NCBI GenBank assembly: GCA_040881665.1
Contig: JBBECT010000004.1
Coordinates: forward strand, 506,303 to 570,302
Source: Actinomycetota bacterium
GTDB taxonomy: Bacteria > Actinomycetota > UBA4738 > HRBIN12
DNA: 64,000 bases
Direction: 5' to 3'
Within the stretch, counting starts at the first letter, position 1; every line of letters starts with the position of its first letter. The position numbers were made by a program, and so were the translations under genes. This document shows, piece after piece, positions 1 to 64,000 of this stretch. Under the pieces are notes generated by a model. That model ran no database searches. It saw nothing but the letters and a program-made list of their open reading frames with translations, and was not told the DNA's origin.

Positions 1-2
1 CG

Positions 3-593
3 GCGGCGATGACGGCGATCATCGGCACCTCTGTCGGCGTGACCGGCGGCTACGCAGGCGGACGCACCGACGGGGTCTTGAACGCGGTGTCGAACTGGTT
101 CCTCGTGATCCCGTGGATCCCACTCGCGATCGCGCTCGCCTCGATCCTCGGCCCGACCCTGCTCAACGTGATCATCGTGATCGGGATCACTTCCTGGGCG
201 CCGACGGCTCGACTCGTCCGCGCGCAGACGTTGACCGTCAAGCAGAGCCTGTACGTCGAGCGGTCGCGCGCGATCGGTTCGCGCGAATCGGCGATCGTGC
301 TGCGGCACGTGCTGCCCAATCTGATGCCGGTCATCCTGGCGAACACGGTGCTCGCCGTCGCGCTCGCGATCCTGTCGGAGACCACCCTGGCGATCCTGGG
401 TCTCGGGGACGTGAACAACGTGTCGTGGGGAACGATCATCTACGAGGCGTTCGCCAACGGCGCGATCAGCACCGGCGCATGGTGGTGGCTCCTGCCACCG
501 GGACTGTGCATCGTGCTCGTCGTCCTCGCGTTCACGATGTGCGGATATGCGGTGGAGGAGATCCTCAACCCACGGCTCCGGGAGCGGAATTGA
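3..593 (+). CDS. ABC transporter permease, DppC/OppC type (5' truncated)
   Basis: Inner-membrane permease subunit of a dipeptide/oligopeptide-type ABC importer; its start lies left of the window and the frame is open from base 3. The visible 197 residues contain several hydrophobic segments and the cytoplasmic EAA loop that contacts the ATPase, seen as YVERSRAIGSRESAIVLRHV followed by LPN, which is typical of the DppC family. The stop overlaps the TTG start of the next gene, so the two are probably cotranscribed, although the next product is not a transport component. The substrate cannot be inferred, because the binding protein and ATPases are outside the window. Confidence 0.9.
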   Translation, partial: AAMTAIIGTSVGVTGGYAGGRTDGVLNAVSNWFLVIPWIPLAIALASILGPTLLNVIIVIGITSWAPTARLVRAQTLTVKQSLYVERSRAIGSRESAIVLRHVLPNLMPVILANTVLAVALAILSETTLAILGLGDVNNVSWGTIIYEAFANGAISTGAWWWLLPPGLCIVLVVLAFTMCGYAVEEILNPRLRERN

Positions 594-1402
594 CGGGCCG
601 CCTCGAGAGCGAGCTCGCCTTCGCGGGAGCGCTCGCCGATCTCGCCGCGTCGATCTCGCTGCCCCGTGCCGGGAGCGATCTCGATGTCCGCAACAAGGCC
701 GACGCGACGCCGGTCAGCGAGGTCGACATCGAGGTCGAGCGCGCACTGCGCCGGGCGGTGGCCGAGCGATACCCCGACGACGGGTTCGTCGGTGAGGAGG
801 ATGGCCTCGGGCCGGGAGGGCCCCGCGTCTGGACCGTCGATCCGATCGACGGGACCCGCAACTTCCTCGACGGGCTTCCGATGTGGGCCACGCTGATCGC
901 GCTCGTGATCGACGGACACCCGGTGCTCGGGCTCGTCGATGCGCCCGCCCTCAGCGAGCGCTACGCGGCGGTCGAGGGACGCGGCGCCACGCTCGACGGC
1001 GAGCCGATCCGGGCGTCGGATCGCGCGGCGCTCGGTGATGCGTTCGTGCTGCATTCCGGTGTCGAGGAGTGGCTCGGTGATGACCGCTGGTCCGGGTTCG
1101 CGCGGATCGCGTCGGCGAGTCGGCGAACCCGGGGGATCAGCGACGCGTGGGGCCACATGCTCGTGGCGCGCGGCTCTGCCGACGCCATGCTCGAGCACGA
1201 CCCGTGCGGCATATGGGACTGGGCGGCCGTCGCGGTCGTGCTCGGCGAGGCGGGTGGCCGGCTGACCACGCTCGACGGGTCGGCACTCCACGACGGGTGC
1301 GATCTCCTGAGCTCCAACGGGCGGCTGCACGCTGCGCTGCTCGGGGAGATCTCCGTCGGCGCGTCGGCCGAGGGCTCCGGCTCGCTGTCGCCGACGGCAT
1401 AG
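590..1402 (+). CDS. hisN: Inositol-monophosphatase family protein, probable histidinol-phosphatase
   Basis: 270-residue magnesium-dependent phosphatase of the inositol monophosphatase superfamily. Metal-binding signatures are visible: GEE at residues 68-70, the DPIDGT motif at 84-89 (within WTVDPIDGTRNF) and the C-terminal Asp of GIWDWAAV at residue 210. The stretch after DPIDGT (LPMWATLIAL) resembles actinobacterial HisN, which removes the phosphate of histidinol phosphate in histidine synthesis; general inositol-phosphatase activity remains possible. I chose the TTG at 590 because it overlaps the upstream stop (TTGA), has a GGAG nine bases upstream, and the residues before it are a shadow of the permease frame. 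Confidence 0.8.
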   Translation: MTGRLESELAFAGALADLAASISLPRAGSDLDVRNKADATPVSEVDIEVERALRRAVAERYPDDGFVGEEDGLGPGGPRVWTVDPIDGTRNFLDGLPMWATLIALVIDGHPVLGLVDAPALSERYAAVEGRGATLDGEPIRASDRAALGDAFVLHSGVEEWLGDDRWSGFARIASASRRTRGISDAWGHMLVARGSADAMLEHDPCGIWDWAAVAVVLGEAGGRLTTLDGSALHDGCDLLSSNGRLHAALLGEISVGASAEGSGSLSPTA

Positions 1403-1443
1403 GCCGTGCGAGACTGGCAGACGCTGGGCGATCGGAGGTCGAC

Positions 1444-1842
1444 ATGCTGGGATGGGTCGGCAACATCGAGCGGGAGACGCTCGACAACGAGACCTTCCGC
1501 ACCGTGCTGCACACGGGCGAGCATGCCCAACTCACGGTCATGCGGATCCCACCGGGGGAGGACATCGGGTGGGAACAGCATCCCGACCGTGACCAGTTCC
1601 TCAGGATCGAGCAGGGCAGCGCGCGCGCGGAGTTCGGAACGAGCGGCGATTCCGTCGACGAGACCCATGACGTCACCGAGGACTGGGCCGTGGTTGTTCC
1701 CGCGGGCGTTTGGCACAACATCGTCAACACGGGAACCGCTGATCTGAAGCTGTACTCGCTGTACTCGCCGCCCGAACATCCCGCGGGAACGGTGCACCGG
1801 ACGAAGGCGGATGCGGAGGCAGCCGAGCGCGACCACGACTAG
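1444..1842 (+). CDS. Single-domain cupin protein
   Basis: 132-residue protein predicted to form one cupin (double-stranded beta-helix) barrel. The N-terminal half carries the first cupin motif in GWEQHPDRDQFLRIEQGSAR (possible metal ligands His, Asp/Gln and Glu). The second motif appears as VVVPAGVWHNIVNTG with its conserved His. The C-terminus is charged. Its substrate is unknown; small cupins of this type are often annotated as sugar-epimerase-like or metal-binding stress proteins. The ATG is preceded by GGAGG at 1435-1439. It stands about 40 bases after the phosphatase and may belong to the same transcript. Confidence 0.75.
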   Translation: MLGWVGNIERETLDNETFRTVLHTGEHAQLTVMRIPPGEDIGWEQHPDRDQFLRIEQGSARAEFGTSGDSVDETHDVTEDWAVVVPAGVWHNIVNTGTADLKLYSLYSPPEHPAGTVHRTKADAEAAERDHD

Positions 1843-1872
1843 GATGGCGCATCCGATCGAGAGGAGCGATCT

Positions 1873-2136
1873 GTGCTGATCCTGTACATCGTCGTGCTCG
1901 GGCTTGCCGCGGGGTGGCTCGCGAACCTGATCCTGGGCGGCGGCAGTCGTCCGTCGAGTTGGGGAGAGCTGCTGGCTGCAGGTCTGATCGGATCGTTCGT
2001 CGGAGGTCTCCTCGCGAGTCTGATCGCGGGCGACGGGCTCGAGGTCCGTGCGACCGGGTTGATCGGTTCGGTCGTCGGCGCGGTGATCGTCCTCGTGATC
2101 TGGCGCGGTGTTCGTTCGGGGCGCAGCGCGAGTTGA
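1873..2136 (+). CDS. GlsB/YeaQ/YmgE-family small membrane protein
   Basis: 87-residue protein with three hydrophobic helices (about residues 2-22, 34-52 and 60-80) separated by glycine-rich turns. This is the layout of the transglycosylase-associated (GlsB/YeaQ) family of small stress-linked membrane proteins, whose molecular function is not established. Translation begins at GTG 1873, with a clear GAGGAG at 1861-1866. It ends one base before the stop of the convergent cupredoxin gene. Confidence 0.75.
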   Translation: MLILYIVVLGLAAGWLANLILGGGSRPSSWGELLAAGLIGSFVGGLLASLIAGDGLEVRATGLIGSVVGAVIVLVIWRGVRSGRSAS

Positions 2137-2137
2137 G

Positions 2138-2776
2138 CTATCGGCGAACCCGGATCGCGGCGACGTCGGACCAGTCCGCGGTCGCCTCGAGGCTCGGGCG
2201 AGAGAGCCTCGACCGGAACCGGTAGGTCCCCGACGTCGTGGGCTTGAACCGGCTCCCGGTGCCGGCGGCGGCGCGTTTCCAAACCTTCCATGCGCGACCC
2301 GGACGCTTGACCTGGACGATCGAGACATAGCCGTCGTCGGGGGGTGCGCTCGCCCACGTGACGTCGAAAGGACGGCTCGCCGTTCCGTCGCGCGGTCCGG
2401 CGCGGAGCGGAACCTTCACCCGTCCGAGCATGTCGACGTGCAGCGTGCAGATCACCGGGTAGATCGATGCGGCCCGGAACGCGAACATGTAGCTCGGCTG
2501 TCCCGGGTCGACGAGACCGGAGTCGAACAGGTCCATGCCCGTCCCGTCGGTCGCGGTGTGTGTCTGATCGCCGGCCGGATCCCACGACACGGTTCCGCCC
2601 TGGGCCACCTTGACGGTCGAGGGGTAGAAGTAGTCGTCATCCATGTCGACGTGCCTGGCCCCGTCCCCGCCGTTCCCGCCGCCCGCGGCGGCGAGGTTCG
2701 GGAGGGCGAGAAGGAGGACCATGACGAGGAGCTGCAGGCTGCGCCGACGCATGTTCGGTCTATCGGCAGGGCTCAC
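2138..2776 (-). CDS. Secreted cupredoxin-like protein with C-terminal beta domain
   Basis: 212 residues. An N-terminal signal sequence (hydrophobic about residues 13-30, ending ALPNLAAA) precedes a plastocyanin-like domain. The likely type 1 copper ligands are His73 (DQTHT), Cys110, His113 and Met116 (CTLHVDM). From about residue 125 a fibronectin-III-like beta domain follows. It is probably an extracytoplasmic copper protein or electron carrier; the partner is unknown. The GTG start overlaps the TGA of the upstream cyclase homologue (GTGA), so translation is probably coupled. It is the last gene of a four-gene minus-strand operon. An internal ATG at 2752 is an alternative start. Confidence 0.8.
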   Translation of the reverse strand: MSPADRPNMRRRSLQLLVMVLLLALPNLAAAGGGNGGDGARHVDMDDDYFYPSTVKVAQGGTVSWDPAGDQTHTATDGTGMDLFDSGLVDPGQPSYMFAFRAASIYPVICTLHVDMLGRVKVPLRAGPRDGTASRPFDVTWASAPPDDGYVSIVQVKRPGRAWKVWKRAAAGTGSRFKPTTSGTYRFRSRLSRPSLEATADWSDVAAIRVRR

Positions 2777-3582
2777 CCACCCGCTTGATCGGGTGAGGAC
2801 CCACCTGCACCGTCGGTGTCGGATTCCCCGCGGTGGTCGAACGTCAGCGCGTAGACCTCCTGGCCCTTGGGGTATTCCTTGGTCGGGCGGTACTCGCGCG
2901 TAGCCTGCACGCCCAGCCGCTCGTAGATGCCGTCCTGTTCCTCACGCACGCGTTCGCCGAGGAACACGTTCGCGATGATCTCGCCGGGGAGCTCGGCCGC
3001 TGTCACCATCCGCACCGCCCCGACCACCGGGGGGCCGACCACGGTCAGCTCGCCACCGATCTGGACGAGGTAGCCGGGACCAGCATCCAGACCCATCGAG
3101 AGTCCCGCGCCATGCGGCAGGTTCCGCGAGTTGCTGCGGAAGTCCTCGAGGACGCGCCGGTGGAAGAAGTCGACCAAGGTGTGCGCGGTGTGCACGAGGT
3201 TCCCCGCCGCCTGGACGAAGCGCTCGTCGTACACGTCCTCGGGACCCGACCGCACGATCCAGTATGCGAGGAACCCGTCGCCGGTGAACTTGTCGAACCA
3301 GCCACCGGGGGCTCGGATCCCGCGCCGAACCGCGGTCACGAACTTGTCCATGATGAAGGCGAACTTCTCGAACCGGATCGCTTCCTTCATCAGCATCGTC
3401 GAGCTTCGGATGTCGGCAGCCATCACGAACATCTGGAGCGGCCGTCCTTCGACGATCGCGTCCAGCAGGTCGTCCTTGTCGAAGCCTCTCTCCCAGCCGG
3501 CGGGCGCATGCGCCTCCAGGAGCTGTGCGATCCGAGCTCGCTCCTCGTTTCCCTCCTGTGTCGTCGGCGTGGGCTCGCTCAG
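2773..3582 (-). CDS. Class III adenylate/guanylate cyclase homologue, probable CTG start
   Basis: About 269 residues. The C-terminal catalytic-type domain shows the first metal Asp at residue 57 (MAADIRSST), the substrate-selecting Lys at 98 and the second metal Asp at 102 (FDKFTGDG). The transition-state Asn appears to be replaced by Val, since the segment reads PVVGAVRM instead of V-N-x-A-x-R; the Arg is kept. Activity is therefore uncertain. No ATG, GTG or TTG exists upstream of the metal-binding core except ATG 3432, which would cut off the first 50 residues. A CTG at 3582 has a strong AGGAAGGG about nine bases before it. It lies 30 bases after the hydrolase gene and is coupled to the cupredoxin gene. 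Confidence 0.65.
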   Translation of the reverse strand: MSEPTPTTQEGNEERARIAQLLEAHAPAGWERGFDKDDLLDAIVEGRPLQMFVMAADIRSSTMLMKEAIRFEKFAFIMDKFVTAVRRGIRAPGGWFDKFTGDGFLAYWIVRSGPEDVYDERFVQAAGNLVHTAHTLVDFFHRRVLEDFRSNSRNLPHGAGLSMGLDAGPGYLVQIGGELTVVGPPVVGAVRMVTAAELPGEIIANVFLGERVREEQDGIYERLGVQATREYRPTKEYPKGQEVYALTFDHRGESDTDGAGGSSPDQAGG

Positions 3583-3612
3583 CTGGACGTCCCTTCCTGG
3601 CTCGACCGGTGC

Positions 3613-4389
3613 TCAACCGGCGAAGAGCTCCCGAAGCGCCGGGACGAGGATCGCCGGATCGACATCGTGTCCCTGTCCTTCGAGGATCTTGGTGCGACCG
3701 TCGGGCAGGGCCGCCGCGAGCGCCTGGGCGGTCTCGCGCATCCAAGGGAAGTCCGCCCCGCCGGCGACCACGAGGGTCGGAGCCTTGACGGAGGCCGCGC
3801 GATCGATCGGCAGCGAGTAGTCGCCCATGACGGTCGCGTCGTAGGCGAGCGTGTGTGCGAGCGCTTCCTGGGCCGGCCACCACGGCTCCGAGCGGGCCTG
3901 GGCGGCGAACTCGGCGGGCATGCCCACCACCGTCGTCATGAAGTACTCGACCGCGTCGCCGCGACGACCCTCCGCGATCATCGTGTCGTACTGCGCGACC
4001 TGATCCGAGGGAGGGCGATCGTTCTCATCCAGGATGTAGGGGGGCTCCCACAGGGCCAGTTTCATGACGGGGAGGTCGGTCGCGGCCGCCTCGAGCGCAA
4101 GCGCCGCACCGGAGGACGTCCCGAACAGGAACGCCGAGCCTCCGGCGTCGCCGATCAGTGCATCGATGTCCTCGATCTCACGCTCCACCGCGTACGGCGG
4201 CGTGTCGCCGCTGTCGCCCCGGCCGCGACGGTCGTAGTTGAACACCGTGAAGTCCGAGCTCAGGAGCGCCGCGAGCCCGCCGTTCGCCATGCGATCGGTC
4301 GATCCACCGCACACGAGGATCACCGGTGGACCGTCGCCGATCCGGTCGAACGCGATCGTCGTGCGGTCCTTCGACGTGACCTTGTTCAT
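3613..4389 (-). CDS. Alpha/beta hydrolase
   Basis: 258-residue alpha/beta-hydrolase fold protein. The nucleophile elbow is GTSSGAA (Ser near residue 95), the oxyanion region is VILVCGGS near the N-terminus, the strand-6 YDRRGRGDS segment is typical of the family, and the catalytic His is in GQGHDVD near the C-terminus. No signal peptide is present, so it is cytoplasmic. The substrate is unknown; esterase or epoxide-hydrolase-like roles are possible. The ATG is preceded by AAAGGGGAT. It lies between the SRPBCC and cyclase-like genes with gaps of about 30 bases, consistent with one operon. Confidence 0.85.
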   Translation of the reverse strand: MNKVTSKDRTTIAFDRIGDGPPVILVCGGSTDRMANGGLAALLSSDFTVFNYDRRGRGDSGDTPPYAVEREIEDIDALIGDAGGSAFLFGTSSGAALALEAAATDLPVMKLALWEPPYILDENDRPPSDQVAQYDTMIAEGRRGDAVEYFMTTVVGMPAEFAAQARSEPWWPAQEALAHTLAYDATVMGDYSLPIDRAASVKAPTLVVAGGADFPWMRETAQALAAALPDGRTKILEGQGHDVDPAILVPALRELFAG

Positions 4390-4425
4390 CGAGATCCCCT
4401 TTCACTCGTGATGTGGGGTGGCCGC

Positions 4426-5172
4426 TCAGCCGAAGAGCCGATCGAGCCAGATCCGCCAGGTCTTTTCGGTCTGCTGTTGGTCGATGTCGGCGGAGAAGAT
4501 GTGGTGGCCCACCATCGACGAGCCGTCGAACGATGCGATGAACCGGTATAGCCCGTCGTCGGTCCGCACGCCGAGGAAGCTCGGCGACACGTAGTCCACG
4601 ACGCCCTCCAGCGGCGGAAGGCCTTCGGGGGCGAGATGGACCTCCTCGTCGACGACCACCGGACCGGAGAGCCCGAGACCGCGCCGGAACACGGTCCAGG
4701 TCTCGTCCGGGTCGGGTATCTGAGGGCCGACGACGTCGATCGGCGTGGCGGTTCGTCCCACGAAGTAGGTCAGGTACTGGGCCAGCTTGTGCAGGTACAT
4801 CGGGTCGCCCTCACCCATCGCCTCATACTCGGCCTCCCAGTGGTCGCCACCGATGAAGCCCGAGTGCAGCCACCGGATCGTAGTGCCACCCTCCGCGCGC
4901 GGTTCGACGCGGTAGTCGAACGAGTGGAAGGAGCCGTCCTGCCCCTCGTCGCTGCGGGTCGCGAACCGGGTGGGTGGGTCCCAGGCGGTGACGGTCGTCT
5001 CCAGCGTCCAGCCGGGGAAGGAGGTCCGGGCCGTTCCACCCTCACGGGGTTCGACCTCGTTCCGTCCCATGAACCAGGAATCGATCTCCGGACCCGTGGT
5101 GATCGCGTCCCATGCCTGTTCCGGGGTAGCAGGGACCTCGATCTGCTTGTCGATCTCGAACGGGTGGCCCAT
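4426..5172 (-). CDS. SRPBCC (AHSA1/START-like) domain protein
   Basis: 248 residues. Residues 1 to about 145 form an AHSA1-type SRPBCC lipid/ligand-binding fold (opening IDKQIEVPATPEQAWDAITT, then WFMG and the later WLHSGF). The C-terminal 100 residues look like a second beta-rich domain without a clear family. Such proteins bind hydrophobic ligands or act as polyketide/aromatic handling factors; the ligand here is unknown. AGGAAGGAA precedes the ATG. It is the first gene of the minus-strand operon SRPBCC, hydrolase, cyclase homologue, cupredoxin. Confidence 0.8.
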   Translation of the reverse strand: MGHPFEIDKQIEVPATPEQAWDAITTGPEIDSWFMGRNEVEPREGGTARTSFPGWTLETTVTAWDPPTRFATRSDEGQDGSFHSFDYRVEPRAEGGTTIRWLHSGFIGGDHWEAEYEAMGEGDPMYLHKLAQYLTYFVGRTATPIDVVGPQIPDPDETWTVFRRGLGLSGPVVVDEEVHLAPEGLPPLEGVVDYVSPSFLGVRTDDGLYRFIASFDGSSMVGHHIFSADIDQQQTEKTWRIWLDRLFG

Positions 5173-5334
5173 CTCACGGTTCCTTCCTATCGCCGTCGCG
5201 ACCGTGGTACCTGTTCCGACCCCGCCCGGCCGGAGAACTCATCGTCCGCCGCGGTTGCCTGGATCCCGAGCCGCGGTGCTCCGCTGACGGTACCCAGCTC
5301 TCTGCGGACCGTCGAATGCCGTCGGGGCCCGTTA

Positions 5335-5340
5335 GACTCG
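5335..5340 (+). promoter_or_regulatory. -10 box (TAGACT) upstream of tRNA-Arg
   Basis: TAGACT, the same hexamer found next to the other tRNA genes in the window. Transcription would begin near 5347, at the foot of the leader hairpin at 5347-5389. No good -35 box is visible. Confidence 0.5.
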
Positions 5341-5346
5341 AACGCG

Positions 5347-5389
5347 TGCCTGCGGACCTCACGCATGTGTTGGAACAAAACCGCAGGCA
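5347..5389 (+). other. Leader hairpin before tRNA-Arg
   Basis: A perfect 9-bp inverted repeat, TGCCTGCGG at 5347-5355 and CCGCAGGCA at 5381-5389, encloses a 25-base AT-richer loop. It ends three bases before the mature tRNA 5' end. In the precursor it would stack against the acceptor stem, so it may steer RNase P processing, or be a protein or antitermination site. Function is not known. Confidence 0.5.
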
Positions 5390-5392
5390 GAT

Positions 5393-5470
<78 letters not shown>

Positions 5471-5549
5471 GAGCCTCCCAGCGCCGTAGCTCGACTGTGC
5501 ATCCCTCGGGCCATAGGATTCGCCCCCAACGACATCCACGGGAGGACGC

Positions 5550-6377
5550 GTGCGCGCTCGCAGGCAAACGACGACGGGGCACATGGTCGGTGTCATCCTC
5601 GCGCTCGCGGCGGCGATCTCCGCGTGCACGGGTGGTGGCGACGATCCCACCCCCTCGCCCGGCACACCCGTGGACTCGCCCGTCCCCACCACGCTCGGCC
5701 GGCCCGGCGACGTGCGCGCCGACACCCGGGGGTGGAACGGGGACCCGAAGTCGTGGGAGGTCCGGTTGCGATGGCGCGCTCCGGAGGGCGAGGTCGACGG
5801 CTATCGCGTGCTGCGCGACGGTCGTGAGATCGGCACCACACGCGAGGCCTCGTTCACCGACCGTGACGTGACGCCCGCCACGCCGTACTCCTACGGGGTG
5901 ATCGCGGTCGGGGCGGACGAGGTGGAATCCGCGGAAGCGCGCAGCCGGGTCCGTACGCGGTCCTTGCCCACCGCCGATGCACGGCTCGAAGGACGGTTCG
6001 CGATCCGTTTGAAGGCCGCTTCGAGTTCGGTCGGGGCGAACAACGCCGCGATGCTGTTCATGTTCGATCCTGCATGCAGCTCCGGCCCGTGCCCGACACG
6101 GATGACCGTTCGCCGGCGTACCGCCTCGGGAACCCTGAGCGTCTCTGGTGACCGGTACTCGGGCACCGCATCGGGAACGTTCCTGATCCTCGACTGCCGC
6201 GGCGGTTCCGTGACGGAATCGCTCGACGTCGCGCTCGAGATCACGCGCGCCGCGCCCATCCGCGACGAGTGGCGAGCCACGAGGATCTCCGGATCGATCG
6301 ACGAGGACGCCCCCGCGGTCTCCGGGTGTCTGTCCGGATCGACCGACTGGTCGTTCACGGGCGTCGTGCAGTCGTGA
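5550..6377 (+). CDS. Fibronectin-III lipoprotein
   Basis: 275 residues. A signal sequence ends in a lipobox-like ISAC (Cys at about residue 26), suggesting a lipoprotein anchored outside the membrane. A Thr/Pro/Gly-rich spacer, a fibronectin type III domain (about residues 50-140; conserved WEVRLRW, GYRVLRDG and PYSYGVIAV) and a C-terminal beta domain with paired Cys follow. The C-terminal domain, including the string DEWRAT, is shared with the next gene, so the two are paralogues. Function unknown; probably cell-surface. GTG start at 5550 after GGGAGGA; it shares GTGA with the next gene. Confidence 0.7.
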   Translation: MRARRQTTTGHMVGVILALAAAISACTGGGDDPTPSPGTPVDSPVPTTLGRPGDVRADTRGWNGDPKSWEVRLRWRAPEGEVDGYRVLRDGREIGTTREASFTDRDVTPATPYSYGVIAVGADEVESAEARSRVRTRSLPTADARLEGRFAIRLKAASSSVGANNAAMLFMFDPACSSGPCPTRMTVRRRTASGTLSVSGDRYSGTASGTFLILDCRGGSVTESLDVALEITRAAPIRDEWRATRISGSIDEDAPAVSGCLSGSTDWSFTGVVQS

Positions 6378-7288
6378 GTTCGACGCCGCAACCGCCGGCC
6401 GACGCGAGCCTCCCTCCCGCGCCGCCGGGCAACGAACCCACGACCCCGGGCCCTCCTCAGGGTCGAGCGGCGCTTGTCGTGGTCGGGGCGGTGCTCGGCG
6501 CCGCGGCGGTGGGCGTCGTCGTGCTCCTGCTCGCCGGAGGGAACGAGGACCCCGTGGCCGCACCGCTCGGACCGCCGCGATCGCTCACCGCGGAGGGCGC
6601 GAAGTGCTTGCCGCCCGAGTGCGACGCTGTCTCGGCGAAGGTCGAGCTCGCGTGGGCGGCTCCACTCGAGGGTGTAGCGAGCGAGTATCGGGTCGCCCGC
6701 GGGGAGGAGGACCTGCTGAGGGACGATCCTGCCGAGACAGCGCACGTCGACACGAACCTCCCTCCCGGCGGCAGCCTCGTGTACACGGTTCGCGCGATCG
6801 GAGCGGCGGGGCAAGCCGGACCGCCGGCGGAGGTCGAGGTGGTCACGCCGAGGTTGTCGTTGCGGGACGCCTCGGTTCAGGGGACCTACGACGTGACGTT
6901 GACGGTGACGCGCTCCACCGGGCTCGCGCGCTTCCTCGGGATCAAGGACCCGCTCCCGGGGCGACGCGAACAGGTCCGGTGGCCGCTCCACCACGATTGC
7001 AGCGGGGGCGTGGGCCGATGCGAGATCTCGTTGTTCCCCCCGGACGTGCTCCGCCAGCACGGAACCACCTACGAGGGAACGACCCGCAGCGAGGCGAACT
7101 GCACCCGCGGGACCACCGCCCAGGCCACCGAGGAGATCCGCCTCCGGGTGACCCAGGCCGCGACGCACCGCGGAGAGTGGCGGGCGACCGCTTTCACCGG
7201 CGAGATCCAGGTCCACTTCGACTGCGGTGGGTTCGGACCCGCCTCGAGCGGGGCCGCCGACGTGCTCGGTCGCCTCCCCCGGCGCTAG
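6374..7288 (+). CDS. Membrane-anchored fibronectin-III protein, paralogue of preceding gene
   Basis: 304 residues. A Pro-rich cytoplasmic tail of about 33 residues leads into one membrane helix (about 36-56, VVVGAVLGAAAVGVVVLLLA). An extracytoplasmic fibronectin-III domain and a Cys-containing C-terminal domain follow; the latter ends with GEWRATAFTGEI, like the preceding gene. The GTG at 6374 overlaps the upstream TGA (GTGA), so the pair is translationally coupled. The two differ mainly in anchoring: lipid versus transmembrane helix. Function is unknown; a surface complex of the two is an inference. Confidence 0.7.
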   Translation: MSSTPQPPADASLPPAPPGNEPTTPGPPQGRAALVVVGAVLGAAAVGVVVLLLAGGNEDPVAAPLGPPRSLTAEGAKCLPPECDAVSAKVELAWAAPLEGVASEYRVARGEEDLLRDDPAETAHVDTNLPPGGSLVYTVRAIGAAGQAGPPAEVEVVTPRLSLRDASVQGTYDVTLTVTRSTGLARFLGIKDPLPGRREQVRWPLHHDCSGGVGRCEISLFPPDVLRQHGTTYEGTTRSEANCTRGTTAQATEEIRLRVTQAATHRGEWRATAFTGEIQVHFDCGGFGPASSGAADVLGRLPRR

Positions 7289-7333
7289 GCCTCGCCGGTC
7301 AAGGGAGTCCGCCTGGAGCCGTAGACTGGCCCG

Positions 7334-8305
7334 ATGGAGTACACACACCTGGGTCGCTTCGGCGTGAAGGTCTCCCGTCTGTGCTTGGGGACGATGAACT
7401 TCGGACCGCACACGAGCGAGGAGGACTCCCACGCGATCATGGATCAGGCTCTCGGCCACGGCCTGAACTTCTTCGATACCGCGAACGTGTTCGGGAGGCA
7501 TCTGGGAGCCGGCGCGACCGAGGAGATCCTCGGCCGCTGGTTCGCCAAGGGCAGTGGGCGGCGCGACAAGGTCGTGCTCGCCACGAAGGTCTACGGCCAG
7601 ATGGGTGATTGGCCGAACGAGTCGCGGCTGTCGGCGCTCCATATCAAGCGTGCGTGCGAGGAGTCGTTGCGCCGTCTGCAGACCGACCACATCGACCTGT
7701 ACCAGATGCAGCACATCGACCGCGAAGCCTGGTGGGACGAGATCTGGCAGGCGATGGAGCAGCTCGTCCAGGAGGGCAAGGTGACCTACGTCGGCAGCTC
7801 GAACTTCGCCGGGTGGCATATCGCCCGCGCCAACGAGATCGCTCGCCATCGACACTTCCTCGGCCTCGTGTCCGAGCAGAGCCTGTACAACCTGAACGCC
7901 CGTCACGTCGAGCTCGAGGTGCTCCCCGCCGTCAAGGAGTACGGCATGGGGTTCATCCCGTGGAGCCCTCTGTCGGGAGGCCTGCTGGCCGGCGCCCTGA
8001 ACAAGGTGACCGAGGGGCGCAGGAACGATCAGTACATGCGCGGAGAGATCGAGCAGCACCGGGACAAGCTCGGGCGCTACGAGAAGCTCTGTGCCGATCT
8101 CGGAGAACGGGCATCCGACATCGCCCTGGCGTGGCTGCTGACCAACCCGGTCGTGACCGCGCCGATCATCGGTCCACGCACGATCGAGCAGCTCGACGGG
8201 GCGATGCGGGCGTTGAAGGTCGAGCTCCCGCCCGAGGCGATGGACCAGCTCGACGAGATCTTCCCGGGGCCCGGTGGTCACGCGCCCGAGGCGTACGCCT
8301 GGTAG
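7334..8305 (+). CDS. Aldo/keto reductase with Phe at the usual catalytic Tyr
   Basis: 323-residue NADPH-type aldo/keto reductase, closest in pattern to the YajO/YccK-like (potassium-channel beta-like) branch. The catalytic tetrad is normally Asp, Tyr, Lys, His: Asp48, Lys85 and His127 are present, but the Tyr position in DTANVFG is Phe53. Either a neighbouring residue supplies the proton or the protein is altered in activity. NADPH-site residues near the C-terminus look normal. The ATG has no Shine-Dalgarno; TAGACT at 7322-7327 ends six bases before it, so a leaderless mRNA is likely. Confidence 0.85.
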   Translation: MEYTHLGRFGVKVSRLCLGTMNFGPHTSEEDSHAIMDQALGHGLNFFDTANVFGRHLGAGATEEILGRWFAKGSGRRDKVVLATKVYGQMGDWPNESRLSALHIKRACEESLRRLQTDHIDLYQMQHIDREAWWDEIWQAMEQLVQEGKVTYVGSSNFAGWHIARANEIARHRHFLGLVSEQSLYNLNARHVELEVLPAVKEYGMGFIPWSPLSGGLLAGALNKVTEGRRNDQYMRGEIEQHRDKLGRYEKLCADLGERASDIALAWLLTNPVVTAPIIGPRTIEQLDGAMRALKVELPPEAMDQLDEIFPGPGGHAPEAYAW

Positions 8306-8308
8306 ATG

Positions 8309-9145
8309 CTAGGCCGGTGCGATCGGATCGGTCGCGCCGATCGCGCGTTCTATCTCGCGCGCGGCGGTGGTGACCGCGGCGCTGTAGTGCTTGCCGGGCG
8401 ATCGCCCCAGGCGATCGATCGGTCCCGACACCGAGGCGACCGCGAGCAGGAATCCCATCCCGTCGAACACGGGGGCGCTGACCGACGCAACGTTCTGCTC
8501 CCGCTCGGCGACGCTCTCGGCCCAGCCCCGACGTCGGGTCAGGTGCAGCTGGCGCTCGATCCGTTCGCGCCACGGCAGGCCGCCGATCCGGTTGGGAGGC
8601 TCGGGGGCGGTGTCGAGCAGGTGGGTGATGTCGTTGCGTGCGAACGCGAGGAACACCTTGCCCGCCGACCCTGCATTGAGCGGCAGGTGAGCGCCCACCG
8701 GAACGATCGTCCGCAGTTCCTCGTCGGACTCGGCCACCTCGACGCAGAGGCGCTCGTCGCCGGCGCGGACGTACAGCTGGGCGCTCTCGCCGGTGACTGC
8801 TGCGAGCCGCTCGAGCGCGGGGCGCGCGAGGTCTCGCCAGGGGAGCTCACGTTGCGCCGTCGCGGCGAGTGCGAACAAGCGCGGACCGAGGCGATAGCCG
8901 CGACGGGCGTCCCGTGCGAGGAACCCGTGCGCCTCGAGCGCGTTGGCGAGCCGGCTCGCGGTCGGCTTCGACAGACCGGTGGCGTCGATCAGATCGCGGA
9001 GGGAGCCGTGTCCGCGCTCGACCGCGTCGAGGATCGCGACGGCACGGTCGAGGACCCCGACGCCGGTCGTGGTTCCCGGCTCGGTGCCGGTCGGGGTCAG
9101 TTCCCTGGCATCTGAGGGATGGGGCGCTGGTACACTGCGGTCCAT
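8309..9145 (-). CDS. ndgR: IclR-family regulator of leuCD (NdgR/LtbR-like)
   Basis: 278 residues. The N-terminal winged helix (about 28-92; LRDLIDATGLSKPTASRLANALEAHGFL) is followed by an IclR effector domain (about 105-275). Actinobacterial NdgR/LtbR proteins are encoded divergently from leuCD and repress it, and they respond to amino-acid supply. The same arrangement here, together with the palindromes at 9150-9176 between the two starts, supports that role. Its own start codon abuts the operator by five bases, so autoregulation is expected. The symbol is assigned by context and family. Confidence 0.85.
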   Translation of the reverse strand: MDRSVPAPHPSDARELTPTGTEPGTTTGVGVLDRAVAILDAVERGHGSLRDLIDATGLSKPTASRLANALEAHGFLARDARRGYRLGPRLFALAATAQRELPWRDLARPALERLAAVTGESAQLYVRAGDERLCVEVAESDEELRTIVPVGAHLPLNAGSAGKVFLAFARNDITHLLDTAPEPPNRIGGLPWRERIERQLHLTRRRGWAESVAEREQNVASVSAPVFDGMGFLLAVASVSGPIDRLGRSPGKHYSAAVTTAAREIERAIGATDPIAPA

Positions 9146-9149
9146 ATAG

Positions 9150-9176
9150 TGAGACAGTGTCTCATATATTGAGACA
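9150..9176. promoter_or_regulatory. Probable IclR operator: three alternating half-sites
   Basis: TGAGACA-g-TGTCTCA (9150-9164) is a perfect 7-bp inverted repeat. A third half-site TGAGACA follows at 9170-9176 after TATAT, so the central TGTCTCA is palindromic with both neighbours. It sits between the divergent iclR and leuC starts, five bases from the iclR ATG. Confidence 0.75.
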
Positions 9177-9224
9177 CCCTCACGACACCATGCCCGCCGT
9201 ACTTCGTCAGGAGGCTGACGCGAG

Positions 9225-10646
9225 ATGCCATCGACGCCCGCTCCCCAGACCCTTCCCGAGAAGCTCTGGGAGCGCCACGTGGTGCGACGCGCGGACGGAG
9301 AACCCGACCTGCTCTACGTCGACCTGCATCTGGTGCACGAGGTGACGAGCCCACAGGCGTTCGACGGCTTGCGCCTGCACGAGCGATCCGTCCGCCGCCC
9401 CGACCTGACCGTCGCGACGATGGACCACAACGTGCCCACGACCGACGGCCCCGTCACGGATCGGATCTCAGCGAAGCAGATGGAGGCCCTCTCCCGCAAC
9501 GCCGAGGAGTTCGGGATCACGCTCTACCCGATGGGATCGGCCGGTCAGGGCATCGTCCACGTGATCGGCCCACAGATGGGCCTCACCCAGCCGGGCATGG
9601 TGATCGTCTGCGGTGACTCGCACACCTCGACCCACGGTGCCTTCGGTGCGCTCGCGTTCGGGATCGGCACCTCGGAGGTCGAGCACGTGCTCGCCACCCA
9701 GACGCTGCCCCAAGCCACACCGGGAACGATGTCGATCACGGTCGACGGCGACCTCCCGGAGGGTGTCACCGCGAAGGACATCATCCTCGCGATCATCAAT
9801 CGGATCGGCACGGCAGGAGGCGTCGGCCAGGTCGTCGAGTATCGCGGTTCCGCGATCCGTTCCCTCTCGATGGAGGGCCGCATGACGATCTGCAACATGT
9901 CGATCGAAGGCGGAGCCCGCGCCGGCATGATCGCGCCCGACGACACGACGTTCGCCTACGTGGAGGGCCGGCCCCATGCCCCGAAGGGCGCCGATTGGGA
10001 GCGCGCTCTCGATGACTGGCGTTCGCTGACCACCGACGAGGCGGCGACGTTCGACCGCGAGGTTGCGATCGACGCCGCGACGCTGAAGCCGTACGTGAGC
10101 TGGGGGACGAACCCGGCACAGACGACGACGATCGACGGGGTCGTGCCCGATCCCGAGGCCGAGACCGACCCCGCCAAGCGCGAGGCGCTGGAGCGAGCCC
10201 TGCACTACATGGACCTGCGGCCGGGAACGCCGATCCGCGAGATCCGGCCCGACACGATCTTCATCGGCTCGTGCACGAACAGCCGGATAGAGGATCTCCG
10301 CGCGGCCGCCGCGATCGTCGACGGCAGGAGGATCCGGGGTGAGCTGCGCGCGCTCGTGGTTCCCGGCTCGGCGCTGGTGAAGCAGCAGGCCGAGCAGGAG
10401 GGACTCGACCGTGTATTCACCGCGGCGGGGTTCGAGTGGCGTGGCGCGGGGTGCTCGATGTGCCTGGGCATGAACCCGGACATCCTCGGCCCGGGGGATC
10501 GCAGCGCATCGACCTCGAACCGGAACTTCGAGGGCCGCCAGGGCAAGGGCGGCCGTACCCATCTGGTGAGCCCCCAGGTCGCGGCCGCGACCGCGGTGCT
10601 CGGTCGTTTCGGTACCCCCGACGAGCTGCCCCCCGCCTCGGTCTGA
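9225..10646 (+). CDS. leuC: 3-isopropylmalate dehydratase large subunit
   Basis: 473-residue aconitase-family enzyme that, with LeuD, isomerises 2-isopropylmalate to 3-isopropylmalate in leucine synthesis. The three Cys ligands of the [4Fe-4S] cluster are visible: Cys350 in GSCTNS, and Cys410 and Cys413 in GCSMCLG. N-terminal substrate-site motifs such as DHNVPTTDG and [12 protein letters not shown] are intact. The length is normal. AGGAGG at 9209-9214 gives an optimal distance to ATG 9225. leuD follows after 24 bases. Confidence 0.97.
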
Positions 10647-10670
10647 CCGACAGAGAGGAACCCAACAGCG

Positions 10671-11261
10671 ATGGAGAAGTTCACGGTCCACACGGGTCGC
10701 GCACTGCCGCTCGACCGCTCCGATGTCGACACCGACCAGATCATCCCCGCCCAGTACCTCAAGCGGGTCGAGCGCACGGGCTACGGGCAGTTCCTGTTCG
10801 ACGAGTGGCGCAAGGACCCGGCCTTCGTCCTCAACGACTCCCGGTTCGACGGCGCGTCGATCCTGATCGCCGGGCCGAACTTCGGGAGCGGCTCCAGCCG
10901 TGAGCACGCGGTGTGGGCGATCGAGGACGCCGGGTTCCGCGCGGTGATCGCTCCGAGCTTCGCGGACATCTTCCGCAACAACTGCACGAAGATCGGAGTG
11001 CTGCCCGTGGAGCTCGAGCTCGAGGCGGTCCGTGCGCTGTTGGACGCCGTGCTCGACGATCCCTCGACCGAGATCACGATCGACCTGCACGACCGCCGGG
11101 TCACCGCCCCGGACGTCCAGGAGTCCTTCGAGATCGACGACTACACGCGCTGGCGTCTCACCGAGGGATTGGACGACATCGGGCTGACGATGCAGAGCGC
11201 CGACACGATCACCGCGTTCGAGGCCACCCGCCCCGGCTGGCTCCCCGCCGCGACCTCCTGA
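10671..11261 (+). CDS. leuD: 3-isopropylmalate dehydratase small subunit
   Basis: 196-residue swivelling-domain subunit of isopropylmalate isomerase. Typical family strings are present: LDRSDVDTDQIIPAQYLKR near the N-terminus, and the GPNFGSGSSREHAVWA loop that contacts substrate (about residues 66-80). GAGAGGA precedes the ATG. It forms the leuCD operon with the preceding gene, under the IclR operator at 9150-9176. Its stop is one base from the stop of the convergent beta-propeller gene. Confidence 0.97.
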   Translation: MEKFTVHTGRALPLDRSDVDTDQIIPAQYLKRVERTGYGQFLFDEWRKDPAFVLNDSRFDGASILIAGPNFGSGSSREHAVWAIEDAGFRAVIAPSFADIFRNNCTKIGVLPVELELEAVRALLDAVLDDPSTEITIDLHDRRVTAPDVQESFEIDDYTRWRLTEGLDDIGLTMQSADTITAFEATRPGWLPAATS

Positions 11262-11262
11262 G

Positions 11263-12288
11263 CTACGGCCCGCTGCCGGTCGGCAACGGGAGCCGCTTGC
11301 GGCCCGTGATCGATCGGCCGACGTCGGGCGCGATGCGCGTCGGAGGCAACACGTCGGTCGAGTAGATGTTGGCCTGACCGGCGTTCCCGCACCCGAACCG
11401 GCTGAAGTACACGGGTTCGGGGAACGATGAACCCGGCACCGTGGAGATGTCGTTCACGTCCTTCCCGTCGTCGAGGACGTGGACGAGTTGCCGGCTCTCG
11501 GAGCCCAAGGGCACGGCGACGATCTGTGCGTTCGCACCGCACGCGTTGCCCGAGCGCACAAGGTAGCTGACTCCGTTCTCGTTCGGAACGCCGAAGTACT
11601 GCTGCTTCTGCGGCTCGTTGGTCACGCGTGTCGTCGTCGCGGTATCGATCTGATGCACGAACACCTGGCAGACGGGAGAGCACTTCGTCCAGGTCGCGTA
11701 GTTCCCGGAGATCTGTCCCGGGTACAGGCACCGGCAGCGGTTCTTCGCCGTCGCCAGGACGCGCTTGGTCTGGTTCGGGTCGCCGAGATCGGCCAGCACG
11801 ACCTTCCACGGGGCGTCGGGCGCATCGAAGCGGTTCTCCCCGTAGAGGAGGTGGTCCCCGTCGATCGACGGACGCCACTGCCACAGTGAGGTGTTCACGT
11901 CGGAGCGGCCGAGCGGAACCCCGGCGCCCGCCGAGGCGTCGTAGAACCGCAGATCCGACTGCCCCTTCTTCACCTGCTGCCAGACGAGCCGATCGGTCCC
12001 CGACGCGAACGCGCCGGTGTACCCACGGGTCTTCTCCGGGTTCACCTTGATCCTCGGACCGCCATTGACCTGGAGGAACGCGTTGAACCGATCGGGCGTG
12101 CTCTTGCCGTCCGCGGTCCATGCGATCAGCGAGTTCATGCCCGCGTCTGCGGCGGCGGGGAAGTCCTCCCAGACATCGGGGTTCACCTTCACCGGATCGA
12201 CGACGGCAGGGCCGGCGGGTGCCTGGGTCACGGCCACCAGGCCGATCGCGAGCGCGACGGCCGAGGTGATCACGATCCGGGCGTGCAT
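11263..12288 (-). CDS. Secreted beta-propeller-like protein
   Basis: About 341 residues with a signal peptide (hydrophobic segment about residues 4-20 of the chosen start, ending near QAPAGPA). The rest is rich in short beta repeats such as RLVWQQVKKGQSDLRFYD and HLLYGENRFD, resembling TolB/WD40-like propeller blades, with several Cys that could form disulfides. Function unknown. I chose ATG 12288 because GGAGG lies ten bases upstream; the frame is open 63 bases farther, but without a signal-like start. It precedes nothing obvious and is probably a single gene. Confidence 0.65.
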   Translation of the reverse strand: MHARIVITSAVALAIGLVAVTQAPAGPAVVDPVKVNPDVWEDFPAAADAGMNSLIAWTADGKSTPDRFNAFLQVNGGPRIKVNPEKTRGYTGAFASGTDRLVWQQVKKGQSDLRFYDASAGAGVPLGRSDVNTSLWQWRPSIDGDHLLYGENRFDAPDAPWKVVLADLGDPNQTKRVLATAKNRCRCLYPGQISGNYATWTKCSPVCQVFVHQIDTATTTRVTNEPQKQQYFGVPNENGVSYLVRSGNACGANAQIVAVPLGSESRQLVHVLDDGKDVNDISTVPGSSFPEPVYFSRFGCGNAGQANIYSTDVLPPTRIAPDVGRSITGRKRLPLPTGSGP

Positions 12289-12391
12289 TCGCAAGGGGCC
12301 TCCGAACGGGTGGCGGGCTCGACAGACCGGAACATGCTGCCCTACGAGCAACAGGGCGACAACCGTGTCCTCCCGCGCGAGCGCTAGCCGC

Positions 12392-13789
12392 TCAGCCCGC
12401 GAGCTGATACGCGGAGACCACGATGTCCTGACCGATCGGAGGCGGCCGGGCGAACCAGCCCGTCACGAAGGCAAGCGTCGCTCCCGCGGTCACTGCGACG
12501 CCGCCGTCATCGCCCGTGGGATCGCCCGAGCGGTCCTTCCATCGAAGGAGCCCCGAAGGATCGAACGCCAGCGTCATCACGTCCGCGTCGCCCCCCTTGC
12601 CCGCGCTCGTGCCGGTGACGACGAGGGTGCCGTCCTCTGCTCGGGTGATCTGACGCGCGACGTCCACGGCGTGCGCCGGACCGTCGTAGGTCCGCTCCCA
12701 GACACCGACACCGTCCGACGCGCGCCGAGCGAGCACGACGTAGTCTTCGTGCGGGTCCGTACCGGTTCGCTGCGTGGAGCCGGCGAGGAACAGCCTGCCA
12801 CCGTCCCGTCGGACCGCGATCGAGCTCCCGTCGTCGAACCCGTCTCCGTCACCGTTCCAATGTGCGTCCCACGCGATCTCCCCGTCGTCGGGCGCGAGGG
12901 AGAGCGCCAGGACGTCCGATCGGTTCCCCATCCGCTCGCTCGATCCCACGAGGAACAGCGCGGTGGGCGCCACCGCGAGCTCCGCCGCCAGATCGGGACC
13001 CTCGGCGGGACCGTCGTAGGTCGTTGCCCACCGGCGCTGTCCGGTCGGGCCGCGGTAGGACACAACGTGCACGTCGCCACCGATCCCGGTCCTGCTGAGC
13101 GCGGTCGCAGCGGTGACGGCGTTGCCGGCCGGATCGAAGACGAGGTCGACGGGTATCGGACGGAACCCCTCACCCGGTGCGTCCCCCTCGAAGCTCTCCC
13201 ATACGGGTGTGCCGGAGGCTGCGTCGAGTCCGGCGACGTAGGTGCGGACGGGCGCCGTCCAGGTTCGACCGGCGACGACGACCCGTCCCCCCGAGGGAGA
13301 GACGGCGATCATCGTCGTCTGCACGCGGTCCTGTGGCACCTGGAGGGAGGTCTTCCAGAGGCGAGCTCCGGTCGTGGCCTCGTAGGCGACGACGAGCGCG
13401 TCGTCGCTGGGTCCCGCGTCGACACCGTCCCTGCCCGTCACGTAGACGCGCCGACCGGCGGGATCGAATGCCACGTCGAACATCCCGTCGTCGGGACCGT
13501 CGTTCTCGATCGCGGTCCACACGACCGCTCCGCTGGTCGCGTCGTGGGCGATCGTCACGGCGTTGGTCCGTGCGCGCGGCGTCGCGCTCTCGCCGGTCGT
13601 GACCACGAGCGATCCGTCCGGGGACAGTTCCTGCGCTCGGGGAACGTCGTCTTTGGTTCCGGGCCCGTCGTAGGCCTGGCTCCACGCCGGGTCGAGCTGG
13701 GCGGCCGTCGCGGCGCCCGATGTCGACCCCGCGATCAGGGCAGCTGCCAGCAGCGACACGAGCAACGGGCGGGCGGCACGACGCGACAT
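12392..13789 (-). CDS. Secreted PQQ-like/SBBP-type beta-propeller protein
   Basis: 465 residues with a signal peptide (SLLAAALIAGSTSGAATAA). It is built from about seven to eight repeats of roughly 50 residues in which a recurring pattern appears: SPDG..VVTG or DPAG..VYVTG, then D..VVAY...TG..LW. These are blades of a quinoprotein/SBBP-like propeller. No PQQ-binding catalytic residues are evident, so a binding or structural role outside the cell is more likely than dehydrogenase activity. GAAAGGG precedes the ATG. It lies about 100 bases upstream of the other secreted propeller gene on the same strand. Confidence 0.7.
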   Translation of the reverse strand: MSRRAARPLLVSLLAAALIAGSTSGAATAAQLDPAWSQAYDGPGTKDDVPRAQELSPDGSLVVTTGESATPRARTNAVTIAHDATSGAVVWTAIENDGPDDGMFDVAFDPAGRRVYVTGRDGVDAGPSDDALVVAYEATTGARLWKTSLQVPQDRVQTTMIAVSPSGGRVVVAGRTWTAPVRTYVAGLDAASGTPVWESFEGDAPGEGFRPIPVDLVFDPAGNAVTAATALSRTGIGGDVHVVSYRGPTGQRRWATTYDGPAEGPDLAAELAVAPTALFLVGSSERMGNRSDVLALSLAPDDGEIAWDAHWNGDGDGFDDGSSIAVRRDGGRLFLAGSTQRTGTDPHEDYVVLARRASDGVGVWERTYDGPAHAVDVARQITRAEDGTLVVTGTSAGKGGDADVMTLAFDPSGLLRWKDRSGDPTGDDGGVAVTAGATLAFVTGWFARPPPIGQDIVVSAYQLAG

Positions 13790-13925
13790 CTGAGCCCTTT
13801 CGTGGTGGGAGGGAGGCGAGCGATGCTACGTCGACCCTTCGCTGTCGGGCAAGCGTCCTACGCCCGATTGCCCTGCAGCGGATGTGGGGGTTCGGTGTCG
13901 CGCACCGGGCCGATCTCGTGGCCGA

Positions 13926-15254
13926 TCAGCGAGGCCGGCGATCCGACCGGAGGCGGGTGGCGAGGTCGGCGAGGCGAGAGGAGAACGCCACCGGCGCCGC
14001 CTCGGGCCGCGAGAGGGCGCGGGCCGCCGGAGGGAGCGCCGCGAGCTCCGCCGCGAGCCGATCCCGCGTGCGTTCCAGGGAAGGAACCTCCGCCACACGG
14101 GCGCCCGAACGCACGACCGCTTCGAGCAGAGCGACGGTTCCTTCGGGAGCGGTCTCCTCCCGAAGTCCGAGCACGTCGGGTTCCGATCCGCGCTCTACGG
14201 ACCGGAATACTTGCTTGGCTCCCGGCAATGTCGACTTGCCCGTGGACAGCTTCATGACCGGCTGCTCTCCGACGGAGACCAGCTTGTAGACCGAGTCCAA
14301 CGACGGCGCGTCCGCGGAGACCCCCATCTGTGTCCCGATCCCGAATACGTCGATCGGCGCGCCGTCGCCGACCAGCCGCCCGACCTCGTGTTCGTCGAGT
14401 CCGCCGCTGACCACGATGCGCACCGATCCCAGTCCCGCCTCGTCCAGCAGCGCGCGCGTCCGGCGGGAGAGCGCGTCGAGGTCTCCGCTGTCGATCCGGA
14501 TCCCGAGCGCTCCCTCCAGGTGCAACTCCTCGATCGTGTCGATCGCTGCACGAACCCCCTCGACCGTGTCGTAGGTATCGACGAGAAAGGTCACCGGCCC
14601 GCGCCGGTCTTGCGCGTACGCGCGGAACGCCTCCCGTTCGGATCCGAACGCCTGCACGTAGGAGTGCGCCATGGTTCCCGATGCCGCGAGACCCAGATCC
14701 CGCGCGGCGCCGACATTGCTCGTCGCCGCGAAGCCCGCGATCGCGCTCGAACGCGCTGTCGCCCACGCCGCGTCGTGCCCGTGGGTCCGGCGGTAGGCGA
14801 AGTCGACCAGGTCGGCGTCGGGAGCGGCGAGCCGGTACCGAACGGCCTTCGAGGCGAGCACCGTGTGCGTCGTGATCACGTTCAGCAGGACGGTCTCGAC
14901 GAGCTGTGCGATCGGGAGCGGCGCGTCGACCTCGAGGATCGGTTCGTTCGCGAACACGACCGTTCCCTCCGGAACGGCCCACACGTCTCCGTCGAACCGC
15001 AGCGACGCGAACGCATCCACGACGTCCGCGTCGAAGTCCAGCTCGGTGCGCAGGTAGGCGAGATCGTCGTCGTCGAACGAGAGAGTCTCCAGGTAGGCGA
15101 GCGCCGGCTCGAGGCCCGCGGCGACCAGGAACCCGCGCGTGGGTGGAAGGTCGCGGATCGACAAGCTGAACGTCGCGCGCTGAGTCATCCCGCGGCGGAG
15201 GTAGCTCGCCGCCATGTGCAGCTCGTAGAGGTCGGTCCGCAGGCCCGCTCCCAT
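13926..15254 (-). CDS. pncB: Nicotinate phosphoribosyltransferase
   Basis: 442-residue enzyme that joins nicotinate to PRPP, the first step of NAD salvage. Diagnostic strings include TDLYELHMAASYL at the N-terminus, the SNVGAARDLGLAASGTMAHSYVQAF segment with the phosphohistidine-site region, FLVDTYDT, and the phosphate-binding SGGLDEHEV plus GIGTQMG. Length is usual for the bacterial class. It is divergent from the metallopeptidase gene; TAGCCT at 15264-15269 could be its -10 box, giving a very short leader. Confidence 0.93.
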   Translation of the reverse strand: MGAGLRTDLYELHMAASYLRRGMTQRATFSLSIRDLPPTRGFLVAAGLEPALAYLETLSFDDDDLAYLRTELDFDADVVDAFASLRFDGDVWAVPEGTVVFANEPILEVDAPLPIAQLVETVLLNVITTHTVLASKAVRYRLAAPDADLVDFAYRRTHGHDAAWATARSSAIAGFAATSNVGAARDLGLAASGTMAHSYVQAFGSEREAFRAYAQDRRGPVTFLVDTYDTVEGVRAAIDTIEELHLEGALGIRIDSGDLDALSRRTRALLDEAGLGSVRIVVSGGLDEHEVGRLVGDGAPIDVFGIGTQMGVSADAPSLDSVYKLVSVGEQPVMKLSTGKSTLPGAKQVFRSVERGSEPDVLGLREETAPEGTVALLEAVVRSGARVAEVPSLERTRDRLAAELAALPPAARALSRPEAAPVAFSSRLADLATRLRSDRRPR

Positions 15255-15301
15255 CCTCGATCCAGGCTACGCGAGTCGGCGGCGCGGGTACGCTGGACCG
15301 C

Positions 15302-15649
15302 ATGGTGGATCGCGCACGGTTCCAGGAGCTCGCCGCGGAAGCGATCGACGGTCTCCCCACGTGGGTCCACGACCGGATGGAGAACGTCGACGTGACGATC
15401 GAGGAGCTCGCGCCGCCCGACGAACCCAACCTGCTCGGCCTGTACCAGGGGATCCCGCTCACGCAGCGCGACGGTGGCTACACCGGCGTGATGCCCGACC
15501 GGATCACGCTGTACCGGTCGACGATCATGCGCCGCTCCGGGCACGACGAGGACCGCGTCCGGGCCGAGGTCGCCCACACCGTGAAGCACGAGGTCGCGCA
15601 CTTCTTCGGCATCTCCGACGAACGGCTCCACGAGCTCGACGCGTACTGA
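15302..15649 (+). CDS. Minimal zincin-like metallopeptidase family protein
   Basis: 115-residue protein of the small metallopeptidase (DUF1025-type) family. A zinc motif HEVAH (residues 96-100) is followed by FFGISDERLHEL, with a likely third ligand downstream. The N-terminal half is a compact alpha/beta region with DVTIEEL and NLLGLY. No signal peptide, so cytoplasmic. Substrate unknown. TACGCT ends seven bases before the ATG, suggesting a leaderless message. Its TGA overlaps the ATG of tadA, so the two are coupled. Confidence 0.85.
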   Translation: MVDRARFQELAAEAIDGLPTWVHDRMENVDVTIEELAPPDEPNLLGLYQGIPLTQRDGGYTGVMPDRITLYRSTIMRRSGHDEDRVRAEVAHTVKHEVAHFFGISDERLHELDAY

Positions 15650-16092
15650 TGGACGAGACATGGATGCGCGCGGCCCTCGAGCAGGCTCGGGCGTGCATCG
15701 CGTGGGGCGACGTACCGATCGGCGCGGTCGTGGTGCGCGAGGAAGCGGTGCTCGCTGCAGCCGGCAACGAACGCGAGCATCGGCAGGATCCCACGGCGCA
15801 CGCGGAGATCCTCGCCCTCCGCGCAGCCGCCGAACGGGTCGGTTCCTGGAGGCTCGACGGCTGCACGCTCTACGTCACGCTCGAACCGTGCGCGATGTGC
15901 GCCGGCGGCTCGGTGCTCTCGCGCATCGATCGTCTCGTGGTGGGGGCTCCCGATCCGAAGGCCGGTTTCGTCGGTTCCCTCGGCGATCTCGCGCGGGACG
16001 ACCGGCTGAACCATTGTGTCGAGGTGACCTCCGGGGTCCTGGCGACCGAGTGCGGCGATCTCCTTCGTTCGTTCTTCCGCGACCGCCGCTGA
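15649..16092 (+). CDS. tadA: tRNA adenosine-34 deaminase
   Basis: 147-residue cytidine-deaminase-fold enzyme that converts A34 to inosine in tRNA-Arg(ACG). Zinc ligands and the proton shuttle are visible: His51 and Glu53 in AHAE, and Cys81 and Cys84 in PCAMC. The substrate tRNA is encoded at 5393 in this window. The ATG overlaps the metallopeptidase stop (TGATG), implying translational coupling. The length matches bacterial TadA. Confidence 0.93.
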   Translation: MDETWMRAALEQARACIAWGDVPIGAVVVREEAVLAAAGNEREHRQDPTAHAEILALRAAAERVGSWRLDGCTLYVTLEPCAMCAGGSVLSRIDRLVVGAPDPKAGFVGSLGDLARDDRLNHCVEVTSGVLATECGDLLRSFFRDRR

Positions 16093-16123
16093 GCTGCGCA
16101 GACCCCTTGCTAGACTCGGCGGC

Positions 16124-16213
16124 GGAGGCGTGCCGGAGCGGACGAACGGGACCGCCTCGAAAGCGGTTAGGGGTCTAAAACGCCCCTCGAGAGTTCGAAT
16201 CTCTCCGCCTCCG
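16124..16213 (+). tRNA. tRNA-Ser (anticodon CGA)
   Basis: Class II tRNA with a long variable arm. Acceptor GGAGGCG (16124-16130) pairs with CGCCTCC (16206-16212); anticodon loop CTCGAAA gives CGA, reading UCG. T loop GTTCGAATC. No CCA is encoded. A -10 box TAGACT at 16111-16116 lies exactly seven bases before the mature 5' end, so transcription may start at the tRNA itself. Confidence 0.97.
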
Positions 16214-16291
16214 CCCTCCGCGTCGGCCGTCCCAGTCCGGGGCGGCCGTCGCCGTTCCGGGGCGACCGAGGGCTTCCGTAGACTGGGCGGC

Positions 16292-16378
16292 GGTGGCCTG
16301 CCCGAGCGGCCGAAGGGACACGCCTGGAAAGCGTGTAGGGGGGCAACTCCCTCGAGGGTTCGAATCCCTCGGCCACCG
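16292..16378 (+). tRNA. tRNA-Ser (anticodon GGA)
   Basis: Class II tRNA. Acceptor GGTGGCC (16292-16298) pairs with GGCCACC (16371-16377); anticodon loop CTGGAAA gives GGA, reading UCC and UCU. Long variable arm; T loop GTTCGAATC; CCA not encoded. TAGACT at 16279-16284 lies seven bases upstream, the same spacing and nearly the same 7-base sequence as in the preceding tRNA-Ser. Confidence 0.97.
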
Positions 16379-16435
16379 CCGACCTCGGCCACCGCCGAAG
16401 GCGATGTCATTCGCCGGCGGCCAGCGTTGCCCTGC

Positions 16436-17794
16436 TCATGAGGGAGGGTGCGCCGTGGCGGGGGGTTGTCGTCGAGCGACAACGATCGCAACCACGGTGG
16501 TCACGACCATGCCGACGATCGCCACGCGACCGACGGCAACGGTCGGGTCAGAGTCAGATTCGGCCGCGAACCCTAGAGCGCTCGACGCCACGAACGACAT
16601 GAGCCATCCCATGAGGATCACCCCCACCCCCCGGGGCCACGAGGGCCACCTCCTACGGCCGAACAGCCACATCGCGAGAGCAAGGATCGGTCCGAACACG
16701 AGCAGGCCCCAGGATGCCGCGGTCTCGATGGGGGTTGCTGCGATGGGAGGTGCTGAAAGCACACGCGTCGCCTCCCATCGCCCGTTCTCGTGACGGGTGA
16801 GGACACCGTCAGCTCCTAGGCTCGCGACAACGTTCGGACCCGGTCGACCTTCGGCCACCGCGACCGAACCGAGGATCCCGACGTGGCCACCCGCGCAACC
16901 GGTCGAGATGGCCGAGAACTGCGCGTCGCTGAGACGCAGTTCCTCGACCCGATCTCCACCGGGTGATCCACGTTCGATGACCCGCTGACCGCGGAGGTGC
17001 CAGCACGTTCCGTCGGAGGCGCACGCCTTCAGCGGTCCCGTCGGACCGGGGTCCTCGAAAGGGGAGCCGGGTCGTGGGGAGGCCGGTTGCATTCCCTGCG
17101 GCGGCGCACTTCGTTCCCACGAATGTCCCCCGTCCTCGCTGCGAGCCCACTCCGGGTCACCCCACCCTCGGCTGACGAGCGCAAAGAAGGTCTCGTCTGC
17201 AACGACCACCCGGGTGACGGCAGGGCTGGGGTCACAGCTCGTCGCGGTCGCAGCGATGACCGCGACGATGGCTGCCGCGAGGGGGACACCGGCCGACATC
17301 CCGGCGCGCAGTCCACGAACGAGCTGTCCGGACCCGAGAACGGGGGTTCCTGCACCCCCGACGGACGATCGGAACAGGCGCGTCATCGGAATCAGGATCG
17401 TGAGTGCGACGAGGTCGCTGGCATCTCGGGCGGTGACGCCACCAAGGAGGGGGCGAGCGGCCTCCGCGAAGCCCGGGGTCGTCTTGAGGAGCAGGAACCC
17501 AGTGCCGACGAGCGCGAGACCGCGCCGTGGCCCGATGAGCACCGCCGCGAGCGTTCCGGCGACGGCGACACCGGCGAAGTCGCTGATCTTTCCCGTCCAC
17601 CAACCGGGAAAGTGCTCCTTCAGCACGTGGTCATTCAGGGCCAATAGGAGAACGGAGGCGATGAACCTCGGGTCGCCCGCCCATCGCCACCGTCCACTGA
17701 ATGGTGAGGACGGGTCTCTGTCGTCGGTCAGCCCTCGAGGCGGCACGCGCTCATTGTCTCTCGTCGACGTCGTGTGCGGGTGCGGGTCACACAC
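16436..17794 (-). CDS. Multi-span membrane protein with an extracytoplasmic Asp-box segment
   Basis: Up to 452 residues. Hydrophobic segments occur at about 40-60, 75-95, 95-110, 135-150 and 170-190. A soluble stretch of roughly 190 residues follows, containing WARSEDGGHSWERSAPP, an Asp-box-like turn of sialidase/BNR propellers, and several Cys. Three more helices close the protein. The N-terminal NDHVLKEHFPGWWTGKISDFAG resembles a motif I associate with uncharacterised membrane proteins. Function unknown. The GTG at 17794 has no Shine-Dalgarno; GTG 17746 is an alternative. Confidence 0.6.
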   Translation of the reverse strand: MCDPHPHTTSTRDNERVPPRGLTDDRDPSSPFSGRWRWAGDPRFIASVLLLALNDHVLKEHFPGWWTGKISDFAGVAVAGTLAAVLIGPRRGLALVGTGFLLLKTTPGFAEAARPLLGGVTARDASDLVALTILIPMTRLFRSSVGGAGTPVLGSGQLVRGLRAGMSAGVPLAAAIVAVIAATATSCDPSPAVTRVVVADETFFALVSRGWGDPEWARSEDGGHSWERSAPPQGMQPASPRPGSPFEDPGPTGPLKACASDGTCWHLRGQRVIERGSPGGDRVEELRLSDAQFSAISTGCAGGHVGILGSVAVAEGRPGPNVVASLGADGVLTRHENGRWEATRVLSAPPIAATPIETAASWGLLVFGPILALAMWLFGRRRWPSWPRGVGVILMGWLMSFVASSALGFAAESDSDPTVAVGRVAIVGMVVTTVVAIVVARRQPPATAHPPS

Positions 17795-17871
17795 TCACTG
17801 GAGCGTTCTCGGAACATGAGGTGTGAGCACCCGTGATGACGCCCCGGATACGGACCGGGCGACGTTGGAGC

Positions 17872-18807
17872 TCAGCGCAAGCGCTTGCTCCAGTACGCGT
17901 AGCTGTTGTGCACGACCATCCCGACCTTCAGGTACAGGTCCTTCGCACCCGTTCGTGAATCGGTGGACAGGCCGACCTGCGAGGCGCCTCGTGAGCGCAG
18001 CGCGCCGAACGCCTCGCGCAGCAGGCTTTGCGCGATCCCCCGTCCGCGACGGTCGGCGCGCACCGCGAGGTCGTGGACCCACCCCTCCTCGGGAGTGACG
18101 AGTCCGAAGGCGGCGCCGACGATGTCCTCGTCGGGCCCTTCGACCGCCACGAGGAGCAGGGAGGGGTCGAAGTCGGCGCGATCGATCGAGGTCGCGCGCC
18201 ACAGGTCGAAGGGTTCCGACCCTCGTTCCTCCCACTCGGTGAAGGCGTCGTCGATCACCCGATGGACGGCGCGGGTCTCGGTCTCGGGACGGAACGGACG
18301 GATCCGGACCCCGTCGGGAAGCGGTCGGTCGTCGATCTCGACCTCCGAGGGCAGGCGGAAGGTCCAGGCGACCCGTTCGGCCTCGTACCCGCGGGATCGG
18401 AACAGGGCCACCGTCCCGGTCGCGCGATCGGGCACGCCCTGACCGACGCGCAGCGGTCCATCGGGGCGTTGTGCGAGCGCCCGTTCCTCGAGCCACGACA
18501 GCAACGCGCTGCCGATCCCGAGGCCTCGCGAGGAAGGATGCACCGTCGCTTCGAGCCGTTCCCGGAACAATTCACCCTCGGCGACGATCGCTCCGCTGCT
18601 GTCGATCACGGCGGTTGCGTCGACCCCGACGTTGAACCCGGGACGTTCCCACTCGCCGCGGACGTCCTCCGTGCTCATCGAGGACTCGCCCTCGTCGTGG
18701 AGCTCCCCGGCGCGGTACAGCGCAGTGACCTCCTCGAGGTCCGTGGGCGTCGGCGGGCGGAACCGGAAGCCGTCGGGCAACGCCCCGTGCGTCAGGGCGT
18801 GCTCCAT
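17872..18807 (-). CDS. Tandem-GNAT acetyltransferase, MshD-like
   Basis: 311 residues with two GNAT domains. The first (about 1-150) has the acetyl-CoA motif SSRGLGIGSALLSWLEERA; the second (about 155-310) has RADRRGRGIAQSLLREAFGALRSRGASQVGLSTDS and ends near LYLKVGMVVHNSYAYWSK. Two-domain GNATs with this ending resemble mycothiol synthase, which acetylates the Cys amine of the mycothiol precursor; other small-molecule acceptors are possible. The ATG overlaps the end of the HAD gene by 16 bases, so the two are one operon. Confidence 0.75.
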   Translation of the reverse strand: MEHALTHGALPDGFRFRPPTPTDLEEVTALYRAGELHDEGESSMSTEDVRGEWERPGFNVGVDATAVIDSSGAIVAEGELFRERLEATVHPSSRGLGIGSALLSWLEERALAQRPDGPLRVGQGVPDRATGTVALFRSRGYEAERVAWTFRLPSEVEIDDRPLPDGVRIRPFRPETETRAVHRVIDDAFTEWEERGSEPFDLWRATSIDRADFDPSLLLVAVEGPDEDIVGAAFGLVTPEEGWVHDLAVRADRRGRGIAQSLLREAFGALRSRGASQVGLSTDSRTGAKDLYLKVGMVVHNSYAYWSKRLR

Positions 18808-19496
18808 CCCGGGCACGTCGGCGGCTCGACAGCGCCCGGGAGTCCGTCGATCTCCTCGAGCACGGTCCGGACATCTTGGAAGTCCTCGTACGGCAGGAAC
18901 GGCACCCCGTCGGACCGGCAGATGGCGACGAGGGCGTCCTTCGCGAACACGACGTCCGCGTAGAGGGCTCCGTAGCGATCCGACAGTCCTTCCCCGATGA
19001 ACGCCACGGGTCCGTACTCGCGCCGGGCTCGCTGCACGACGAGCATCTTGCAGGTCCCACACCCGTTGCATTCCGGATGCGCGTTCGGATGCGAGAGCGC
19101 GGCCGGTCCGCCGTCGTGGTCGAACGACAGCCGGTTCGTGATGACCTCGAGGTGGCCGAGACCTTCCCGCTGGAGCAGCGGTGGGATGTAGAAGGCGAAG
19201 CCGTCGCTCGCCAGTTCGACCGGGAGGTCGTGCGCCTCGGCCCACGAGACGAACGGACGGAACGTCGGGTCCATGCGGCACTGATCGAGCGCGAAATCGA
19301 TCATCGTTTCGCGATCGGTATCGAGGAGGGCCGCCTGCGCCTGCGCGGCCTCGCGCAAGCCCACCTCCCCCCGATCGACCCGTTCGTCCCAGTCGCGCCA
19401 ATCGGCGGTACCGAACCGCTCGAGCAGCACCTCGGACACGTCATCGAGGCATGCCGTTCCGTCGAAGTCAACGACGATCGAGCGGATCGGATGCAT
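18792..19496 (-). CDS. HAD-IB phosphatase, MtnX-like
   Basis: 234-residue HAD phosphatase. Motif I DFDGTAC (nucleophile Asp10, acid/base Asp12), motif II Ser in ELASDGFAFYI, and motif III/IV GEGLSDRYGALYADVVFAK are present. A CxxCxxC cluster (CNGCGTCK) in the cap region is seen in the MtnX-like group that acts on 2-hydroxy-3-keto-5-methylthiopentenyl-1-phosphate, but the substrate is not proved by the sequence. TAGCCT at 19503-19508 ends six bases before the ATG, so the message is probably leaderless. It leads the operon with the double GNAT. Confidence 0.78.
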   Translation of the reverse strand: MHPIRSIVVDFDGTACLDDVSEVLLERFGTADWRDWDERVDRGEVGLREAAQAQAALLDTDRETMIDFALDQCRMDPTFRPFVSWAEAHDLPVELASDGFAFYIPPLLQREGLGHLEVITNRLSFDHDGGPAALSHPNAHPECNGCGTCKMLVVQRARREYGPVAFIGEGLSDRYGALYADVVFAKDALVAICRSDGVPFLPYEDFQDVRTVLEEIDGLPGAVEPPTCPGWSTP

Positions 19497-19556
19497 CGAG
19501 CCAGGCTACCGAACGACCCGCACGGCGTATCCGAGCGCGCCCGTATACTCGCGGGC

Positions 19557-19830
19557 GGTGACCGTGCTAGGCGGGGAGCCAGCGGTGCCCTGTACCCGGA
19601 ATCCGCTTACCGGGGCCGAATCCCCGCCCGCGGCCCGGATGGTCGAGGCAGCCCTCGGCACGGAGCGATGATGGTCGGGTCCTACGCGACACCAACCTGC
19701 GAACCCCGTCAGGTCCGGAAGGAAGCAGCGGTAAGCGGGCCCTGGTGGGTGCCGTAGGGACGCCTGGCCGGAGCCACCGGCCGTCGAAGCGTTCGTGCCG
19801 TCCGCGGTCAACGGCGGGTGCACGGTCACC
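19557..19830 (+). ncRNA. ffs: Signal recognition particle RNA, long bacterial type
   Basis: About 274 nt. Domain IV is unmistakable: GTCAGGTCCGGAAGGAAGCA near 19709-19728. The 5' part (GTGCTAGGCGGGGAG, then AGCGGTGCCCTGTACCC and AATCCGCT) and the 3' part (GTGCCGTAGGGACGCCTGG) match the Alu-domain-bearing long form known from Bacillus. The ends close perfectly: GGTGACCGTGC (19557-19567) pairs with GCACGGTCACC (19820-19830). It lies directly before dnaX, as the scRNA gene does in Bacillus. It pairs with Ffh to target membrane proteins. Confidence 0.93.
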
Positions 19831-19866
19831 CTTACAGCTTCGCCGCGGGGCATAGAGGGGATACCG

Positions 19867-21681
19867 ATGGCCGAGGATCGACCACACCAGGCGCTGTACC
19901 GGCGTTACCGCCCACAGAACCCTCAGGAGATCCTCGGCCAGGACCACGTCGTGCGCGCCCTGACGGGCGCGATCGCCGAGGACCGCCTCGCGCACGCGTT
20001 CCTGTTCTGTGGGCCCCGAGGTACCGGCAAGACCTCGACCGCTCGGATCCTCGCGAAGATGGTCAACTGCGAGCAGGGTCCGACGGCCGAACCGTGCGGC
20101 ACATGCGACCAGTGCGTGGCGATCCGCGACGGCCATCACATCGATGTCTTCGAGATCGACGCCGCATCCCACGGGGGTGTGGAGGATGCCCGTGACCTGC
20201 GCGAGAAGGCTCCGACCGCTCCGGCGTACGGTCGCGAGAAGGTCTACATAATCGACGAGGCGCAGCGGCTCTCCCGAGAGGCGTTCGACGCCCTGTTGAA
20301 GGTCTTCGAGGAGCCGCCTCCAGGCGTCCGGTTCGTCCTCGCGACCACCGAGCCGCACAAGATGCCGGCCACGATCGTCGGGCGGTGCCAGCGGTTCGAC
20401 TTCCGGCGCGCCTCGCTCGACACGATCTCCGATCATCTCGAGCACATCGCGAAGGACGAGGGTGTCGGCTTGACCAGCACGGCCGCAGCGGCGATAGCGC
20501 GCCAGGCGGAGGGCTCGTTCCGCGACTCGTTGTCGCTGCTCGATCAGGCGATGGTGATCGCCGGAGGCGGCGAGGTCGACGATGCCGTGGTCGCGACGAT
20601 GCTGGGAACGCCGCGTGCCGAGATCCAACGCGAGCTCGCCGACGCGGTCGCGGTCGGCGACGCGAAGAGCGTGTTCGAGATCGTCAACCGGCTCGTCCTC
20701 GAGGGTCAGGACCTGCGCCACCTCACCTCCGAGACGCTCGAGCACTTCCGTAACCTGCTGCTCGTTCGAACCGCTCCCGGGCACGATGACCTTATCGACG
20801 TCACTCCCGACGAGTACGAGCGGCTCCGTCAGCAGGCGGAGAAGTTCCAGCCGGCCGAACTCTCCCGTGTGATCGCGCTGCTGCTCGACGCGCAGGCGGA
20901 CATGCGGTGGACCACCTCACCACGCATCTCGCTCGAGCTCGCACTCGTGCGCGCGACGATGCCCGAGACCGATCCCCAGCCCGTGGGCATGCTCGCGAGG
21001 ATGGAACGTCTCGAACGCCTCGCGGGACTCGAAGGTGCTCCCGGCGTGGCGACCAGTGCTCCCGCTCCGGCCGCGTCACAGCCCACGGCAACCGGCCCAA
21101 GGAAGGCGTCTCCCGCGACCGATCCCCCCGACGACGCCGTTCCCGTGGTCGCCAAGGCGGTCGAGGCGACGCAACCGATCGGTGGCGACGCGACGCGATC
21201 CGAGCCCGCCTCCACGACGTCGAAGCGGAAGGCGAAGCCCGAGGAGAAGGCGAGCGCGCCCACGCCTCCCGCGCAGCCGGTGATCCACGCGGCCTCCACC
21301 GGGTCGGTCGACGTCGAGCTGCTCCGCAAGTCCTGGCCATCGTTCATCGAGCACCTCCAGGCTCAACGGCAGCCGATCCTCAAGGCGCTGCTCGAGACCG
21401 CGACCCCCGTCACCTTCGACGGTTCGACGCTCGAGCTCGCGTTCCCTCCCGACCGGACCTTCGGGGTGAAGAAGGTCGAGGAACGCGCTCCCGAGCTCCG
21501 CGAGGCCCTCGAGGCCGTGTTCGGTATCGCGCCGCAGGTCCGGTGCGTGGTCCGCGAGGCCGGCGCGAAGGCGAACGAACCCGACCCCGAGGTCGACGAC
21601 GAGCCACCTCCCTCGGAGGAGGAGGCGCTCAAGCGGCTGAAAGAGGCGCTCGGCGCCGAGGTCGAGGGAGACGGTTCTTAG
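19867..21681 (+). CDS. dnaX: DNA polymerase III subunits gamma/tau
   Basis: 604 residues. AAA+ clamp-loader core: Walker A GPRGTGKT at 49-56, zinc Cys68, 77, 80 and 83, Walker B IIDEAQ at 128-133, and sensor TTEPHKMPATIVGRCQRF. From about residue 390 a low-complexity Ala/Pro/Lys-rich linker leads to a C-terminal tau-like domain (about 480-600). It loads the sliding clamp in the replisome. ATG 19867 has AGAGGGG upstream; frames farther upstream run into the SRP RNA. recR begins directly after its stop. Confidence 0.95.
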   Translation: MAEDRPHQALYRRYRPQNPQEILGQDHVVRALTGAIAEDRLAHAFLFCGPRGTGKTSTARILAKMVNCEQGPTAEPCGTCDQCVAIRDGHHIDVFEIDAASHGGVEDARDLREKAPTAPAYGREKVYIIDEAQRLSREAFDALLKVFEEPPPGVRFVLATTEPHKMPATIVGRCQRFDFRRASLDTISDHLEHIAKDEGVGLTSTAAAAIARQAEGSFRDSLSLLDQAMVIAGGGEVDDAVVATMLGTPRAEIQRELADAVAVGDAKSVFEIVNRLVLEGQDLRHLTSETLEHFRNLLLVRTAPGHDDLIDVTPDEYERLRQQAEKFQPAELSRVIALLLDAQADMRWTTSPRISLELALVRATMPETDPQPVGMLARMERLERLAGLEGAPGVATSAPAPAASQPTATGPRKASPATDPPDDAVPVVAKAVEATQPIGGDATRSEPASTTSKRKAKPEEKASAPTPPAQPVIHAASTGSVDVELLRKSWPSFIEHLQAQRQPILKALLETATPVTFDGSTLELAFPPDRTFGVKKVEERAPELREALEAVFGIAPQVRCVVREAGAKANEPDPEVDDEPPPSEEEALKRLKEALGAEVEGDGS

Positions 21682-22278
21682 GTGGCCTACGAGGGGCCGA
21701 TCCAGGATCTGATCGACGAGCTGTCCCGGCTGCCCGGCGTCGGGCCGAAATCGGCCCAACGGCTCGCGTTCTGGCTCGTGAAGGCTCCCGACGACGATGC
21801 GAAGCGGCTCGCACACGTGATCGTCGAGGCGAAGGAACGGATCGCCTTCTGCCGCGAGTGCGGCAACGTCGCCGAGGGCGAGCTGTGCCGTGTGTGCCGC
21901 GACCCGGGCCGCGACGCCACCGTGCTATGCGTCGTCGAAGAGCCGAAGGATGCCGCGACGATCGAGCGCGCCGGTGTGATCAAGGGTCGCTATCACATCC
22001 TCGGCGGGGCGATCTCGCCGCTGGACGGCATCGGGCCCGAGGACCTCCGCATCCAGGAGTTGCTCGACCGCGTCGAGCGCGACGGTGTCACCGAGGTGAT
22101 CCTCGCGACGAACCCGAACCTCGAGGGGAACGCGACGGCGATGTACGTCGGGGCCCTCCTCAAACCCCTGGGTGTTCGCGCGACCCGGCTGGCCAGCGGT
22201 CTGCCGGTCGGCGGCGACCTCGAGTACGCGGACGAGGTCACCCTGTCGCAGGCGCTCGAAGGCCGCCGGGAGCTGTAG
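21682..22278 (+). CDS. recR: Recombination mediator protein RecR
   Basis: 198 residues, the usual length. The N-terminal helix-hairpin-helix ([15 protein letters not shown]), the zinc finger with Cys57, 60, 69 and 72, and the Toprim domain ([31 protein letters not shown]) are all present. With RecO it loads RecA on gapped DNA. It starts at GTG directly after the dnaX TAG. The ebfC/ybaB gene that often lies between dnaX and recR is absent. Confidence 0.96.
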
Positions 22279-24404
22279 TGCTCACCGAGGAGGAACGAGA
22301 GTTCCCCCGACGGTACGCGCGCACCGGTCGCTTCACGAACGGCTCTCCTCGGGCGATCACGGTCGCGCCCGACGGGTCGCGCGTCGTGTTCCTGCGCTCG
22401 TCCGGACCCGAGGATGACGCGAACGCGTTGTGGGTCCTCGATGTCGATGGGTTCCGCGAGCGTTCGATCGCCGATCCGCGCGAGCTGGGTGCCGACGCCG
22501 ACGATCTTCCGGCCGTCGAGCGCGCGCGCCGGGAGCGCGTCCGCGAGTCGGCGGGCGGCATCGTCGCCTACGCCTGCGACGACGCGGTGTCGGTCGCGAC
22601 GTTCGCGGCGGGGGCAACGCTGTTCCTCGCCGATCTGGGATCGGGCGAAACCCGCCGGTTGTCCGCGGAGCCGCCGGTGTTCGATCCGCGCCCGGATCCG
22701 ACCGGCTCGCGCGTCGCCTACGTGGCCGGCGGTGCCCTCCATCTCGTCGACGTGGCGGGCGGTGTGGACCGGATCCTCGCGGCGGATCCCGACCCGGACG
22801 TGTCGTGGGGGAGCGCGGAGTTCGCCGCGGCCGAGGAGATGGGCAGGATCCGCGGGTTCTGGTTCTCCCCCGACGGGGAACGGATCGCCGCCTGCAGGGT
22901 CGACGAACGGCGGGTCCCGGTCTGGTTCATCGCCGATCCAACCGACCCGAGCGCGGCTCCCGCAATCGTGCGCTACCCGGTCGCCGGCTCGACGAACGCC
23001 GACGTCTCGCTCGCGCTGTTCGACGTTGCCGACGGCGCTCGGCTGCCGGTGCAGTGGGACCGTGAGGAGTTCCCCTACCTCGCCCGCGTGTCGTGGACAC
23101 CGAGCGCCCCCCTGACCCTGCTCGTCCAGTCGCGCGACCAACGCGTTACCCAGGTGCTCGAGGTCGACGCCGCGACCGGAAGGACCGCGCTCGTCCGCGA
23201 GGATCGAGACCACGCCTGGGTCGATCTCGTTCCGGGCTCGCCGGCGCGGCTGACCGACGGGCGACTCGTCTCGACTGTCGACGCCGATGACACCCGGCGC
23301 CTGGCGATCGACGGATCACCGGTGACCCCGCCCGGGCTCCAGGTGCGGTCGATCGTTCGGGCCAGTGACACGATCGTGATCACCGCGTCGACCGATCCGT
23401 ACGAGACGCATCTGTACCGCGTGACCCCCGGCGATGCCGGACCACCCGAGCCCCTGACGACCGCCTCGGGTGTGCACTGGGGCAGCACCGGCGGCGACAC
23501 GCTCGTCGCGCTGTCCCGCACGCTCGAGGACGATCGGACGAGGGCGGAGGTCTGGCGCGACGGCGCGAGGATCGGTGTGATCGGCTCGTCCGCCGAACCA
23601 CCGCCGCTGGACACGCGGCCGTCCTTCTCGTTGCTCGGCACGCGGGAGCTTCGGTCGGCCCTGCTGATCCCCCGCGACGTGCAACCGGACCGCTCGGGTC
23701 CGTTACCCGTGCTCCTCGACCCGTACGGGGGACCGCACCACGCGCGCGTCGTGCATGCGCGGCAGGACTTCCACGGGTCGCAGTGGTTCGCGGACCGAGG
23801 GTTCGCCGTGCTCGTGACCGACGGCCGCGGAACGCCCGGCCGTGGCCCCGCGTGGGAGCGCGGTGTTCGCGCCGACCTGGCCGGTCCGGTGCTCGAAGAT
23901 CAGGTCGACGCTCTGGCCGCCGCGGCGGTGAGGTATCCGGGCCTGCTCGATCTCGACCGGGTCGCGATCCGCGGATGGTCGTTCGGAGGGTTCCTCGCCG
24001 CGCTCGCGGTCCTGGAGCGCCCCGACATCGTCCACGCCGCCGTGGCCGGCGCCCCAGTCACCGACTGGGCGCTCTACGACACCCACTACACCGAGCGCTA
24101 CCTGGGCAGCCCCAAGGACGATCCGGAAGCGTACGGGCGCAGCTCGTTGGTGCGTCTGGCCGGCCGGCTCGAGCGCCCCCTGCTGCTCCTCCACGGCCTC
24201 GCCGACGACAACGTCGTGGTCGCGCACACCCTGCGCCTGTCGACGGCGCTGTTCGAGCACGGCAAGCACCATGAGATGGTGCTGCTGCCGAACGCCACGC
24301 ACATGACGCGCAGCGAGGTCGTGGTCGAGCGCCGCTTCGATCTCGAGCTCGATTTCCTCCGCCGGTCGCTGGGGCTCGTGGAGGGCGTGCGGTCGAGCTC
24401 GTGA
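22278..24404 (+). CDS. S9-family prolyl peptidase, DPP-IV/DAP type
   Basis: 708 residues. An N-terminal beta-propeller (to about residue 440) includes SAEFAAAEEMGRIRGFWFSPDG, where the paired Glu would bind the substrate amino terminus as in dipeptidyl peptidase IV. The C-terminal alpha/beta hydrolase has Ser568 in GWSFGG, Asp643/644 in GLADDNV and His675 in NATHM. No signal peptide, so it is probably a cytoplasmic dipeptidyl or acylaminoacyl peptidase. GTG 22278 shares a base with the recR stop (TAGTG), so it is cotranscribed with dnaX-recR. Confidence 0.88.
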   Translation: MLTEEEREFPRRYARTGRFTNGSPRAITVAPDGSRVVFLRSSGPEDDANALWVLDVDGFRERSIADPRELGADADDLPAVERARRERVRESAGGIVAYACDDAVSVATFAAGATLFLADLGSGETRRLSAEPPVFDPRPDPTGSRVAYVAGGALHLVDVAGGVDRILAADPDPDVSWGSAEFAAAEEMGRIRGFWFSPDGERIAACRVDERRVPVWFIADPTDPSAAPAIVRYPVAGSTNADVSLALFDVADGARLPVQWDREEFPYLARVSWTPSAPLTLLVQSRDQRVTQVLEVDAATGRTALVREDRDHAWVDLVPGSPARLTDGRLVSTVDADDTRRLAIDGSPVTPPGLQVRSIVRASDTIVITASTDPYETHLYRVTPGDAGPPEPLTTASGVHWGSTGGDTLVALSRTLEDDRTRAEVWRDGARIGVIGSSAEPPPLDTRPSFSLLGTRELRSALLIPRDVQPDRSGPLPVLLDPYGGPHHARVVHARQDFHGSQWFADRGFAVLVTDGRGTPGRGPAWERGVRADLAGPVLEDQVDALAAAAVRYPGLLDLDRVAIRGWSFGGFLAALAVLERPDIVHAAVAGAPVTDWALYDTHYTERYLGSPKDDPEAYGRSSLVRLAGRLERPLLLLHGLADDNVVVAHTLRLSTALFEHGKHHEMVLLPNATHMTRSEVVVERRFDLELDFLRRSLGLVEGVRSSS

Positions 24405-24582
24405 GATGTCAGGTACGCTGCTAGTCAGGTAGCGCTCCACGTCGTTCCCCCTCCACGGAGACCCGACGTGATCGAGCCGCCCCGATCCACGGGGTTCCCG
24501 CGCTCAGCGCCCGCCCACGACGCATCCGCTTTTCCTCGCGGCGACGTCGACCTCGCCGCTTCACGAGCAGAAGGCAGATGTG
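24405..24582 (+). promoter_or_regulatory. Leader region of the DEAD-box helicase gene
   Basis: Intergenic stretch of about 178 bases. TACGCT at 24414-24419 is a plausible -10 box, which would give a 5' untranslated region of about 155 nt, long for this window. It contains a small hairpin, CCCCG/CGGGG (24480-24494). DEAD-box helicase mRNAs of the cold-shock type often carry long structured leaders; a regulatory role is inferred only. Confidence 0.35.
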
Positions 24583-25854
24583 ATGACCCAGACCGAACTC
24601 GCTCCACGCGACGCCGACGAGCGTCGTGCTCCGTCCACTCCCGAGGGGTTCGCCGACCTCGGCGTCTCCGGGGAGGTCGTCCGCGCGCTGCAGCTTCGCG
24701 GGATCGACGCCCCGTTCGCGATCCAGGCACTCGTCCTCCGTGACGCGATCGCCGGAAGGGACGTGCTCGCCAAGTCGCGGACGGGCTCGGGCAAGACCCT
24801 CGCGTTTGCCGTGCCGATCGTGGAGCTGCTCACAACGAGCGGTCGTTCGCCGTCGGCATTGATCCTCGCTCCGACGCGCGAGCTCGCCAGTCAGGTTGCC
24901 GAGGAGTTCCGTGCGCTCGCCGACGTCCGCGGCCTGAAGGTCGCGGTCGTCTACGGCGGGGTGGGCATCACCCCGCAGGCCAAGAAGGCTCGGCACGCCG
25001 ACATCGTGATCGCGACCCCCGGCCGGCTGCTCGACCTCGTGGCGCGCAAGCTCCTGCGGCTCGACCGGGTCCGGATCGCCGTGCTCGATGAGGCCGACCG
25101 AATGCTCGACATGGGGTTCCTGCCGGACGTGCGCAGGATCCTCGACCTGCTGCGTCCCGAGCGCCAGACGATGCTGTTCTCCGCGACCCTCGACGGACAG
25201 ATCGGCACGCTCGCCGCTGGCTACACGGAGAACGCGGTGCGCCATGAGGTCAAGGACGACCGACCCGTGGTGTCGGATGCGATCCATCGCTTCGTGGCCG
25301 TCGACCGCCCGGACAAGCAGCGGGCGCTCGTGCGGGAGCTGGCCGCCGATCGAGGGCTCACCCTCGTGTTCGTGCGGACCAAGCACGGCGCCGACCGTCT
25401 CGCGCGCAACCTGAAGAAGGAGGGGTTCCGCGCCGGTGCCCTCCACGGCGGTATGAGCCAGCCGCAGCGCGAACGGGCGCTCGGCCACTTCGCCGCCGGA
25501 CGCAACGACGTGCTCGTCGCGACCGACGTCGCGGCGCGTGGGCTCGACCTCGAGCACATCTCGCACGTGATCAACTTCGACGCCCCGGAGGATCGCGATG
25601 CCTACGTCCATCGCGTCGGGCGCACCGCTCGCGCCGGCCGCAGCGGCACGGGAGTGACGTTCGTGACGCCCGAGCAGCGCAACGAAGTCGGCAAGATGGC
25701 GAGGGAACTGAAGCTGCACACCGAATACTCCGAAGCCGGCCTCCGTGCCGGACCGACCGGAGGTCAGGGCTCGAAGTCGAACCGATCGCGGCAACGGAGC
25801 GGCAACGGCAGCAACGGCCGGCCCCGCCAGCAGCAGCGCCGACGCCGCCGCTGA
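24583..25854 (+). CDS. DEAD-box ATP-dependent RNA helicase
   Basis: 423 residues with all the superfamily 2 motifs: the Q-motif region (FADLGV...GIDAPFAIQ), SRTGSGKT, PTRELASQ, TPGRLL, DEAD, SAT, and the C-terminal ATDVAARGLD and HRVGRTARAG. The C-terminal 45 residues are a basic, Arg/Gly/Asn/Gln-rich tail that likely binds RNA, as in RhlE/CshA-type helicases. Likely role: RNA unwinding in ribosome assembly, decay or cold adaptation. ATG 24583 follows GAAGGC by seven bases; GTG 24580 is adjacent and possible. Confidence 0.93.
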   Translation: MTQTELAPRDADERRAPSTPEGFADLGVSGEVVRALQLRGIDAPFAIQALVLRDAIAGRDVLAKSRTGSGKTLAFAVPIVELLTTSGRSPSALILAPTRELASQVAEEFRALADVRGLKVAVVYGGVGITPQAKKARHADIVIATPGRLLDLVARKLLRLDRVRIAVLDEADRMLDMGFLPDVRRILDLLRPERQTMLFSATLDGQIGTLAAGYTENAVRHEVKDDRPVVSDAIHRFVAVDRPDKQRALVRELAADRGLTLVFVRTKHGADRLARNLKKEGFRAGALHGGMSQPQRERALGHFAAGRNDVLVATDVAARGLDLEHISHVINFDAPEDRDAYVHRVGRTARAGRSGTGVTFVTPEQRNEVGKMARELKLHTEYSEAGLRAGPTGGQGSKSNRSRQRSGNGSNGRPRQQQRRRRR

Positions 25855-25863
25855 GACTCCGGA

Positions 25864-26964
25864 TCAGCCGCGCTCGGCGGGGCGACGCCGCATCGAGCGG
25901 GCGACGAACCAGCCGATCGCTCCGAGCACGAGCAGCGGGAGCAGGTAGCCGACCCCGATCACGATCGCGCCGACCACCCGGATGAACCCGTCGATCGACG
26001 ACGTCCAGGCGTCCAGGATGCTTGCCTCGTCGTCGCCCTGCGGCTCGACACCCTCCTCGTGCAGCTCGACGCTGATCGTCGCCTTGCTCGTCTGATCGTT
26101 GATCAGCTTGACGCGACCCTTGAGCTCCTCGATCCGGATCAGCACGTCGTCGACGGCGTTGGTCAGCCGCAGGATCTCCTCGAGCGAGTTCGCCTTCCGC
26201 AGGAGCGTCGTGAGCGCGGTGCGGCGCGCCTGCAAGATCTCCAGACGTGCCTTCAGGTCGAGGTACTCCGCCGTGACGTCGGCGCTCTGGATCGCGTCGC
26301 GGTCCGTCCGGATCCCAAGGTCCTTCAGCAGGCCGCGCGCGCGATTGAAGTACCTCGCGGGAACGCGCATCACGAGGGACCCGGACCGCACGCCGGCCGA
26401 CTGGGTCGTGACGAACCCGCCGAGGTCCTCGGCGATCAGCGAGGCCTGCTGGAACCGGTCACCGAACGTGTCCCTCGGGATCTGCACGGACAGGTCGGCC
26501 GTCTTGATCACCTTCGAGAACTCACCGGGGATCCCCGCCGCGCCGGGGATGTCCTCGACAGCTCCGTTCCCCCCGCCGCCGGTCAGCCCTGCATCGTCGG
26601 TGGCGTAGTTGCTCCCGAACCCGAATGCCTCTTCGTCCGAGCCGTTCCCGACCCGGGCGAAGTCGCTCCCGGAGGCGGGCTCGTCCTCCGGAGCCGGCGC
26701 CGGCGACTGGAGGGCACGCTCAGGCATGGCCGCCGAGGTCGACGCGGCATCGTCCTCGCCGCCCCCGCCGGTCACCTGCGTTCCGACGATGCCGGCCACC
26801 GTGAGGAACGCCGCCGCTGCCGCTCCGACCTTCAGCCAGCGACGCGAGCCACGTCGTCGTGCCGGCAGAGGAGTGGCGGGCGAGTGCGACACCGTTTCAC
26901 GGGCGGCGGCCAGACGGAGATCGTCGCCGAGCTGGTCCAGGAAGTCGATCTTCGTGTCGGTCAT
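25864..26964 (-). CDS. DUF4349 membrane protein, probable sigma-factor partner
   Basis: 366 residues. A cytoplasmic N-terminus of about 40 residues, one membrane helix (about 45-65), a disordered acidic/Gly-rich linker and a DUF4349 domain (about 148-320) follow. DUF4349 contains a beta segment (KTADLSVQIP), GGFVTTQS, and a long coiled coil (LDLKARLEILQARRTALTTL). A C-terminal helix (about 330-355) re-enters the membrane. The ATG overlaps the stop of the ECF sigma gene (ATGA), which suggests it may be the cognate anti-sigma factor. No zinc anti-sigma motif is seen, so this is inferred from position. Confidence 0.7.
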   Translation of the reverse strand: MTDTKIDFLDQLGDDLRLAAARETVSHSPATPLPARRRGSRRWLKVGAAAAAFLTVAGIVGTQVTGGGGEDDAASTSAAMPERALQSPAPAPEDEPASGSDFARVGNGSDEEAFGFGSNYATDDAGLTGGGGNGAVEDIPGAAGIPGEFSKVIKTADLSVQIPRDTFGDRFQQASLIAEDLGGFVTTQSAGVRSGSLVMRVPARYFNRARGLLKDLGIRTDRDAIQSADVTAEYLDLKARLEILQARRTALTTLLRKANSLEEILRLTNAVDDVLIRIEELKGRVKLINDQTSKATISVELHEEGVEPQGDDEASILDAWTSSIDGFIRVVGAIVIGVGYLLPLLVLGAIGWFVARSMRRRPAERG

Positions 26965-27560
26965 CGGTCGCTGACCTCCATCTCGAAAGCGGGTTCGAGC
27001 TCGCGCGCTCGCGGTTCGAGTTCGGTGGCGAGCCGTCGCATCGCACGGCTCACGCGTTGGCGGGCGGTGGCTTCCGTACAGTCCAGTGCAGCCGCTACTT
27101 CCGCGTACGGGCGTTCCTCGATCACGCGGAGTTGCGTCGCGTTCCGCTGATCGTCCGGAAGTCCCCCGAGCGCCTGCGCGATGTCGTCGCGCAGCGGAGC
27201 GAAGTCGATCAGCTCCTCGATCCGGTCGAAGTCCTCGGAGGAGAGCTCGCGTTCGGGGAGTCCCAGCTTGGCTCGCGCTCGCGCGTCGACGCCGCCGCGG
27301 CGACGGAACCGGGAGAGCTGGTGGTTCGCGATCCCGTAGAGCCAGGCAGCACCGTCGGATCCTTCTCCGCGGAAGCTCGCTCGCGACGCGAAGGCCTCGG
27401 CGAAGGTCTCGGCGGTGAGATCGGCGGCGGTCTCGGGGTCGAACGTGCGCCGAGCGAAGAAGCGGAGCAGGGGCCGTGCGTGACGTTCGTAGAACATCGA
27501 GAAGGTCTCCGGTCGCTGGCTGGAACGGAGCACGAGCTCCGCGTCGCTGGTCGTTTCCAT
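26961..27560 (-). CDS. ECF-type RNA polymerase sigma factor
   Basis: 199 residues. Region 2 spans about 10-95 (FSMFYERHARPLLRFFARRT, then AADLTAETFAEAFAS and AAWLYGIANHQL) and region 4 about 115-180 (DDQRNATQLRVIEERPYAEVAAALDCTEATARQRVSRAMRRL). It directs RNA polymerase to a specific promoter set and is likely controlled by the membrane protein encoded next. I prefer ATG 27560, which has AGAAGGTG just upstream. The open frame continues to a GTG at 27644, but those residues are not conserved-looking. The target promoters are unknown. Confidence 0.88.
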   Translation of the reverse strand: METTSDAELVLRSSQRPETFSMFYERHARPLLRFFARRTFDPETAADLTAETFAEAFASRASFRGEGSDGAAWLYGIANHQLSRFRRRGGVDARARAKLGLPERELSSEDFDRIEELIDFAPLRDDIAQALGGLPDDQRNATQLRVIEERPYAEVAAALDCTEATARQRVSRAMRRLATELEPRARELEPAFEMEVSDR

Positions 27561-27718
27561 CGGCACCTTCTGATCGCCCGGGTCGGTGTCGGTGCTGTCA
27601 CGAACCTCATGCCGCAGCGTCATGAACATGTGACGCCCGGGCACGACCGCCAGGTTCCCATCTCGCGAACGGACCCCTCCTACCAGGGACGTTAGGTGGC
27701 AGTTGGTACCGTTGGTGC

Positions 27719-28963
27719 ATGCCGGTGATCGTGCAGAAGTACGGCGGGACCTCGGTCGGCGACGTCGGCCGGATCCGTGCCGTCGCGGATCGTGTCGTGG
27801 CCGCCCGAGAGGACGGTTACGACGTCTGCGTCGTCGTCTCGGCGATGGGCGACACGACCGACGATCTGATCGGCATGGCGAACTCGCTGACCCCCGCCCC
27901 GCAGCCTCGCGAGCTCGACATGCTCCTGACCTCCGGGGAGCGGATCGCGATGTCCCTGCTGGCGATCGCGATCAACGCCCGTGGGTGCAAGGCCGCGAGC
28001 TACACGGGATCGCAGGCCGGCATCATCACGACGACCGAGCACGGCAAGGCCAAGATCGTCGACGTCCGTCCGGGTCGCATCAAGGAGGCGCTCGAGGGCG
28101 GCAACGTCGTGATCGTCGCGGGGTTCCAGGGCGTCTCGACCACGCTCGACGTGACGACGCTCGGCCGCGGGGGGTCGGACACGACCGGCGTGGCGCTCGC
28201 TGCCGCGCTCGGAGCGGACTTCTGCGAGATCTACACGGACGTCGACGGTGTCTACACGACCGACCCCCGGATCTGCGGGGACGCGCGCAGGATCGACGCC
28301 GTCAGCTACGAGGAGATGCTCGAGATGGCCGCGAGCGGTGCGAAGGTCCTGCAGCTGCGGGCGGTCGAGTACGCTCGACGCCACGGTGTCCGCGTGCACG
28401 TGCGCTCCTCGTTCACGGCCGAGCCCGGCACCTGGGTGCAAGAGGAAGGAACGCAAGGGATGGAGCAGGCGCTGATCTCCGCGGTCGCCCTCGACGACAC
28501 GGAGGCGAAGATCACGATCGAGGAAGTGCCCGACCGTCCGGGTGTGGCCGCGAACATCTTCAAGGCCGTCGCCGACGAGGGCATCAACGTCGACATGATC
28601 GTCCAGAACGTGTCGCATTCGGGCACAACGGACATGTCGTTCACCGCGCCGCGGGCCGATCTTCCCAAGCTCCAGGATGTGCTGGATCGCATCGTGAAGG
28701 AGATCGGTGCCGTCCGCTTCGTGGTCGACGACGGCATCGCGAAGGTCTCCCTGATCGGGGCGGGGATGAAGTCGCACCCGGGCGTGGCGGCGGACATGTT
28801 CCAGGTGCTGGCGGCCGAGGGCGTGAACATCGAGATGATCTCGACCTCGTCGATCCGGATCTCGTGCGTGATCCGCAGTGACGAGGCCGATCGCGCCGTG
28901 CGTGCGGTCCACGTCCACTTCGAGCTCGGCGAGGGGACCGTCGAGCGCGGAGCCGCGGTCTGA
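27719..28963 (+). CDS. ask: Aspartokinase, alpha subunit with internal beta start
   Basis: 414 residues. It phosphorylates aspartate at the entry to Lys, Thr, Met and diaminopimelate synthesis. N-terminal kinase domain: [37 protein letters not shown] and [15 protein letters not shown]. Two ACT domains (about 265-405) provide feedback control. The upstream bases carry no Shine-Dalgarno, while TACCGT at 27707-27712 ends six bases before the ATG, suggesting a leaderless mRNA. asd overlaps its stop (TGATG). The beta chain is listed separately. Confidence 0.95.
28460..28963 (+). CDS. Aspartokinase beta subunit from internal in-frame start
   Basis: The ATG at 28460 ([13 protein letters not shown]) is preceded by AGAGGAAGG at 28441-28449, ten bases away, inside the ask frame. 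Expression from it would give a 167-residue polypeptide with both ACT domains only. In Corynebacterium and Bacillus aspartokinase II, the alpha2beta2 enzyme is made in this way from overlapping in-frame genes. The strong internal ribosome site, in a gene whose main start has none, supports it here. Confidence 0.75.
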
Positions 28964-30006
28964 TGGGCTACCGGGTCGCCGTCGTCGGCGCCACCGGAGC
29001 CGTCGGTCGCCGGATCACGGCCATCCTGGCCGAGCGCGCCTTCCCCGTCGACCAGCTGATCCCGCTGGCCTCATCACGCTCTGCAGGGTCGAAGATCGAG
29101 TTCCGGGGCGAGCAGATCGAGGTCCGAGAGCTGACCGACGTCGCGCTCGCCGAGGCCGATCTCGTGCTCGCGTCCGCGGGCGCCGCCGTGTCGGAACGCT
29201 TCCTCCGGACCGCGGCGGAGGCCGGCGTCACATGCATCGACAACTCGAGCGTGTTCCGCATGGACGAGGACGTGCCCCTGTCGGTCCCCGAGGTGAATCC
29301 CGAGGCGCTTCGGGGATCCCCCCCGCCCAGGCTCGTCGCGGTGCCGAACTGCACCACGATCACGGCTGTGCTGCCGCTCGGTCCGCTCCACCGCGAGGCC
29401 GGCCTCACCGAACTCGTGCTCTCCAGTTACCAGTCGGTCAGTGGGGCCGGTCAGAGGGGGATCCGCGAGTTGCAGGAGCAGGTCGACGCCCTCGATGGCG
29501 ATCTCGAGACCGAACTCGCTGTTCCCGACGCCGACACGCTGCTCCGAGGAGACACCTTCGGCAAGCCGATCGCCTTCAACGCGGTCGCGAAGATCGGCGC
29601 GTTCCAGGATGACGGGTTCACCGGGGAAGAGGTCAAGATGATGGCCGAGCCGCGCAAGATCCTCTCGGCGCCGGGCCTGGAGGTGGCCGCAACGAGCGTG
29701 CGGGTTCCGACGGTGGTCGGTCACGGAGTGTCGATCGCCGCCACCTTCTCCCGCCCGATCACGGTCGAGGAGGCGCGCGCGATCCTCGCGGAAGCCCCGG
29801 GCGTCGAGCTGCGTGACGATCCGGCGAACGGCGTCTACCCGAGCCCGGTCGAGTCCGCAGGCCTCGACGTCGCCCTCGTCGGCCGGATCCGTCAGACCCC
29901 GGGCCGGAACGACCAGCTCCTGCTGTTCAGCTGCGCCGACAATCTCCGAAAGGGCGCCGCGCTCACGGCCGTCCAGATCGCGGAGCTTCTGATCCCCCGG
30001 ACCTGA
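28963..30006 (+). CDS. asd: Aspartate-semialdehyde dehydrogenase
   Basis: 347 residues. It reduces aspartyl phosphate to aspartate semialdehyde with NADPH. The N-terminal Rossmann motif is VVGATGAVGRR and the catalytic Cys130 lies in VPNCTTI. Substrate-binding segments SSYQSVSGAGQRGIREL and the later VPTVVGHGVSI with the catalytic His are intact. Length is normal. It is cotranscribed and coupled with ask (TGATG), the classic order. Confidence 0.96.
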   Translation: MGYRVAVVGATGAVGRRITAILAERAFPVDQLIPLASSRSAGSKIEFRGEQIEVRELTDVALAEADLVLASAGAAVSERFLRTAAEAGVTCIDNSSVFRMDEDVPLSVPEVNPEALRGSPPPRLVAVPNCTTITAVLPLGPLHREAGLTELVLSSYQSVSGAGQRGIRELQEQVDALDGDLETELAVPDADTLLRGDTFGKPIAFNAVAKIGAFQDDGFTGEEVKMMAEPRKILSAPGLEVAATSVRVPTVVGHGVSIAATFSRPITVEEARAILAEAPGVELRDDPANGVYPSPVESAGLDVALVGRIRQTPGRNDQLLLFSCADNLRKGAALTAVQIAELLIPRT

Positions 30007-30038
30007 GTAGCGAACGTCTGTTCGACTTTGTCAGGTTA

Positions 30039-30082
30039 TGCCATACTTGATCCGCCACGGTCAAGGAGGGTCAAGTATGGCA
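30039..30082 (+). repeat. 12-bp inverted repeat enclosing the ribosome binding site of the next gene
   Basis: TGCCATACTTGA (30039-30050) and TCAAGTATGGCA (30071-30082) are perfect inverted repeats separated by 20 bases that contain AAGGAGGG (30063-30070). The right arm covers the ATG at 30077. A GGTCAAG/GGTCAAG direct repeat overlaps the right half. It may act as an operator bound by the gene's own winged-helix product, or as an mRNA hairpin that hides the start codon. Confidence 0.8.
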
Positions 30083-31723
30083 ACAATGGGATTTCCACCC
30101 TTCCATCCCAGGTCAGGGGATATCCCGTTCCTTCTCAGCGAGCAGGAGTTCGCGCAGGCGTTCCCTCGGGAAAGCGATCTTGTGGAGTGGAAGGAGGGGG
30201 CGGGGCAGGACGCGATACAGCGTGCCGTAGTCGCCTTCTCCAATTCGAACGGTGGGGTGATCCTCATCGGTGTGGACGACAGCGGTCGGGTTGTGGGCCG
30301 TGACCCTGATGGCGCCTCCCGAGTGGTCCATCAGGCCGTAGCGACGTGCTACGAGCCCGGGACGTACTGGATCCATGTGCTGCTAGTCGGGGATAAACGA
30401 GTCACGGTTGTTGCCGTTGCCCAGCGCACACAAGGGTTCGCTCAAACATCGAAGGGCGAGCTGCTAGTTCGTCGGGGCGCCAGCAATCGGGCTCTTCTCG
30501 GTGGAGAACTCCAGCGGTTCATATCGTCGCGAGCCTTCGCTCGTTTCGACCTGACCGAAACAACGACCCCGTGGTCGGATGCCAGTCAGCCGCTCATCCG
30601 TCAGATTGCGGAATCCTATGGGTGGGTCAACATGGACCCCCGACGATTCATCGATGAAGAGCTGGCAGCTGATGGGCCCGATGGACCGGTCCTCACCGTT
30701 GCGGGTGCGTTAACCCTCCTACCGGATCCATCCGCAGTGATTAGCAAGTCATTCGTCGAGGTGCTCCGGTTTCCCAACGAGGGATCTGAGTACGATCGCC
30801 GCCTCGAGATCCGCGGCTCGGTCCAAGAGGTAGTGGTCAGTACAACGGATTTCCTAGTCGAAGAGCTCGGCATCGATGTGGTGGTCACCGGTGTTCGAAG
30901 GCTGGAGTTGCCTCGACTCCCGACCGTGGTCATCCGCGAAGCGCTTGCGAACGCGGTGGCGCACCGAAGCTACGAAGACGTTGGTCGCCCCATCCAGGTC
31001 GAGATCTTTCCGAGTCGGTTGATCGTCACGTCCCCAGGGGGACTGGTTGAACCGGTCACCGAGGAGAACATCCGCGACGCCCACTCCTCGAGGAACGCCA
31101 AGCTGCTTCAGGTCTTGCGGCGCCTTCGGTTGGCTGAGGAACTCGGTCGTGGTGTCGACGTGATTCAGGACACGATGGCTGAAGCCTTGCTGGATCCGCC
31201 GAGTTTCCGAGACAGGGGGCACTCTGTGGTCGTCGAGCTCCCTATCAGGGGTGCCGTGACGCCTCAGGAGAAGGCATGGGTGCGTGAGGTTGAGCGCTCA
31301 GGTGAGATCCGACCGAGCGACCGCCTGCTCCTGGTCCAGGCGGCGAGGGGCGAGGTCCTGACGAACAAGCGCGTTCGTGAGGTTCTAGCGGTGGATAGGG
31401 GAGAGGCAGTGGCAGCTCTCCATCGCCTTCGGGATGCAGGTTTCTTGCGCCAGTCCGGAACTCGCGGTGGAACGAGCTACGTTCTCGGAGAGAGTGTAGC
31501 TTCCCCGCCGTGGTTCCGAATGACGCCCACGGATCTTCGCGAACTCGTCGTCGATCTGGCGGCGTCCGGTCCCATCACCAACGCCGACGTTCGCCAGGCA
31601 ACAGGACTCGATCGGGTCGCAGCCCTACGGGTTCTTGATGCTCTCGTGCGTGAAGGTTTGCTGCGTCGCCATGGCGAACGTCGCACCACACGATACGAAT
31701 TGGCAAGCCCTCCCACGACCTAG
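30077..31723 (+). CDS. AlbA_2 (Schlafen-like) / HATPase_c_4 protein with C-terminal winged helices
   Basis: 548 residues. Order: AlbA_2 domain (about 20-130; SDLVEWKEG, AFSNSNGGVILIGVDDSGRVVG), a middle region, a RecG-like HATPase-type domain (about 265-390; LPTVVIREALANAVAHRSY, IVTSPGGLVEPVTEENI, RRLRLAEELGRGVDVI), then two winged-helix-like stretches (about 410-470 and 490-545). Family members are DNA-linked regulators or defence-associated ATP-binding proteins of unclear role. GC content and codon use are visibly lower than in neighbours, suggesting transfer. ATG 30077 is chosen because AAGGAGGG lies seven bases upstream; an upstream ATG at 30038 lies inside the inverted repeat. Confidence 0.78.
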   Translation: MATMGFPPFHPRSGDIPFLLSEQEFAQAFPRESDLVEWKEGAGQDAIQRAVVAFSNSNGGVILIGVDDSGRVVGRDPDGASRVVHQAVATCYEPGTYWIHVLLVGDKRVTVVAVAQRTQGFAQTSKGELLVRRGASNRALLGGELQRFISSRAFARFDLTETTTPWSDASQPLIRQIAESYGWVNMDPRRFIDEELAADGPDGPVLTVAGALTLLPDPSAVISKSFVEVLRFPNEGSEYDRRLEIRGSVQEVVVSTTDFLVEELGIDVVVTGVRRLELPRLPTVVIREALANAVAHRSYEDVGRPIQVEIFPSRLIVTSPGGLVEPVTEENIRDAHSSRNAKLLQVLRRLRLAEELGRGVDVIQDTMAEALLDPPSFRDRGHSVVVELPIRGAVTPQEKAWVREVERSGEIRPSDRLLLVQAARGEVLTNKRVREVLAVDRGEAVAALHRLRDAGFLRQSGTRGGTSYVLGESVASPPWFRMTPTDLRELVVDLAASGPITNADVRQATGLDRVAALRVLDALVREGLLRRHGERRTTRYELASPPTT

Positions 31724-31753
31724 TGGCGTGGAGAGTACACACCCATCCATCCC

Positions 31754-31784
31754 GGCTAGGTGTCGTCCACGGCTAGGTGTCGTC
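31754..31784. repeat. 14-bp direct repeat at the 3' end of the GNAT gene
   Basis: GGCTAGGTGTCGTC occurs at 31754-31767 and 31771-31784, three bases apart. The second copy is the last four codons and stop of the minus-strand GNAT gene; the first is a non-coding duplicate. It sits between the low-GC gene and the native region and may be a slippage or insertion scar. Confidence 0.7.
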
Positions 31785-32267
31785 GCGGATCGGCTGGCCA
31801 CTGGGGGCGACGTCGTCGACGAGCGGCTTCACGAACCACTTGCCGTAGTCGGCCCATCCCAGCCGTTCGTAGAAGTTGTGCGTGTCCTCGCGCCATCCGG
31901 CCGTGACGAGCGACATGCGGAAGCAGCCGCGCTTGCGCGCGAGCTCCTCCGCCCGGCTCAGGAGCAGCTTGCCGACCCCCTCGCCGCGGGCGCGCTCGGT
32001 GACGACGACGTCGTTCACGCGAGCCTGGGGCCGATGGTCGCCCAGGCGCTGGTGGTACTCCATGTCGAGCACCCCGAGGAAGTCCTCGCCGCGCTCTGCG
32101 ATCAGGTTGACGACCTCGAGGCGGCGCAGGTGGCCTCCGAACTGCATCTGGTGGGTGGGGTTGTCGGCCGTTCCCTCGGCCACGCCGCGCCCGAGCTCGA
32201 CGAGCAGACCGGCAACGGCGGGCCAGTCCCCAGGTCGGGCGGATCGCACGACGATCTGCTCGCTCAC
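31773..32267 (-). CDS. GNAT-family N-acetyltransferase
   Basis: 164 residues with a single GNAT fold. The N-terminus is IVVRSARPGDWPAVAGLL. The acetyl-CoA motif A appears as NDVVVTERARGEGVGKLLLSRAEELARKRGC, and the ending HNFYERLGWADYGKWFVKPL is typical. Acceptor unknown. GTG 32267 overlaps the stop of the MazG-like gene (GTGA), so translation is coupled; the frame upstream of it is open but overlaps that gene. Confidence 0.85.
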   Translation of the reverse strand: MSEQIVVRSARPGDWPAVAGLLVELGRGVAEGTADNPTHQMQFGGHLRRLEVVNLIAERGEDFLGVLDMEYHQRLGDHRPQARVNDVVVTERARGEGVGKLLLSRAEELARKRGCFRMSLVTAGWREDTHNFYERLGWADYGKWFVKPLVDDVAPSGQPIRDDT

Positions 32268-32548
32268 GACGGGCACTCGCACGGGGCGGAACCACACTTG
32301 GGGCAGCCGTTCTCGTAGCGTGATGCCGCGCGCTCGAGGTCGATGCCGGATAGGTTCGCGAGCGAACCGAGCCAGGCGAGTACGTCGCCGAACTCGTGCT
32401 CGAGGTTCTCGCGATCCTCGCGCCGCAGCGCGCGTGCGAGCTCGCCGACCTCCTCGGTCATCCAGCGGAAGGTCGCGTCGCGCCCGCGGCCGGCGTCGCG
32501 CTCGTAGTACGTGCGCCGCAGGATCTCCTGTAGCTCGGTGATCTCCAT
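32264..32548 (-). CDS. MazG-like nucleotide pyrophosphohydrolase with C-terminal Cys cluster
   Basis: 94 residues. The MazG catalytic helices show EEVGELARAL and EFGDVLAWLGSL, with the acidic residues that bind magnesium. It likely hydrolyses a nucleoside triphosphate to the monophosphate and pyrophosphate, for pool cleaning. The last 14 residues, CPKCGSAPCEC, form a compact four-Cys group, probably a zinc knuckle, which is not part of the core fold. TACACT at 32556-32561 ends seven bases before the ATG, suggesting a leaderless mRNA. It is coupled to the GNAT gene. Confidence 0.82.
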   Translation of the reverse strand: MEITELQEILRRTYYERDAGRGRDATFRWMTEEVGELARALRREDRENLEHEFGDVLAWLGSLANLSGIDLERAASRYENGCPKCGSAPCECPS

Positions 32549-32568
32549 GAACGCGAGTGTAGCTTCGG

Positions 32569-33969
32569 TCAAGTGGTCTCGCGGGCGGAGGCCGTACCCG
32601 ACCCGGGGATCCTGCGGGCGATCACGAGCAACGGAAGCATCATCACGAGCCCGACGACGAACGCGCCCGCCAGTCCGGCCGTCGTCGCCGCGCCTCCCTC
32701 CTCGAGCAGGGCGATCGCGCTGCCGCCGAGTCCCGCTCCGATCCCGACGCCGAGCATGTCCATCAGCAAGGTCGACGACAGCTCGCCCGCCTGGCTGTTC
32801 TCCGATGCCGCGTTCATCACCGATAGCGGGATCGTGGGGAACGCGATCCCCATGCCGAGTCCCGCCACGCCCCATCCCACGTACGTGACGATGATCGGGA
32901 ATCCTTCGATCAGACCGCTGGCAACGCCGACGGTTCCGAGGAAGATGAGCAGGACGCCGATCGTGACGAGGCGTCCGAGCGGCACCGCGCCGGCTTGCCG
33001 GGACTGCCAGAAGCTTCCGATCGCCCACGTCACCGTCGCGGCGGAGATGACCAGACCCGCGACCGCGACGCTGAAACCGCGGAGCTCGGTCAGCATCAGG
33101 GGCACGAACGCGTCCACCGCGAAGAACGCGCCGCTCAACAGGAACGCCGCCGCCGCCGCGGCCGGCAGCCCGGGGCGAGCCGAGAGCGTTCCGCGCGGCA
33201 CGATGTGCAGCAGGGCCGGGAGACCGATCGCCGCTCCGACGATGAGCAGAGGAACGCTCCAGACGGTCACGTCGGTGATCGCCGCCAACACCATCCCCGC
33301 TCCGAGCATCAGCTGCAGAGGCCAGCGGACCGGCAGGTGGCTCTCGTCGTCGATCGCGCCCGGAACGTTGCCGAGTCCGGGGAAGATCAAGGCCGATGCG
33401 ATCAGCAGCACGGGGATCGGCGCCACGAACGCGTAGCGCCAGCCGATCGTGCCGGCGATCGCCGCGCCGACCGGAGGTCCGAGCAATCCGGGGAGGATCC
33501 ACATCGAAGCGAGCAGCGCGAGCACGCGCGGACGCAACCGCTCCGAGTAGCTCTTCGCGACGGTGCCGAGTGAGAGGGAGTACAGCGCTCCCGCTCCCGA
33601 GCCTTGGACGAACCGGCCGACGACGATGATGAACATCGACGGGGCGAGTGCGGCGATCACGAGACCGGCGACGTACACGAGCAGCATCACGATCAGGGGT
33701 TTGCGCGTGCCGAACCGGTCGGCTGCGCGCCCCGCGATCGGGATCGACCCGAACGTCGCGAGTGCGAACGCACTGAAGGCCCACCCGTAGAGTTCCACGT
33801 TGCCGAGATCGCTCCGCACGTCGGGAAGGATCGTGGTGACGATGAGCGCCTCGACGGCGATCAACGCCTCGAGCAGCAACAGGCCGATCGTGAGCCGCCC
33901 GCGCCTGCCGTGGAAGACTTCCCTCCAGGACGCGGGACCGGGTGTCGCCCGGGTTGCCTCTTGAGCCAC
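32569..33969 (-). CDS. MFS transporter, DHA2-like drug/metabolite exporter
   Basis: 466 residues with 12 to 14 predicted membrane helices. Motif A appears as GRAADRFGTRKP between helices 2 and 3, and motif-C-like GSGAGALYSLSLG with later PGLLGPPVGAAI is typical of proton-driven exporters. The start is GTG 33969, with GAGGAGGGT just upstream. It is divergent from the acyl reductase operon, with about 195 bases between, so a role in exporting that pathway's product is possible but unproved. Confidence 0.88.
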   Translation of the reverse strand: MAQEATRATPGPASWREVFHGRRGRLTIGLLLLEALIAVEALIVTTILPDVRSDLGNVELYGWAFSAFALATFGSIPIAGRAADRFGTRKPLIVMLLVYVAGLVIAALAPSMFIIVVGRFVQGSGAGALYSLSLGTVAKSYSERLRPRVLALLASMWILPGLLGPPVGAAIAGTIGWRYAFVAPIPVLLIASALIFPGLGNVPGAIDDESHLPVRWPLQLMLGAGMVLAAITDVTVWSVPLLIVGAAIGLPALLHIVPRGTLSARPGLPAAAAAAFLLSGAFFAVDAFVPLMLTELRGFSVAVAGLVISAATVTWAIGSFWQSRQAGAVPLGRLVTIGVLLIFLGTVGVASGLIEGFPIIVTYVGWGVAGLGMGIAFPTIPLSVMNAASENSQAGELSSTLLMDMLGVGIGAGLGGSAIALLEEGGAATTAGLAGAFVVGLVMMLPLLVIARRIPGSGTASARETT

Positions 33970-34128
33970 ACACCCTCCTCAGCGGGGACAGCCAGGGCGA
34001 CGCCCGGCTCGAACGGTCGTTCCAGAGCGTAGCGTTCGCCCCGCCGGTCACGGCGCGGACGGCGGGCACGGTCGACGCACGCGCTCGCGCCCGGGATCCG
34101 GGTACCGCGACCCCTCGGTCCGATGGAC

Positions 34129-34157
34129 TTGTCTACCAACCGGTAGATGTGCATAAT
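34129..34157 (+). promoter_or_regulatory. Promoter with embedded palindrome (probable TetR operator)
   Basis: -35 TTGTCT (34129-34134), 17 bases, -10 CATAAT (34152-34157). TCTACC-AACC-GGTAGA (34132-34147) is a perfect 6-bp inverted repeat overlapping the -35 and filling the spacer, where a bound repressor would block polymerase. Predicted transcription start is at or next to ATG 34165. The TetR gene at the operon end is the likely binder. Confidence 0.7.
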
Positions 34158-34164
34158 CTGCCGC

Positions 34165-36489
34165 ATGGTAGACACCCCGGCTCGCCCGGATGACGCCTCG
34201 CCCACCCCTGAGGGGGAGCCCGGCCGCTCCCTCCCGGCACTGCTTGCGGGCAAGAGGACGCTGGTCACGGGCGTGACCGGGTTCCTCGGTCAGGCAGTGG
34301 CCGAGCGGCTGCTCCACGACTTCCCCGACACGCCGCTCGTCGTCCTGATCCGCCCCCAGCACGGCGTCTCCGGTCGCAGCCGGCTCGAGAAGGTGATGAA
34401 ACGGCCATTGTTCGACCGGCTCCGGGAACGGGAAGGTGGTGACGACGGGATCTCGAGGCTGCTCGACCGCCGCGTGCTGGTCGTGGAGGGTGACTTCACG
34501 CGCGAGGCTCCCTCCTTCCCGAACGATCTCGACCTCGTGATCCACTGCGCGGCCGCGGTGTCGTTCGACCCACCGATCGACGAGGGGTTCCAGACGAACC
34601 TGCTCGGGACCCAGCGCTTCTACGGGTCGATCGTCGCCAGCGGTTCGACGCCCCACCTCGTCCACGTGTCGACGGCGTACGTCGCGGGGACTCAGAAGGG
34701 CGTGATCTTCGAGCGCACGCTCGACCACAAGGTCGACTGGCGCGCCGAAGCGGACTTCGCGCTGCAGGCCCGCCGCGACGTCGAGGCGGCGAGCCGCCGG
34801 CCCGAGCAGCTCGACTCCTTCATGGACGAGGCGCGCAAGGAGCACTCGCGCGCGGGCCCGCAGACCGTCGCGACCGACGCCGAGCAACGACGGAAGGACT
34901 GGGCGACCAAGCGCCTGATCCACTACGGCCGCGCTCGCGCGCAGACGCTCGGCTGGCCGGACAACTACACGTTCACCAAGGCGATGGGTGAGCGAGCCAC
35001 CGAGGAGCTCGCCGCGGAGCACGATCTGCCGCTGTCGATCGTGCGTCCATCGATCATCGAGAGCGCCTACACCCACCCGTTCCCCGGGTGGATCGAGGGC
35101 TTCAAGATGGCCGAGCCGATCATCCTGGCCTACGGGCAAGGACAGATCACCGAGTTCCCCGGGATCCCCGAGGGGATCGTCGATATCATCCCGGCCGACC
35201 TCGTGGTGAACACGATCCTCGCGGTCGCGGCGAACCCGCCGCCGCCGAACGAGCCCGGCTACTACCACGCGAGCTCGGGTGACCGGAACCCGTTGATGTA
35301 CTACGAGCTGTACGAATGGGTTCGCGAGTACTTCGAGGCCCACCCGCTGCCCGAACGAGGACGCGGGTACGTGAAGCCCCCGACCTGGACCTTTCCCGGC
35401 AACCTCAAGGTCGAGCGGATGCTCCGCACCGGGGAGCGACTCGTCGACATCGCCGACACCGCCGTGCGCCGGCTCCCGAAGTCCAAGCGCACGCGCGAGT
35501 TGATCGCGCGCGTCGATCGGGACAAGTCTCGGGTGGAGTTCGTCCGGCGCTACGCGGACCTGTACGGCACCTACACCGAGGCCGAGGTGATCTACACCGA
35601 CACGAACACGCTGCGACTGTTCGACTCACTCACCGACCAGGACAAGGCGCGGTTCCCGTTCGACTCGGCGATCGTGGACTGGAAGTACTACCTGATCGAC
35701 GTGCACTGTCCGAGCGTGACCTCGTCGCTGCGCAAGCTCTCGTCGAAGAAGCGCACGCCGTCGGTACAGATCCGTGAACGCGAGGAACCGACCCTGGCGG
35801 TGTTCGACATGGAGGGAACGATCATCTCCTCCAACGTCGTCGAGTCCTACGTCTGGACGAAGATGGCCGACCTCGAGTGGATGGACTGGCCGAAGGAGCT
35901 CGTGGACGTGTTCGGACGCGTTCCCGGCTACCTGATGGCCGATCGTCGCGACCGGGGGGAGTTCCTCCGCACGTTCTTCCGGCGGTACGAGGGCGCCTCG
36001 GTCGAAGGCGTGCAGGAGATCATCGACGACCACGTCGGCGAGTTCATGTTGCAGAAGGCGAGTCCGGCGGCGATCCGGAGGATCCGCGAGCATCGCGCGG
36101 CAGGACATCGCACGTTGCTGCTCACCGCCGCGGCCGAGATCTTCATCCAGCCGCTCGCCCCGCTGTTCGACGTGATGGTGGGCGCCGAGCTCGCCGAGCG
36201 AGACGGGCGCTACACCGGCTTCATGGCCACGCCGCCCCTGGTCGGAGAGGCTCGCGCAGCCTGGCTGCGCCGGTATGCGGCGGATCACGGCGTCGATCTG
36301 AAGCAGTGCTACGGGTACGCGGACAGCCACTCCGACCTGCCGCTGCTGCGCGCCGTCGGGAACCCGGTCGCGGTTTCGCCGGACTCCGCGCTGCTGCGGA
36401 TCGCGCGCAAGCGCCGCTGGCCGGTCGAGGAGTGGGCGATGAGCACGCCGATGCCGCGCGTGCGGTTCCCGAAGCCGGCGATCCGATGA
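34165..36489 (+). CDS. Fatty acyl-CoA reductase fused to a HAD-IB phosphatase domain
   Basis: 774 residues. The N-terminal NAD(P)-binding SDR domain has TGVTGFLG at 35-42, VSTAYVAG, and the catalytic pair Tyr268/Lys272 (YTFTK), followed by a FAR/Sterile-like region to about 530. The C-terminal HAD-IB domain begins AVFDMEGTIISSN with nucleophile Asp548. The acid/base position, normally Asp, is Glu550. YADSHSDLPLL closes the HAD motifs. It probably reduces acyl-CoA or another acyl thioester to aldehyde or alcohol; the phosphatase-like half has unknown substrate. No Shine-Dalgarno and a -10 box seven bases upstream suggest leaderless transcription. First gene of the operon. Confidence 0.85.
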   Translation: MVDTPARPDDASPTPEGEPGRSLPALLAGKRTLVTGVTGFLGQAVAERLLHDFPDTPLVVLIRPQHGVSGRSRLEKVMKRPLFDRLREREGGDDGISRLLDRRVLVVEGDFTREAPSFPNDLDLVIHCAAAVSFDPPIDEGFQTNLLGTQRFYGSIVASGSTPHLVHVSTAYVAGTQKGVIFERTLDHKVDWRAEADFALQARRDVEAASRRPEQLDSFMDEARKEHSRAGPQTVATDAEQRRKDWATKRLIHYGRARAQTLGWPDNYTFTKAMGERATEELAAEHDLPLSIVRPSIIESAYTHPFPGWIEGFKMAEPIILAYGQGQITEFPGIPEGIVDIIPADLVVNTILAVAANPPPPNEPGYYHASSGDRNPLMYYELYEWVREYFEAHPLPERGRGYVKPPTWTFPGNLKVERMLRTGERLVDIADTAVRRLPKSKRTRELIARVDRDKSRVEFVRRYADLYGTYTEAEVIYTDTNTLRLFDSLTDQDKARFPFDSAIVDWKYYLIDVHCPSVTSSLRKLSSKKRTPSVQIREREEPTLAVFDMEGTIISSNVVESYVWTKMADLEWMDWPKELVDVFGRVPGYLMADRRDRGEFLRTFFRRYEGASVEGVQEIIDDHVGEFMLQKASPAAIRRIREHRAAGHRTLLLTAAAEIFIQPLAPLFDVMVGAELAERDGRYTGFMATPPLVGEARAAWLRRYAADHGVDLKQCYGYADSHSDLPLLRAVGNPVAVSPDSALLRIARKRRWPVEEWAMSTPMPRVRFPKPAIR

Positions 36490-36508
36490 GCCGGGGAGGA
36501 GGCTAGCG

Positions 36509-37711
36509 ATGGCCCTGCAGCTCGAGTTGTATCGCAGCGCCCCGCGCTACCTCACCGAGCGCGCGCTGTCCGGCCGGGTGCCCGGCGTCGTGACGAGCCC
36601 CGTCGCGCCCTTGCGGCTCGCGACCGCGAAGGATCCGCGGGTGCCCGGTCCCGGCTGGGTCGGGGTGAAACCGCTGCTGTCGGGGATCTGCGGTTCGGAC
36701 CTCGCGACCGTGGCCGGCAAGTCCTCGTTCTACTTCTCCCCGCTCGTCTCGCTCCCGTTCGTCCTCGGACACGAGGTCGTCGGGGAGCTCGCCGACGACT
36801 GCGACGAGCTGGCCTCCGGCACCCGGGTCGTGATCGAACCGGTGCTCTCCTGCCTGGCGCGCGGCGAGGACCCGCCCTGCCGCAACTGCGCCGCGGGCAA
36901 CCGTGGGCGCTGCGATCGCGTGACGGTCGGTCACGTCTCGGCCGGGCTGCAGACCGGCTACTGCAAGGACACCGGCGGGGGGTGGAGCCGTCAGTTCGTC
37001 GCGCACCGTTCCCAGCTGCACGTGGTTCCCGACGGCCTGGCCGACGATGCGGCGGTGCTGATCGAACCCCTCGCGTGCGCGATCCACACGGCGATGCGCG
37101 CCCGGGTCGAGCCGAACGACGAGGTGCTCGTCGTGGGCGCCGGGACGGTCGGCGCCCTCGTGACGCTCGCCCTGCGCAGCCTGACCTCCGCCGGCCGGAT
37201 CACGGTGGTGGCGAAGCACCCCAAGCAGCGTGAGCTCGCCGAGCGGATGGGAGCGGACGAGGTGATCGAGCCGAAGCAGGCCACGAACGCCGTCCGCCGG
37301 TCGTCCCACACGATGAAGCTCTCACCGGAACGAGGACCGGACTTCCTGCTCGGGGGGGTCGACGTGGCGATCGAGTGCGCCGGCTCCCGCGGGGGCCTCG
37401 ATACCGCCCTGCGGACCACCAGAGCGGGTGGCCGCGTCGTGCTCTCGGCGATCCCCGCGAGCGGTGCCGACCTCACGCCGGTGTGGTTCCGCGAGCTCGA
37501 GGTGGCCGGCGCCTACACCGGGGGGGTCGAGCGTGTGGACGGAGAGTCGCGCGGCACCTTCGAGCTCGCCGTCGAGCTCGCCCAGCGATCCCCGCTCGAG
37601 GGCATCGTCGGTGCCCGGTACCCGCTCCGGCGCTGGCGTGAGGCGATCGACCACGCCCTCGGAGCCGGCAAGCTCGGAACGTCGAAGGTCGTCTTCGACC
37701 CCAACGCCTAG
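36509..37711 (+). CDS. Zinc-dependent alcohol dehydrogenase
   Basis: 400-residue MDR-family dehydrogenase. Catalytic zinc ligands are visible in GICGSD and GHEVVGE, and a structural zinc is likely in CLARGEDPPCRNCAAGNRGRC. The Rossmann motif is VVGAGTVGALV. It likely interconverts an alcohol and an aldehyde, possibly the product of the acyl reductase encoded just before it. GGGAGGAGG precedes the ATG. Gaps on either side are 19 and 15 bases, so it is part of the same operon. Confidence 0.88.
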   Translation: MALQLELYRSAPRYLTERALSGRVPGVVTSPVAPLRLATAKDPRVPGPGWVGVKPLLSGICGSDLATVAGKSSFYFSPLVSLPFVLGHEVVGELADDCDELASGTRVVIEPVLSCLARGEDPPCRNCAAGNRGRCDRVTVGHVSAGLQTGYCKDTGGGWSRQFVAHRSQLHVVPDGLADDAAVLIEPLACAIHTAMRARVEPNDEVLVVGAGTVGALVTLALRSLTSAGRITVVAKHPKQRELAERMGADEVIEPKQATNAVRRSSHTMKLSPERGPDFLLGGVDVAIECAGSRGGLDTALRTTRAGGRVVLSAIPASGADLTPVWFRELEVAGAYTGGVERVDGESRGTFELAVELAQRSPLEGIVGARYPLRRWREAIDHALGAGKLGTSKVVFDPNA

Positions 37712-37726
37712 GAGAGGGGAACAGCC

Positions 37727-39313
37727 GTGCCCAGACCAGGTTTCGTCTTGGAGGTGGACGAGCGCACACCGCCGCTGCTCGTCAACGAGGGCGAGGGATT
37801 CCGGCTACAGAAGTTCCCGCTGGGCTCACGCGTCGTGTACTCGCCCGATCCGCTCCCGGGGATCCGCGACGTGAACGGAGCGATCCGCCAGGCGCTGCTG
37901 CACCCGCACGACTCCGAACCGCTCCCCGACCTGCTGAAGCCGGGGATGAAGCTCACGATCGCCTTCGACGACATCTCGCTGCCGTTGCCGCAGATGGTGC
38001 AGCCCGACATCCGTCAGCGGATCATCGAGGCCGTGGTCGAGCTCGCCGCGCGCAAGGGCGTGACCGACCTGCAGCTGATCGTCGCGAATGCCCTGCACCG
38101 GAGGATGACCGCGGACGAGATCAAGCGCGCCGTGGGCGAGCGGGTGTTCCGCAGCTTCTGGCCGAACGACCTCTACAACTTCGACGCGGAGGACGCCGAG
38201 GCCCTGGAGTTCATCGGCACAACCGATCAGGGCGAGGAGGTCGAGATCTCCAAGCGGGCGGCCACGTCCGATCTGGTCGTCTACGTCAACATCAACCTCG
38301 TGGCGATGGACGGCGGTGACAAGTCGGTCCCCGTCGGTCTCGCCGGGTACCGGAGCCTGCGGCATCACCACAACGTGCACACGATGCTGCACTCGAACTC
38401 CTACATGGACCCGCGTCCGGAGCACTCGGCGATCCACGCATCGACCAAGCGGATGGGTGATGTGATCCGTGACGCCGGCATCAAGATCTTCAACATCGAG
38501 ACCACGCTGAATTCCGAGACGTTCCCGAAGGAGCTCGACTTCCTGAACAAGCGCGAGTGGGAGTGGTCGCTGAAGGACCAAGCTCTGATGCTCGCGGCGC
38601 GCAAGGCGAACGAGCTGGCCCCGCCACGGATCCGCAGGGAGGTGTTCCGCCGGATCGAGGCGCCGTACAAGATCACGGGCGTGAACGCGGGGGCGACCGG
38701 TCCGGTCCACGAGCGGACGCTGGCCAAGCTCCACGAGCAGCAGCTCGTCGAGGTCCAGGGACAGAGCGACGTCGTCGTGTTCGGACTGCCCTACGTCTGT
38801 CCGTACAACGTGAACTCCATCATGAACCCGATCCTCGTTCACTGCCTCGGGCTCGGGTACCTGTTCAACATGTATCGCAACAAGCCGCTCGTTCGGCCGG
38901 GTGGCGCGGTGATCATGTTCCACCCGGTGCCGTGGGAGTTCCACCAGATCCACCACCCGAGCTACATCGACTTCTTCGAGGAGGTCCTGTCGGAGACGAC
39001 CGACCCGGCAACGATCGAATCGAAGTTCGAGCAGCGGTACGCGGAGGATCCGTGGTACATCCATCTGTACCGGACGAGCCACGCGTACCACGGCGTTCAC
39101 CCGTTCTACATGTGGTACTGGGGCGCACACGGTCGCGACTACGCGGGCGACGTGATCGTCGTCGGCGGCGACCCACGCACGTGTGGGCGGATGGGGTACC
39201 GCGTGGCGGGGAGCTTCCGCGACGCGCTCGAGATGGCCTCGGACACCGTCGGACGCTCGCCCTCGATCACCTACTTCCACGCCCCGCCGCTCGCGATCGC
39301 GGACGTGCGATGA
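37727..39313 (+). CDS. LarA/DUF2088-family protein (nickel-pincer racemase relative)
   Basis: 528 residues. The N-terminal DUF2088 domain (about 30-250) matches LarA, where the nickel pincer cofactor is tethered to a Lys. The equivalent Lys199 (GGDKSVPVG), His124 (ANALHRRMT) and a His cluster at 213-218 (HHHNVH, His215 at the LarA His200 spacing) are present. The position of the second LarA catalytic His reads Ile189 (YVNINLV). The C-terminal half is longer than in lactate racemase and rich in His, Tyr and Trp. It is probably not a lactate racemase; the reaction is unknown. GTG start with GGAGAGGGGA upstream. Confidence 0.75.
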   Translation: MPRPGFVLEVDERTPPLLVNEGEGFRLQKFPLGSRVVYSPDPLPGIRDVNGAIRQALLHPHDSEPLPDLLKPGMKLTIAFDDISLPLPQMVQPDIRQRIIEAVVELAARKGVTDLQLIVANALHRRMTADEIKRAVGERVFRSFWPNDLYNFDAEDAEALEFIGTTDQGEEVEISKRAATSDLVVYVNINLVAMDGGDKSVPVGLAGYRSLRHHHNVHTMLHSNSYMDPRPEHSAIHASTKRMGDVIRDAGIKIFNIETTLNSETFPKELDFLNKREWEWSLKDQALMLAARKANELAPPRIRREVFRRIEAPYKITGVNAGATGPVHERTLAKLHEQQLVEVQGQSDVVVFGLPYVCPYNVNSIMNPILVHCLGLGYLFNMYRNKPLVRPGGAVIMFHPVPWEFHQIHHPSYIDFFEEVLSETTDPATIESKFEQRYAEDPWYIHLYRTSHAYHGVHPFYMWYWGAHGRDYAGDVIVVGGDPRTCGRMGYRVAGSFRDALEMASDTVGRSPSITYFHAPPLAIADVR

Positions 39314-39326
39314 GGGGGGATCGCTG

Positions 39327-40232
39327 ATGCCGTCGTTCTCCGATGAGCTGCGCGACCTCGCGAAGGGGTTCCGCTGGGGTCGCCGTTCCCTGACCCCCGC
39401 CACCGCCGAGGAGCACACCCCCGAGAAACAGGACTGGACCTTTCCCACCGCCTGGGCGCGCACCGAGACCGGTGTCGACGTGCGCGAGGCGATCCTCGAC
39501 TACTTGATGCGTCCGCTCGTGTGGTCCCAGACTTCACCCGAGGTCTACGGCACCGACAACCTCGACGGGCTCGAAGGACCTGTGCTCTTCGTGTCGAACC
39601 ACTCGAGCCACCTCGATGCGACGCTGATCATGACGACGCTGCCCTCCCGCTGGAAACGGCGGACGGCCGTCGGCGCCGCGAAGGACTACTTCTTCGACGT
39701 GTGGTGGCGACAGGCCTTCACCGCGCTCGTGTACGGCGGGTTCCCGATCGACCGCACGGGAGGCGGGAAGGGAACGGCGACCGCGAGCGATCTGGTCGCC
39801 GATGGCTGGAGCATCGTCGTGTTCCCCGAGGGCGCGCGCAGTCCCGACGGGTGGATGCAGCGGTTCCGGCACGGGACGGCGCGGATGGCGATCGAGTTCG
39901 ATGTGCCGATCGTGCCGATCGGGATCCGCGGCGCGTACCAGGCGATGCCGAAGGGGCGCTTCTGGCCCAAGCCCGGCCGCCCACCGATCACGGTTCGGTA
40001 CGGCCGCCCGATCTTCCCCGAGGAGGGCCAGACCCACCAGGAGCTGTCCCGGCGGATGGTGCAGGCGGTGACGCTGCTCCACGACGAGGACCGGACCAGC
40101 TGGTGGGATGCCCTCCAGCGCGCGGAGCGGGGCGAGACCCCGAGCATGACGGGTCCGCAGGGGCCGAAGTGGCTGCGGAACTGGGAGAGCTCCCGACCGC
40201 TCCCCAAGCGGAAGGGAACGACATGGCGCTGA
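39327..40232 (+). CDS. Lysophospholipid acyltransferase-type protein (PlsC family)
   Basis: 301-residue glycerolipid acyltransferase. The acyl-transfer motif HX4D is NHSSHLD (His92, Asp97); the phosphate/acceptor-binding motif is VVFPEGARSPDG; and PIVPIGIRG is the third block. It probably transfers an acyl chain to a lyso-lipid at the membrane face. The ATG follows GAGGGGGGA by six bases and starts 13 bases after the LarA-like gene. It connects the operon to membrane lipid assembly. Confidence 0.88.
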   Translation: MPSFSDELRDLAKGFRWGRRSLTPATAEEHTPEKQDWTFPTAWARTETGVDVREAILDYLMRPLVWSQTSPEVYGTDNLDGLEGPVLFVSNHSSHLDATLIMTTLPSRWKRRTAVGAAKDYFFDVWWRQAFTALVYGGFPIDRTGGGKGTATASDLVADGWSIVVFPEGARSPDGWMQRFRHGTARMAIEFDVPIVPIGIRGAYQAMPKGRFWPKPGRPPITVRYGRPIFPEEGQTHQELSRRMVQAVTLLHDEDRTSWWDALQRAERGETPSMTGPQGPKWLRNWESSRPLPKRKGTTWR

Positions 40233-40245
40233 CCGCGACGGCCGC

Positions 40246-40860
40246 ATGAGCCGGACCGGTGGGGAGAAGCGCCGTCGCTCGCTCGTCGAGGAGGCGATCC
40301 GCTGTTTCGGCCGCGACGGCTACAAGGCCACCAGCCTCGACACGGTCGCGAAGGCGGTCGGGGTCCGCAAGCAGACGCTCCTGTACTACTTCCCCACGAA
40401 AGATGCGTTGCTCGAGGCGTGCCTGACGAACGCGGGCGCCACCGTCGGAGCGGCGATCACCGCCGCCCTCGAGGACCAGGACTCGGCCGAGTCGAAGGCG
40501 GAGGCCGTCGTCCACGCGGTCTTCGAGCTCGCCGACGAGTTCCCGGAGTTCCCGATGTTCGTGCGCGAGACCGGGCGGCTGGGCCCGGACGCGTTCGAGC
40601 GCTTCTCCGCCGTGCTCGATCCGCTGCGCGAGCGCGCCGTCATCTCGCTCCAAGCGGGGATGGACGAGGGCTCGATCCGCAAGCAGGATCCGGCGATGCT
40701 GCTGTTCACCCTCTACACCGCGGTGATCGGCTCCCTCACCGAGGCGAGCGTGCTGAACGCCGTGGTCGGTCCCGACAAGAGCCGAGCATCGCTGCGCCGC
40801 CGTGAGAAGGAGGTGATCTCGTTCGTCCGCGCCGCGCTGGCGCCTCCCCCCGAGGACTAG
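40246..40860 (+). CDS. TetR/AcrR-family transcriptional regulator
   Basis: 204 residues. The N-terminal helix-turn-helix (about 10-55; LVEEAIRCFGRDGYKATSLDTVAKAVGVRKQTLLYYFPTKDALLEA) is followed by a helical ligand-binding domain. It is the last gene of the acyl reductase operon and the probable binder of the palindrome at 34132-34147, giving autoregulation with ligand release; an acyl-CoA-like ligand is a guess. Its TAG shares the tetranucleotide CTAG with the stop of the convergent small membrane gene. Confidence 0.9.
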   Translation: MSRTGGEKRRRSLVEEAIRCFGRDGYKATSLDTVAKAVGVRKQTLLYYFPTKDALLEACLTNAGATVGAAITAALEDQDSAESKAEAVVHAVFELADEFPEFPMFVRETGRLGPDAFERFSAVLDPLRERAVISLQAGMDEGSIRKQDPAMLLFTLYTAVIGSLTEASVLNAVVGPDKSRASLRRREKEVISFVRAALAPPPED

Positions 40861-41141
40861 CTCTTCGGCGGGGCCCAGGCGGCGATCGCGGCTCCCACCA
40901 GGAATGCGGCGTCGCCGGCGAGCATCCCGGCCGTGAGCGGGAAGTACTCGTCGAGCGATGACTCGCCGCTCATCACGCGGTCCAGCACGGGGATCATGGC
41001 GACGAGCACGCCGATCCCGAACAGGACCGCGAGGAGCAACGCTGCCAGCCACCGCAGCCATCGCTGCGGATTGAGGGCGCAGAGGATCGCGAACGCGACG
41101 CCCACACCGATGACGCTCAGGATCGGAAGGTAGGTCGGCAT
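40857..41141 (-). CDS. Small three-helix membrane protein, unknown
   Basis: 94 residues with three hydrophobic helices (about 3-20, 27-47 and 67-88) separated by short charged loops (NPQRWLRW; SGESSLDEY). I do not recognise a family. The ATG at 41141 is the first start that keeps the hydrophobic N-terminus; the longer open frame upstream is Arg/Ser-rich shadow sequence. It converges on the TetR gene and the two stops overlap in CTAG. Confidence 0.6.
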   Translation of the reverse strand: MPTYLPILSVIGVGVAFAILCALNPQRWLRWLAALLLAVLFGIGVLVAMIPVLDRVMSGESSLDEYFPLTAGMLAGDAAFLVGAAIAAWAPPKS

Positions 41142-41280
41142 GCCGGAAGGATGCCGGTCGTCCGGCCGCGAGGGAAGGGTGTCCGTTCGGTCAGGACGGA
41201 ACCGCAACCGATCCACCGGACCAGCGGGACAGATGTGGCGGAGCTGTAGCGAGAAGGCGACCGAACCGCCGGGCGCGGAT

Positions 41281-41883
41281 CTAGGAGTAGTACTCGATGA
41301 TGAGGCGCTCTTCGACATCCACCGGGAGCGGGATCTCGCTGCGTTCGGGGACCCGGGAGAGCGTTCCCTGGACCTGGTCGGTGTTCCGGTAGAGGTAGTT
41401 CGGCGGCTGGGGCGTGATCTCGATCGCCTCACGCACCGAGACGAAGTTCTTCGCCTTGCCCGTGACCTCGATCGTGGCGTTCTCCTTCACCCGCGCGCTC
41501 GGGACGTTCACGCGCTTGCCGTCGAGCAGCACGTGCCCGTGCGAGACGAGCTGGCGTGCCTGGCGCATCGTGAGGGCGAACCCGAGGCGAAGGACGACCG
41601 CGTCCAGGCGCGTCTCGAGCTGGCGGATCAGTTCCTCCCCCGTGACGCCCTTGGAGCGGCTCGCCTTGTCGTAGTAGCGGCGCATCTGGGCCTCGTTCAC
41701 TCCGTAGATCGCGCGGAGCTTCTGCTTCTCGAGCAGGCGGACCTGGTACTCGGAGAAGCGCTTTCGGCCCCGGCCGTGCTGACCGGGAGGGTAGGGACGC
41801 TTGTTGGACGGGCAGTTGGGTCGCCCGCACAAGGGCGCCCCGACGCGCCGACACATCCGATGAGCTGGTCCGGTCTTCTGCAT
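41281..41883 (-). CDS. rpsD: 30S ribosomal protein S4
   Basis: 200 residues. RPYPPGQHG, SEYQVRLLEKQKLR, and the S4 RNA-binding domain (LETRLDAVVLRLGFALTMRQARQLVSHGHVLLDGKRVN) are diagnostic; it nucleates 30S assembly. The N-terminal zinc site of C+ S4 proteins is present in modified form, HRMC...C....C, with His8 in place of the first Cys and Cys11, 19 and 24. It is alone here, away from the usual ribosomal cluster. ATG 41883 aligns with the family start; the frame is open farther upstream. Confidence 0.95.
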   Translation of the reverse strand: MQKTGPAHRMCRRVGAPLCGRPNCPSNKRPYPPGQHGRGRKRFSEYQVRLLEKQKLRAIYGVNEAQMRRYYDKASRSKGVTGEELIRQLETRLDAVVLRLGFALTMRQARQLVSHGHVLLDGKRVNVPSARVKENATIEVTGKAKNFVSVREAIEITPQPPNYLYRNTDQVQGTLSRVPERSEIPLPVDVEERLIIEYYS

Positions 41884-42009
41884 GAGAGTGATGAGGGTAC
41901 CAAGGGACGCACGAGGTCCCCGGCAACCCCGAGAGGATACCAACCCGCGGGCCGCGTGACCTGCGCAGACACCGCCCGCGGCGGCGTCGAGCGGCTAGCA
42001 TCCGCCTCG

Positions 42010-42936
42010 ATGAGTGACGCATGGAAGGACCGGGCGGTGGGCAGCGTTCTCGGGTTGGCACTCGGCGATGCTCTCGGGACTCCGTTCGAGTTCACCCGGG
42101 CCGATGCGATCCCGGATCCGGTCCCGGCGTTCGAGCGGCCGTGGATGGGGTTTCCGCCCGGAACGACTACCGACGACACGGCGATGGCGCGGAACCTGAC
42201 GCGCTCGCTCGCCGAACGCGGCGGGCTCGACACGGCGGATGTCCTCTCGAGGCACGCGGGCTGGCTGCGGACCGAGCCTCCTGACGTCGGGACGCTTACC
42301 CGGCAGGTGCTCTCGCGCGTCCAGCCGGGCCTCCCGGAAGACGCGGCGGCGCGCGAGGTCTGGGAGCGGCGCGGCCCCGAGGTCTCGGCCGGGAACGGCT
42401 CGGTGATGTACTGCGGTCCGCTCGGCGTCGCCTACGCGCACCGCCCGAACCTGCTCCACGAGCTCGCCCCGGCGCTTTCGGCGATCACCCACTGGGACGA
42501 GCGATGCCGAACGGCGGTCACGGCGGTCACGCTCGCCGCCGCCGCGTTCGTCCGCGGCGACACCGTGCTCGAAGCGGTGCAAGGAGCTCTCGTCGCGGTC
42601 GAGGACCGGGAAGGAGCCGAAGAACTGGAGTTCCTCGTCGAGGCCGCCGGCACCCAGCGACGGATCGACGGACCGGACATGGGCTTCTGTCTGTTCACCG
42701 CCGGGGTCGCGCTGCAGGCAGCGCTGCGCGACGACGAGGACTTCGAGGCATCACTGCGCCGGGTCGTGGCGCTCGGCGGTGATACCGACACGAACGCGGC
42801 CGTCGCCGGCGCGTTGGTCGGGGCTCGTGTGGGGCGCGCGGGTCTGCCCGCCGCCTGGTTGGACCTGCTCGCCGATCGTGCGGAGATCGAATCCGAGGCG
42901 TCGGCGTTGCTTCCACTTGCGGCGATCGATCGCTAG
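42010..42936 (+). CDS. ADP-ribosylglycohydrolase family protein
   Basis: 308 residues of the DraG/ARH fold. The dinuclear magnesium site is seen in TTTDDTAMA near residue 57 and GGDTDTNAAVAGALVGA near residue 257; the N-terminal GSVLGLALGDALGTPFE is typical. It likely removes ADP-ribose from a protein, nucleic acid or metabolite acceptor. No partner ADP-ribosyltransferase is nearby. TAGCAT at 41996-42001 lies eight bases before the ATG, so the mRNA may be leaderless. Confidence 0.88.
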   Translation: MSDAWKDRAVGSVLGLALGDALGTPFEFTRADAIPDPVPAFERPWMGFPPGTTTDDTAMARNLTRSLAERGGLDTADVLSRHAGWLRTEPPDVGTLTRQVLSRVQPGLPEDAAAREVWERRGPEVSAGNGSVMYCGPLGVAYAHRPNLLHELAPALSAITHWDERCRTAVTAVTLAAAAFVRGDTVLEAVQGALVAVEDREGAEELEFLVEAAGTQRRIDGPDMGFCLFTAGVALQAALRDDEDFEASLRRVVALGGDTDTNAAVAGALVGARVGRAGLPAAWLDLLADRAEIESEASALLPLAAIDR

Positions 42937-43034
42937 CGCGTCCGTTCGACGGTTCTCCGGCGGTAGGAGAAGATGCGCACGCCTTCCCGAACGATGGAGG
43001 GCTGCCGACGACCGGGAGGACGGCGACCCGACGG

Positions 43035-45494
43035 ATGGAACCGAACGAGATCTTCGAGCTCATCATCAAGGCCGACGAACGCTTGAAGTACGCCAAACCC
43101 GAACAGCTCTCGAACCGTCGCCGGCAGGCGCGCGAGCTCCTCGTCCAGGCCCGCGAGGAGGCTTCGGCGATCGGGAACGACGCACTCGTCGACCAGGCCG
43201 ACACCCGGCTCGCAGACCTGGATGCCGCCCCCGACGGGCCGTCACCGATCGCCGGAGGATCGGACGAGCTCTCCGCCGTTCCCTACCTCGTGACCCCCTC
43301 GTCCGCGACCGGGCACGACCGTCCGATGCGTCACGAGCCTTCACCGGACGGGCCGCGTCCCACCCCTGCGGATCCGCTGCCGGGAGAGGCCGAGGCGGCG
43401 GGCGTTCCCAGCGCCAAGCGCGACAAGGCCCCGCCCGAGCTCGGCAACGACGCGATCGCGATCCTGGAGGGCCGGACGTTCATGTACTCCGACGAGCGCG
43501 GCGATGTGCCGGCGGGGTCGGTCGGAGGGCTGGTCCACAACGACACGCGCTTCCTCAGCACGTGGCTGTTCACCGTCAACGGCGTCGCGCCGACGGTGCT
43601 GCGGTCGCACACGGTCGACTACTACTCGGCGAGCTTCTTCCTCGCGAACCCGCAGTTGCCGGGGCTTCCGCAGAACACGCTCGCGATCCGCAGGCAGCGG
43701 TTCGTGGGCGACGGTGTCCGGGAGAGCATCACGGTGCACAGCTACGCGCACGAGCCGGTGCAGGTGGAGATCCGGCTCGCCGCGGGCGTGGACTTCGCGG
43801 ACCTGTTCGAGATGAAGGCGGCGGTGCGCGATCGCTCCGCCGAGACCACCGTCGAGGTCGAGGAGCCGAACCGGAGCATCGTGTTCCGCTACGAGCACGA
43901 CGGGTTCCGCGCCGAGACGCATCTTCACACCGAGTCGGTCTGCGAGTTCCAGGGAACGGATCTCGTGTGGCACGCCACGATCGCGCCGAACGATCATTGG
44001 CGAACGGAGCTGCGCGTGCGTGTCACGGCGGGCGGACAGGTGCTCGAGCCCTCGCACGGGAGGTTCGGCGAGGAGCGCGACCTGGCCGAGGACGATCCGC
44101 TCGTGATGTGGATGGATTCGGTCCCTCGGTTCTCCTCGGAGTCCCCCCTGCTGACCAACGTCTTCGCGAAGTCCGTCGAAGACCTGGCGGCGCTCCGCAT
44201 CACGGGCACGTTCCGTGGCAAGGATTTCGTCCTTCCGGCGGCCGGTCTGCCCTGGTTCATGACGCTGTTCGGGCGCGACACCCTGTTGTCCTCCTATCAG
44301 TCGATCTGGGTCGGCCCGCAGCTCGCGCGCGGCGCGATCGGCGCGCTCGCGCTGCTGCAGGGGCGGGAGGTCGACGACTTCAAGGACGAGGAGCCCGGCA
44401 AGATCCTGCACGAGGGGCGCACGGGCGAGCTCACGGTCCTCGGGATGAAGCCACACAGCCCCTATTACGGCGCCGTGGATTCCACGCCTCTGTGGCTCGT
44501 GCTGTTGTCGGAGTACTGGCGCTGGACCGGCGACGACGACTTCGTACGCAGCCTGTGGGATCAGGTGACCGACGCGCTGGACTGGATCGCGCAGTACGGC
44601 GACCGCGACGGCGACGGTTTCCTCGAGTACGGCACGCGCTCGCTCCAGGGGCTCGGGAACCAGTGCTGGCGTGATTCGTGGAACGGCGTGCAGTTCGCGG
44701 ACGGGTCGATCCCGTTCCTTCCGATCGCGATCGCCGAGGTGCAGGGGTACGTGTACGACGCGAAGCAGCGTGTCGCCGAGATGGCCGAGGTGCTCTACGG
44801 CTCGACCGATTTCGCCGCGAAGCTACGCGGCGAGGCGGAGACGCTGAAGGGGCGGTTCAACGACGCGTTCTGGGTCTCAGAACACGGCGGCTACTACGCG
44901 ATCGGGCTCGACGGCGACAAGCGCAGGATCGACTCACGCACCTCGAACATGGGCCACCTCCTCTGGTCGGGGATCGTGACCGCGGAGCGCGCTCCCGTGG
45001 TCGCGCGGCAGCTGCTGTCCGACGAGCTGTTCTCGGGCTGGGGGATCCGCACGTTGTCGACGGCGGATGCCGGTTTCAATCCGATCGGCTACCACCTGGG
45101 AACGGTCTGGCCCCACGACAACTCGATCATCGTGGACGGGCTCGCCCGCTACGGGTTCCGGGACGAGGCGAACCGCGTCGCGATGGCCCTCCTCGAGGCC
45201 GCCGGATTCCTCGAGTACCGGTTACCGGAGGCGTTCTCGGGGTTCGGTCGCGACATCGGGCGGTTTCCCGTTCCGTATCCCACCGCCTGTAGTCCGCAGG
45301 CGTGGGCGACGGGGGCGCCGTTCCTGTTCATCCGCTCGATGCTGGGCCTGGGGGCCCGCGACGGAGCGCTCACGGTCGATCCGCACGTCCCCGACGAGAT
45401 CGGGCGGGTGTTCGTACACGGGATGCACGCCTTCGGCACGCACTGGGACGTCGAGGCGATCGGCACGAACGGTCACGTTCGGCTGACCCGCTGA
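43035..45494 (+). CDS. Glycogen-debranching-type amylo-alpha-1,6-glucosidase
   Basis: 819 residues. About 60 N-terminal residues form a charged helical segment, then a linker to about 135, an N-terminal bis domain of glycogen debranching enzymes (about 138-330; SVGGLVHNDTRFLSTWLFTVNG) and an (alpha/alpha)6 barrel (about 370-790; PWFMTLFGRDTLLSSYQS, VDSTPLWL, GTVWPHDNSIIVDGL). It probably hydrolyses alpha-linked oligosaccharides or glycogen branches in the cytoplasm. The helical N-terminal extension is unusual. A GGGAGG lies about 18 bases upstream of the ATG, somewhat far. Confidence 0.85.
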   Translation: MEPNEIFELIIKADERLKYAKPEQLSNRRRQARELLVQAREEASAIGNDALVDQADTRLADLDAAPDGPSPIAGGSDELSAVPYLVTPSSATGHDRPMRHEPSPDGPRPTPADPLPGEAEAAGVPSAKRDKAPPELGNDAIAILEGRTFMYSDERGDVPAGSVGGLVHNDTRFLSTWLFTVNGVAPTVLRSHTVDYYSASFFLANPQLPGLPQNTLAIRRQRFVGDGVRESITVHSYAHEPVQVEIRLAAGVDFADLFEMKAAVRDRSAETTVEVEEPNRSIVFRYEHDGFRAETHLHTESVCEFQGTDLVWHATIAPNDHWRTELRVRVTAGGQVLEPSHGRFGEERDLAEDDPLVMWMDSVPRFSSESPLLTNVFAKSVEDLAALRITGTFRGKDFVLPAAGLPWFMTLFGRDTLLSSYQSIWVGPQLARGAIGALALLQGREVDDFKDEEPGKILHEGRTGELTVLGMKPHSPYYGAVDSTPLWLVLLSEYWRWTGDDDFVRSLWDQVTDALDWIAQYGDRDGDGFLEYGTRSLQGLGNQCWRDSWNGVQFADGSIPFLPIAIAEVQGYVYDAKQRVAEMAEVLYGSTDFAAKLRGEAETLKGRFNDAFWVSEHGGYYAIGLDGDKRRIDSRTSNMGHLLWSGIVTAERAPVVARQLLSDELFSGWGIRTLSTADAGFNPIGYHLGTVWPHDNSIIVDGLARYGFRDEANRVAMALLEAAGFLEYRLPEAFSGFGRDIGRFPVPYPTACSPQAWATGAPFLFIRSMLGLGARDGALTVDPHVPDEIGRVFVHGMHAFGTHWDVEAIGTNGHVRLTR

Positions 45495-45499
45495 GGAGG

Positions 45500-46582
45500 C
45501 TAGCCGGGGCGTCCGGCGCCGACGTAGCTGCCCCAGTACACGGACTGGATCTTGACCTGTCCGCCGGGGCCCGGATGACTCGCGTCGATCATCGCGTTGC
45601 CGCCGATGTACATCGAGACGTGGGAGATCGGCGAGTAGAAGAAGAGCAGGTCGCCGGGCTGCACGCTGCCGCGGTCGACGCGCGGGGTCGCGGCGTACTG
45701 GGCCGAGGACGAGTGCGGGAGCGAGACGCCCCCGTGCGCCCACGACCACATCGTGAGGCCGGAGCAGTCGAACCCCGATGGACTCGCGCCTCCCCATACG
45801 TACTGGGTCCCGAGCACGCTCTTGGCGGCGGACACCGCCGCCGCCGCGCCCGTCCCGTTGATCGGGGGGTTCCCGCCGCCGTCTGAGGGGGGGGCCGGTG
45901 CTCCGCCTCCGTCCCCTCCGTCCCCGGCGAGGGCGGCTTCGGCTGCCGCCTGTGCGGCCTCGCGCGCGAGCTGCTGCTCGCGCTGGAGCTGCTGTTCGAG
46001 GTCGGAGATCATGTCGCGCTGGGCCTCGATCGCGCTGTTGATCTGGTTCTGCTTCTGCACGTTCGATTCCTGCAGCTCGCGTTGGCGTTCGATCATCCCG
46101 TCGAGCTCGTCTTGGGCCCACTGCGCTTGCTGGCTGGCGTTCTCCGCCTCGGCGGCGAGGTCGGCGTCCTGCTGCTGGAGCTGGTCGAGGAACTCGAGCC
46201 GGTCGGAGAAGTCCCCGAAGTCGCCGGCCTCGAAGAGGACCTCGAGCTCGGAACCCGCCTCCATGTACGCCCCGGTCACGCGGCCTTCGAGGAGTTCGAT
46301 CGCCTCGCCGGCCTGGGCGGTCGCTCGGATCTCGTCGTCCCTGGCCTCGTCGAGCGCCCCCTCGATGCGGTCCAGCTCGACCCGAGCGGCGTTGTACTCC
46401 TCCACCAGGCGCGAGAGCTCCTGGTTAAGCTCGGCGTAGCGGGCCTTCGCGTCCTCGATCGCGTCCTCGGTGGGGACGGCAGAAGACGTCGCTGGAACCA
46501 CGACGAGGACGGAGAGGACGAGGGCGGCGGCTGCGATCAGCCTGCCGATCCGTCCGCGGGCGTTGTTCTTTGTATGCGGCAT
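45500..46582 (-). CDS. Secreted NlpC/P60 peptidoglycan endopeptidase with coiled coil
   Basis: 360 residues. Signal peptide (about 12-36), a long coiled coil (about 40-215, Gln/Glu/Ala-rich), a Gly/Pro/Asp linker (220-243) and a C-terminal NlpC/P60 domain with Cys273 (FDCSGL), His321 (SHVSMYIG) and a third His at 336 (DASHPG). This is the RipA/CwlO-like plan of D,L-endopeptidases that cut stem peptides during growth and division; the coiled coil usually receives control from FtsEX. There is no Shine-Dalgarno at the ATG; the leader is about 30 nt and begins with a hairpin. Confidence 0.9.
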   Translation of the reverse strand: MPHTKNNARGRIGRLIAAAALVLSVLVVVPATSSAVPTEDAIEDAKARYAELNQELSRLVEEYNAARVELDRIEGALDEARDDEIRATAQAGEAIELLEGRVTGAYMEAGSELEVLFEAGDFGDFSDRLEFLDQLQQQDADLAAEAENASQQAQWAQDELDGMIERQRELQESNVQKQNQINSAIEAQRDMISDLEQQLQREQQLAREAAQAAAEAALAGDGGDGGGAPAPPSDGGGNPPINGTGAAAAVSAAKSVLGTQYVWGGASPSGFDCSGLTMWSWAHGGVSLPHSSSAQYAATPRVDRGSVQPGDLLFFYSPISHVSMYIGGNAMIDASHPGPGGQVKIQSVYWGSYVGAGRPG

Positions 46583-46595
46583 AAGTAAGGAAAAT

Positions 46596-46611
46596 GGCTG
46601 CCGTAGCAGCC
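46596..46611 (-). other. 5'-terminal UACG-loop hairpin of the NlpC/P60 mRNA
   Basis: On the minus strand GGCTGC-TACG-GCAGCC, a 6-bp stem closed by the very stable C(UACG)G tetraloop, followed by ATTTT. With the predicted start near 46612 it would form the extreme 5' end of the mRNA, where such hairpins protect against decay. It also resembles a short terminator, so attenuation is the alternative. Confidence 0.5.
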
Positions 46612-46618
46612 ACCGACG

Positions 46619-46647
46619 AGGCTACCCGCCGGTCCTGGGGGCGTCAA
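46619..46647 (-). promoter_or_regulatory. Promoter of the NlpC/P60 gene
   Basis: Minus-strand -35 TTGACG (46642-46647), 17-base spacer, -10 TAGCCT (46619-46624). Predicted start is near 46612, giving a leader of about 30 nt. Confidence 0.6.
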
Positions 46648-46657
46648 ACGTTTCTGC

Positions 46658-46673
46658 TCAGAAGGCCTTCTGA
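46658..46673. promoter_or_regulatory. 16-bp perfect palindrome upstream of the NlpC/P60 promoter
   Basis: TCAGAAGGCCTTCTGA is a perfect palindrome ending ten bases upstream of the -35 box, centred near -53. That position suits an activator or a repressor touching polymerase. The binder is unknown. Confidence 0.55.
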
Positions 46674-46819
46674 CCTGCGCAGATGGATGCACTCGGGCGC
46701 ACCGAAGCGGGCGCTGAGCCTCTCCGGGCGGGATCACGCCTGGTCAGGCCCCTTGCGGTCATGCGTATCGGAAAGCGCAACGGGGGGCACCATGGGCGCC
46801 CCCCGTGCGAGGTTCCGGG

Positions 46820-46893
46820 TCGGGACGGCGGGATTTGAACCCGCGACCTCAGCGTCCCGAACGCTGCGCGCTACCAAGCTGCGCCACGTCCCG
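46820..46893 (-). tRNA. tRNA-Pro (anticodon CGG)
   Basis: Minus strand. Acceptor CGGGACG pairs with CGTCCCG; anticodon stem CAGCG/CGCTG with loop TTCGGGA gives CGG, reading CCG. T loop GTTCAAATC. Discriminator A; CCA not encoded. On the minus strand TAGACT (46902-46907) lies eight bases before the 5' end, the same -10 hexamer as at the two tRNA-Ser genes. Confidence 0.97.
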
Positions 46894-47001
46894 AAGGGTC
46901 CAGTCTAGCCGCTCGGTCGGAGGGCGCTGCGCCGTGGGTAGGCTTGCACTCCGCCCGCGGTGCCCGGTGCCCGCGTCGACCGTAAGCGAGGTGCTCGAAC
47001 G

Positions 47002-48027
47002 ATGCGGATCGCCCAGATCGCTCCTCCCTGGCTCGCCGTTCCCCCCAAGGGGTACGGGGGCATCGAATGGGTCGTTTCGCTGCTCGCGGACGGTCTCGTC
47101 GAGCACGGGCACGATGTGACGCTGTTCGCCCCCGGTGACTCCACGACGCTCGCTCGGCTCGAGTCGGTGTTCCCGGTCGCGCCGGGCCCGGAGGCGATCA
47201 ACTCGATCTGGCACGACGCCGTGCACGCTGCCTTCGCCCTGCGCGATCCCTCTCGCTTCGACGTGCTGCATGTCCACCCGTGGTGGTCGACGCTGGTCGC
47301 GGCCGTCCAGACGCCCGTGCCGGTCATCCACACGCTGCACACCGCGTTCTTCGATCACGTCCGCAGGATCTATGAGCAGGTTGCCGACCGAGCCTGGTTC
47401 GTCGCGATCAGCGAGGCGCAACGCGCGCAGATGCCCGAGCTCCGCTCCGCCGGGGTCGTCTACAACGGCATCGATCTCGACATGTATCCGCTACGCGCCG
47501 AGAAGCAGGACTACCTGCTCTTCCTCGGCCGTACCGCGCCGGAGAAGGGGATGGCACGCGCGATCGAAGCGGCCAGGGCCGCGGGGATGCCGCTCGTCTG
47601 CGCTGTCAAGGTCGCCAGCGAGACCGAACGACAGGAGTGGAACGACGTGATCGCTCCACTGCTCGGTGACGACATCGAGGTGCTCGGTGAGGTGACCCAC
47701 GAGGAGAAGGTCGACCTGTTGTCCGGAGCCCGCGCCGTGCTGTTCCCGATCGACTGGGAGGAGCCGTTCGGCCTCGTGATGACCGAGGCGATGGCCTGTG
47801 GCACGCCGGTGATCGCCACGCGACGCGGGTCGGTTCCGGAGGTGATCGCGGACGGCGAGACGGGATTCATCGTGAGCGTCGACGGCTACGCCGACGAAGC
47901 GGCCGATCGGCTCCGCCACATCGGTGAGATCGATCCCGTGGTGTGTCGCTCCCGTGTGAGCGAGCGGTTCTCCAAGCGCGCGATGATCGAGGGCTACGAG
48001 CGCGTCTACGAGCGCGTGACGGCCTGA
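47002..48027 (+). CDS. Glycosyltransferase family 4
   Basis: 341 residues with a GT-B fold. The N-terminal acceptor half begins MRIAQIAPPW and contains PPKGYGGIEWVV. The C-terminal donor half has LLFLGRTAPEKG, VYNGIDLD, and the nucleotide-sugar motif EEPFGLVMTEAMACGTPVIATRRGSVPEVI with the E-x7-E pattern. It transfers a sugar from an NDP-sugar to an unknown acceptor. Context gives no pathway. The ATG at 47002 fits the family start. Its 3' end overlaps the convergent phosphoesterase gene by 22 bases. Confidence 0.9.
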   Translation: MRIAQIAPPWLAVPPKGYGGIEWVVSLLADGLVEHGHDVTLFAPGDSTTLARLESVFPVAPGPEAINSIWHDAVHAAFALRDPSRFDVLHVHPWWSTLVAAVQTPVPVIHTLHTAFFDHVRRIYEQVADRAWFVAISEAQRAQMPELRSAGVVYNGIDLDMYPLRAEKQDYLLFLGRTAPEKGMARAIEAARAAGMPLVCAVKVASETERQEWNDVIAPLLGDDIEVLGEVTHEEKVDLLSGARAVLFPIDWEEPFGLVMTEAMACGTPVIATRRGSVPEVIADGETGFIVSVDGYADEAADRLRHIGEIDPVVCRSRVSERFSKRAMIEGYERVYERVTA

Positions 48028-48950
48028 GACCGTTCTCCGCTCGTCCTTCCCGCGGACGGTTGCAGGTCGAGATACGCGACCTCGGGACGACACAGGAACC
48101 GGAACGGAGCGAACCGGTTCGTGCCGATCCCCGGTGAGGTGTACAGGTAGCTGGGTCCGAAGCGGATCAGACCCGAGACCAGACGTGTCGGCATCACGGA
48201 GTTGGTGACGAGCGCGCCGACCAGGGGCAGCCGCACCTGGCCACCGTGGGTGTGGCCCGACAGGATCAGGTCGTAGCCGAGCGCGGCCAGCTCCGGGGCC
48301 GCGTCGGGCGAATGGACGATCGCGAGCCCGAATCGGTCGGCCGCTCGCCGGGGTGCCACGCGCAGGTCGTGCCAGGCGATGTGCGGATCGTCGAGGCCGA
48401 CCACCTCGGCCGGGATGCCGGCGAGATCGGTGACGATGCGCTCGTTCCGCAGCGAGGTCCATCCGTCCGCCTCGAGCGCCGCGATCAGTTCCGGCGCCCG
48501 TCCGCGACGCGCGACGCGGAGCGTGCGCGTCTTGGAGAAGTACTTCAGCCAGTTGAGGGACACCCACCGCGGGGTTACGAAGTGGTCGTTCGATCCGAGC
48601 ACGAAGTAGGAGGCCACCCTGCCGCGCACCGGGCGGAGCGCCCCGACGACCGCCTCGACGGCCTCCGGCTCGCCCACGAGGTCGCCGGTGACGACGGTGA
48701 CATCCGGTTGCGGGAGACGCGCGAGGTAGGCCGTCATGCGGCGGTCGCCTCGCGCGAAGTGCAGGTCCGACAGATGCAGCACGGTGAGCGGCGCCGACGT
48801 CCCGGCCTTCGGGGTCCGCGCGGTACCGGTGGGTAGGATGTCGAGTCGGTAGCGCACGGTCCGGTACCAGCGCCTCTCGATCAGCACGCCGTAGGCGACG
48901 CACAGGGCGCCGGCGACGACGAGGGCGAGCAGGATCCACCAGACCACCAT
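48006..48950 (-). CDS. Membrane-anchored metallophosphoesterase, YkuE-like
   Basis: 314 residues. An N-terminal membrane helix (about 3-24) is followed by a calcineurin-like domain with the metal motifs HLSDLHF, VTGDLVG, LGSNDHF, and the C-terminal SGHTHGGQVRLP. YkuE-type enzymes act at the outer face of the membrane on lipid or nucleotide phosphates (a UDP-2,3-diacylglucosamine-like fold); the substrate is unknown. TAGACT at 48960-48965 lies nine bases before the ATG. The yqeY-like gene starts divergently 16 bases away. Confidence 0.88.
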   Translation of the reverse strand: MVVWWILLALVVAGALCVAYGVLIERRWYRTVRYRLDILPTGTARTPKAGTSAPLTVLHLSDLHFARGDRRMTAYLARLPQPDVTVVTGDLVGEPEAVEAVVGALRPVRGRVASYFVLGSNDHFVTPRWVSLNWLKYFSKTRTLRVARRGRAPELIAALEADGWTSLRNERIVTDLAGIPAEVVGLDDPHIAWHDLRVAPRRAADRFGLAIVHSPDAAPELAALGYDLILSGHTHGGQVRLPLVGALVTNSVMPTRLVSGLIRFGPSYLYTSPGIGTNRFAPFRFLCRPEVAYLDLQPSAGRTSGERSQAVTRS

Positions 48951-48966
48951 CCAGCAGGGAGTCTAC

Positions 48967-49422
48967 GTGGCCACCTCGGAGCTCAAGACGCGACTCGACG
49001 CCGAGATCAAACAAGCACTGAAGGCGGGGGACAAGGTACGTCTCGGCGCGCTGCGGATGCTCTCGGCCGGCATCACGAACCGTGAGAAAGACGTCCTGCA
49101 CGATCTCTCCGACGACGAGGTCCGCGAGGTCGCAGCCCGTGAGGTCAAGCGCCGGAGCGAATCGATCGAGGCCTTCTCGGCGGCCGGCCGCGAGGAGCTC
49201 GTCGCGAAGGAACGGAGCGAGCGCGAGGCCCTCGCCGACTACGCCCCCGAGCAGCTGACCGAACAGCAGCTCGACGCGATCATCGACGAGGCGATCGCCG
49301 CCACCAGCGCCACCTCGCTCAAGGAGATGGGCGCGGTCATGGGCGCCGTGATGGCCAAGGCGAAGGGCAAGGCGGACGGCAACGCGGTACAGGCGAAGGT
49401 CAAGGCGAAGCTCGGCGCCTGA
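48967..49422 (+). CDS. GatB/YqeY domain protein
   Basis: 151 residues homologous to the C-terminal tail domain of GatB. The N-terminal helix bundle has LKTRLDAEIKQALKAGDKVRLGALRMLSAGI, and the YqeY tail includes MGAVMGAVMAKAKGKADG, the segment that contacts tRNA in GatB. Free-standing YqeY may help tRNA-dependent amidation or other tRNA handling, but its function is unsettled. It starts at GTG, 16 bases from the divergent phosphoesterase start. Confidence 0.92.
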   Translation: MATSELKTRLDAEIKQALKAGDKVRLGALRMLSAGITNREKDVLHDLSDDEVREVAAREVKRRSESIEAFSAAGREELVAKERSEREALADYAPEQLTEQQLDAIIDEAIAATSATSLKEMGAVMGAVMAKAKGKADGNAVQAKVKAKLGA

Positions 49423-49431
49423 GCCCGTTCG

Positions 49432-51951
49432 TCAGTCCCCGTCCCCGCCGCGCAGCTGGCCGACGGTGAGGAACACCTTGGTCTTCTTCTCGACCAGCTC
49501 GCCGGTGTCCGGATCCTGTCGTAGCACGATGTCGGCGCGTTCCTCCTGCCGCACCTTCACGTACTCGATCTTGACCTTGAAGCCCTGCCTGCGTAGGAGC
49601 GCCCGTGCCCGCTGGCCGTTCGCGCCCAGCAGGTACGGCACCTCCAGGAGCTTGTTCTCGCCCTTCGGTTTCTCGCCGGAGCTCACGTACAGGGTCACGA
49701 ACGTGGAGGTCGGGCCCTCCGTGTCGCCCGCGGGCGACATGCTGACCACGGTGCCGATCTCGAGGGAGGAATCGACCGTCTCGGTCGTCACCGAGCGGAA
49801 CCGTGCGTTGTCGAGGACCTCGAGCGCGGCGCCCTGCGCCATTCCGACGACGCTCGGGACCCTGGTGGGTCCGATGCTCGTCGATGTGTCCAGCGGCTCG
49901 ACCGGCAAATCCCCGGTGATCTTCTCCATGTACTCCTGCCATAGCGGCGCCGCGATCGTGCCGCCGTAGACCGACTCCCCGCCGAAGTAGCCCACCATCG
50001 ACTTCTGGTTGCCCGGGAACCCCACCCAGACCGCGGTCGCGAGCTGCTTGGTGTAGCCGACGAACCACACGTTGTTGTTCTCCTGCGAGGTCCCGGTCTT
50101 GCCCGCGACCGGCCGCGATCCGAGCGCCGCCGCGCTGCCGGTGCCTCCGTTGATGACCCCGACGAGCGCGTCGGTGATCGTGTTCGCGATCTCCTCGGGC
50201 ATCACCCGCTCGCAGCTCGGCCGGTTGCGGAAGAACGCGTCCTCGCCGCGCGAGACCGATGTCACCGCGTACGGCGCGCAGTGCACGCCCTCGTTGGCCC
50301 ACGTCGCGTAGGCCGACGCCATCTCGAGCGGTGATGTCGATCCTGCGCCGAGCGTGACCGACTCCACTGCCGGGAGGTCCGACTCCACACCGACGTCACG
50401 CGCGGCGTCCACGATCGCCTCGGGCGTCACGTCCTCGGCGAGCTGGGCGAAGATCACGTTCGTCGACGCGGCCGTGGCCGCCTTGAGCGAGAGCGTTCCC
50501 TGGCTGCCACCCTCCGCGTTCTGTACGCAGCCGCACGCGTTGGACGTGGCCCACGCCTTCAGCTTCATCGGCGAACTGCCCGAGTAGGTCTTCGTCGGCG
50601 GGATGTTCTGGCGGAACGCGGCCATCAGCGTGAATGGCTTGAACGACGAGCCGGTCGGGTGGCCCGTCGTCACCAGGTCGACCTGATCGCGTTCGTAGTC
50701 CTTGCCCGAGAGCAACGTCCGAACGGCGCCCGTCTCGGTGTCGACGGTCGCGATCGCGGTGTCCGGGAAGCTGCGCGACGGGCTCATGTGGCGCTGTGCG
50801 GCCTGTTGGGCGATCCGCTCCCACTTCGGATCGAAGGTCGTCACGACGTCGAGGCCACCCTGGAACAGGGTGCGCTTGCGCTGGTCCGCGGTCTCCCCGA
50901 ACACGTCGTAGTGGTCGTTGCCCTCGTCGAGGATCTCGCGGATCAGGTAGGTGACGAAGAACGGCTCCTTGTCGTCCTCGGCCTCGCCGGCGCCGCGTGC
51001 CACGGTGACCGCCTTCTTACGCGCCGCGGCGACCTCTTTCTGGGTGGTCATGCCCTCGGCGAGCATCGTCTGCAGGACGACGTTGCGGCGCCTGCGGGCC
51101 GCCTTCGGGTGGTCGAGCGGATCGTAGTCCTCCGGGCGCGCGATCATGCCCGCGAGCGTTGCCGCCTGACCGAGGGAGAGCTTCTTCGGCGGTCGGTCGA
51201 AGTAGAACTCCGACGCCGTGCCTATCCCGTACACGCCGTTCCCGAGGAACACCTCGTTCATGTAGAGCTCGAGGATCTCCTTCTTCGTGTACTTCTCCTC
51301 CATCCGTAGGGCGAGTCCGGCCTCCTGCAGCTTCCGCGCGTACGTGTCGTCGGCAGCCCCGGCGCGCGGTGACTGATTCTTGGTGATCAGGGTCGTCTTC
51401 ACGAGCTGTTGGGTGATCGTCGAGCCGCCCTGGACGATCCGGCCCGAGAACATGTTCGCGATCAACGCACGGAACACCGACTCCGCATCGACGCCGCGGT
51501 GCTCGTAGAAGTCGCGGTCCTCGATCGCGAGCACCGCGTTCTGCACCTTCTTCGGGATCTCCTCGAGCGGGACGATCTCGCGGTTGAACGTCAGGTACAC
51601 GGTGGCGAGCTCGGTCGTCCCGTCGCTCGCGTAGATCGTCGAGCGCTGTGGGGGCGCGGGCAGCCTGCGGAACGTCGACCCCTCGATCCGCAGGCGCTCG
51701 TTGATCCCCTTCACCGTCGCGTCCGCGCCGATGATCGCGGGAGCGACCATCAGCGCGATGACCCCCGCACACAGCAGGATCGTGAGGACGAACAGGAACG
51801 GCATCACGATGTAGAAGAGCGGGCGAGGGCGGTCCGGATCGCGGGGCCCGGAAGGGGACCGGCCACCCGGCTTCGGCCGCCAGAGGTCGTCGGACGGCGC
51901 GCCCGGCGACGCCGGACGACGGGAGAGCCGGGGTTCCGTCCGCTTCGCCAT
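49432..51951 (-). CDS. Bifunctional penicillin-binding protein with PASTA domains
   Basis: About 839 residues. Short basic cytoplasmic tail, one membrane helix (about 45-70), GT51 transglycosylase (about 105-290; EDRDFYEHRGVD holds the catalytic Glu; QGGSTITQQLVK), then transpeptidase (about 360-660) with SxxK as SSFK, SxN as STN, and KTGT. Two PASTA domains (about 700-830) end the protein. It polymerises and crosslinks peptidoglycan outside the membrane, the PonA class. The ATG at 51951 is preferred (MAKRTEP); an upstream ATG at 52005 adds 18 residues. Confidence 0.93.
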   Translation of the reverse strand: MAKRTEPRLSRRPASPGAPSDDLWRPKPGGRSPSGPRDPDRPRPLFYIVMPFLFVLTILLCAGVIALMVAPAIIGADATVKGINERLRIEGSTFRRLPAPPQRSTIYASDGTTELATVYLTFNREIVPLEEIPKKVQNAVLAIEDRDFYEHRGVDAESVFRALIANMFSGRIVQGGSTITQQLVKTTLITKNQSPRAGAADDTYARKLQEAGLALRMEEKYTKKEILELYMNEVFLGNGVYGIGTASEFYFDRPPKKLSLGQAATLAGMIARPEDYDPLDHPKAARRRRNVVLQTMLAEGMTTQKEVAAARKKAVTVARGAGEAEDDKEPFFVTYLIREILDEGNDHYDVFGETADQRKRTLFQGGLDVVTTFDPKWERIAQQAAQRHMSPSRSFPDTAIATVDTETGAVRTLLSGKDYERDQVDLVTTGHPTGSSFKPFTLMAAFRQNIPPTKTYSGSSPMKLKAWATSNACGCVQNAEGGSQGTLSLKAATAASTNVIFAQLAEDVTPEAIVDAARDVGVESDLPAVESVTLGAGSTSPLEMASAYATWANEGVHCAPYAVTSVSRGEDAFFRNRPSCERVMPEEIANTITDALVGVINGGTGSAAALGSRPVAGKTGTSQENNNVWFVGYTKQLATAVWVGFPGNQKSMVGYFGGESVYGGTIAAPLWQEYMEKITGDLPVEPLDTSTSIGPTRVPSVVGMAQGAALEVLDNARFRSVTTETVDSSLEIGTVVSMSPAGDTEGPTSTFVTLYVSSGEKPKGENKLLEVPYLLGANGQRARALLRRQGFKVKIEYVKVRQEERADIVLRQDPDTGELVEKKTKVFLTVGQLRGGDGD

Positions 51952-52030
51952 CGGGGTTGACTCGAAGGATAGACCTCGCAAGGGCTTCTGACGCGGGTGG
52001 CACATCGCGCCCGCTCGCTACGATGGGCGC

Positions 52031-53404
52031 ATGCGCCGCCGCTCGCTCTTCCTGTTGGTGTTCGCCTTCCTGTGCGCGTTGGGTTCGCCGGCCGCCGGTC
52101 AGAACGACGCTCCCGATCCCGGTGAAGTTCCCACGGTCGAGGTCGTGAAGGTGAACGGCGCTCTCGACCGGGTGCTCACCGACTTCCTCCTCGGTGAGCT
52201 CGCCGACGCCGAGGCGTCCGGGAGCACCCTGGTGCTCCAGCTCGACTCCTCGGGCACCCTCGACGTCGACGCCTTGGCGCTGGCCCAGCGGATCCACGAG
52301 GCCGAGGTGCCGGTCGTCGTCTGGAACGGCGACGTTCCCTCGAGCGTGCGCGGCGGCGCCCTGCTGCTGATGGCCGCCTCGAGCGTCGCGGCCATCTCGC
52401 CGGGCTCGGCGACCGGCCCGCTCGAGCCGGTCGACCTCGCCCGTCCCGAACGCGTCGTGGAGGACGCCGACGGGATCGTCTCTGGCTGGTACGCCGACTT
52501 CGACAAGGGCCAGGCCCCCGCACTGTCCGCGCTGACCGGGGCGGTCCCGGGACAGGACGCCCTCGACCTGAACCTCGCGCAGGAGGCCGCGCCGTCGATC
52601 CCGGCGCTGCTCGAGGTGATCGATGGGCTCGAGGTCGGCACCGCCGCCGGCCCGGTCACGCTCGAGACGGCACTCGCGCAGGAAGAGGGCGTGGACGAGC
52701 CGGTCCTGTGGACGTTCCGCGACCTCGGACCGTTCGGACGGGTGTTGCACGCGATGATCTCGCCCTCGGCGATCTACCTGCTGCTGTGTCTCGGTCTCGC
52801 GGGCGTGGCTTTCGAGGTCACGCAGCCGGGATTCGGCTTCGCGGGGTTCGCGGGACTCGGTTCCCTCGCGCTCGCGATCTACGGACTGTTCCTCGTTCCC
52901 TTCAACCCGCTCGGCCTGGTCGTGCTCCTCGCGGGCGTGGGTCTGCTGGTGCTCGACGTGCAGCTTCGATCCCTCGGGTGGCGGACGTGGTCCGGGCTCG
53001 CGGTCTTCGTCCTCGGGTCGCTGCTGGTGTTCGGCGGCGTGTCCGACCTGATCGATCTCTCGCCCTGGTTGATCGGATCGATGACGGTCGCGTCCGTCCT
53101 CTACTACGGGTTCGCGCTCACGGTCGCGATCCAATCCCGGGATCGCATCTCGACCCAGCAGCGGGGGCTGATCGGTCTCGTCGGCGAGGCGCGCAACGAT
53201 CTCAACCCGGTCGGGGGGGTCTACGTGAAGGGCACGATGTGGCGCGGAAAGGCGATCGAAGGCGAGATCCCGCAGGGAACGCGCGTCCGTGTTCGCCGGG
53301 TAGACGGGTTGGTCCTCGCGGTGGAGCCGGTCGCCGACGATGCCTCCGACCTCGAGGCCGACGTGACCGGCCCGGACGGGCAGCCGTCACCGGCGGGCGC
53401 ATAG
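52031..53404 (+). CDS. NfeD-family membrane protein with degenerate protease-like domain
   Basis: 457 residues. Signal-like helix (about 5-22), a ClpP-like domain (about 35-215), four to five membrane helices (about 243-370; rich in Gly, GFGFAGFAGLGS) and a C-terminal OB-fold NfeDC domain (about 380-445; GLIGLVGEARNDLNPVGGVYVKG). Long NfeD proteins cleave membrane substrates and usually sit with stomatin/SPFH partners; none is seen here. The nucleophile Ser of the family (in an AASAG-like loop) appears missing, since the aligned stretch is SSVRGGALLLM. TACGAT at 52019-52024 ends six bases before the ATG: leaderless. Confidence 0.8.
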   Translation: MRRRSLFLLVFAFLCALGSPAAGQNDAPDPGEVPTVEVVKVNGALDRVLTDFLLGELADAEASGSTLVLQLDSSGTLDVDALALAQRIHEAEVPVVVWNGDVPSSVRGGALLLMAASSVAAISPGSATGPLEPVDLARPERVVEDADGIVSGWYADFDKGQAPALSALTGAVPGQDALDLNLAQEAAPSIPALLEVIDGLEVGTAAGPVTLETALAQEEGVDEPVLWTFRDLGPFGRVLHAMISPSAIYLLLCLGLAGVAFEVTQPGFGFAGFAGLGSLALAIYGLFLVPFNPLGLVVLLAGVGLLVLDVQLRSLGWRTWSGLAVFVLGSLLVFGGVSDLIDLSPWLIGSMTVASVLYYGFALTVAIQSRDRISTQQRGLIGLVGEARNDLNPVGGVYVKGTMWRGKAIEGEIPQGTRVRVRRVDGLVLAVEPVADDASDLEADVTGPDGQPSPAGA

Positions 53405-53509
53405 CCCAAGGTCGGTGGGCGGTCGCGGTCCGACGAATCCGGGCGCCCCGGTTTCCGCGAACAAGTGCATGAAGGGGCGTTTCCGCGCGCCCGAGGAGGT
53501 CCGAACCGC

Positions 53510-53800
53510 ATGGCCGGGCAGGTTCACGCCGCGTGGGACGACAGGTGGCGCCAGCTCGCTGCCTGCAAGGGGGAGGATGCCACCTGGTTCTTCGCCCCCA
53601 GCTACTTCGAGCGCCGCGGTCAGAAGGATGAACGAGAGCGCAAGGCGAAGGCCCTCTGCGGGCGGTGTCCGGTCCGCGAGGAGTGCCTCGAGTACGCGCT
53701 CCGAACCCGCGAGGGACACGGCGTCTGGGGTGGGCTGAACGAGATGGAGCGCCGTGCGGTGCTCCGCCAGCGCGACCTGCGGGAGCTGCAGGCCGGCTGA
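53510..53800 (+). CDS. WhiB-family iron-sulfur transcriptional regulator
   Basis: 96 residues. Four Cys for a [4Fe-4S] cluster: Cys19, Cys50, Cys53 and Cys59 (CKG...CGRCPVREEC), followed by the GVWGG turn (71-75) and a basic tail for DNA contact. WhiB proteins bind the primary sigma factor and are essentially restricted to Actinomycetota and their phages, so this gene is the best taxonomic marker in the window. GAGGAGGT at 53493-53500 fixes ATG 53510. Paralogue class not assigned; it is short, like WhiB1/WhiB2 types. Confidence 0.95.
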   Translation: MAGQVHAAWDDRWRQLAACKGEDATWFFAPSYFERRGQKDERERKAKALCGRCPVREECLEYALRTREGHGVWGGLNEMERRAVLRQRDLRELQAG

Positions 53801-53823
53801 CGGGCCCCGGCTATGCTCCGGGG

Positions 53824-54303
53824 ATGTCGATCGACGAACGTCTCGCCGAGCTCGGGATCGAGCTTCCCGATCCGCCCGGGGCGGTCGGGTCCTACGTCCC
53901 GGTCGCGCGCGACGGGGACCTGGCGTCGGTCTCCGGACAGGTCCCGCTGATCGATGGGGCGATCCTGCACCCGGGCCGTGTCGGCGCCGACGTCCCGGTC
54001 GAGAGGGCGCAGGAAGCCGCGCGCCGATGCGTGCTGCAAACCCTCTCCGCGTTGCGCGCCGAGCTCGGTTCCCTCGAGAGGATCCGTCGGGTGCTCCAGG
54101 TCTCGGTGTTCGTGGTGTCCGCACCGGGCTTCACGGGCCAGTCCGTCGTCGCGAACGCCGCGAGCGATCTGCTCGCCGAGGTGCTCGGCGCGGCCGGTAC
54201 CCACTCACGGGCGGCGATCGGGGTGGCCGAGCTTCCGCTCGGAGCTCCCGTCGAGGTCACGCTCGTGGCACGTGTGGACGAGGACGAGGGCTCACCCGGC
54301 TGA
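53824..54303 (+). CDS. RidA/YjgF-family protein
   Basis: 159 residues of the chorismate-mutase-like RidA fold, longer-N-terminus subgroup (MSIDERLAELGIELPDPPGAVGSYVPVARDG). Members hydrolyse reactive enamine/imine intermediates or act as ligand binders. The conserved Arg of true RidA is not in its usual context: the C-terminal HSRAAIGVAELPLGAPVEVTLVA matches the family but I cannot assign a substrate. TATGCT at 53812-53817 ends six bases before the ATG, so the mRNA is probably leaderless. It overlaps the convergent selB end by 12 bases. Confidence 0.85.
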   Translation: MSIDERLAELGIELPDPPGAVGSYVPVARDGDLASVSGQVPLIDGAILHPGRVGADVPVERAQEAARRCVLQTLSALRAELGSLERIRRVLQVSVFVVSAPGFTGQSVVANAASDLLAEVLGAAGTHSRAAIGVAELPLGAPVEVTLVARVDEDEGSPG

Positions 54304-56157
54304 TCGATCTCCGGAGCGTGGGAACCGCAGGTCCCCGTCGCGGCGCGTGACTCCGGTCCGGTCGAGGAACTCCAGAAGGGGAACGGCGTACTTGCGTGAG
54401 GTGCCGAGCCGTTCTCGGAATCCACTCACGGTGATCCCCTCGGGGGTTGCCCGAACCGCGCGTGTCGCTTCGTCCACGAACGAGGGAACAAAGACGAGGT
54501 CCGGGGCAACCTGGACGACCGCCCCCGATGCCGCCGCGGCGTCGATCAACTCGGGAGGGGTCCCCGAGGCGACGAGCTGCTTGACGGTGGGCGGTTGCTC
54601 GGGGTGCCTCCCCACCGCGGCGATCAGCTCCGTGAGCCGCGGGTCGGTCTCGTCGAGCGCGACGGTGTGCGCCGAGAGCCGTACGGCGGTGGCCGACCGC
54701 ACGATCGTGCCGTCCTCGGCGAGCTCGTCGAGCATCGTGTCAGCGAGATCGCGGTCCCTCGGACCGCCGTGGCGCGCGAGCGAAGCCGTCGTCGTCGCAC
54801 GAACCGCGGAGAGTTCGTCCCCCCCACGCAGGGGGTTCGCGCGGTGGAACGCCTCCAGTTGCGCCGTCACGTCCCGGTGCACCTCGGCTCGCAGATCGTC
54901 GTCGATCAGCCAGGGACCTCCGATGCCGGGTACCCCGGTCAGCAGCTCTGCGTCGTCGGCTCGGATCGCGCCGCGCTCGCGCAGCAACAGCTCCGGGAGG
55001 CCGGCCGCCCGGGCGCGGTCTCGACGTTCGAGCCGTGCCACGGTGTCGGCCGCCGATGCGCGCGTCGGACGCAGATCGAGGACCCGGCCTCCGGCGACGG
55101 TCTCGCGACGACCCGCCTCGCGCAGCACGAGCAGATCGAAGGGGGCGAACGCATGCGGCCGCGCAAGGTGCAGGCGTGCGAACGCGGTTCCATCGGGATC
55201 GAGCCGCGTGGAACCGAGCAGTCGGAGCCGCGCGTCGATCTCCGCCGCGCCGGCGTAGACCTTGTAGGCCCCCCGCGCGGTGATCGGGTGCGACAGGGAG
55301 CGCACGGGGGTCAGCCGGACGTCGACGACGGCGGTGCCGGCGAACGCTCCGGGCCGCGTGAGCACCGCTCCTCGCTCGACGTCGTCGCGATCGACCCCCG
55401 CGAGGTTCACCGCCACGCGCGAGACCGGGACGGCCTGCTCGATCTGCCGTTCGTGGCTCTGCAAGCCACGGATCCGGGCACGGCGACCGTCCGGGAGCAG
55501 CTCCACCTCCTCGCCGACGGTGAGTGCGCCGCCGGTGAGGGTTCCCGTGACGACCGTTCCCGCCCCCCTGATCGTGAACACGCGATCGACGTGCAGGCGC
55601 GCCCGATCCACGTCCTCGATCGCCGCGCCGTCCGCTGGGATGCGGCCGACGAGCTCGTCCAGCGCTGCGCGGAGATCATCGAGTCCCGCGCCGGTCGCGG
55701 CCGAGCACGCCACGATGGGAGCATCGGCGAGCACGGTGCCGCGCGTTCGCTCGCGAACCTCGTCGCGTGCGATCGCGAGCGTCTCTTCGTCGACGAGGTC
55801 GGCCTTCGTGAGCGCGACGACGCCGCGCGCTCCGAGCAGGTCGAGGATCTCGAGGTGTTCCTCGGACTGTGGCTTCCATCCCTCGTCCGCGGCGACGACG
55901 AACAGCACGTCACGCACCGGGCCGACCCCGGCGAGCATGTTCCGGATGAAGCGCTCGTGACCGGGAACGTCGACGAACCCGATCTCGCGACCAGACGGCA
56001 GCGCGCACCAGGCGAATCCAAGGTCGATCGTGAGACCGCGGCGCTTCTCCTCTTCCCAGCGGTCGGGGTCGATCCCGGTGAGCCGGACGATCAGGGAGGA
56101 CTTGCCGTGGTCGACGTGTCCCGCCGTGGCGACGACGCGCAGCGCGGCCTCGGCCAC
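54292..56157 (-). CDS. selB: Selenocysteine-specific elongation factor SelB
   Basis: 621 residues. GTPase domain with GHVDHGKSSL near residue 13, DVPGHERFIRNML and TKADLVD; beta-barrel domains II and III (about 175-370); and C-terminal winged-helix repeats (about 400-621) that bind the SECIS hairpin. It brings selenocysteinyl-tRNA to UGA codons in selenoprotein mRNAs. It starts at GTG 56157, seven bases after the selA stop, so selA-selB is one operon. Length is typical. No selenoprotein gene was recognised in the window. Confidence 0.95.
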   Translation of the reverse strand: MAEAALRVVATAGHVDHGKSSLIVRLTGIDPDRWEEEKRRGLTIDLGFAWCALPSGREIGFVDVPGHERFIRNMLAGVGPVRDVLFVVAADEGWKPQSEEHLEILDLLGARGVVALTKADLVDEETLAIARDEVRERTRGTVLADAPIVACSAATGAGLDDLRAALDELVGRIPADGAAIEDVDRARLHVDRVFTIRGAGTVVTGTLTGGALTVGEEVELLPDGRRARIRGLQSHERQIEQAVPVSRVAVNLAGVDRDDVERGAVLTRPGAFAGTAVVDVRLTPVRSLSHPITARGAYKVYAGAAEIDARLRLLGSTRLDPDGTAFARLHLARPHAFAPFDLLVLREAGRRETVAGGRVLDLRPTRASAADTVARLERRDRARAAGLPELLLRERGAIRADDAELLTGVPGIGGPWLIDDDLRAEVHRDVTAQLEAFHRANPLRGGDELSAVRATTTASLARHGGPRDRDLADTMLDELAEDGTIVRSATAVRLSAHTVALDETDPRLTELIAAVGRHPEQPPTVKQLVASGTPPELIDAAAASGAVVQVAPDLVFVPSFVDEATRAVRATPEGITVSGFRERLGTSRKYAVPLLEFLDRTGVTRRDGDLRFPRSGDRSAG

Positions 56158-56164
56158 CGGCCGG

Positions 56165-57556
56165 TCAGGGCTCCTCGTCGTCGGGGAACTCATCGAGCTC
56201 CAGTGCGTAGAGCACCGCGCGCGCGATGTCGTGGAGCTGCTCGTCGAACACGGTCCGGCAGTCGAGCAGCACGTGCTGCTCCTCGATCCTGCAGAACACC
56301 GATGGACGCGCTGTCCGGAGCCGTGCGGCGAGGCTCGGAGGGTTCGGATGGCGCACCGCGACCCCCCACGAGGGGAGTGCCTGTCCCGGGACCGAGCCGC
56401 CGCCGACCGCGGCCTCGGTCTTCTGTACGTGCGCTCCCTCGAGCTCGCCATCGAGGGACTCTGCGAGCCGGCGTGCTCGATCGTGCACCACGTCGGCGCT
56501 CTCGCGGAGCATGCGCCACACGGGCAGCTCGTCGTGACGACCCCGCGCGTGCAGCAGCAGCACCGACTCGAGGGCTGCGACCTGCATCTTGTCGACGCGG
56601 ACGGCCCGCGCGATCGGGTGTCGGCGGAGCTTGTCCACGAGGTCGGCGCGGCCCAGGACGATCCCCGCCTGGGGCCCACCCAAGAGCTTGTCGCCCGAGA
56701 AGGTCACCAGGTCGGCGCCCGCGGCGAGCGATCCGGCGGCGCTCGGTTCCTCCTTCGGGACGCCGGGAAGTCGATCGAGCAGGCCCGAGCCGAGATCGTG
56801 GACGAACGGCACGCCGGCCTTGGCGGCGATCGTCGCGAGATCGGACGTCGCGGGGGACGCGGTGAACCCCACGACGCGGTAGTTGCTCGGATGCACCTTG
56901 AGCACGAGCCCAGTCGACGCGTCGATCGCGGCGCGGTAATCGGCTGCGCGCGTGCGGTTCGTGGTCCCGACCTCGACGAGCTTCGCACCCGACGCCTTCA
57001 TGATGTCGGGGATCCGGAACTCCCCGCCGATCTCGATCAGCTCGCCGCGGGAGACGAGCACCCCCTTGCGTCGCGCGAGCGCCGCGAGGGTCAGCAGCAG
57101 CGCCGCCGCGCAGTTGTTCACGACGAGAGCGTCTTCCGCACCGGTGATCGCGGTGAGGATCCGCTCGGCTCGCGTGCTGCGCTTCCCCCGGCGTCCCGTC
57201 TCGCGATCGATCTCCAGATCGCCGTACCCGGAAGCGAGCATCGCGTGCGAGATCGCGTCCTCCGGCAGGGGCGCGCGTCCGAGCCCGGTGTGGAGGACGA
57301 CGCCCGTGGCGTTGATCACCGGGAGCAGCCCCGTCGCCACGATCGAGGCCACGTGGGCGGCGCGTCCGAGCAGGACGTCCTCGCCGGGCGGGTCGACGCC
57401 GTCGGCGGCGGCAGAACGCGCCTCGGCGAGCACCTGCGCGAGCGCGGCTTTCAACAGCGGACGCCCCAACTCATCAGCCGCCCGCCGTCCCGGTTCGGAG
57501 CGCAGGAGTGCGTCGACCGATGGAAGCCTGCGTCGGAGTCCGGCGTCGGTGCTCAT
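56165..57556 (-). CDS. selA: L-seryl-tRNA(Sec) selenium transferase
   Basis: 463-residue PLP enzyme that converts seryl-tRNA(Sec) to selenocysteinyl-tRNA(Sec) using selenophosphate. The PLP Lys290 lies in FSGDKLLGGPQAG; NATGVVLHTGLGRAPL, GYGDLEID and RGELIEIGGEFRIPDI are signature segments. Length is normal. With selB it forms the selenocysteine operon; selD and the tRNA-Sec gene are not in this window. Confidence 0.96.
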   Translation of the reverse strand: MSTDAGLRRRLPSVDALLRSEPGRRAADELGRPLLKAALAQVLAEARSAAADGVDPPGEDVLLGRAAHVASIVATGLLPVINATGVVLHTGLGRAPLPEDAISHAMLASGYGDLEIDRETGRRGKRSTRAERILTAITGAEDALVVNNCAAALLLTLAALARRKGVLVSRGELIEIGGEFRIPDIMKASGAKLVEVGTTNRTRAADYRAAIDASTGLVLKVHPSNYRVVGFTASPATSDLATIAAKAGVPFVHDLGSGLLDRLPGVPKEEPSAAGSLAAGADLVTFSGDKLLGGPQAGIVLGRADLVDKLRRHPIARAVRVDKMQVAALESVLLLHARGRHDELPVWRMLRESADVVHDRARRLAESLDGELEGAHVQKTEAAVGGGSVPGQALPSWGVAVRHPNPPSLAARLRTARPSVFCRIEEQHVLLDCRTVFDEQLHDIARAVLYALELDEFPDDEEP

Positions 57557-57582
57557 CGTGGTCGGAGCCTACCCCGCCGCTG

Positions 57583-58092
57583 CTACTCGCCGGTCAGACC
57601 GTCGGTCTGCTCCCGCAGGATGTCCAGGTGCCCGTTATGGCGAGCCGTCTCCTCGATCATATGGATCAGGATCCAGCGAAGGGTGCGCGGTCCTCCAGGA
57701 CCGGCTGCGAGGTCGTCGGGGGAGTTATCGACGATGGCGCGGCGGCTCTCGTCGCACGCACGGCGATACAACGCGAAGATGACCTCCGGCGTCTCGCCCG
57801 GCTCGATCCGCAGGTCGGCGTCGGGATCCTCCTCGGTCCACGGGATGCCGACGTCGGGGTCGCCGACGAACTCCTCTCGGAACCAGTGCCGCTCGATCCA
57901 GGCGAGGTGCTTGACGATCGAGAGCATGTTCGTTCCCGACGGCACCTGCTCACGCCGCAGATCGGCCTCCGACACGCCGCCGCACTTCCAGAGCACCGTG
58001 GCCCGCTGGAAGTCGAGGAACTGCCCCAGGGTCTCCATCTCCGTCCCCAGGTGGGCGGGTTCCGGGCGATCGTCGGGTGGCATGGACGCCAT
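57583..58092 (-). CDS. DinB/DUF664-family protein
   Basis: 169-residue four-helix-bundle protein. Conserved metal-binding His are visible in VKHLAWIERHWF and IHMIEETARHNGHLDILRE, matching the DinB/DUF664 group. In Actinomycetota these are often mycothiol-dependent transferases or detoxification enzymes; activity here is not known. ATG 58092 is supported by TAGGCT (58100-58105) seven bases before it, suggesting a leaderless message; ATG 58083 is an in-frame alternative. Confidence 0.85.
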   Translation of the reverse strand: MASMPPDDRPEPAHLGTEMETLGQFLDFQRATVLWKCGGVSEADLRREQVPSGTNMLSIVKHLAWIERHWFREEFVGDPDVGIPWTEEDPDADLRIEPGETPEVIFALYRRACDESRRAIVDNSPDDLAAGPGGPRTLRWILIHMIEETARHNGHLDILREQTDGLTGE

Positions 58093-58165
58093 GGGTTGAA
58101 GCCTATCGAGGGCGGGAGCAGCCGGCCTGGGCGGATCCGGGCCCCGTCTGCGAAGATACGCACGC

Positions 58166-59356
58166 ATGGACACGCGCGAACGCCCGGCCTTCCAGAGCTC
58201 CGTCGTCACGTCGATGGTGCGCGGCGGGGGGCTCGATGTCGAGGTCGTCCCCGCAGGGGGGCTGCGCACCGAGGAGATGATCCTCAACATCGGGCCGCAG
58301 CACCCGTCGACGCACGGGGTGCTGCGTGTCGTCCTCGAGCTCGACGGTGAGGTCATCACTCGCGCGGAACCGGTGATCGGCTACATGCACCGCGCGGCCG
58401 AGAAGCTCGCCGAGCATCGCGATGCACGCCAGGTGCTCGTCCTGATGAACCGCCACGACTGGATCAGCGCGTTCAACAACGAGCTCGGCTGGACGATCGC
58501 GGTCGAGCGGCTCGCCGAGATCGAGGTGCCCGATCGTGCGCAGTGGATACGGACGATGTTCGCGGAATGGAATCGGATCCTGAACCACCTGATGTTCACC
58601 GGCTCCTACCCGCTCGAACTCGGGGCGATGACGCCGATCTTCTACGCGTTCCGTGAGCGCGAGATGATCCAGGACCTGCTGGAGTCGGCGACCGGCGCCC
58701 GGATGCATCACTCGTTCTGCCGGGTCGGGGGCCTGAAGGATGATCTTCCGCGCGGATTCCTCAAGCGTTCGGTCGAGGTCCTCGCAGAGACCCGCAAGCG
58801 GATCGCCGAATTCGAGACCTTGATCATGGGCAACGAGATCCTGTTCGCCCGGACGAGGAACGTCGGGGTGTTGCCCCCTGAGACCGCGGTCGCGTTCGGC
58901 TGTTCCGGTCCGGTGCTGCACGCTTCGGGCGTGCCGATGGACCCGCGCAAGGATGACCCGTACGAGAAGTACGGCGAGGTCGAGTTCGAGGTACCGGTCG
59001 GCAAGGATGGAGACTGCTACGACCGGCTGTGGGTGCTCGTCGAGCGGATGAAGCAGAGCTGCAACATCATCGAGCAGTGCATCGAGAAGCTGCCGGCGGG
59101 CCAGTTCCGTGCGGCGAAGCTCCCCAAGACGCTGAAGATGGATGGCGAGATCTACGTCCGGACCGAGAACCCCCTCGGGTTGATGGGCTACTACCTGATC
59201 GGCGACGGGGGCACGGAGCCGTACCGTCTGAAGATGCGCACGTCCTCGTTCAGCAACGTGTCGGTGCTCCCGGCGATGTTGCCCGGAACGCTCGTCTCGG
59301 ACCTCGTGGCGATCCTCGGCTCGATCTTCTTCGTCGTCGGCGACGTCGACCGCTAG
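58166..59356 (+). CDS. nuoD: NADH-quinone oxidoreductase subunit D, orphan copy
   Basis: 396-residue 49-kDa-type subunit of complex I, which shapes the quinone pocket with NuoB. Signature stretches are intact: LNIGPQHPSTHGVLRVVLELDGE, GYMHRAAEKLAE, NRILNHLMFTG, and the C-terminal FSNVSVLPAMLPGTLVSDLVAILGSIFFVVGDVDR. The protein appears full length and undamaged. No other nuo gene adjoins it: the flanks are a DinB gene and a secreted protein gene. Its TAG shares CTAG with the convergent neighbour's stop. Confidence 0.93.
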   Translation: MDTRERPAFQSSVVTSMVRGGGLDVEVVPAGGLRTEEMILNIGPQHPSTHGVLRVVLELDGEVITRAEPVIGYMHRAAEKLAEHRDARQVLVLMNRHDWISAFNNELGWTIAVERLAEIEVPDRAQWIRTMFAEWNRILNHLMFTGSYPLELGAMTPIFYAFREREMIQDLLESATGARMHHSFCRVGGLKDDLPRGFLKRSVEVLAETRKRIAEFETLIMGNEILFARTRNVGVLPPETAVAFGCSGPVLHASGVPMDPRKDDPYEKYGEVEFEVPVGKDGDCYDRLWVLVERMKQSCNIIEQCIEKLPAGQFRAAKLPKTLKMDGEIYVRTENPLGLMGYYLIGDGGTEPYRLKMRTSSFSNVSVLPAMLPGTLVSDLVAILGSIFFVVGDVDR

Positions 59357-60810
59357 GTCTGGCGGTTGAACCACACCCCGCCGGGACCGGTCCAGCTGAA
59401 CCCTTCTCCCCACGTGGCGATCGTCTTGCCCGTGCTCGTGATCGCCAGCTCCCCGTAGTCTCCGTAGACCTCGTCGAAGCCCGCCGCGTCCTTGTAGTCG
59501 GCGCCGGATGGTGCGTCGGAGATCTTGGTCGGCGAGGTCCACGTGGCTCCACCGTCGGTGGAGGAGCGGTACCACACGTTCCAGGAGTCCGCGTCGACTC
59601 CGCTGGTCTCCATGTACCAAGCGCGGACGTCACCGGTTCCGCGGGCCTCCACCGCCGGTGAGGTCGCGTGCTCCGCGGCCGTGGAGATCCCGGAACGGGC
59701 GGTCCACGTCGCTCCGCCGTCGGTCGACCGACGCACCCAGATCCGCTGGGGTCCGCCTGCGGTCGTCGCCCCGTCGTACAGCAGGGTCAGCGCGCCGTTC
59801 GCGGCCGCGGAGATCGCCGAGTGCCCCAGGTAGAAGTCGCTGCTGCAGCCGTCCGCGACGCAGGGGATCCCCGGTTCGACGGCGTCCACGATCACGTTCT
59901 GCCACGTCTGTCCCTGGTTCGTCGATCGGAGAACATGCTGTTGCACCGGGCCTTCGGGACTTGATCCGGGACCCGTGTAGCTGATGCTGCTTTCGGAGAA
60001 CACGACCGTTCCGTTGGGAAGGACGTCGGCGTCGAACGCGAAGAAGTAGCGACCGGAATCGACGATCTTCGTCTGTGTCCACGTGACGCCGGCGTCGTGC
60101 GACTGCGCGACGTACGGATCGCCGAAGCTCGGTCCGTTCCACGAGACGTAGACGTGCTGGCCGTCGTCGCTCATCGCCAGGACGGGCTTGTCCTGCCATT
60201 GCACCTTGCCGTAGGTCTTCACGGGGGTGCTCCAGGTGGCCCCGTGGTCGGTCGACTTGGAGAAAACGACCTTGGAGTCGTTCATCCACACGGCATGGAC
60301 GTGGCCGGTGTTCGGAACGACCTCGATGATGGGATCGAACTGGCCTTTGACACCGCGACATTCGCAGATGAACTGTCCGCCGCTCCATGTCTGCCCGTTG
60401 TCGGTCGAGCGCTCCAGGATCAGGTTCGGGGACGGACACCGGCTTCCGCACGCCGTCGGCCCGCCGTAGCGCGTGACGAGCAGATACGCGAAGGACCCGT
60501 TCGGATCGGTAGCGATCGCGGGTTCCCAGTCGTCACCCGTCGCATCGAACAGCTGCTCCCCGCTCCACCCGGCAGCGGCGAGCGGTTGGATCCGCCCCGT
60601 CTTCCCTGCGATGCCCGCTCCTCGCGCTTCGGCGAGGGCATCCTCGCGCAACTGCGTGCTCAGAGCCTGCTCCTGCGCCTCCTCGTTGCCGCCGCGAACA
60701 TTCTCCGCGGATCCCGCCTGCGGCGCCGCTCGGGCGACGAGCAGGGCGCCGGTCAAGGCGGCCGCGGCCACCAACGTGATGCCCGTCGTGACGATCCGGC
60801 GCTGCTGCAT
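59353..60810 (-). CDS. Secreted Asp-box (BNR/sialidase-like) propeller protein
   Basis: 485 residues with a signal peptide (about 9-30). The body carries at least six Asp-box turns: RSTDNGQTW, KSTDHGATW, QSHDAGVTW, RSTNQGQTW and two near RSTDGGATW, spaced as in six-bladed sialidase-type propellers. The catalytic Arg triad, Tyr and Glu of true sialidases cannot be recognised, so it may bind or hydrolyse glycans, or only bind. Several Cys may form disulfides. AAGGAGG precedes the ATG. It is divergent from the sugar-type ABC operon, which fits a carbohydrate role. Confidence 0.75.
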   Translation of the reverse strand: MQQRRIVTTGITLVAAAALTGALLVARAAPQAGSAENVRGGNEEAQEQALSTQLREDALAEARGAGIAGKTGRIQPLAAAGWSGEQLFDATGDDWEPAIATDPNGSFAYLLVTRYGGPTACGSRCPSPNLILERSTDNGQTWSGGQFICECRGVKGQFDPIIEVVPNTGHVHAVWMNDSKVVFSKSTDHGATWSTPVKTYGKVQWQDKPVLAMSDDGQHVYVSWNGPSFGDPYVAQSHDAGVTWTQTKIVDSGRYFFAFDADVLPNGTVVFSESSISYTGPGSSPEGPVQQHVLRSTNQGQTWQNVIVDAVEPGIPCVADGCSSDFYLGHSAISAAANGALTLLYDGATTAGGPQRIWVRRSTDGGATWTARSGISTAAEHATSPAVEARGTGDVRAWYMETSGVDADSWNVWYRSSTDGGATWTSPTKISDAPSGADYKDAAGFDEVYGDYGELAITSTGKTIATWGEGFSWTGPGGVWFNRQT

Positions 60811-60852
60811 CCAACGTCCTCCTTGAGTCGGCCCCGGAACCGTAGGCCTCGG

Positions 60853-60882
60853 TTGAACGCGGGGTCAAATCAGGGCTATCGT
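60853..60882 (+). promoter_or_regulatory. Promoter of the ABC transporter operon
   Basis: -35 TTGAAC (60853-60858), 18 bases, -10 TATCGT (60877-60882), eight bases before the GTG start at 60891. Transcription would start at or just before the start codon. Confidence 0.5.
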
Positions 60883-60890
60883 CCGCGCCT

Positions 60891-61727
60891 GTGGAACCGA
60901 GCGGGAGGTCCGGTACGGGAGAGGGATCCGGTGCCGTCGCGGCTCGCGCGGTGGTCGTGCTGCTCGTCGGCCTGATCTTCTGCTTCCCGTTGCTCGTGAT
61001 GCTGATCGGCTCCCTGCGGCTCGCCGGGTTGCCGCCGCCACGCACCCTTTCGCTGTCGTGGCCCCCCGCCTTCGAGAATTACGCGCGTCTGGATCACCTC
61101 GCGGGTGTGTGGAGGGCTGCGGGTGTCTCGCTGCTCGTCGTCGGTATCGCGGTCCCGATCGCTCTGGTCGTCGCGTCGTGGGCGGGTTTCGCGATCGCAC
61201 GGACGACGCCGCGGATGCGAGCCGCGATGCTCTCGGTGACGGTGGCCGCTCTCCTCGTTCCACCGGCGAGCCTGCTGGTGGGACGATTCTGGCTCTTCCG
61301 TCGGATCGGGGTGATCGACACGCTCGTTCCTCTGGTGGTCCCCGCGCTGTTGGGGTGCACTCCGATCGTGGTGCTGCTTTACGCGTGGGGCTTCTCCCGG
61401 GTTCCGCAGGCGTTGTACGACGTCTGTCGCATCGAAGGCCGGGGTGTGATCGGCGGATGGCGGGCCACACTGCCCCTCGTGCGCCCGGTGACGGTGGTCG
61501 TGGCCGCGCTCGCGTTCCTCGTGACGTGGGGCGACCTCCTCGGACCGCTCGTGTACGTGTTCGACGACCGGCTCGCGACCCTTCCACTGGCGCTGCGGGA
61601 ACTCGCGACCCTGGATCCACCGCAGGCCCCATTGCTGCTCGCGGGAGCCGTCATCGCGACCGTGCCCGTGGTCGTGGTCCTCGGGATCGGGGCGCGGCTG
61701 CTGGCCGAATCGCGGGGAAGGGTGTGA
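60891..61727 (+). CDS. Carbohydrate-type ABC transporter permease (MalG-like)
   Basis: 278 residues with about six membrane helices. The ATPase-contact loop reads YDVCRIEGRGVIGGWRATLPLVRP, matching the EAA motif of MalG/UgpE permeases (EAA---G---------I-LP). It moves solute delivered by the binding protein encoded next. Start is GTG 60891; the stop overlaps the next start (GTGA). Only one permease gene is present upstream of the binding protein, whereas most such systems have two. Confidence 0.9.
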   Translation: MEPSGRSGTGEGSGAVAARAVVVLLVGLIFCFPLLVMLIGSLRLAGLPPPRTLSLSWPPAFENYARLDHLAGVWRAAGVSLLVVGIAVPIALVVASWAGFAIARTTPRMRAAMLSVTVAALLVPPASLLVGRFWLFRRIGVIDTLVPLVVPALLGCTPIVVLLYAWGFSRVPQALYDVCRIEGRGVIGGWRATLPLVRPVTVVVAALAFLVTWGDLLGPLVYVFDDRLATLPLALRELATLDPPQAPLLLAGAVIATVPVVVVLGIGARLLAESRGRV

Positions 61728-63034
61728 GGTCTCTGCGTTCCGGCGGCAGATCGGTTGGGTCGGCTTTTCGAACGGTCGCGGTGGTGGCCCTGGTGGGAGC
61801 AGTCGCGATCGGGTGTTCCGGCGGTAACGATGGGACGCAGGTTCGGTTCCTGGTCGCGGGGGAACCCGAGGAGCTTCAGGCGTTCCGCGACGTCGTGACC
61901 GCGTTCGAGGATGAGCATCCGGATATCGACGTGCGGCTGATCGAGACCGGGGATCGGGATGCGCTGCTCGCGCGCCTCTCGTCGTCGATCGCCGGTGGGG
62001 AGCCGCCCGATCTGTTCCTGGTGAACTACCGGTTCTTCGGGCAGTTCGCCGCCAGGGACGCGCTCGAACCCCTCGACGAGCGGATCGGTGGATCGACCGT
62101 GTTCGCCGAGGACGACTTCTTCCCGGCCGCGATCGAGGCGTTCCGTTTCGGTGGACGGCAGCTCTGTCTGCCCCAGAACCTCTCGAGCCTCGTCGTCTAC
62201 GTGAACGAGGATCTGTTCGCCGAGGCGGGGATCGAGGTGCCGCGCGGCGGCTGGTCGTGGGACGAGATGGTGCAGGTCGCGTCGCGACTGACCGTCGACG
62301 AAGACGGCGACGGCACCCCCGAACGGTACGGCCTCGGTGTCGATCCCGAGCTGCTCCGGATCGCGCCGTTCATCTGGTCCAACGACGGTCGCCTGGTCGA
62401 CGATGAGGAGCGGCCGACCTCGTTCACGCTGTCGGAACCCGAGTCGGTGCAGGCGATGCAGCTGTTCTTCGATCTGCGCTCGACCTACGAGGTGGTTCCG
62501 ACGGAGGAGGAGCTCGAGTCCGAGGACAACGAGTCGCGATTCCTCAACGGTCGGACGGCGATGCTGATGGAGTCGCGCAAGGTCGTCCCGAGCTTCCGGA
62601 CGATCACCGATTTCTCCTGGGATGTGGTCCCGCTTCCGGTGCTCCAGGAGCGAGCCACCGTCCTGCACTCCGACGGGTATTGCATGCTGGCGTCCTCGCC
62701 AGTGCAGGAGGAGGCATGGGCGTTCACCGAGTTCGCGCTCGGGCCCCGGGGACAGCGGATCGCCGCAGCGACCGGGCGCACCGTACCGTCGCTGCAGTCC
62801 GTGGCGGACTCGCCGATCTTCCTCGATCCGTCCCAGCCGCCGGCCAACTCGCAGGTGTTCCTCGAGTCGGTCGCCGCGATCCGGCGGGTTCCCAACATCT
62901 CGACGTATCCGGAGATCGAGGACATGGCCAACGTGCTCCTCGAGGAGGCCGTCTTCGAAGGCGATCCCGCGGAGGAGGTCGCTCGTGCGATCGACCGGCA
63001 GACCCGTCCCTTGTTCGAGCGGGGGGAGGGCTGA
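61724..63034 (+). CDS. Extracellular solute-binding lipoprotein, family 1
   Basis: 436 residues. The signal sequence ends in the lipobox AIGC (Cys about residue 25), so it is lipid-anchored outside the membrane. The remainder is a MalE/UgpB-type binding protein: QVRFLVAGEPEELQAFRDVVTAFEDEHPDIDVRLIE, PDLFLVNYRFFGQFA and LCLPQNLSSLVVYVNEDLFAEAGIEVPRGGWSWDEM. It delivers a sugar or glycerophosphodiester to the permease. GTG 61724 overlaps the upstream TGA (GTGA); the ATPase gene follows two bases after the stop. Confidence 0.92.
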   Translation: MRSLRSGGRSVGSAFRTVAVVALVGAVAIGCSGGNDGTQVRFLVAGEPEELQAFRDVVTAFEDEHPDIDVRLIETGDRDALLARLSSSIAGGEPPDLFLVNYRFFGQFAARDALEPLDERIGGSTVFAEDDFFPAAIEAFRFGGRQLCLPQNLSSLVVYVNEDLFAEAGIEVPRGGWSWDEMVQVASRLTVDEDGDGTPERYGLGVDPELLRIAPFIWSNDGRLVDDEERPTSFTLSEPESVQAMQLFFDLRSTYEVVPTEEELESEDNESRFLNGRTAMLMESRKVVPSFRTITDFSWDVVPLPVLQERATVLHSDGYCMLASSPVQEEAWAFTEFALGPRGQRIAAATGRTVPSLQSVADSPIFLDPSQPPANSQVFLESVAAIRRVPNISTYPEIEDMANVLLEEAVFEGDPAEEVARAIDRQTRPLFERGEG

Positions 63035-63036
63035 CC

Positions 63037-64000
63037 GTGCCGGCGCTGGACTTCGCCGGGATCGCGAAGCGGTTCGGGGCCCTCGAGGTGCTTCGAGATC
63101 TCGACCTCACGGTCGAGGACGGGGAGCTGGTGACGCTCCTCGGGCCGAGCGGTTCGGGGAAGACGACCGCGCTCCGGATCGCAGCGGGACTGGATGGCCC
63201 CGACGCGGGGCGGGTCCGGATCGGAGGGAACGAGGTCACCTCGATCGCTCCGGCCGAGCGCGACGTCGCGATGGTGTTCCAGGGGCCCTCCTTGTTCCCG
63301 CATCTGAACGTGCGGGCCAACATCGGCTTCGGCCTGGCGGCCCGGGGGCGCCGGGGCGAGGACCTCCGCGTCGCCGTCGAGGAGGCGGCCGCGCTCGCGG
63401 GCTGCGAAGAGCTGCTCGCCCGCACGCCCGACCAGCTCTCCGGGGGGGAATCGCAGCGTGTGGCGCTCGCGCGGGGGCTCGCGCGCCGCGCGGGCGTGTT
63501 CCTGATGGACGAACCGCTGTCGAGTCTCGACGCACCGGTGCGGGCGGCGTTGCGAACGGAGATCCGGAGGGTGCAGCGAACGATCGGCGGGACGATGCTG
63601 TACGTGACGCACGATCAGGACGAGGCGATGCTGCTCGGCGATCGGGTTGCGGTCCTCGTGGACGGCAGCGTGCGGCAGATCGGGACCCCGGACGTGGTCT
63701 ACGCGGCTCCGGTCGACCGCCCCGTTGCCGCGTTCGTCGGTACGCCGCCGATCACGTTGTTGCCGTGCGCCGCAGATGGCGGCACGCTCGTCGCCGGCCC
63801 CTTCCGCGTGCCGGCCGAGGGTGCGCGCGAGGCGACCGAGATCGGTGTGCGCCCCGAGGACGTCCGCCTGATCGCTCCCGAGGGCCCGTCGGACGCGGTG
63901 GTGGGAAGGGTCGTGCGGGTGGCGACGACCGGCAGCGATCGCTTCGCGACCGTCGCCGCGGAGGGGGTGGAGCTGCTCGCGCGGTTCGGACCCACGGTGG
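63037..64000 (+). CDS. ABC transporter ATP-binding protein, MalK/UgpC type (3' truncated)
   Basis: The frame is open from GTG 63037 to the window end (321 residues visible). Walker A GPSGSGKT (about 39-46), Q-loop VFQGPSLFPHL, signature LSGGESQRVALARG, Walker B VFLMDEPLSSLD and switch His in YVTHDQDEA are all present. From about residue 235 a TOBE-type regulatory domain begins (VGTPPITLLPC, then IGVRPEDVRLI), as in MalK/UgpC. It powers the importer of the two preceding genes. GGGGGGAGGG precedes the start. A second permease gene may lie downstream, out of view. Confidence 0.92.
   Translation, partial: MPALDFAGIAKRFGALEVLRDLDLTVEDGELVTLLGPSGSGKTTALRIAAGLDGPDAGRVRIGGNEVTSIAPAERDVAMVFQGPSLFPHLNVRANIGFGLAARGRRGEDLRVAVEEAAALAGCEELLARTPDQLSGGESQRVALARGLARRAGVFLMDEPLSSLDAPVRAALRTEIRRVQRTIGGTMLYVTHDQDEAMLLGDRVAVLVDGSVRQIGTPDVVYAAPVDRPVAAFVGTPPITLLPCAADGGTLVAGPFRVPAEGAREATEIGVRPEDVRLIAPEGPSDAVVGRVVRVATTGSDRFATVAAEGVELLARFGPTV

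Follow-up and report, generated by a model that had tools for sequence, protein, structure and literature searches.

What would a LarA homologue be doing in an operon whose other enzymes point to lipid metabolism? The question is raised by a locus in a 64,000-nucleotide stretch of an Actinomycetota genome (the window), where five genes encode a fatty acyl-CoA reductase fused to a HAD phosphatase (FAR-HAD), a Zn-dependent alcohol dehydrogenase (Zn-ADH), a LarA-like protein, a PlsC-type acyltransferase and a TetR regulator. They lie on one strand with intergenic gaps of 19, 15, 13 and 13 bp (Table 1). Gene identities, the operon and its conservation, the operator, and the cofactor-binding and missing catalytic residues are read here from the DNA and the predicted proteins. 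A sequence-only reading had described five tightly spaced genes with these domains, transcribed as one unit; all five are present and co-directional, and both the single transcription unit and a dedicated pathway are supported.

Table 1. Features of the locus (positions in the window)
Feature	Position	Strand	Remarks
Promoter TTGTCT-17-CATAAT	34129..34157	+	sigma-70-like
Predicted TetR operator O1, TCTACC-AACC-GGTAGA	34132..34147	.	palindrome, genome-unique core
Second predicted operator copy, imperfect, TCTGCC-GCAT-GGTAGA	34157..34172	.	one mismatch, overlaps start codon
FAR-HAD fusion (FAR1-type fatty acyl-CoA reductase + HAD-IB phosphatase)	34165..36489	+	probable start; ORF listed from 34147
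Zn-dependent medium-chain dehydrogenase, polyol/threonine/sorbitol branch	36509..37711	+	PF08240, PF00107
LarA homologue, family LarAH14/15/16, predicted NPN enzyme, one catalytic His	37727..39313	+	NF052592
PlsC-type acyltransferase	39327..40232	+	PF01553 8e-23
TetR-family regulator	40246..40860	+	PF00440 6e-14

The promoter is the sole sigma-70-like site within positions 33900–41300, where 0.4 would be expected by chance, and palindrome O1 sits between its hexamers, with a three-base overlap onto the end of the first. A promoter and a palindrome at the first start had been claimed, and both were found; the listed start of the FAR-HAD ORF (ATG at 34147), however, falls inside the promoter, and translation probably begins with the ATG at 34165. 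The latter lies near the expected transcription start, and therefore the operon mRNA is probably leaderless.

Across the 2.46 Mb of the genome, the CTACC-N4-GGTAG core is confined to O1. The palindrome search gave two matches vs. 0.03 expected, and two operator copies were also observed in loci L038 and L149. TetR orthologues were encoded downstream or divergently in 26 of 84 loci, and co-occur with the operator. Where a TetR is linked, a YTACC-N4-GGTA palindrome marks the FAR-HAD start in 29/29 loci, vs. 1/76 loci that lack a linked TetR, so that this palindrome is very probably the TetR operator. The proposed TetR control through O1 is thus supported, and a promoter palindrome that tracks with its regulator is what a TetR-autoregulated operon displays.

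Conservation of the gene order outside the source genome, a check named beforehand, was found: of 84 loci spanning the Actinomycetota, 80 retain the order FAR-HAD, Zn-ADH, LarA, PlsC. Among 297 genomes, FAR-HAD and a LarA of the LarAH14/15/16 type were both present in 75 and both absent from 217, and one was found alone in 2 and 3. The LarA family scored above its family cut-off in 72 of the 297 sampled Actinomycetota species (about a quarter), nearly always with FAR-HAD, and carriers of the cluster or the family include Kribbella, Nocardioides, Actinomadura and Frankia (Frankia cluster loci L084, L108 and L123). Sequence divergence of the four enzymes was correlated (r 0.84–0.90). The cluster was absent around distant LarA relatives with 33–40% identity (L062, L064, L065 and L073).

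The larB, larC or larE genes were linked to the cluster in 21 of 84 loci. Neighbourhood clustering, which relied on a simple gene caller and returned several clusters that are antisense artefacts, revealed no other broadly conserved partner. The divergent MFS gene, suggested earlier as an accessory, was matched in just 1 of 84 loci and was excluded from the operon; a MazG gene, considered as a partner, was matched in 3 of 84 and rejected. In family f14, LarA is frequently encoded kilobases away (on a separate contig in genome G066), and PlsC is replaced by PlsY, a glycerol-3-phosphate (G3P) acyltransferase. In genome G011, of which 53% was covered (1.6 of 3.0 Mb), a single PlsY was detected, and it may therefore be the housekeeping copy.

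The lipid character assigned to the cluster is supported by the FAR1-type reductase and by an acyltransferase of the G3P/LPA type. FAR-HAD matched PF07993 (NAD_binding_4, 1.2e-46) and PF12710 (1e-30), and its residues 27–527 aligned with the FAR of PDB 7eoz (1e-56). The C-terminal Sterile domain (PF03015) scored 34.1 bits against a cut-off of 35.4, and the 7eoz alignment covers this region. Both the NAD-binding and the C-terminal parts align with 7eoz and YxxxK is retained, but here the reductase is fused to a HAD-IB phosphatase and shares a bacterial operon with LarA. Across 106 aligned sequences the FAR YxxxK motif (Y274, K278) was invariant and the HAD motifs were intact. The solved enzymes nearest to Zn-ADH are L-idonate, butanediol, threonine and sorbitol dehydrogenases, and its Zn ligands were conserved in the alignment, as were the HX4D and PEGxR motifs of PlsC; all catalytic motifs are therefore intact in FAR, HAD, ADH and PlsC. 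The operon PlsC is not the sole such gene of the genome, since two paralogues are encoded elsewhere.

The LarA homologue, the one LarA-like match detected in the source genome, scored 891.9 bits against NF052592 (cut-off 740; residues 6–528). Its predicted structure (AF2 pLDDT 95) has the LarA fold, with 9q3k as the best Foldseek match (probability 1.00, E 8e-32, TMt 0.84). The residues that bind the nickel-pincer (NPN) cofactor (LarA Asp72, Lys184 and His200) are kept as D82, K199 and H214/H215, invariant in 45 sequences, and the first catalytic His (LarA His108) is kept as the invariant H124. The second catalytic His (LarA His174) is missing: the corresponding region, YVNINLVAMDGGDK, has no His, and the nearest residue is Asn190. 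At the Arg75 position, which binds the carboxylate and the cofactor phosphate, DITRPSP of Mar2 aligns with DISLPLP, and the 45 sequences have L, I or C. The source genome encodes larB and larC side by side on contig C4, and larE elsewhere on C4. We infer that the LarA homologue is an NPN enzyme of an orphan family that would catalyze a non-racemase hidden-redox step. The sequence-only reading had noted neither the named orphan family with its missing catalytic His, nor the presence and frequent linkage of larB/C/E, nor the PlsY swap.

The closest solved folds are single-His LarA proteins of Streptococcus plurextorum and Blautia wexlerae (9q3k, 9q2u and 9q3j), which likewise retain one catalytic His, the Ni-ligand His and the NPN Lys. 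In contrast to the Leu/Ile observed here, they keep a Lys at the carboxylate-Arg position, and their context is glycolysis rather than lipids (PMC12611868). The source protein scored above the cut-off of a family that includes Frankia LarAH14, and the Frankia members share the gene cluster; the family has no known reaction, and Frankia LarAH14 was inactive in seven assays of 2-hydroxy acid reactions (PMC7583248). A lipid context for LarAH14/15/16 is not described in the literature covered, and literature searches found nothing that joins DUF2088, or lactate racemase of Frankia, with an acyltransferase.

These residues bear on a reading in which the substrate of the LarA homologue is a 2-hydroxy acid (e.g., glycerate or a 2-hydroxy fatty acid), isomerised for the head group or chain of a lipid, with reduction of a 2-hydroxyacyl group yielding a 1,2-diol. 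The NCBIfam name of the family is hydroxyacid isomerase, and 2-hydroxy acids are the substrates of every LarA homologue characterised. However, the second catalytic His is gone, the carboxylate-binding Arg is replaced by Leu/Ile, and the Frankia enzyme failed on such substrates; we consider this reading unlikely.

Our best explanation, to which we give about an even chance, is an operon, repressed by TetR, that makes a specialised glycerolipid derived from fatty alcohol, possibly an alkyl ether. In the order of steps that we infer, and with substrates, TetR ligand and product likewise proposed, the FAR domain would reduce a long-chain acyl-CoA to aldehyde or alcohol, PlsC (PlsY in f14) would acylate G3P or an equivalent, the polyol-type Zn-ADH would interconvert a secondary alcohol and a ketone on the glycerol backbone, and the HAD domain would remove phosphate. 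The NPN-carrying LarA homologue would act on the lipid or on its head group by hidden redox (a hydride step), rather than racemise a free 2-hydroxy acid. TetR would bind the tandem YTACC-N4-GGTA sites and block the promoter until its ligand, probably an acyl-CoA or a lipid intermediate, is present.

We count in favor of this glycerolipid operon (i) the conserved order, the co-occurrence of FAR-HAD and LarA, and the co-divergence of the four enzymes; (ii) the operator-TetR link and the intact motifs; (iii) the LarA fold with its NPN residues, and the single LarA-like match of the source genome alongside the presence and linkage of larB/C/E; and (iv) the PlsY swap, the Leu/Ile in place of the racemase carboxylate Arg, and the inactivity of Frankia LarAH14. 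Against it, 7 of 77 cluster-bearing genomes show neither larC nor a full-scoring larE, including G264 and G295 (96–98% completeness), LarA is often distant in f14, the PlsY of G011 is possibly housekeeping, and the literature searched gave no biochemistry or lipid data for any cluster member.

A sharper version, not exclusive of the best explanation, is synthesis of alkyl-ether lipids specifically. Here FAR would supply the fatty alcohol, the acyltransferase acyl-G3P or acyl-DHAP, and the dehydrogenase would handle the C2 ketone, with the LarA/NPN enzyme making an AGPS-like acyl-for-alkyl exchange through transient oxidation, a hidden redox of the kind that NPN catalysis performs. The tool set resembles that of the Myxococcus xanthus elb operon, which is required for ether lipids (PMC9131029): the elb and AGPS operons share a FAR1-like domain, a HAD phosphatase, an AGPAT/GNPAT-like acyltransferase and an NAD-dependent reductase with the operon described here. 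LarA is not described in the M. xanthus operons, and their dehydrogenase is an SDR, whereas a Zn-MDR is present here. They also have AGPS and ACS/ACP domains; a Pfam search of the five operon proteins found neither the ACS nor the ACP domain of ElbD. No AGPS homologue was found in the source genome, as the ether route would have it; the single PF02913 match (488 aa) reads as GlcD and adjoins a second, GlcE-like FAD oxidase ORF. Nevertheless, C-O bond formation is not known for any LarA family member, and a literature search found no report of ether lipids for the carrier genera, so that we hold the ether route only tentatively, as somewhat improbable.

A FAR1-type reductase accompanied by an acyltransferase would also suit a wax ester or storage lipid operon, in which FAR alcohols are esterified and LarA has a side role. 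No WS/DGAT match was detected in the source genome, although the search was silent in control genomes too, and the LarA gene is linked as tightly as the FAR gene; we regard wax ester synthesis as very improbable.

A nickel-pincer LarA enzyme in bacterial membrane lipid synthesis, with a reaction beyond 2-hydroxy acid isomerisation (e.g., as an AGPS analogue), is a long shot in our estimate. If true, transient oxidation of glycerol C2 leading to acyl-for-alkyl exchange would be an example, and would add to the bacterial routes for making ether lipids. The operon provides a concrete physiological setting for an orphan branch of the nickel-pincer superfamily, and that lipid setting offers a reason for the failed 2-hydroxy acid assays. 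Since about a quarter of the sampled species, the named genera included, carry the LarA family, nearly always with FAR-HAD, a lipid or lipid modification common in soil and water actinobacteria may be undescribed.

The five open reading frames that the sequence-only reading had joined into a TetR-controlled lipid cluster were found where it had placed them, on a single strand and separated by gaps of 19, 15, 13 and 13 bp. By Pfam and NCBIfam, the first gene encodes a fusion of a FAR-type reductase (PF07993) with an HAD-IB phosphatase (FAR-HAD), and the other four encode a Zn-dependent dehydrogenase (ADH), a LarA N-terminal domain protein, a PlsC acyltransferase and a TetR regulator. Residues 27–527 of the fusion, its FAR part, align with the solved fatty acyl-CoA reductase 7eoz (1e-56), the acyltransferase matches 5kym, a solved 1-acylglycerol-3-phosphate acyltransferase, and the dehydrogenase is nearest to polyol, butanediol, threonine and sorbitol dehydrogenases. 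The FAR YxxxK motif and the HAD catalytic motif (D554, D/E556, D726 and D730) are unbroken in ∼100 relatives, in which the ADH zinc ligands and the PlsC motifs HX4D and PEGxR are also kept. Beyond the MFS, MazG and GNAT genes, the window encodes a protein with Schlafen/AlbA_2 and RecG-C-like HATPase domains (30038–31723).

A scan in which each species was represented by one genome revealed at least 569 relatives of the operon's LarA, and the best 80 of these include proteins from Actinomadura, Kribbella, Nocardioides, Frankia, Actinoallomurus, Nitriliruptorales and Acidimicrobiales. Among the 84 loci with enough flank, the order FAR-HAD>ADH>LarA>PlsC was observed in 80, TetR adjoined the cluster in 26, and larB, larC or larE, the maturation genes of the nickel-pincer nucleotide (NPN) cofactor, lay near it in 21. 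The MFS gene, considered earlier as a possible accessory, was at the cluster in 1 of the 84. When 297 Actinomycetota genomes were compared, 75 carried both FAR-HAD and LarA of the operon, 2 and 3 carried a single one, and 217 neither. The pairwise divergence of the four operon enzymes is correlated (r 0.84–0.90). A second LarA branch (loci L062, L064, L065 and L073, 33–40% identity) occurs without FAR/ADH/PlsC context, and the NPN residues are common to L062, L064 and L065, the three that were aligned.

The promoter region carries two copies of a palindrome, and the motif CTACC-N4-GGTAG occurs once in the entire 2.46 Mb genome.

Promoter and palindromes of the operon (window positions)
Feature	Position	Remark
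Promoter TTGTCT-17-CATAAT	34129–34157	Sole sigma-70-like match in 33900–41300
Palindrome TCTACC-AACC-GGTAGA	34132–34147	Perfect 6-bp arms
Second palindrome copy	34157–34172	Imperfect

Among the relatives' loci, the degenerate form YTACC-N4-GGTA lay near the FAR-HAD start in all 8 with TetR downstream, in all 21 with TetR divergent, and in 1 of the 76 in which no TetR was recognised; independent counts are slightly lower, since L041 and L078 duplicate a single locus and a few further entries may do likewise. Identity between the TetR orthologues and the TetR of the window is only 33–72%, so this co-occurrence is a strong footprint, and YTACC-N4-GGTA is very probably the TetR operator. The listed FAR-HAD start, ATG 34147, falls within the promoter; ATG 34165 lies at about the expected transcription start, and its position suggests that the operon message is leaderless.

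Against the LarAH14/15/16 model, whose cut-off is 740 bits, the LarA homologue scored 892 bits. Its AlphaFold model, built from a 45-sequence alignment, has a pLDDT of 95 and best matches single-histidine LarA structures (9q3k, E 8e-32). The invariant residues, which include D82, H124, K199, H214 and H215, align with the ribose-binding Asp, the catalytic His108, the NPN-linked Lys184 and the Ni-ligand His200 of LarA. In the alignment, the second catalytic His of LarA is absent from the homologue, and the Arg that binds the substrate carboxylate is replaced by Leu or Ile. A Frankia LarAH14 is reported to have been inactive in seven assays (PMC7583248), and the single-histidine LarA enzymes have Lys at the Arg position (PMC12611868).

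In the window's genome larB and larC are side by side, larE is elsewhere, and one LarA-like match was found, which makes it the sole visible client of the cofactor machinery. LarC was detected in 67 of 77 genomes with the operon-type LarA vs. 126 of 220 without it. By two models, LarC is missing in 10 of the 77, and a full-scoring LarE is also missing in 7 of those 10 (the LarAH14 genomes G074, G096, G150, G171, G204, G264 and G295); LarA was checked in six of these genomes, and in each it keeps every NPN residue. The absences might reflect scavenging of the cofactor, another route to it or gaps in the assemblies; gaps may lie behind some of them, but the G264 and G295 assemblies reach 98% and 96% completeness, respectively. 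NPN dependence of the LarA homologue is therefore judged only likely.

In one genome group, family f14, the order is PlsY>FAR-HAD>ADH>(gap)>LarA, with PlsY (PF02660, 167 bits) directly 5′ of FAR-HAD and no PlsC nearby. This use of PlsY in place of PlsC suggests that the acyltransferase step of the operon is the acylation of glycerol-3-phosphate. No second PlsY was found in the 53% of one f14 genome (G011) that was covered, so the operonic PlsY might double as the housekeeping enzyme. In the cluster region of G011, a protoglobin gene (PF11563, 133 bits; L046:11667–12323) adjoins the ADH gene. Some f14 genomes retain both FAR-HAD and LarA at separate places (G066:C1:277635 and G066:C4:138433).

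In its enzyme repertoire, which combines a fatty acyl reductase and a phosphatase with a glycerolipid acyltransferase and a dehydrogenase for ketones and alcohols, the operon resembles the elb and AGPS operons of M. xanthus, which have been linked to ether lipids. The window's genome itself showed no AGPS. Given the intact motifs, the elb/AGPS-like enzyme set and the lack of a visible AGPS, we favour a fatty-alcohol-derived glycerolipid as the candidate product; the leading specific candidate, itself rather doubtful, is an alkyl ether. In such a pathway the LarA homologue would act as a non-racemase hidden-redox enzyme.
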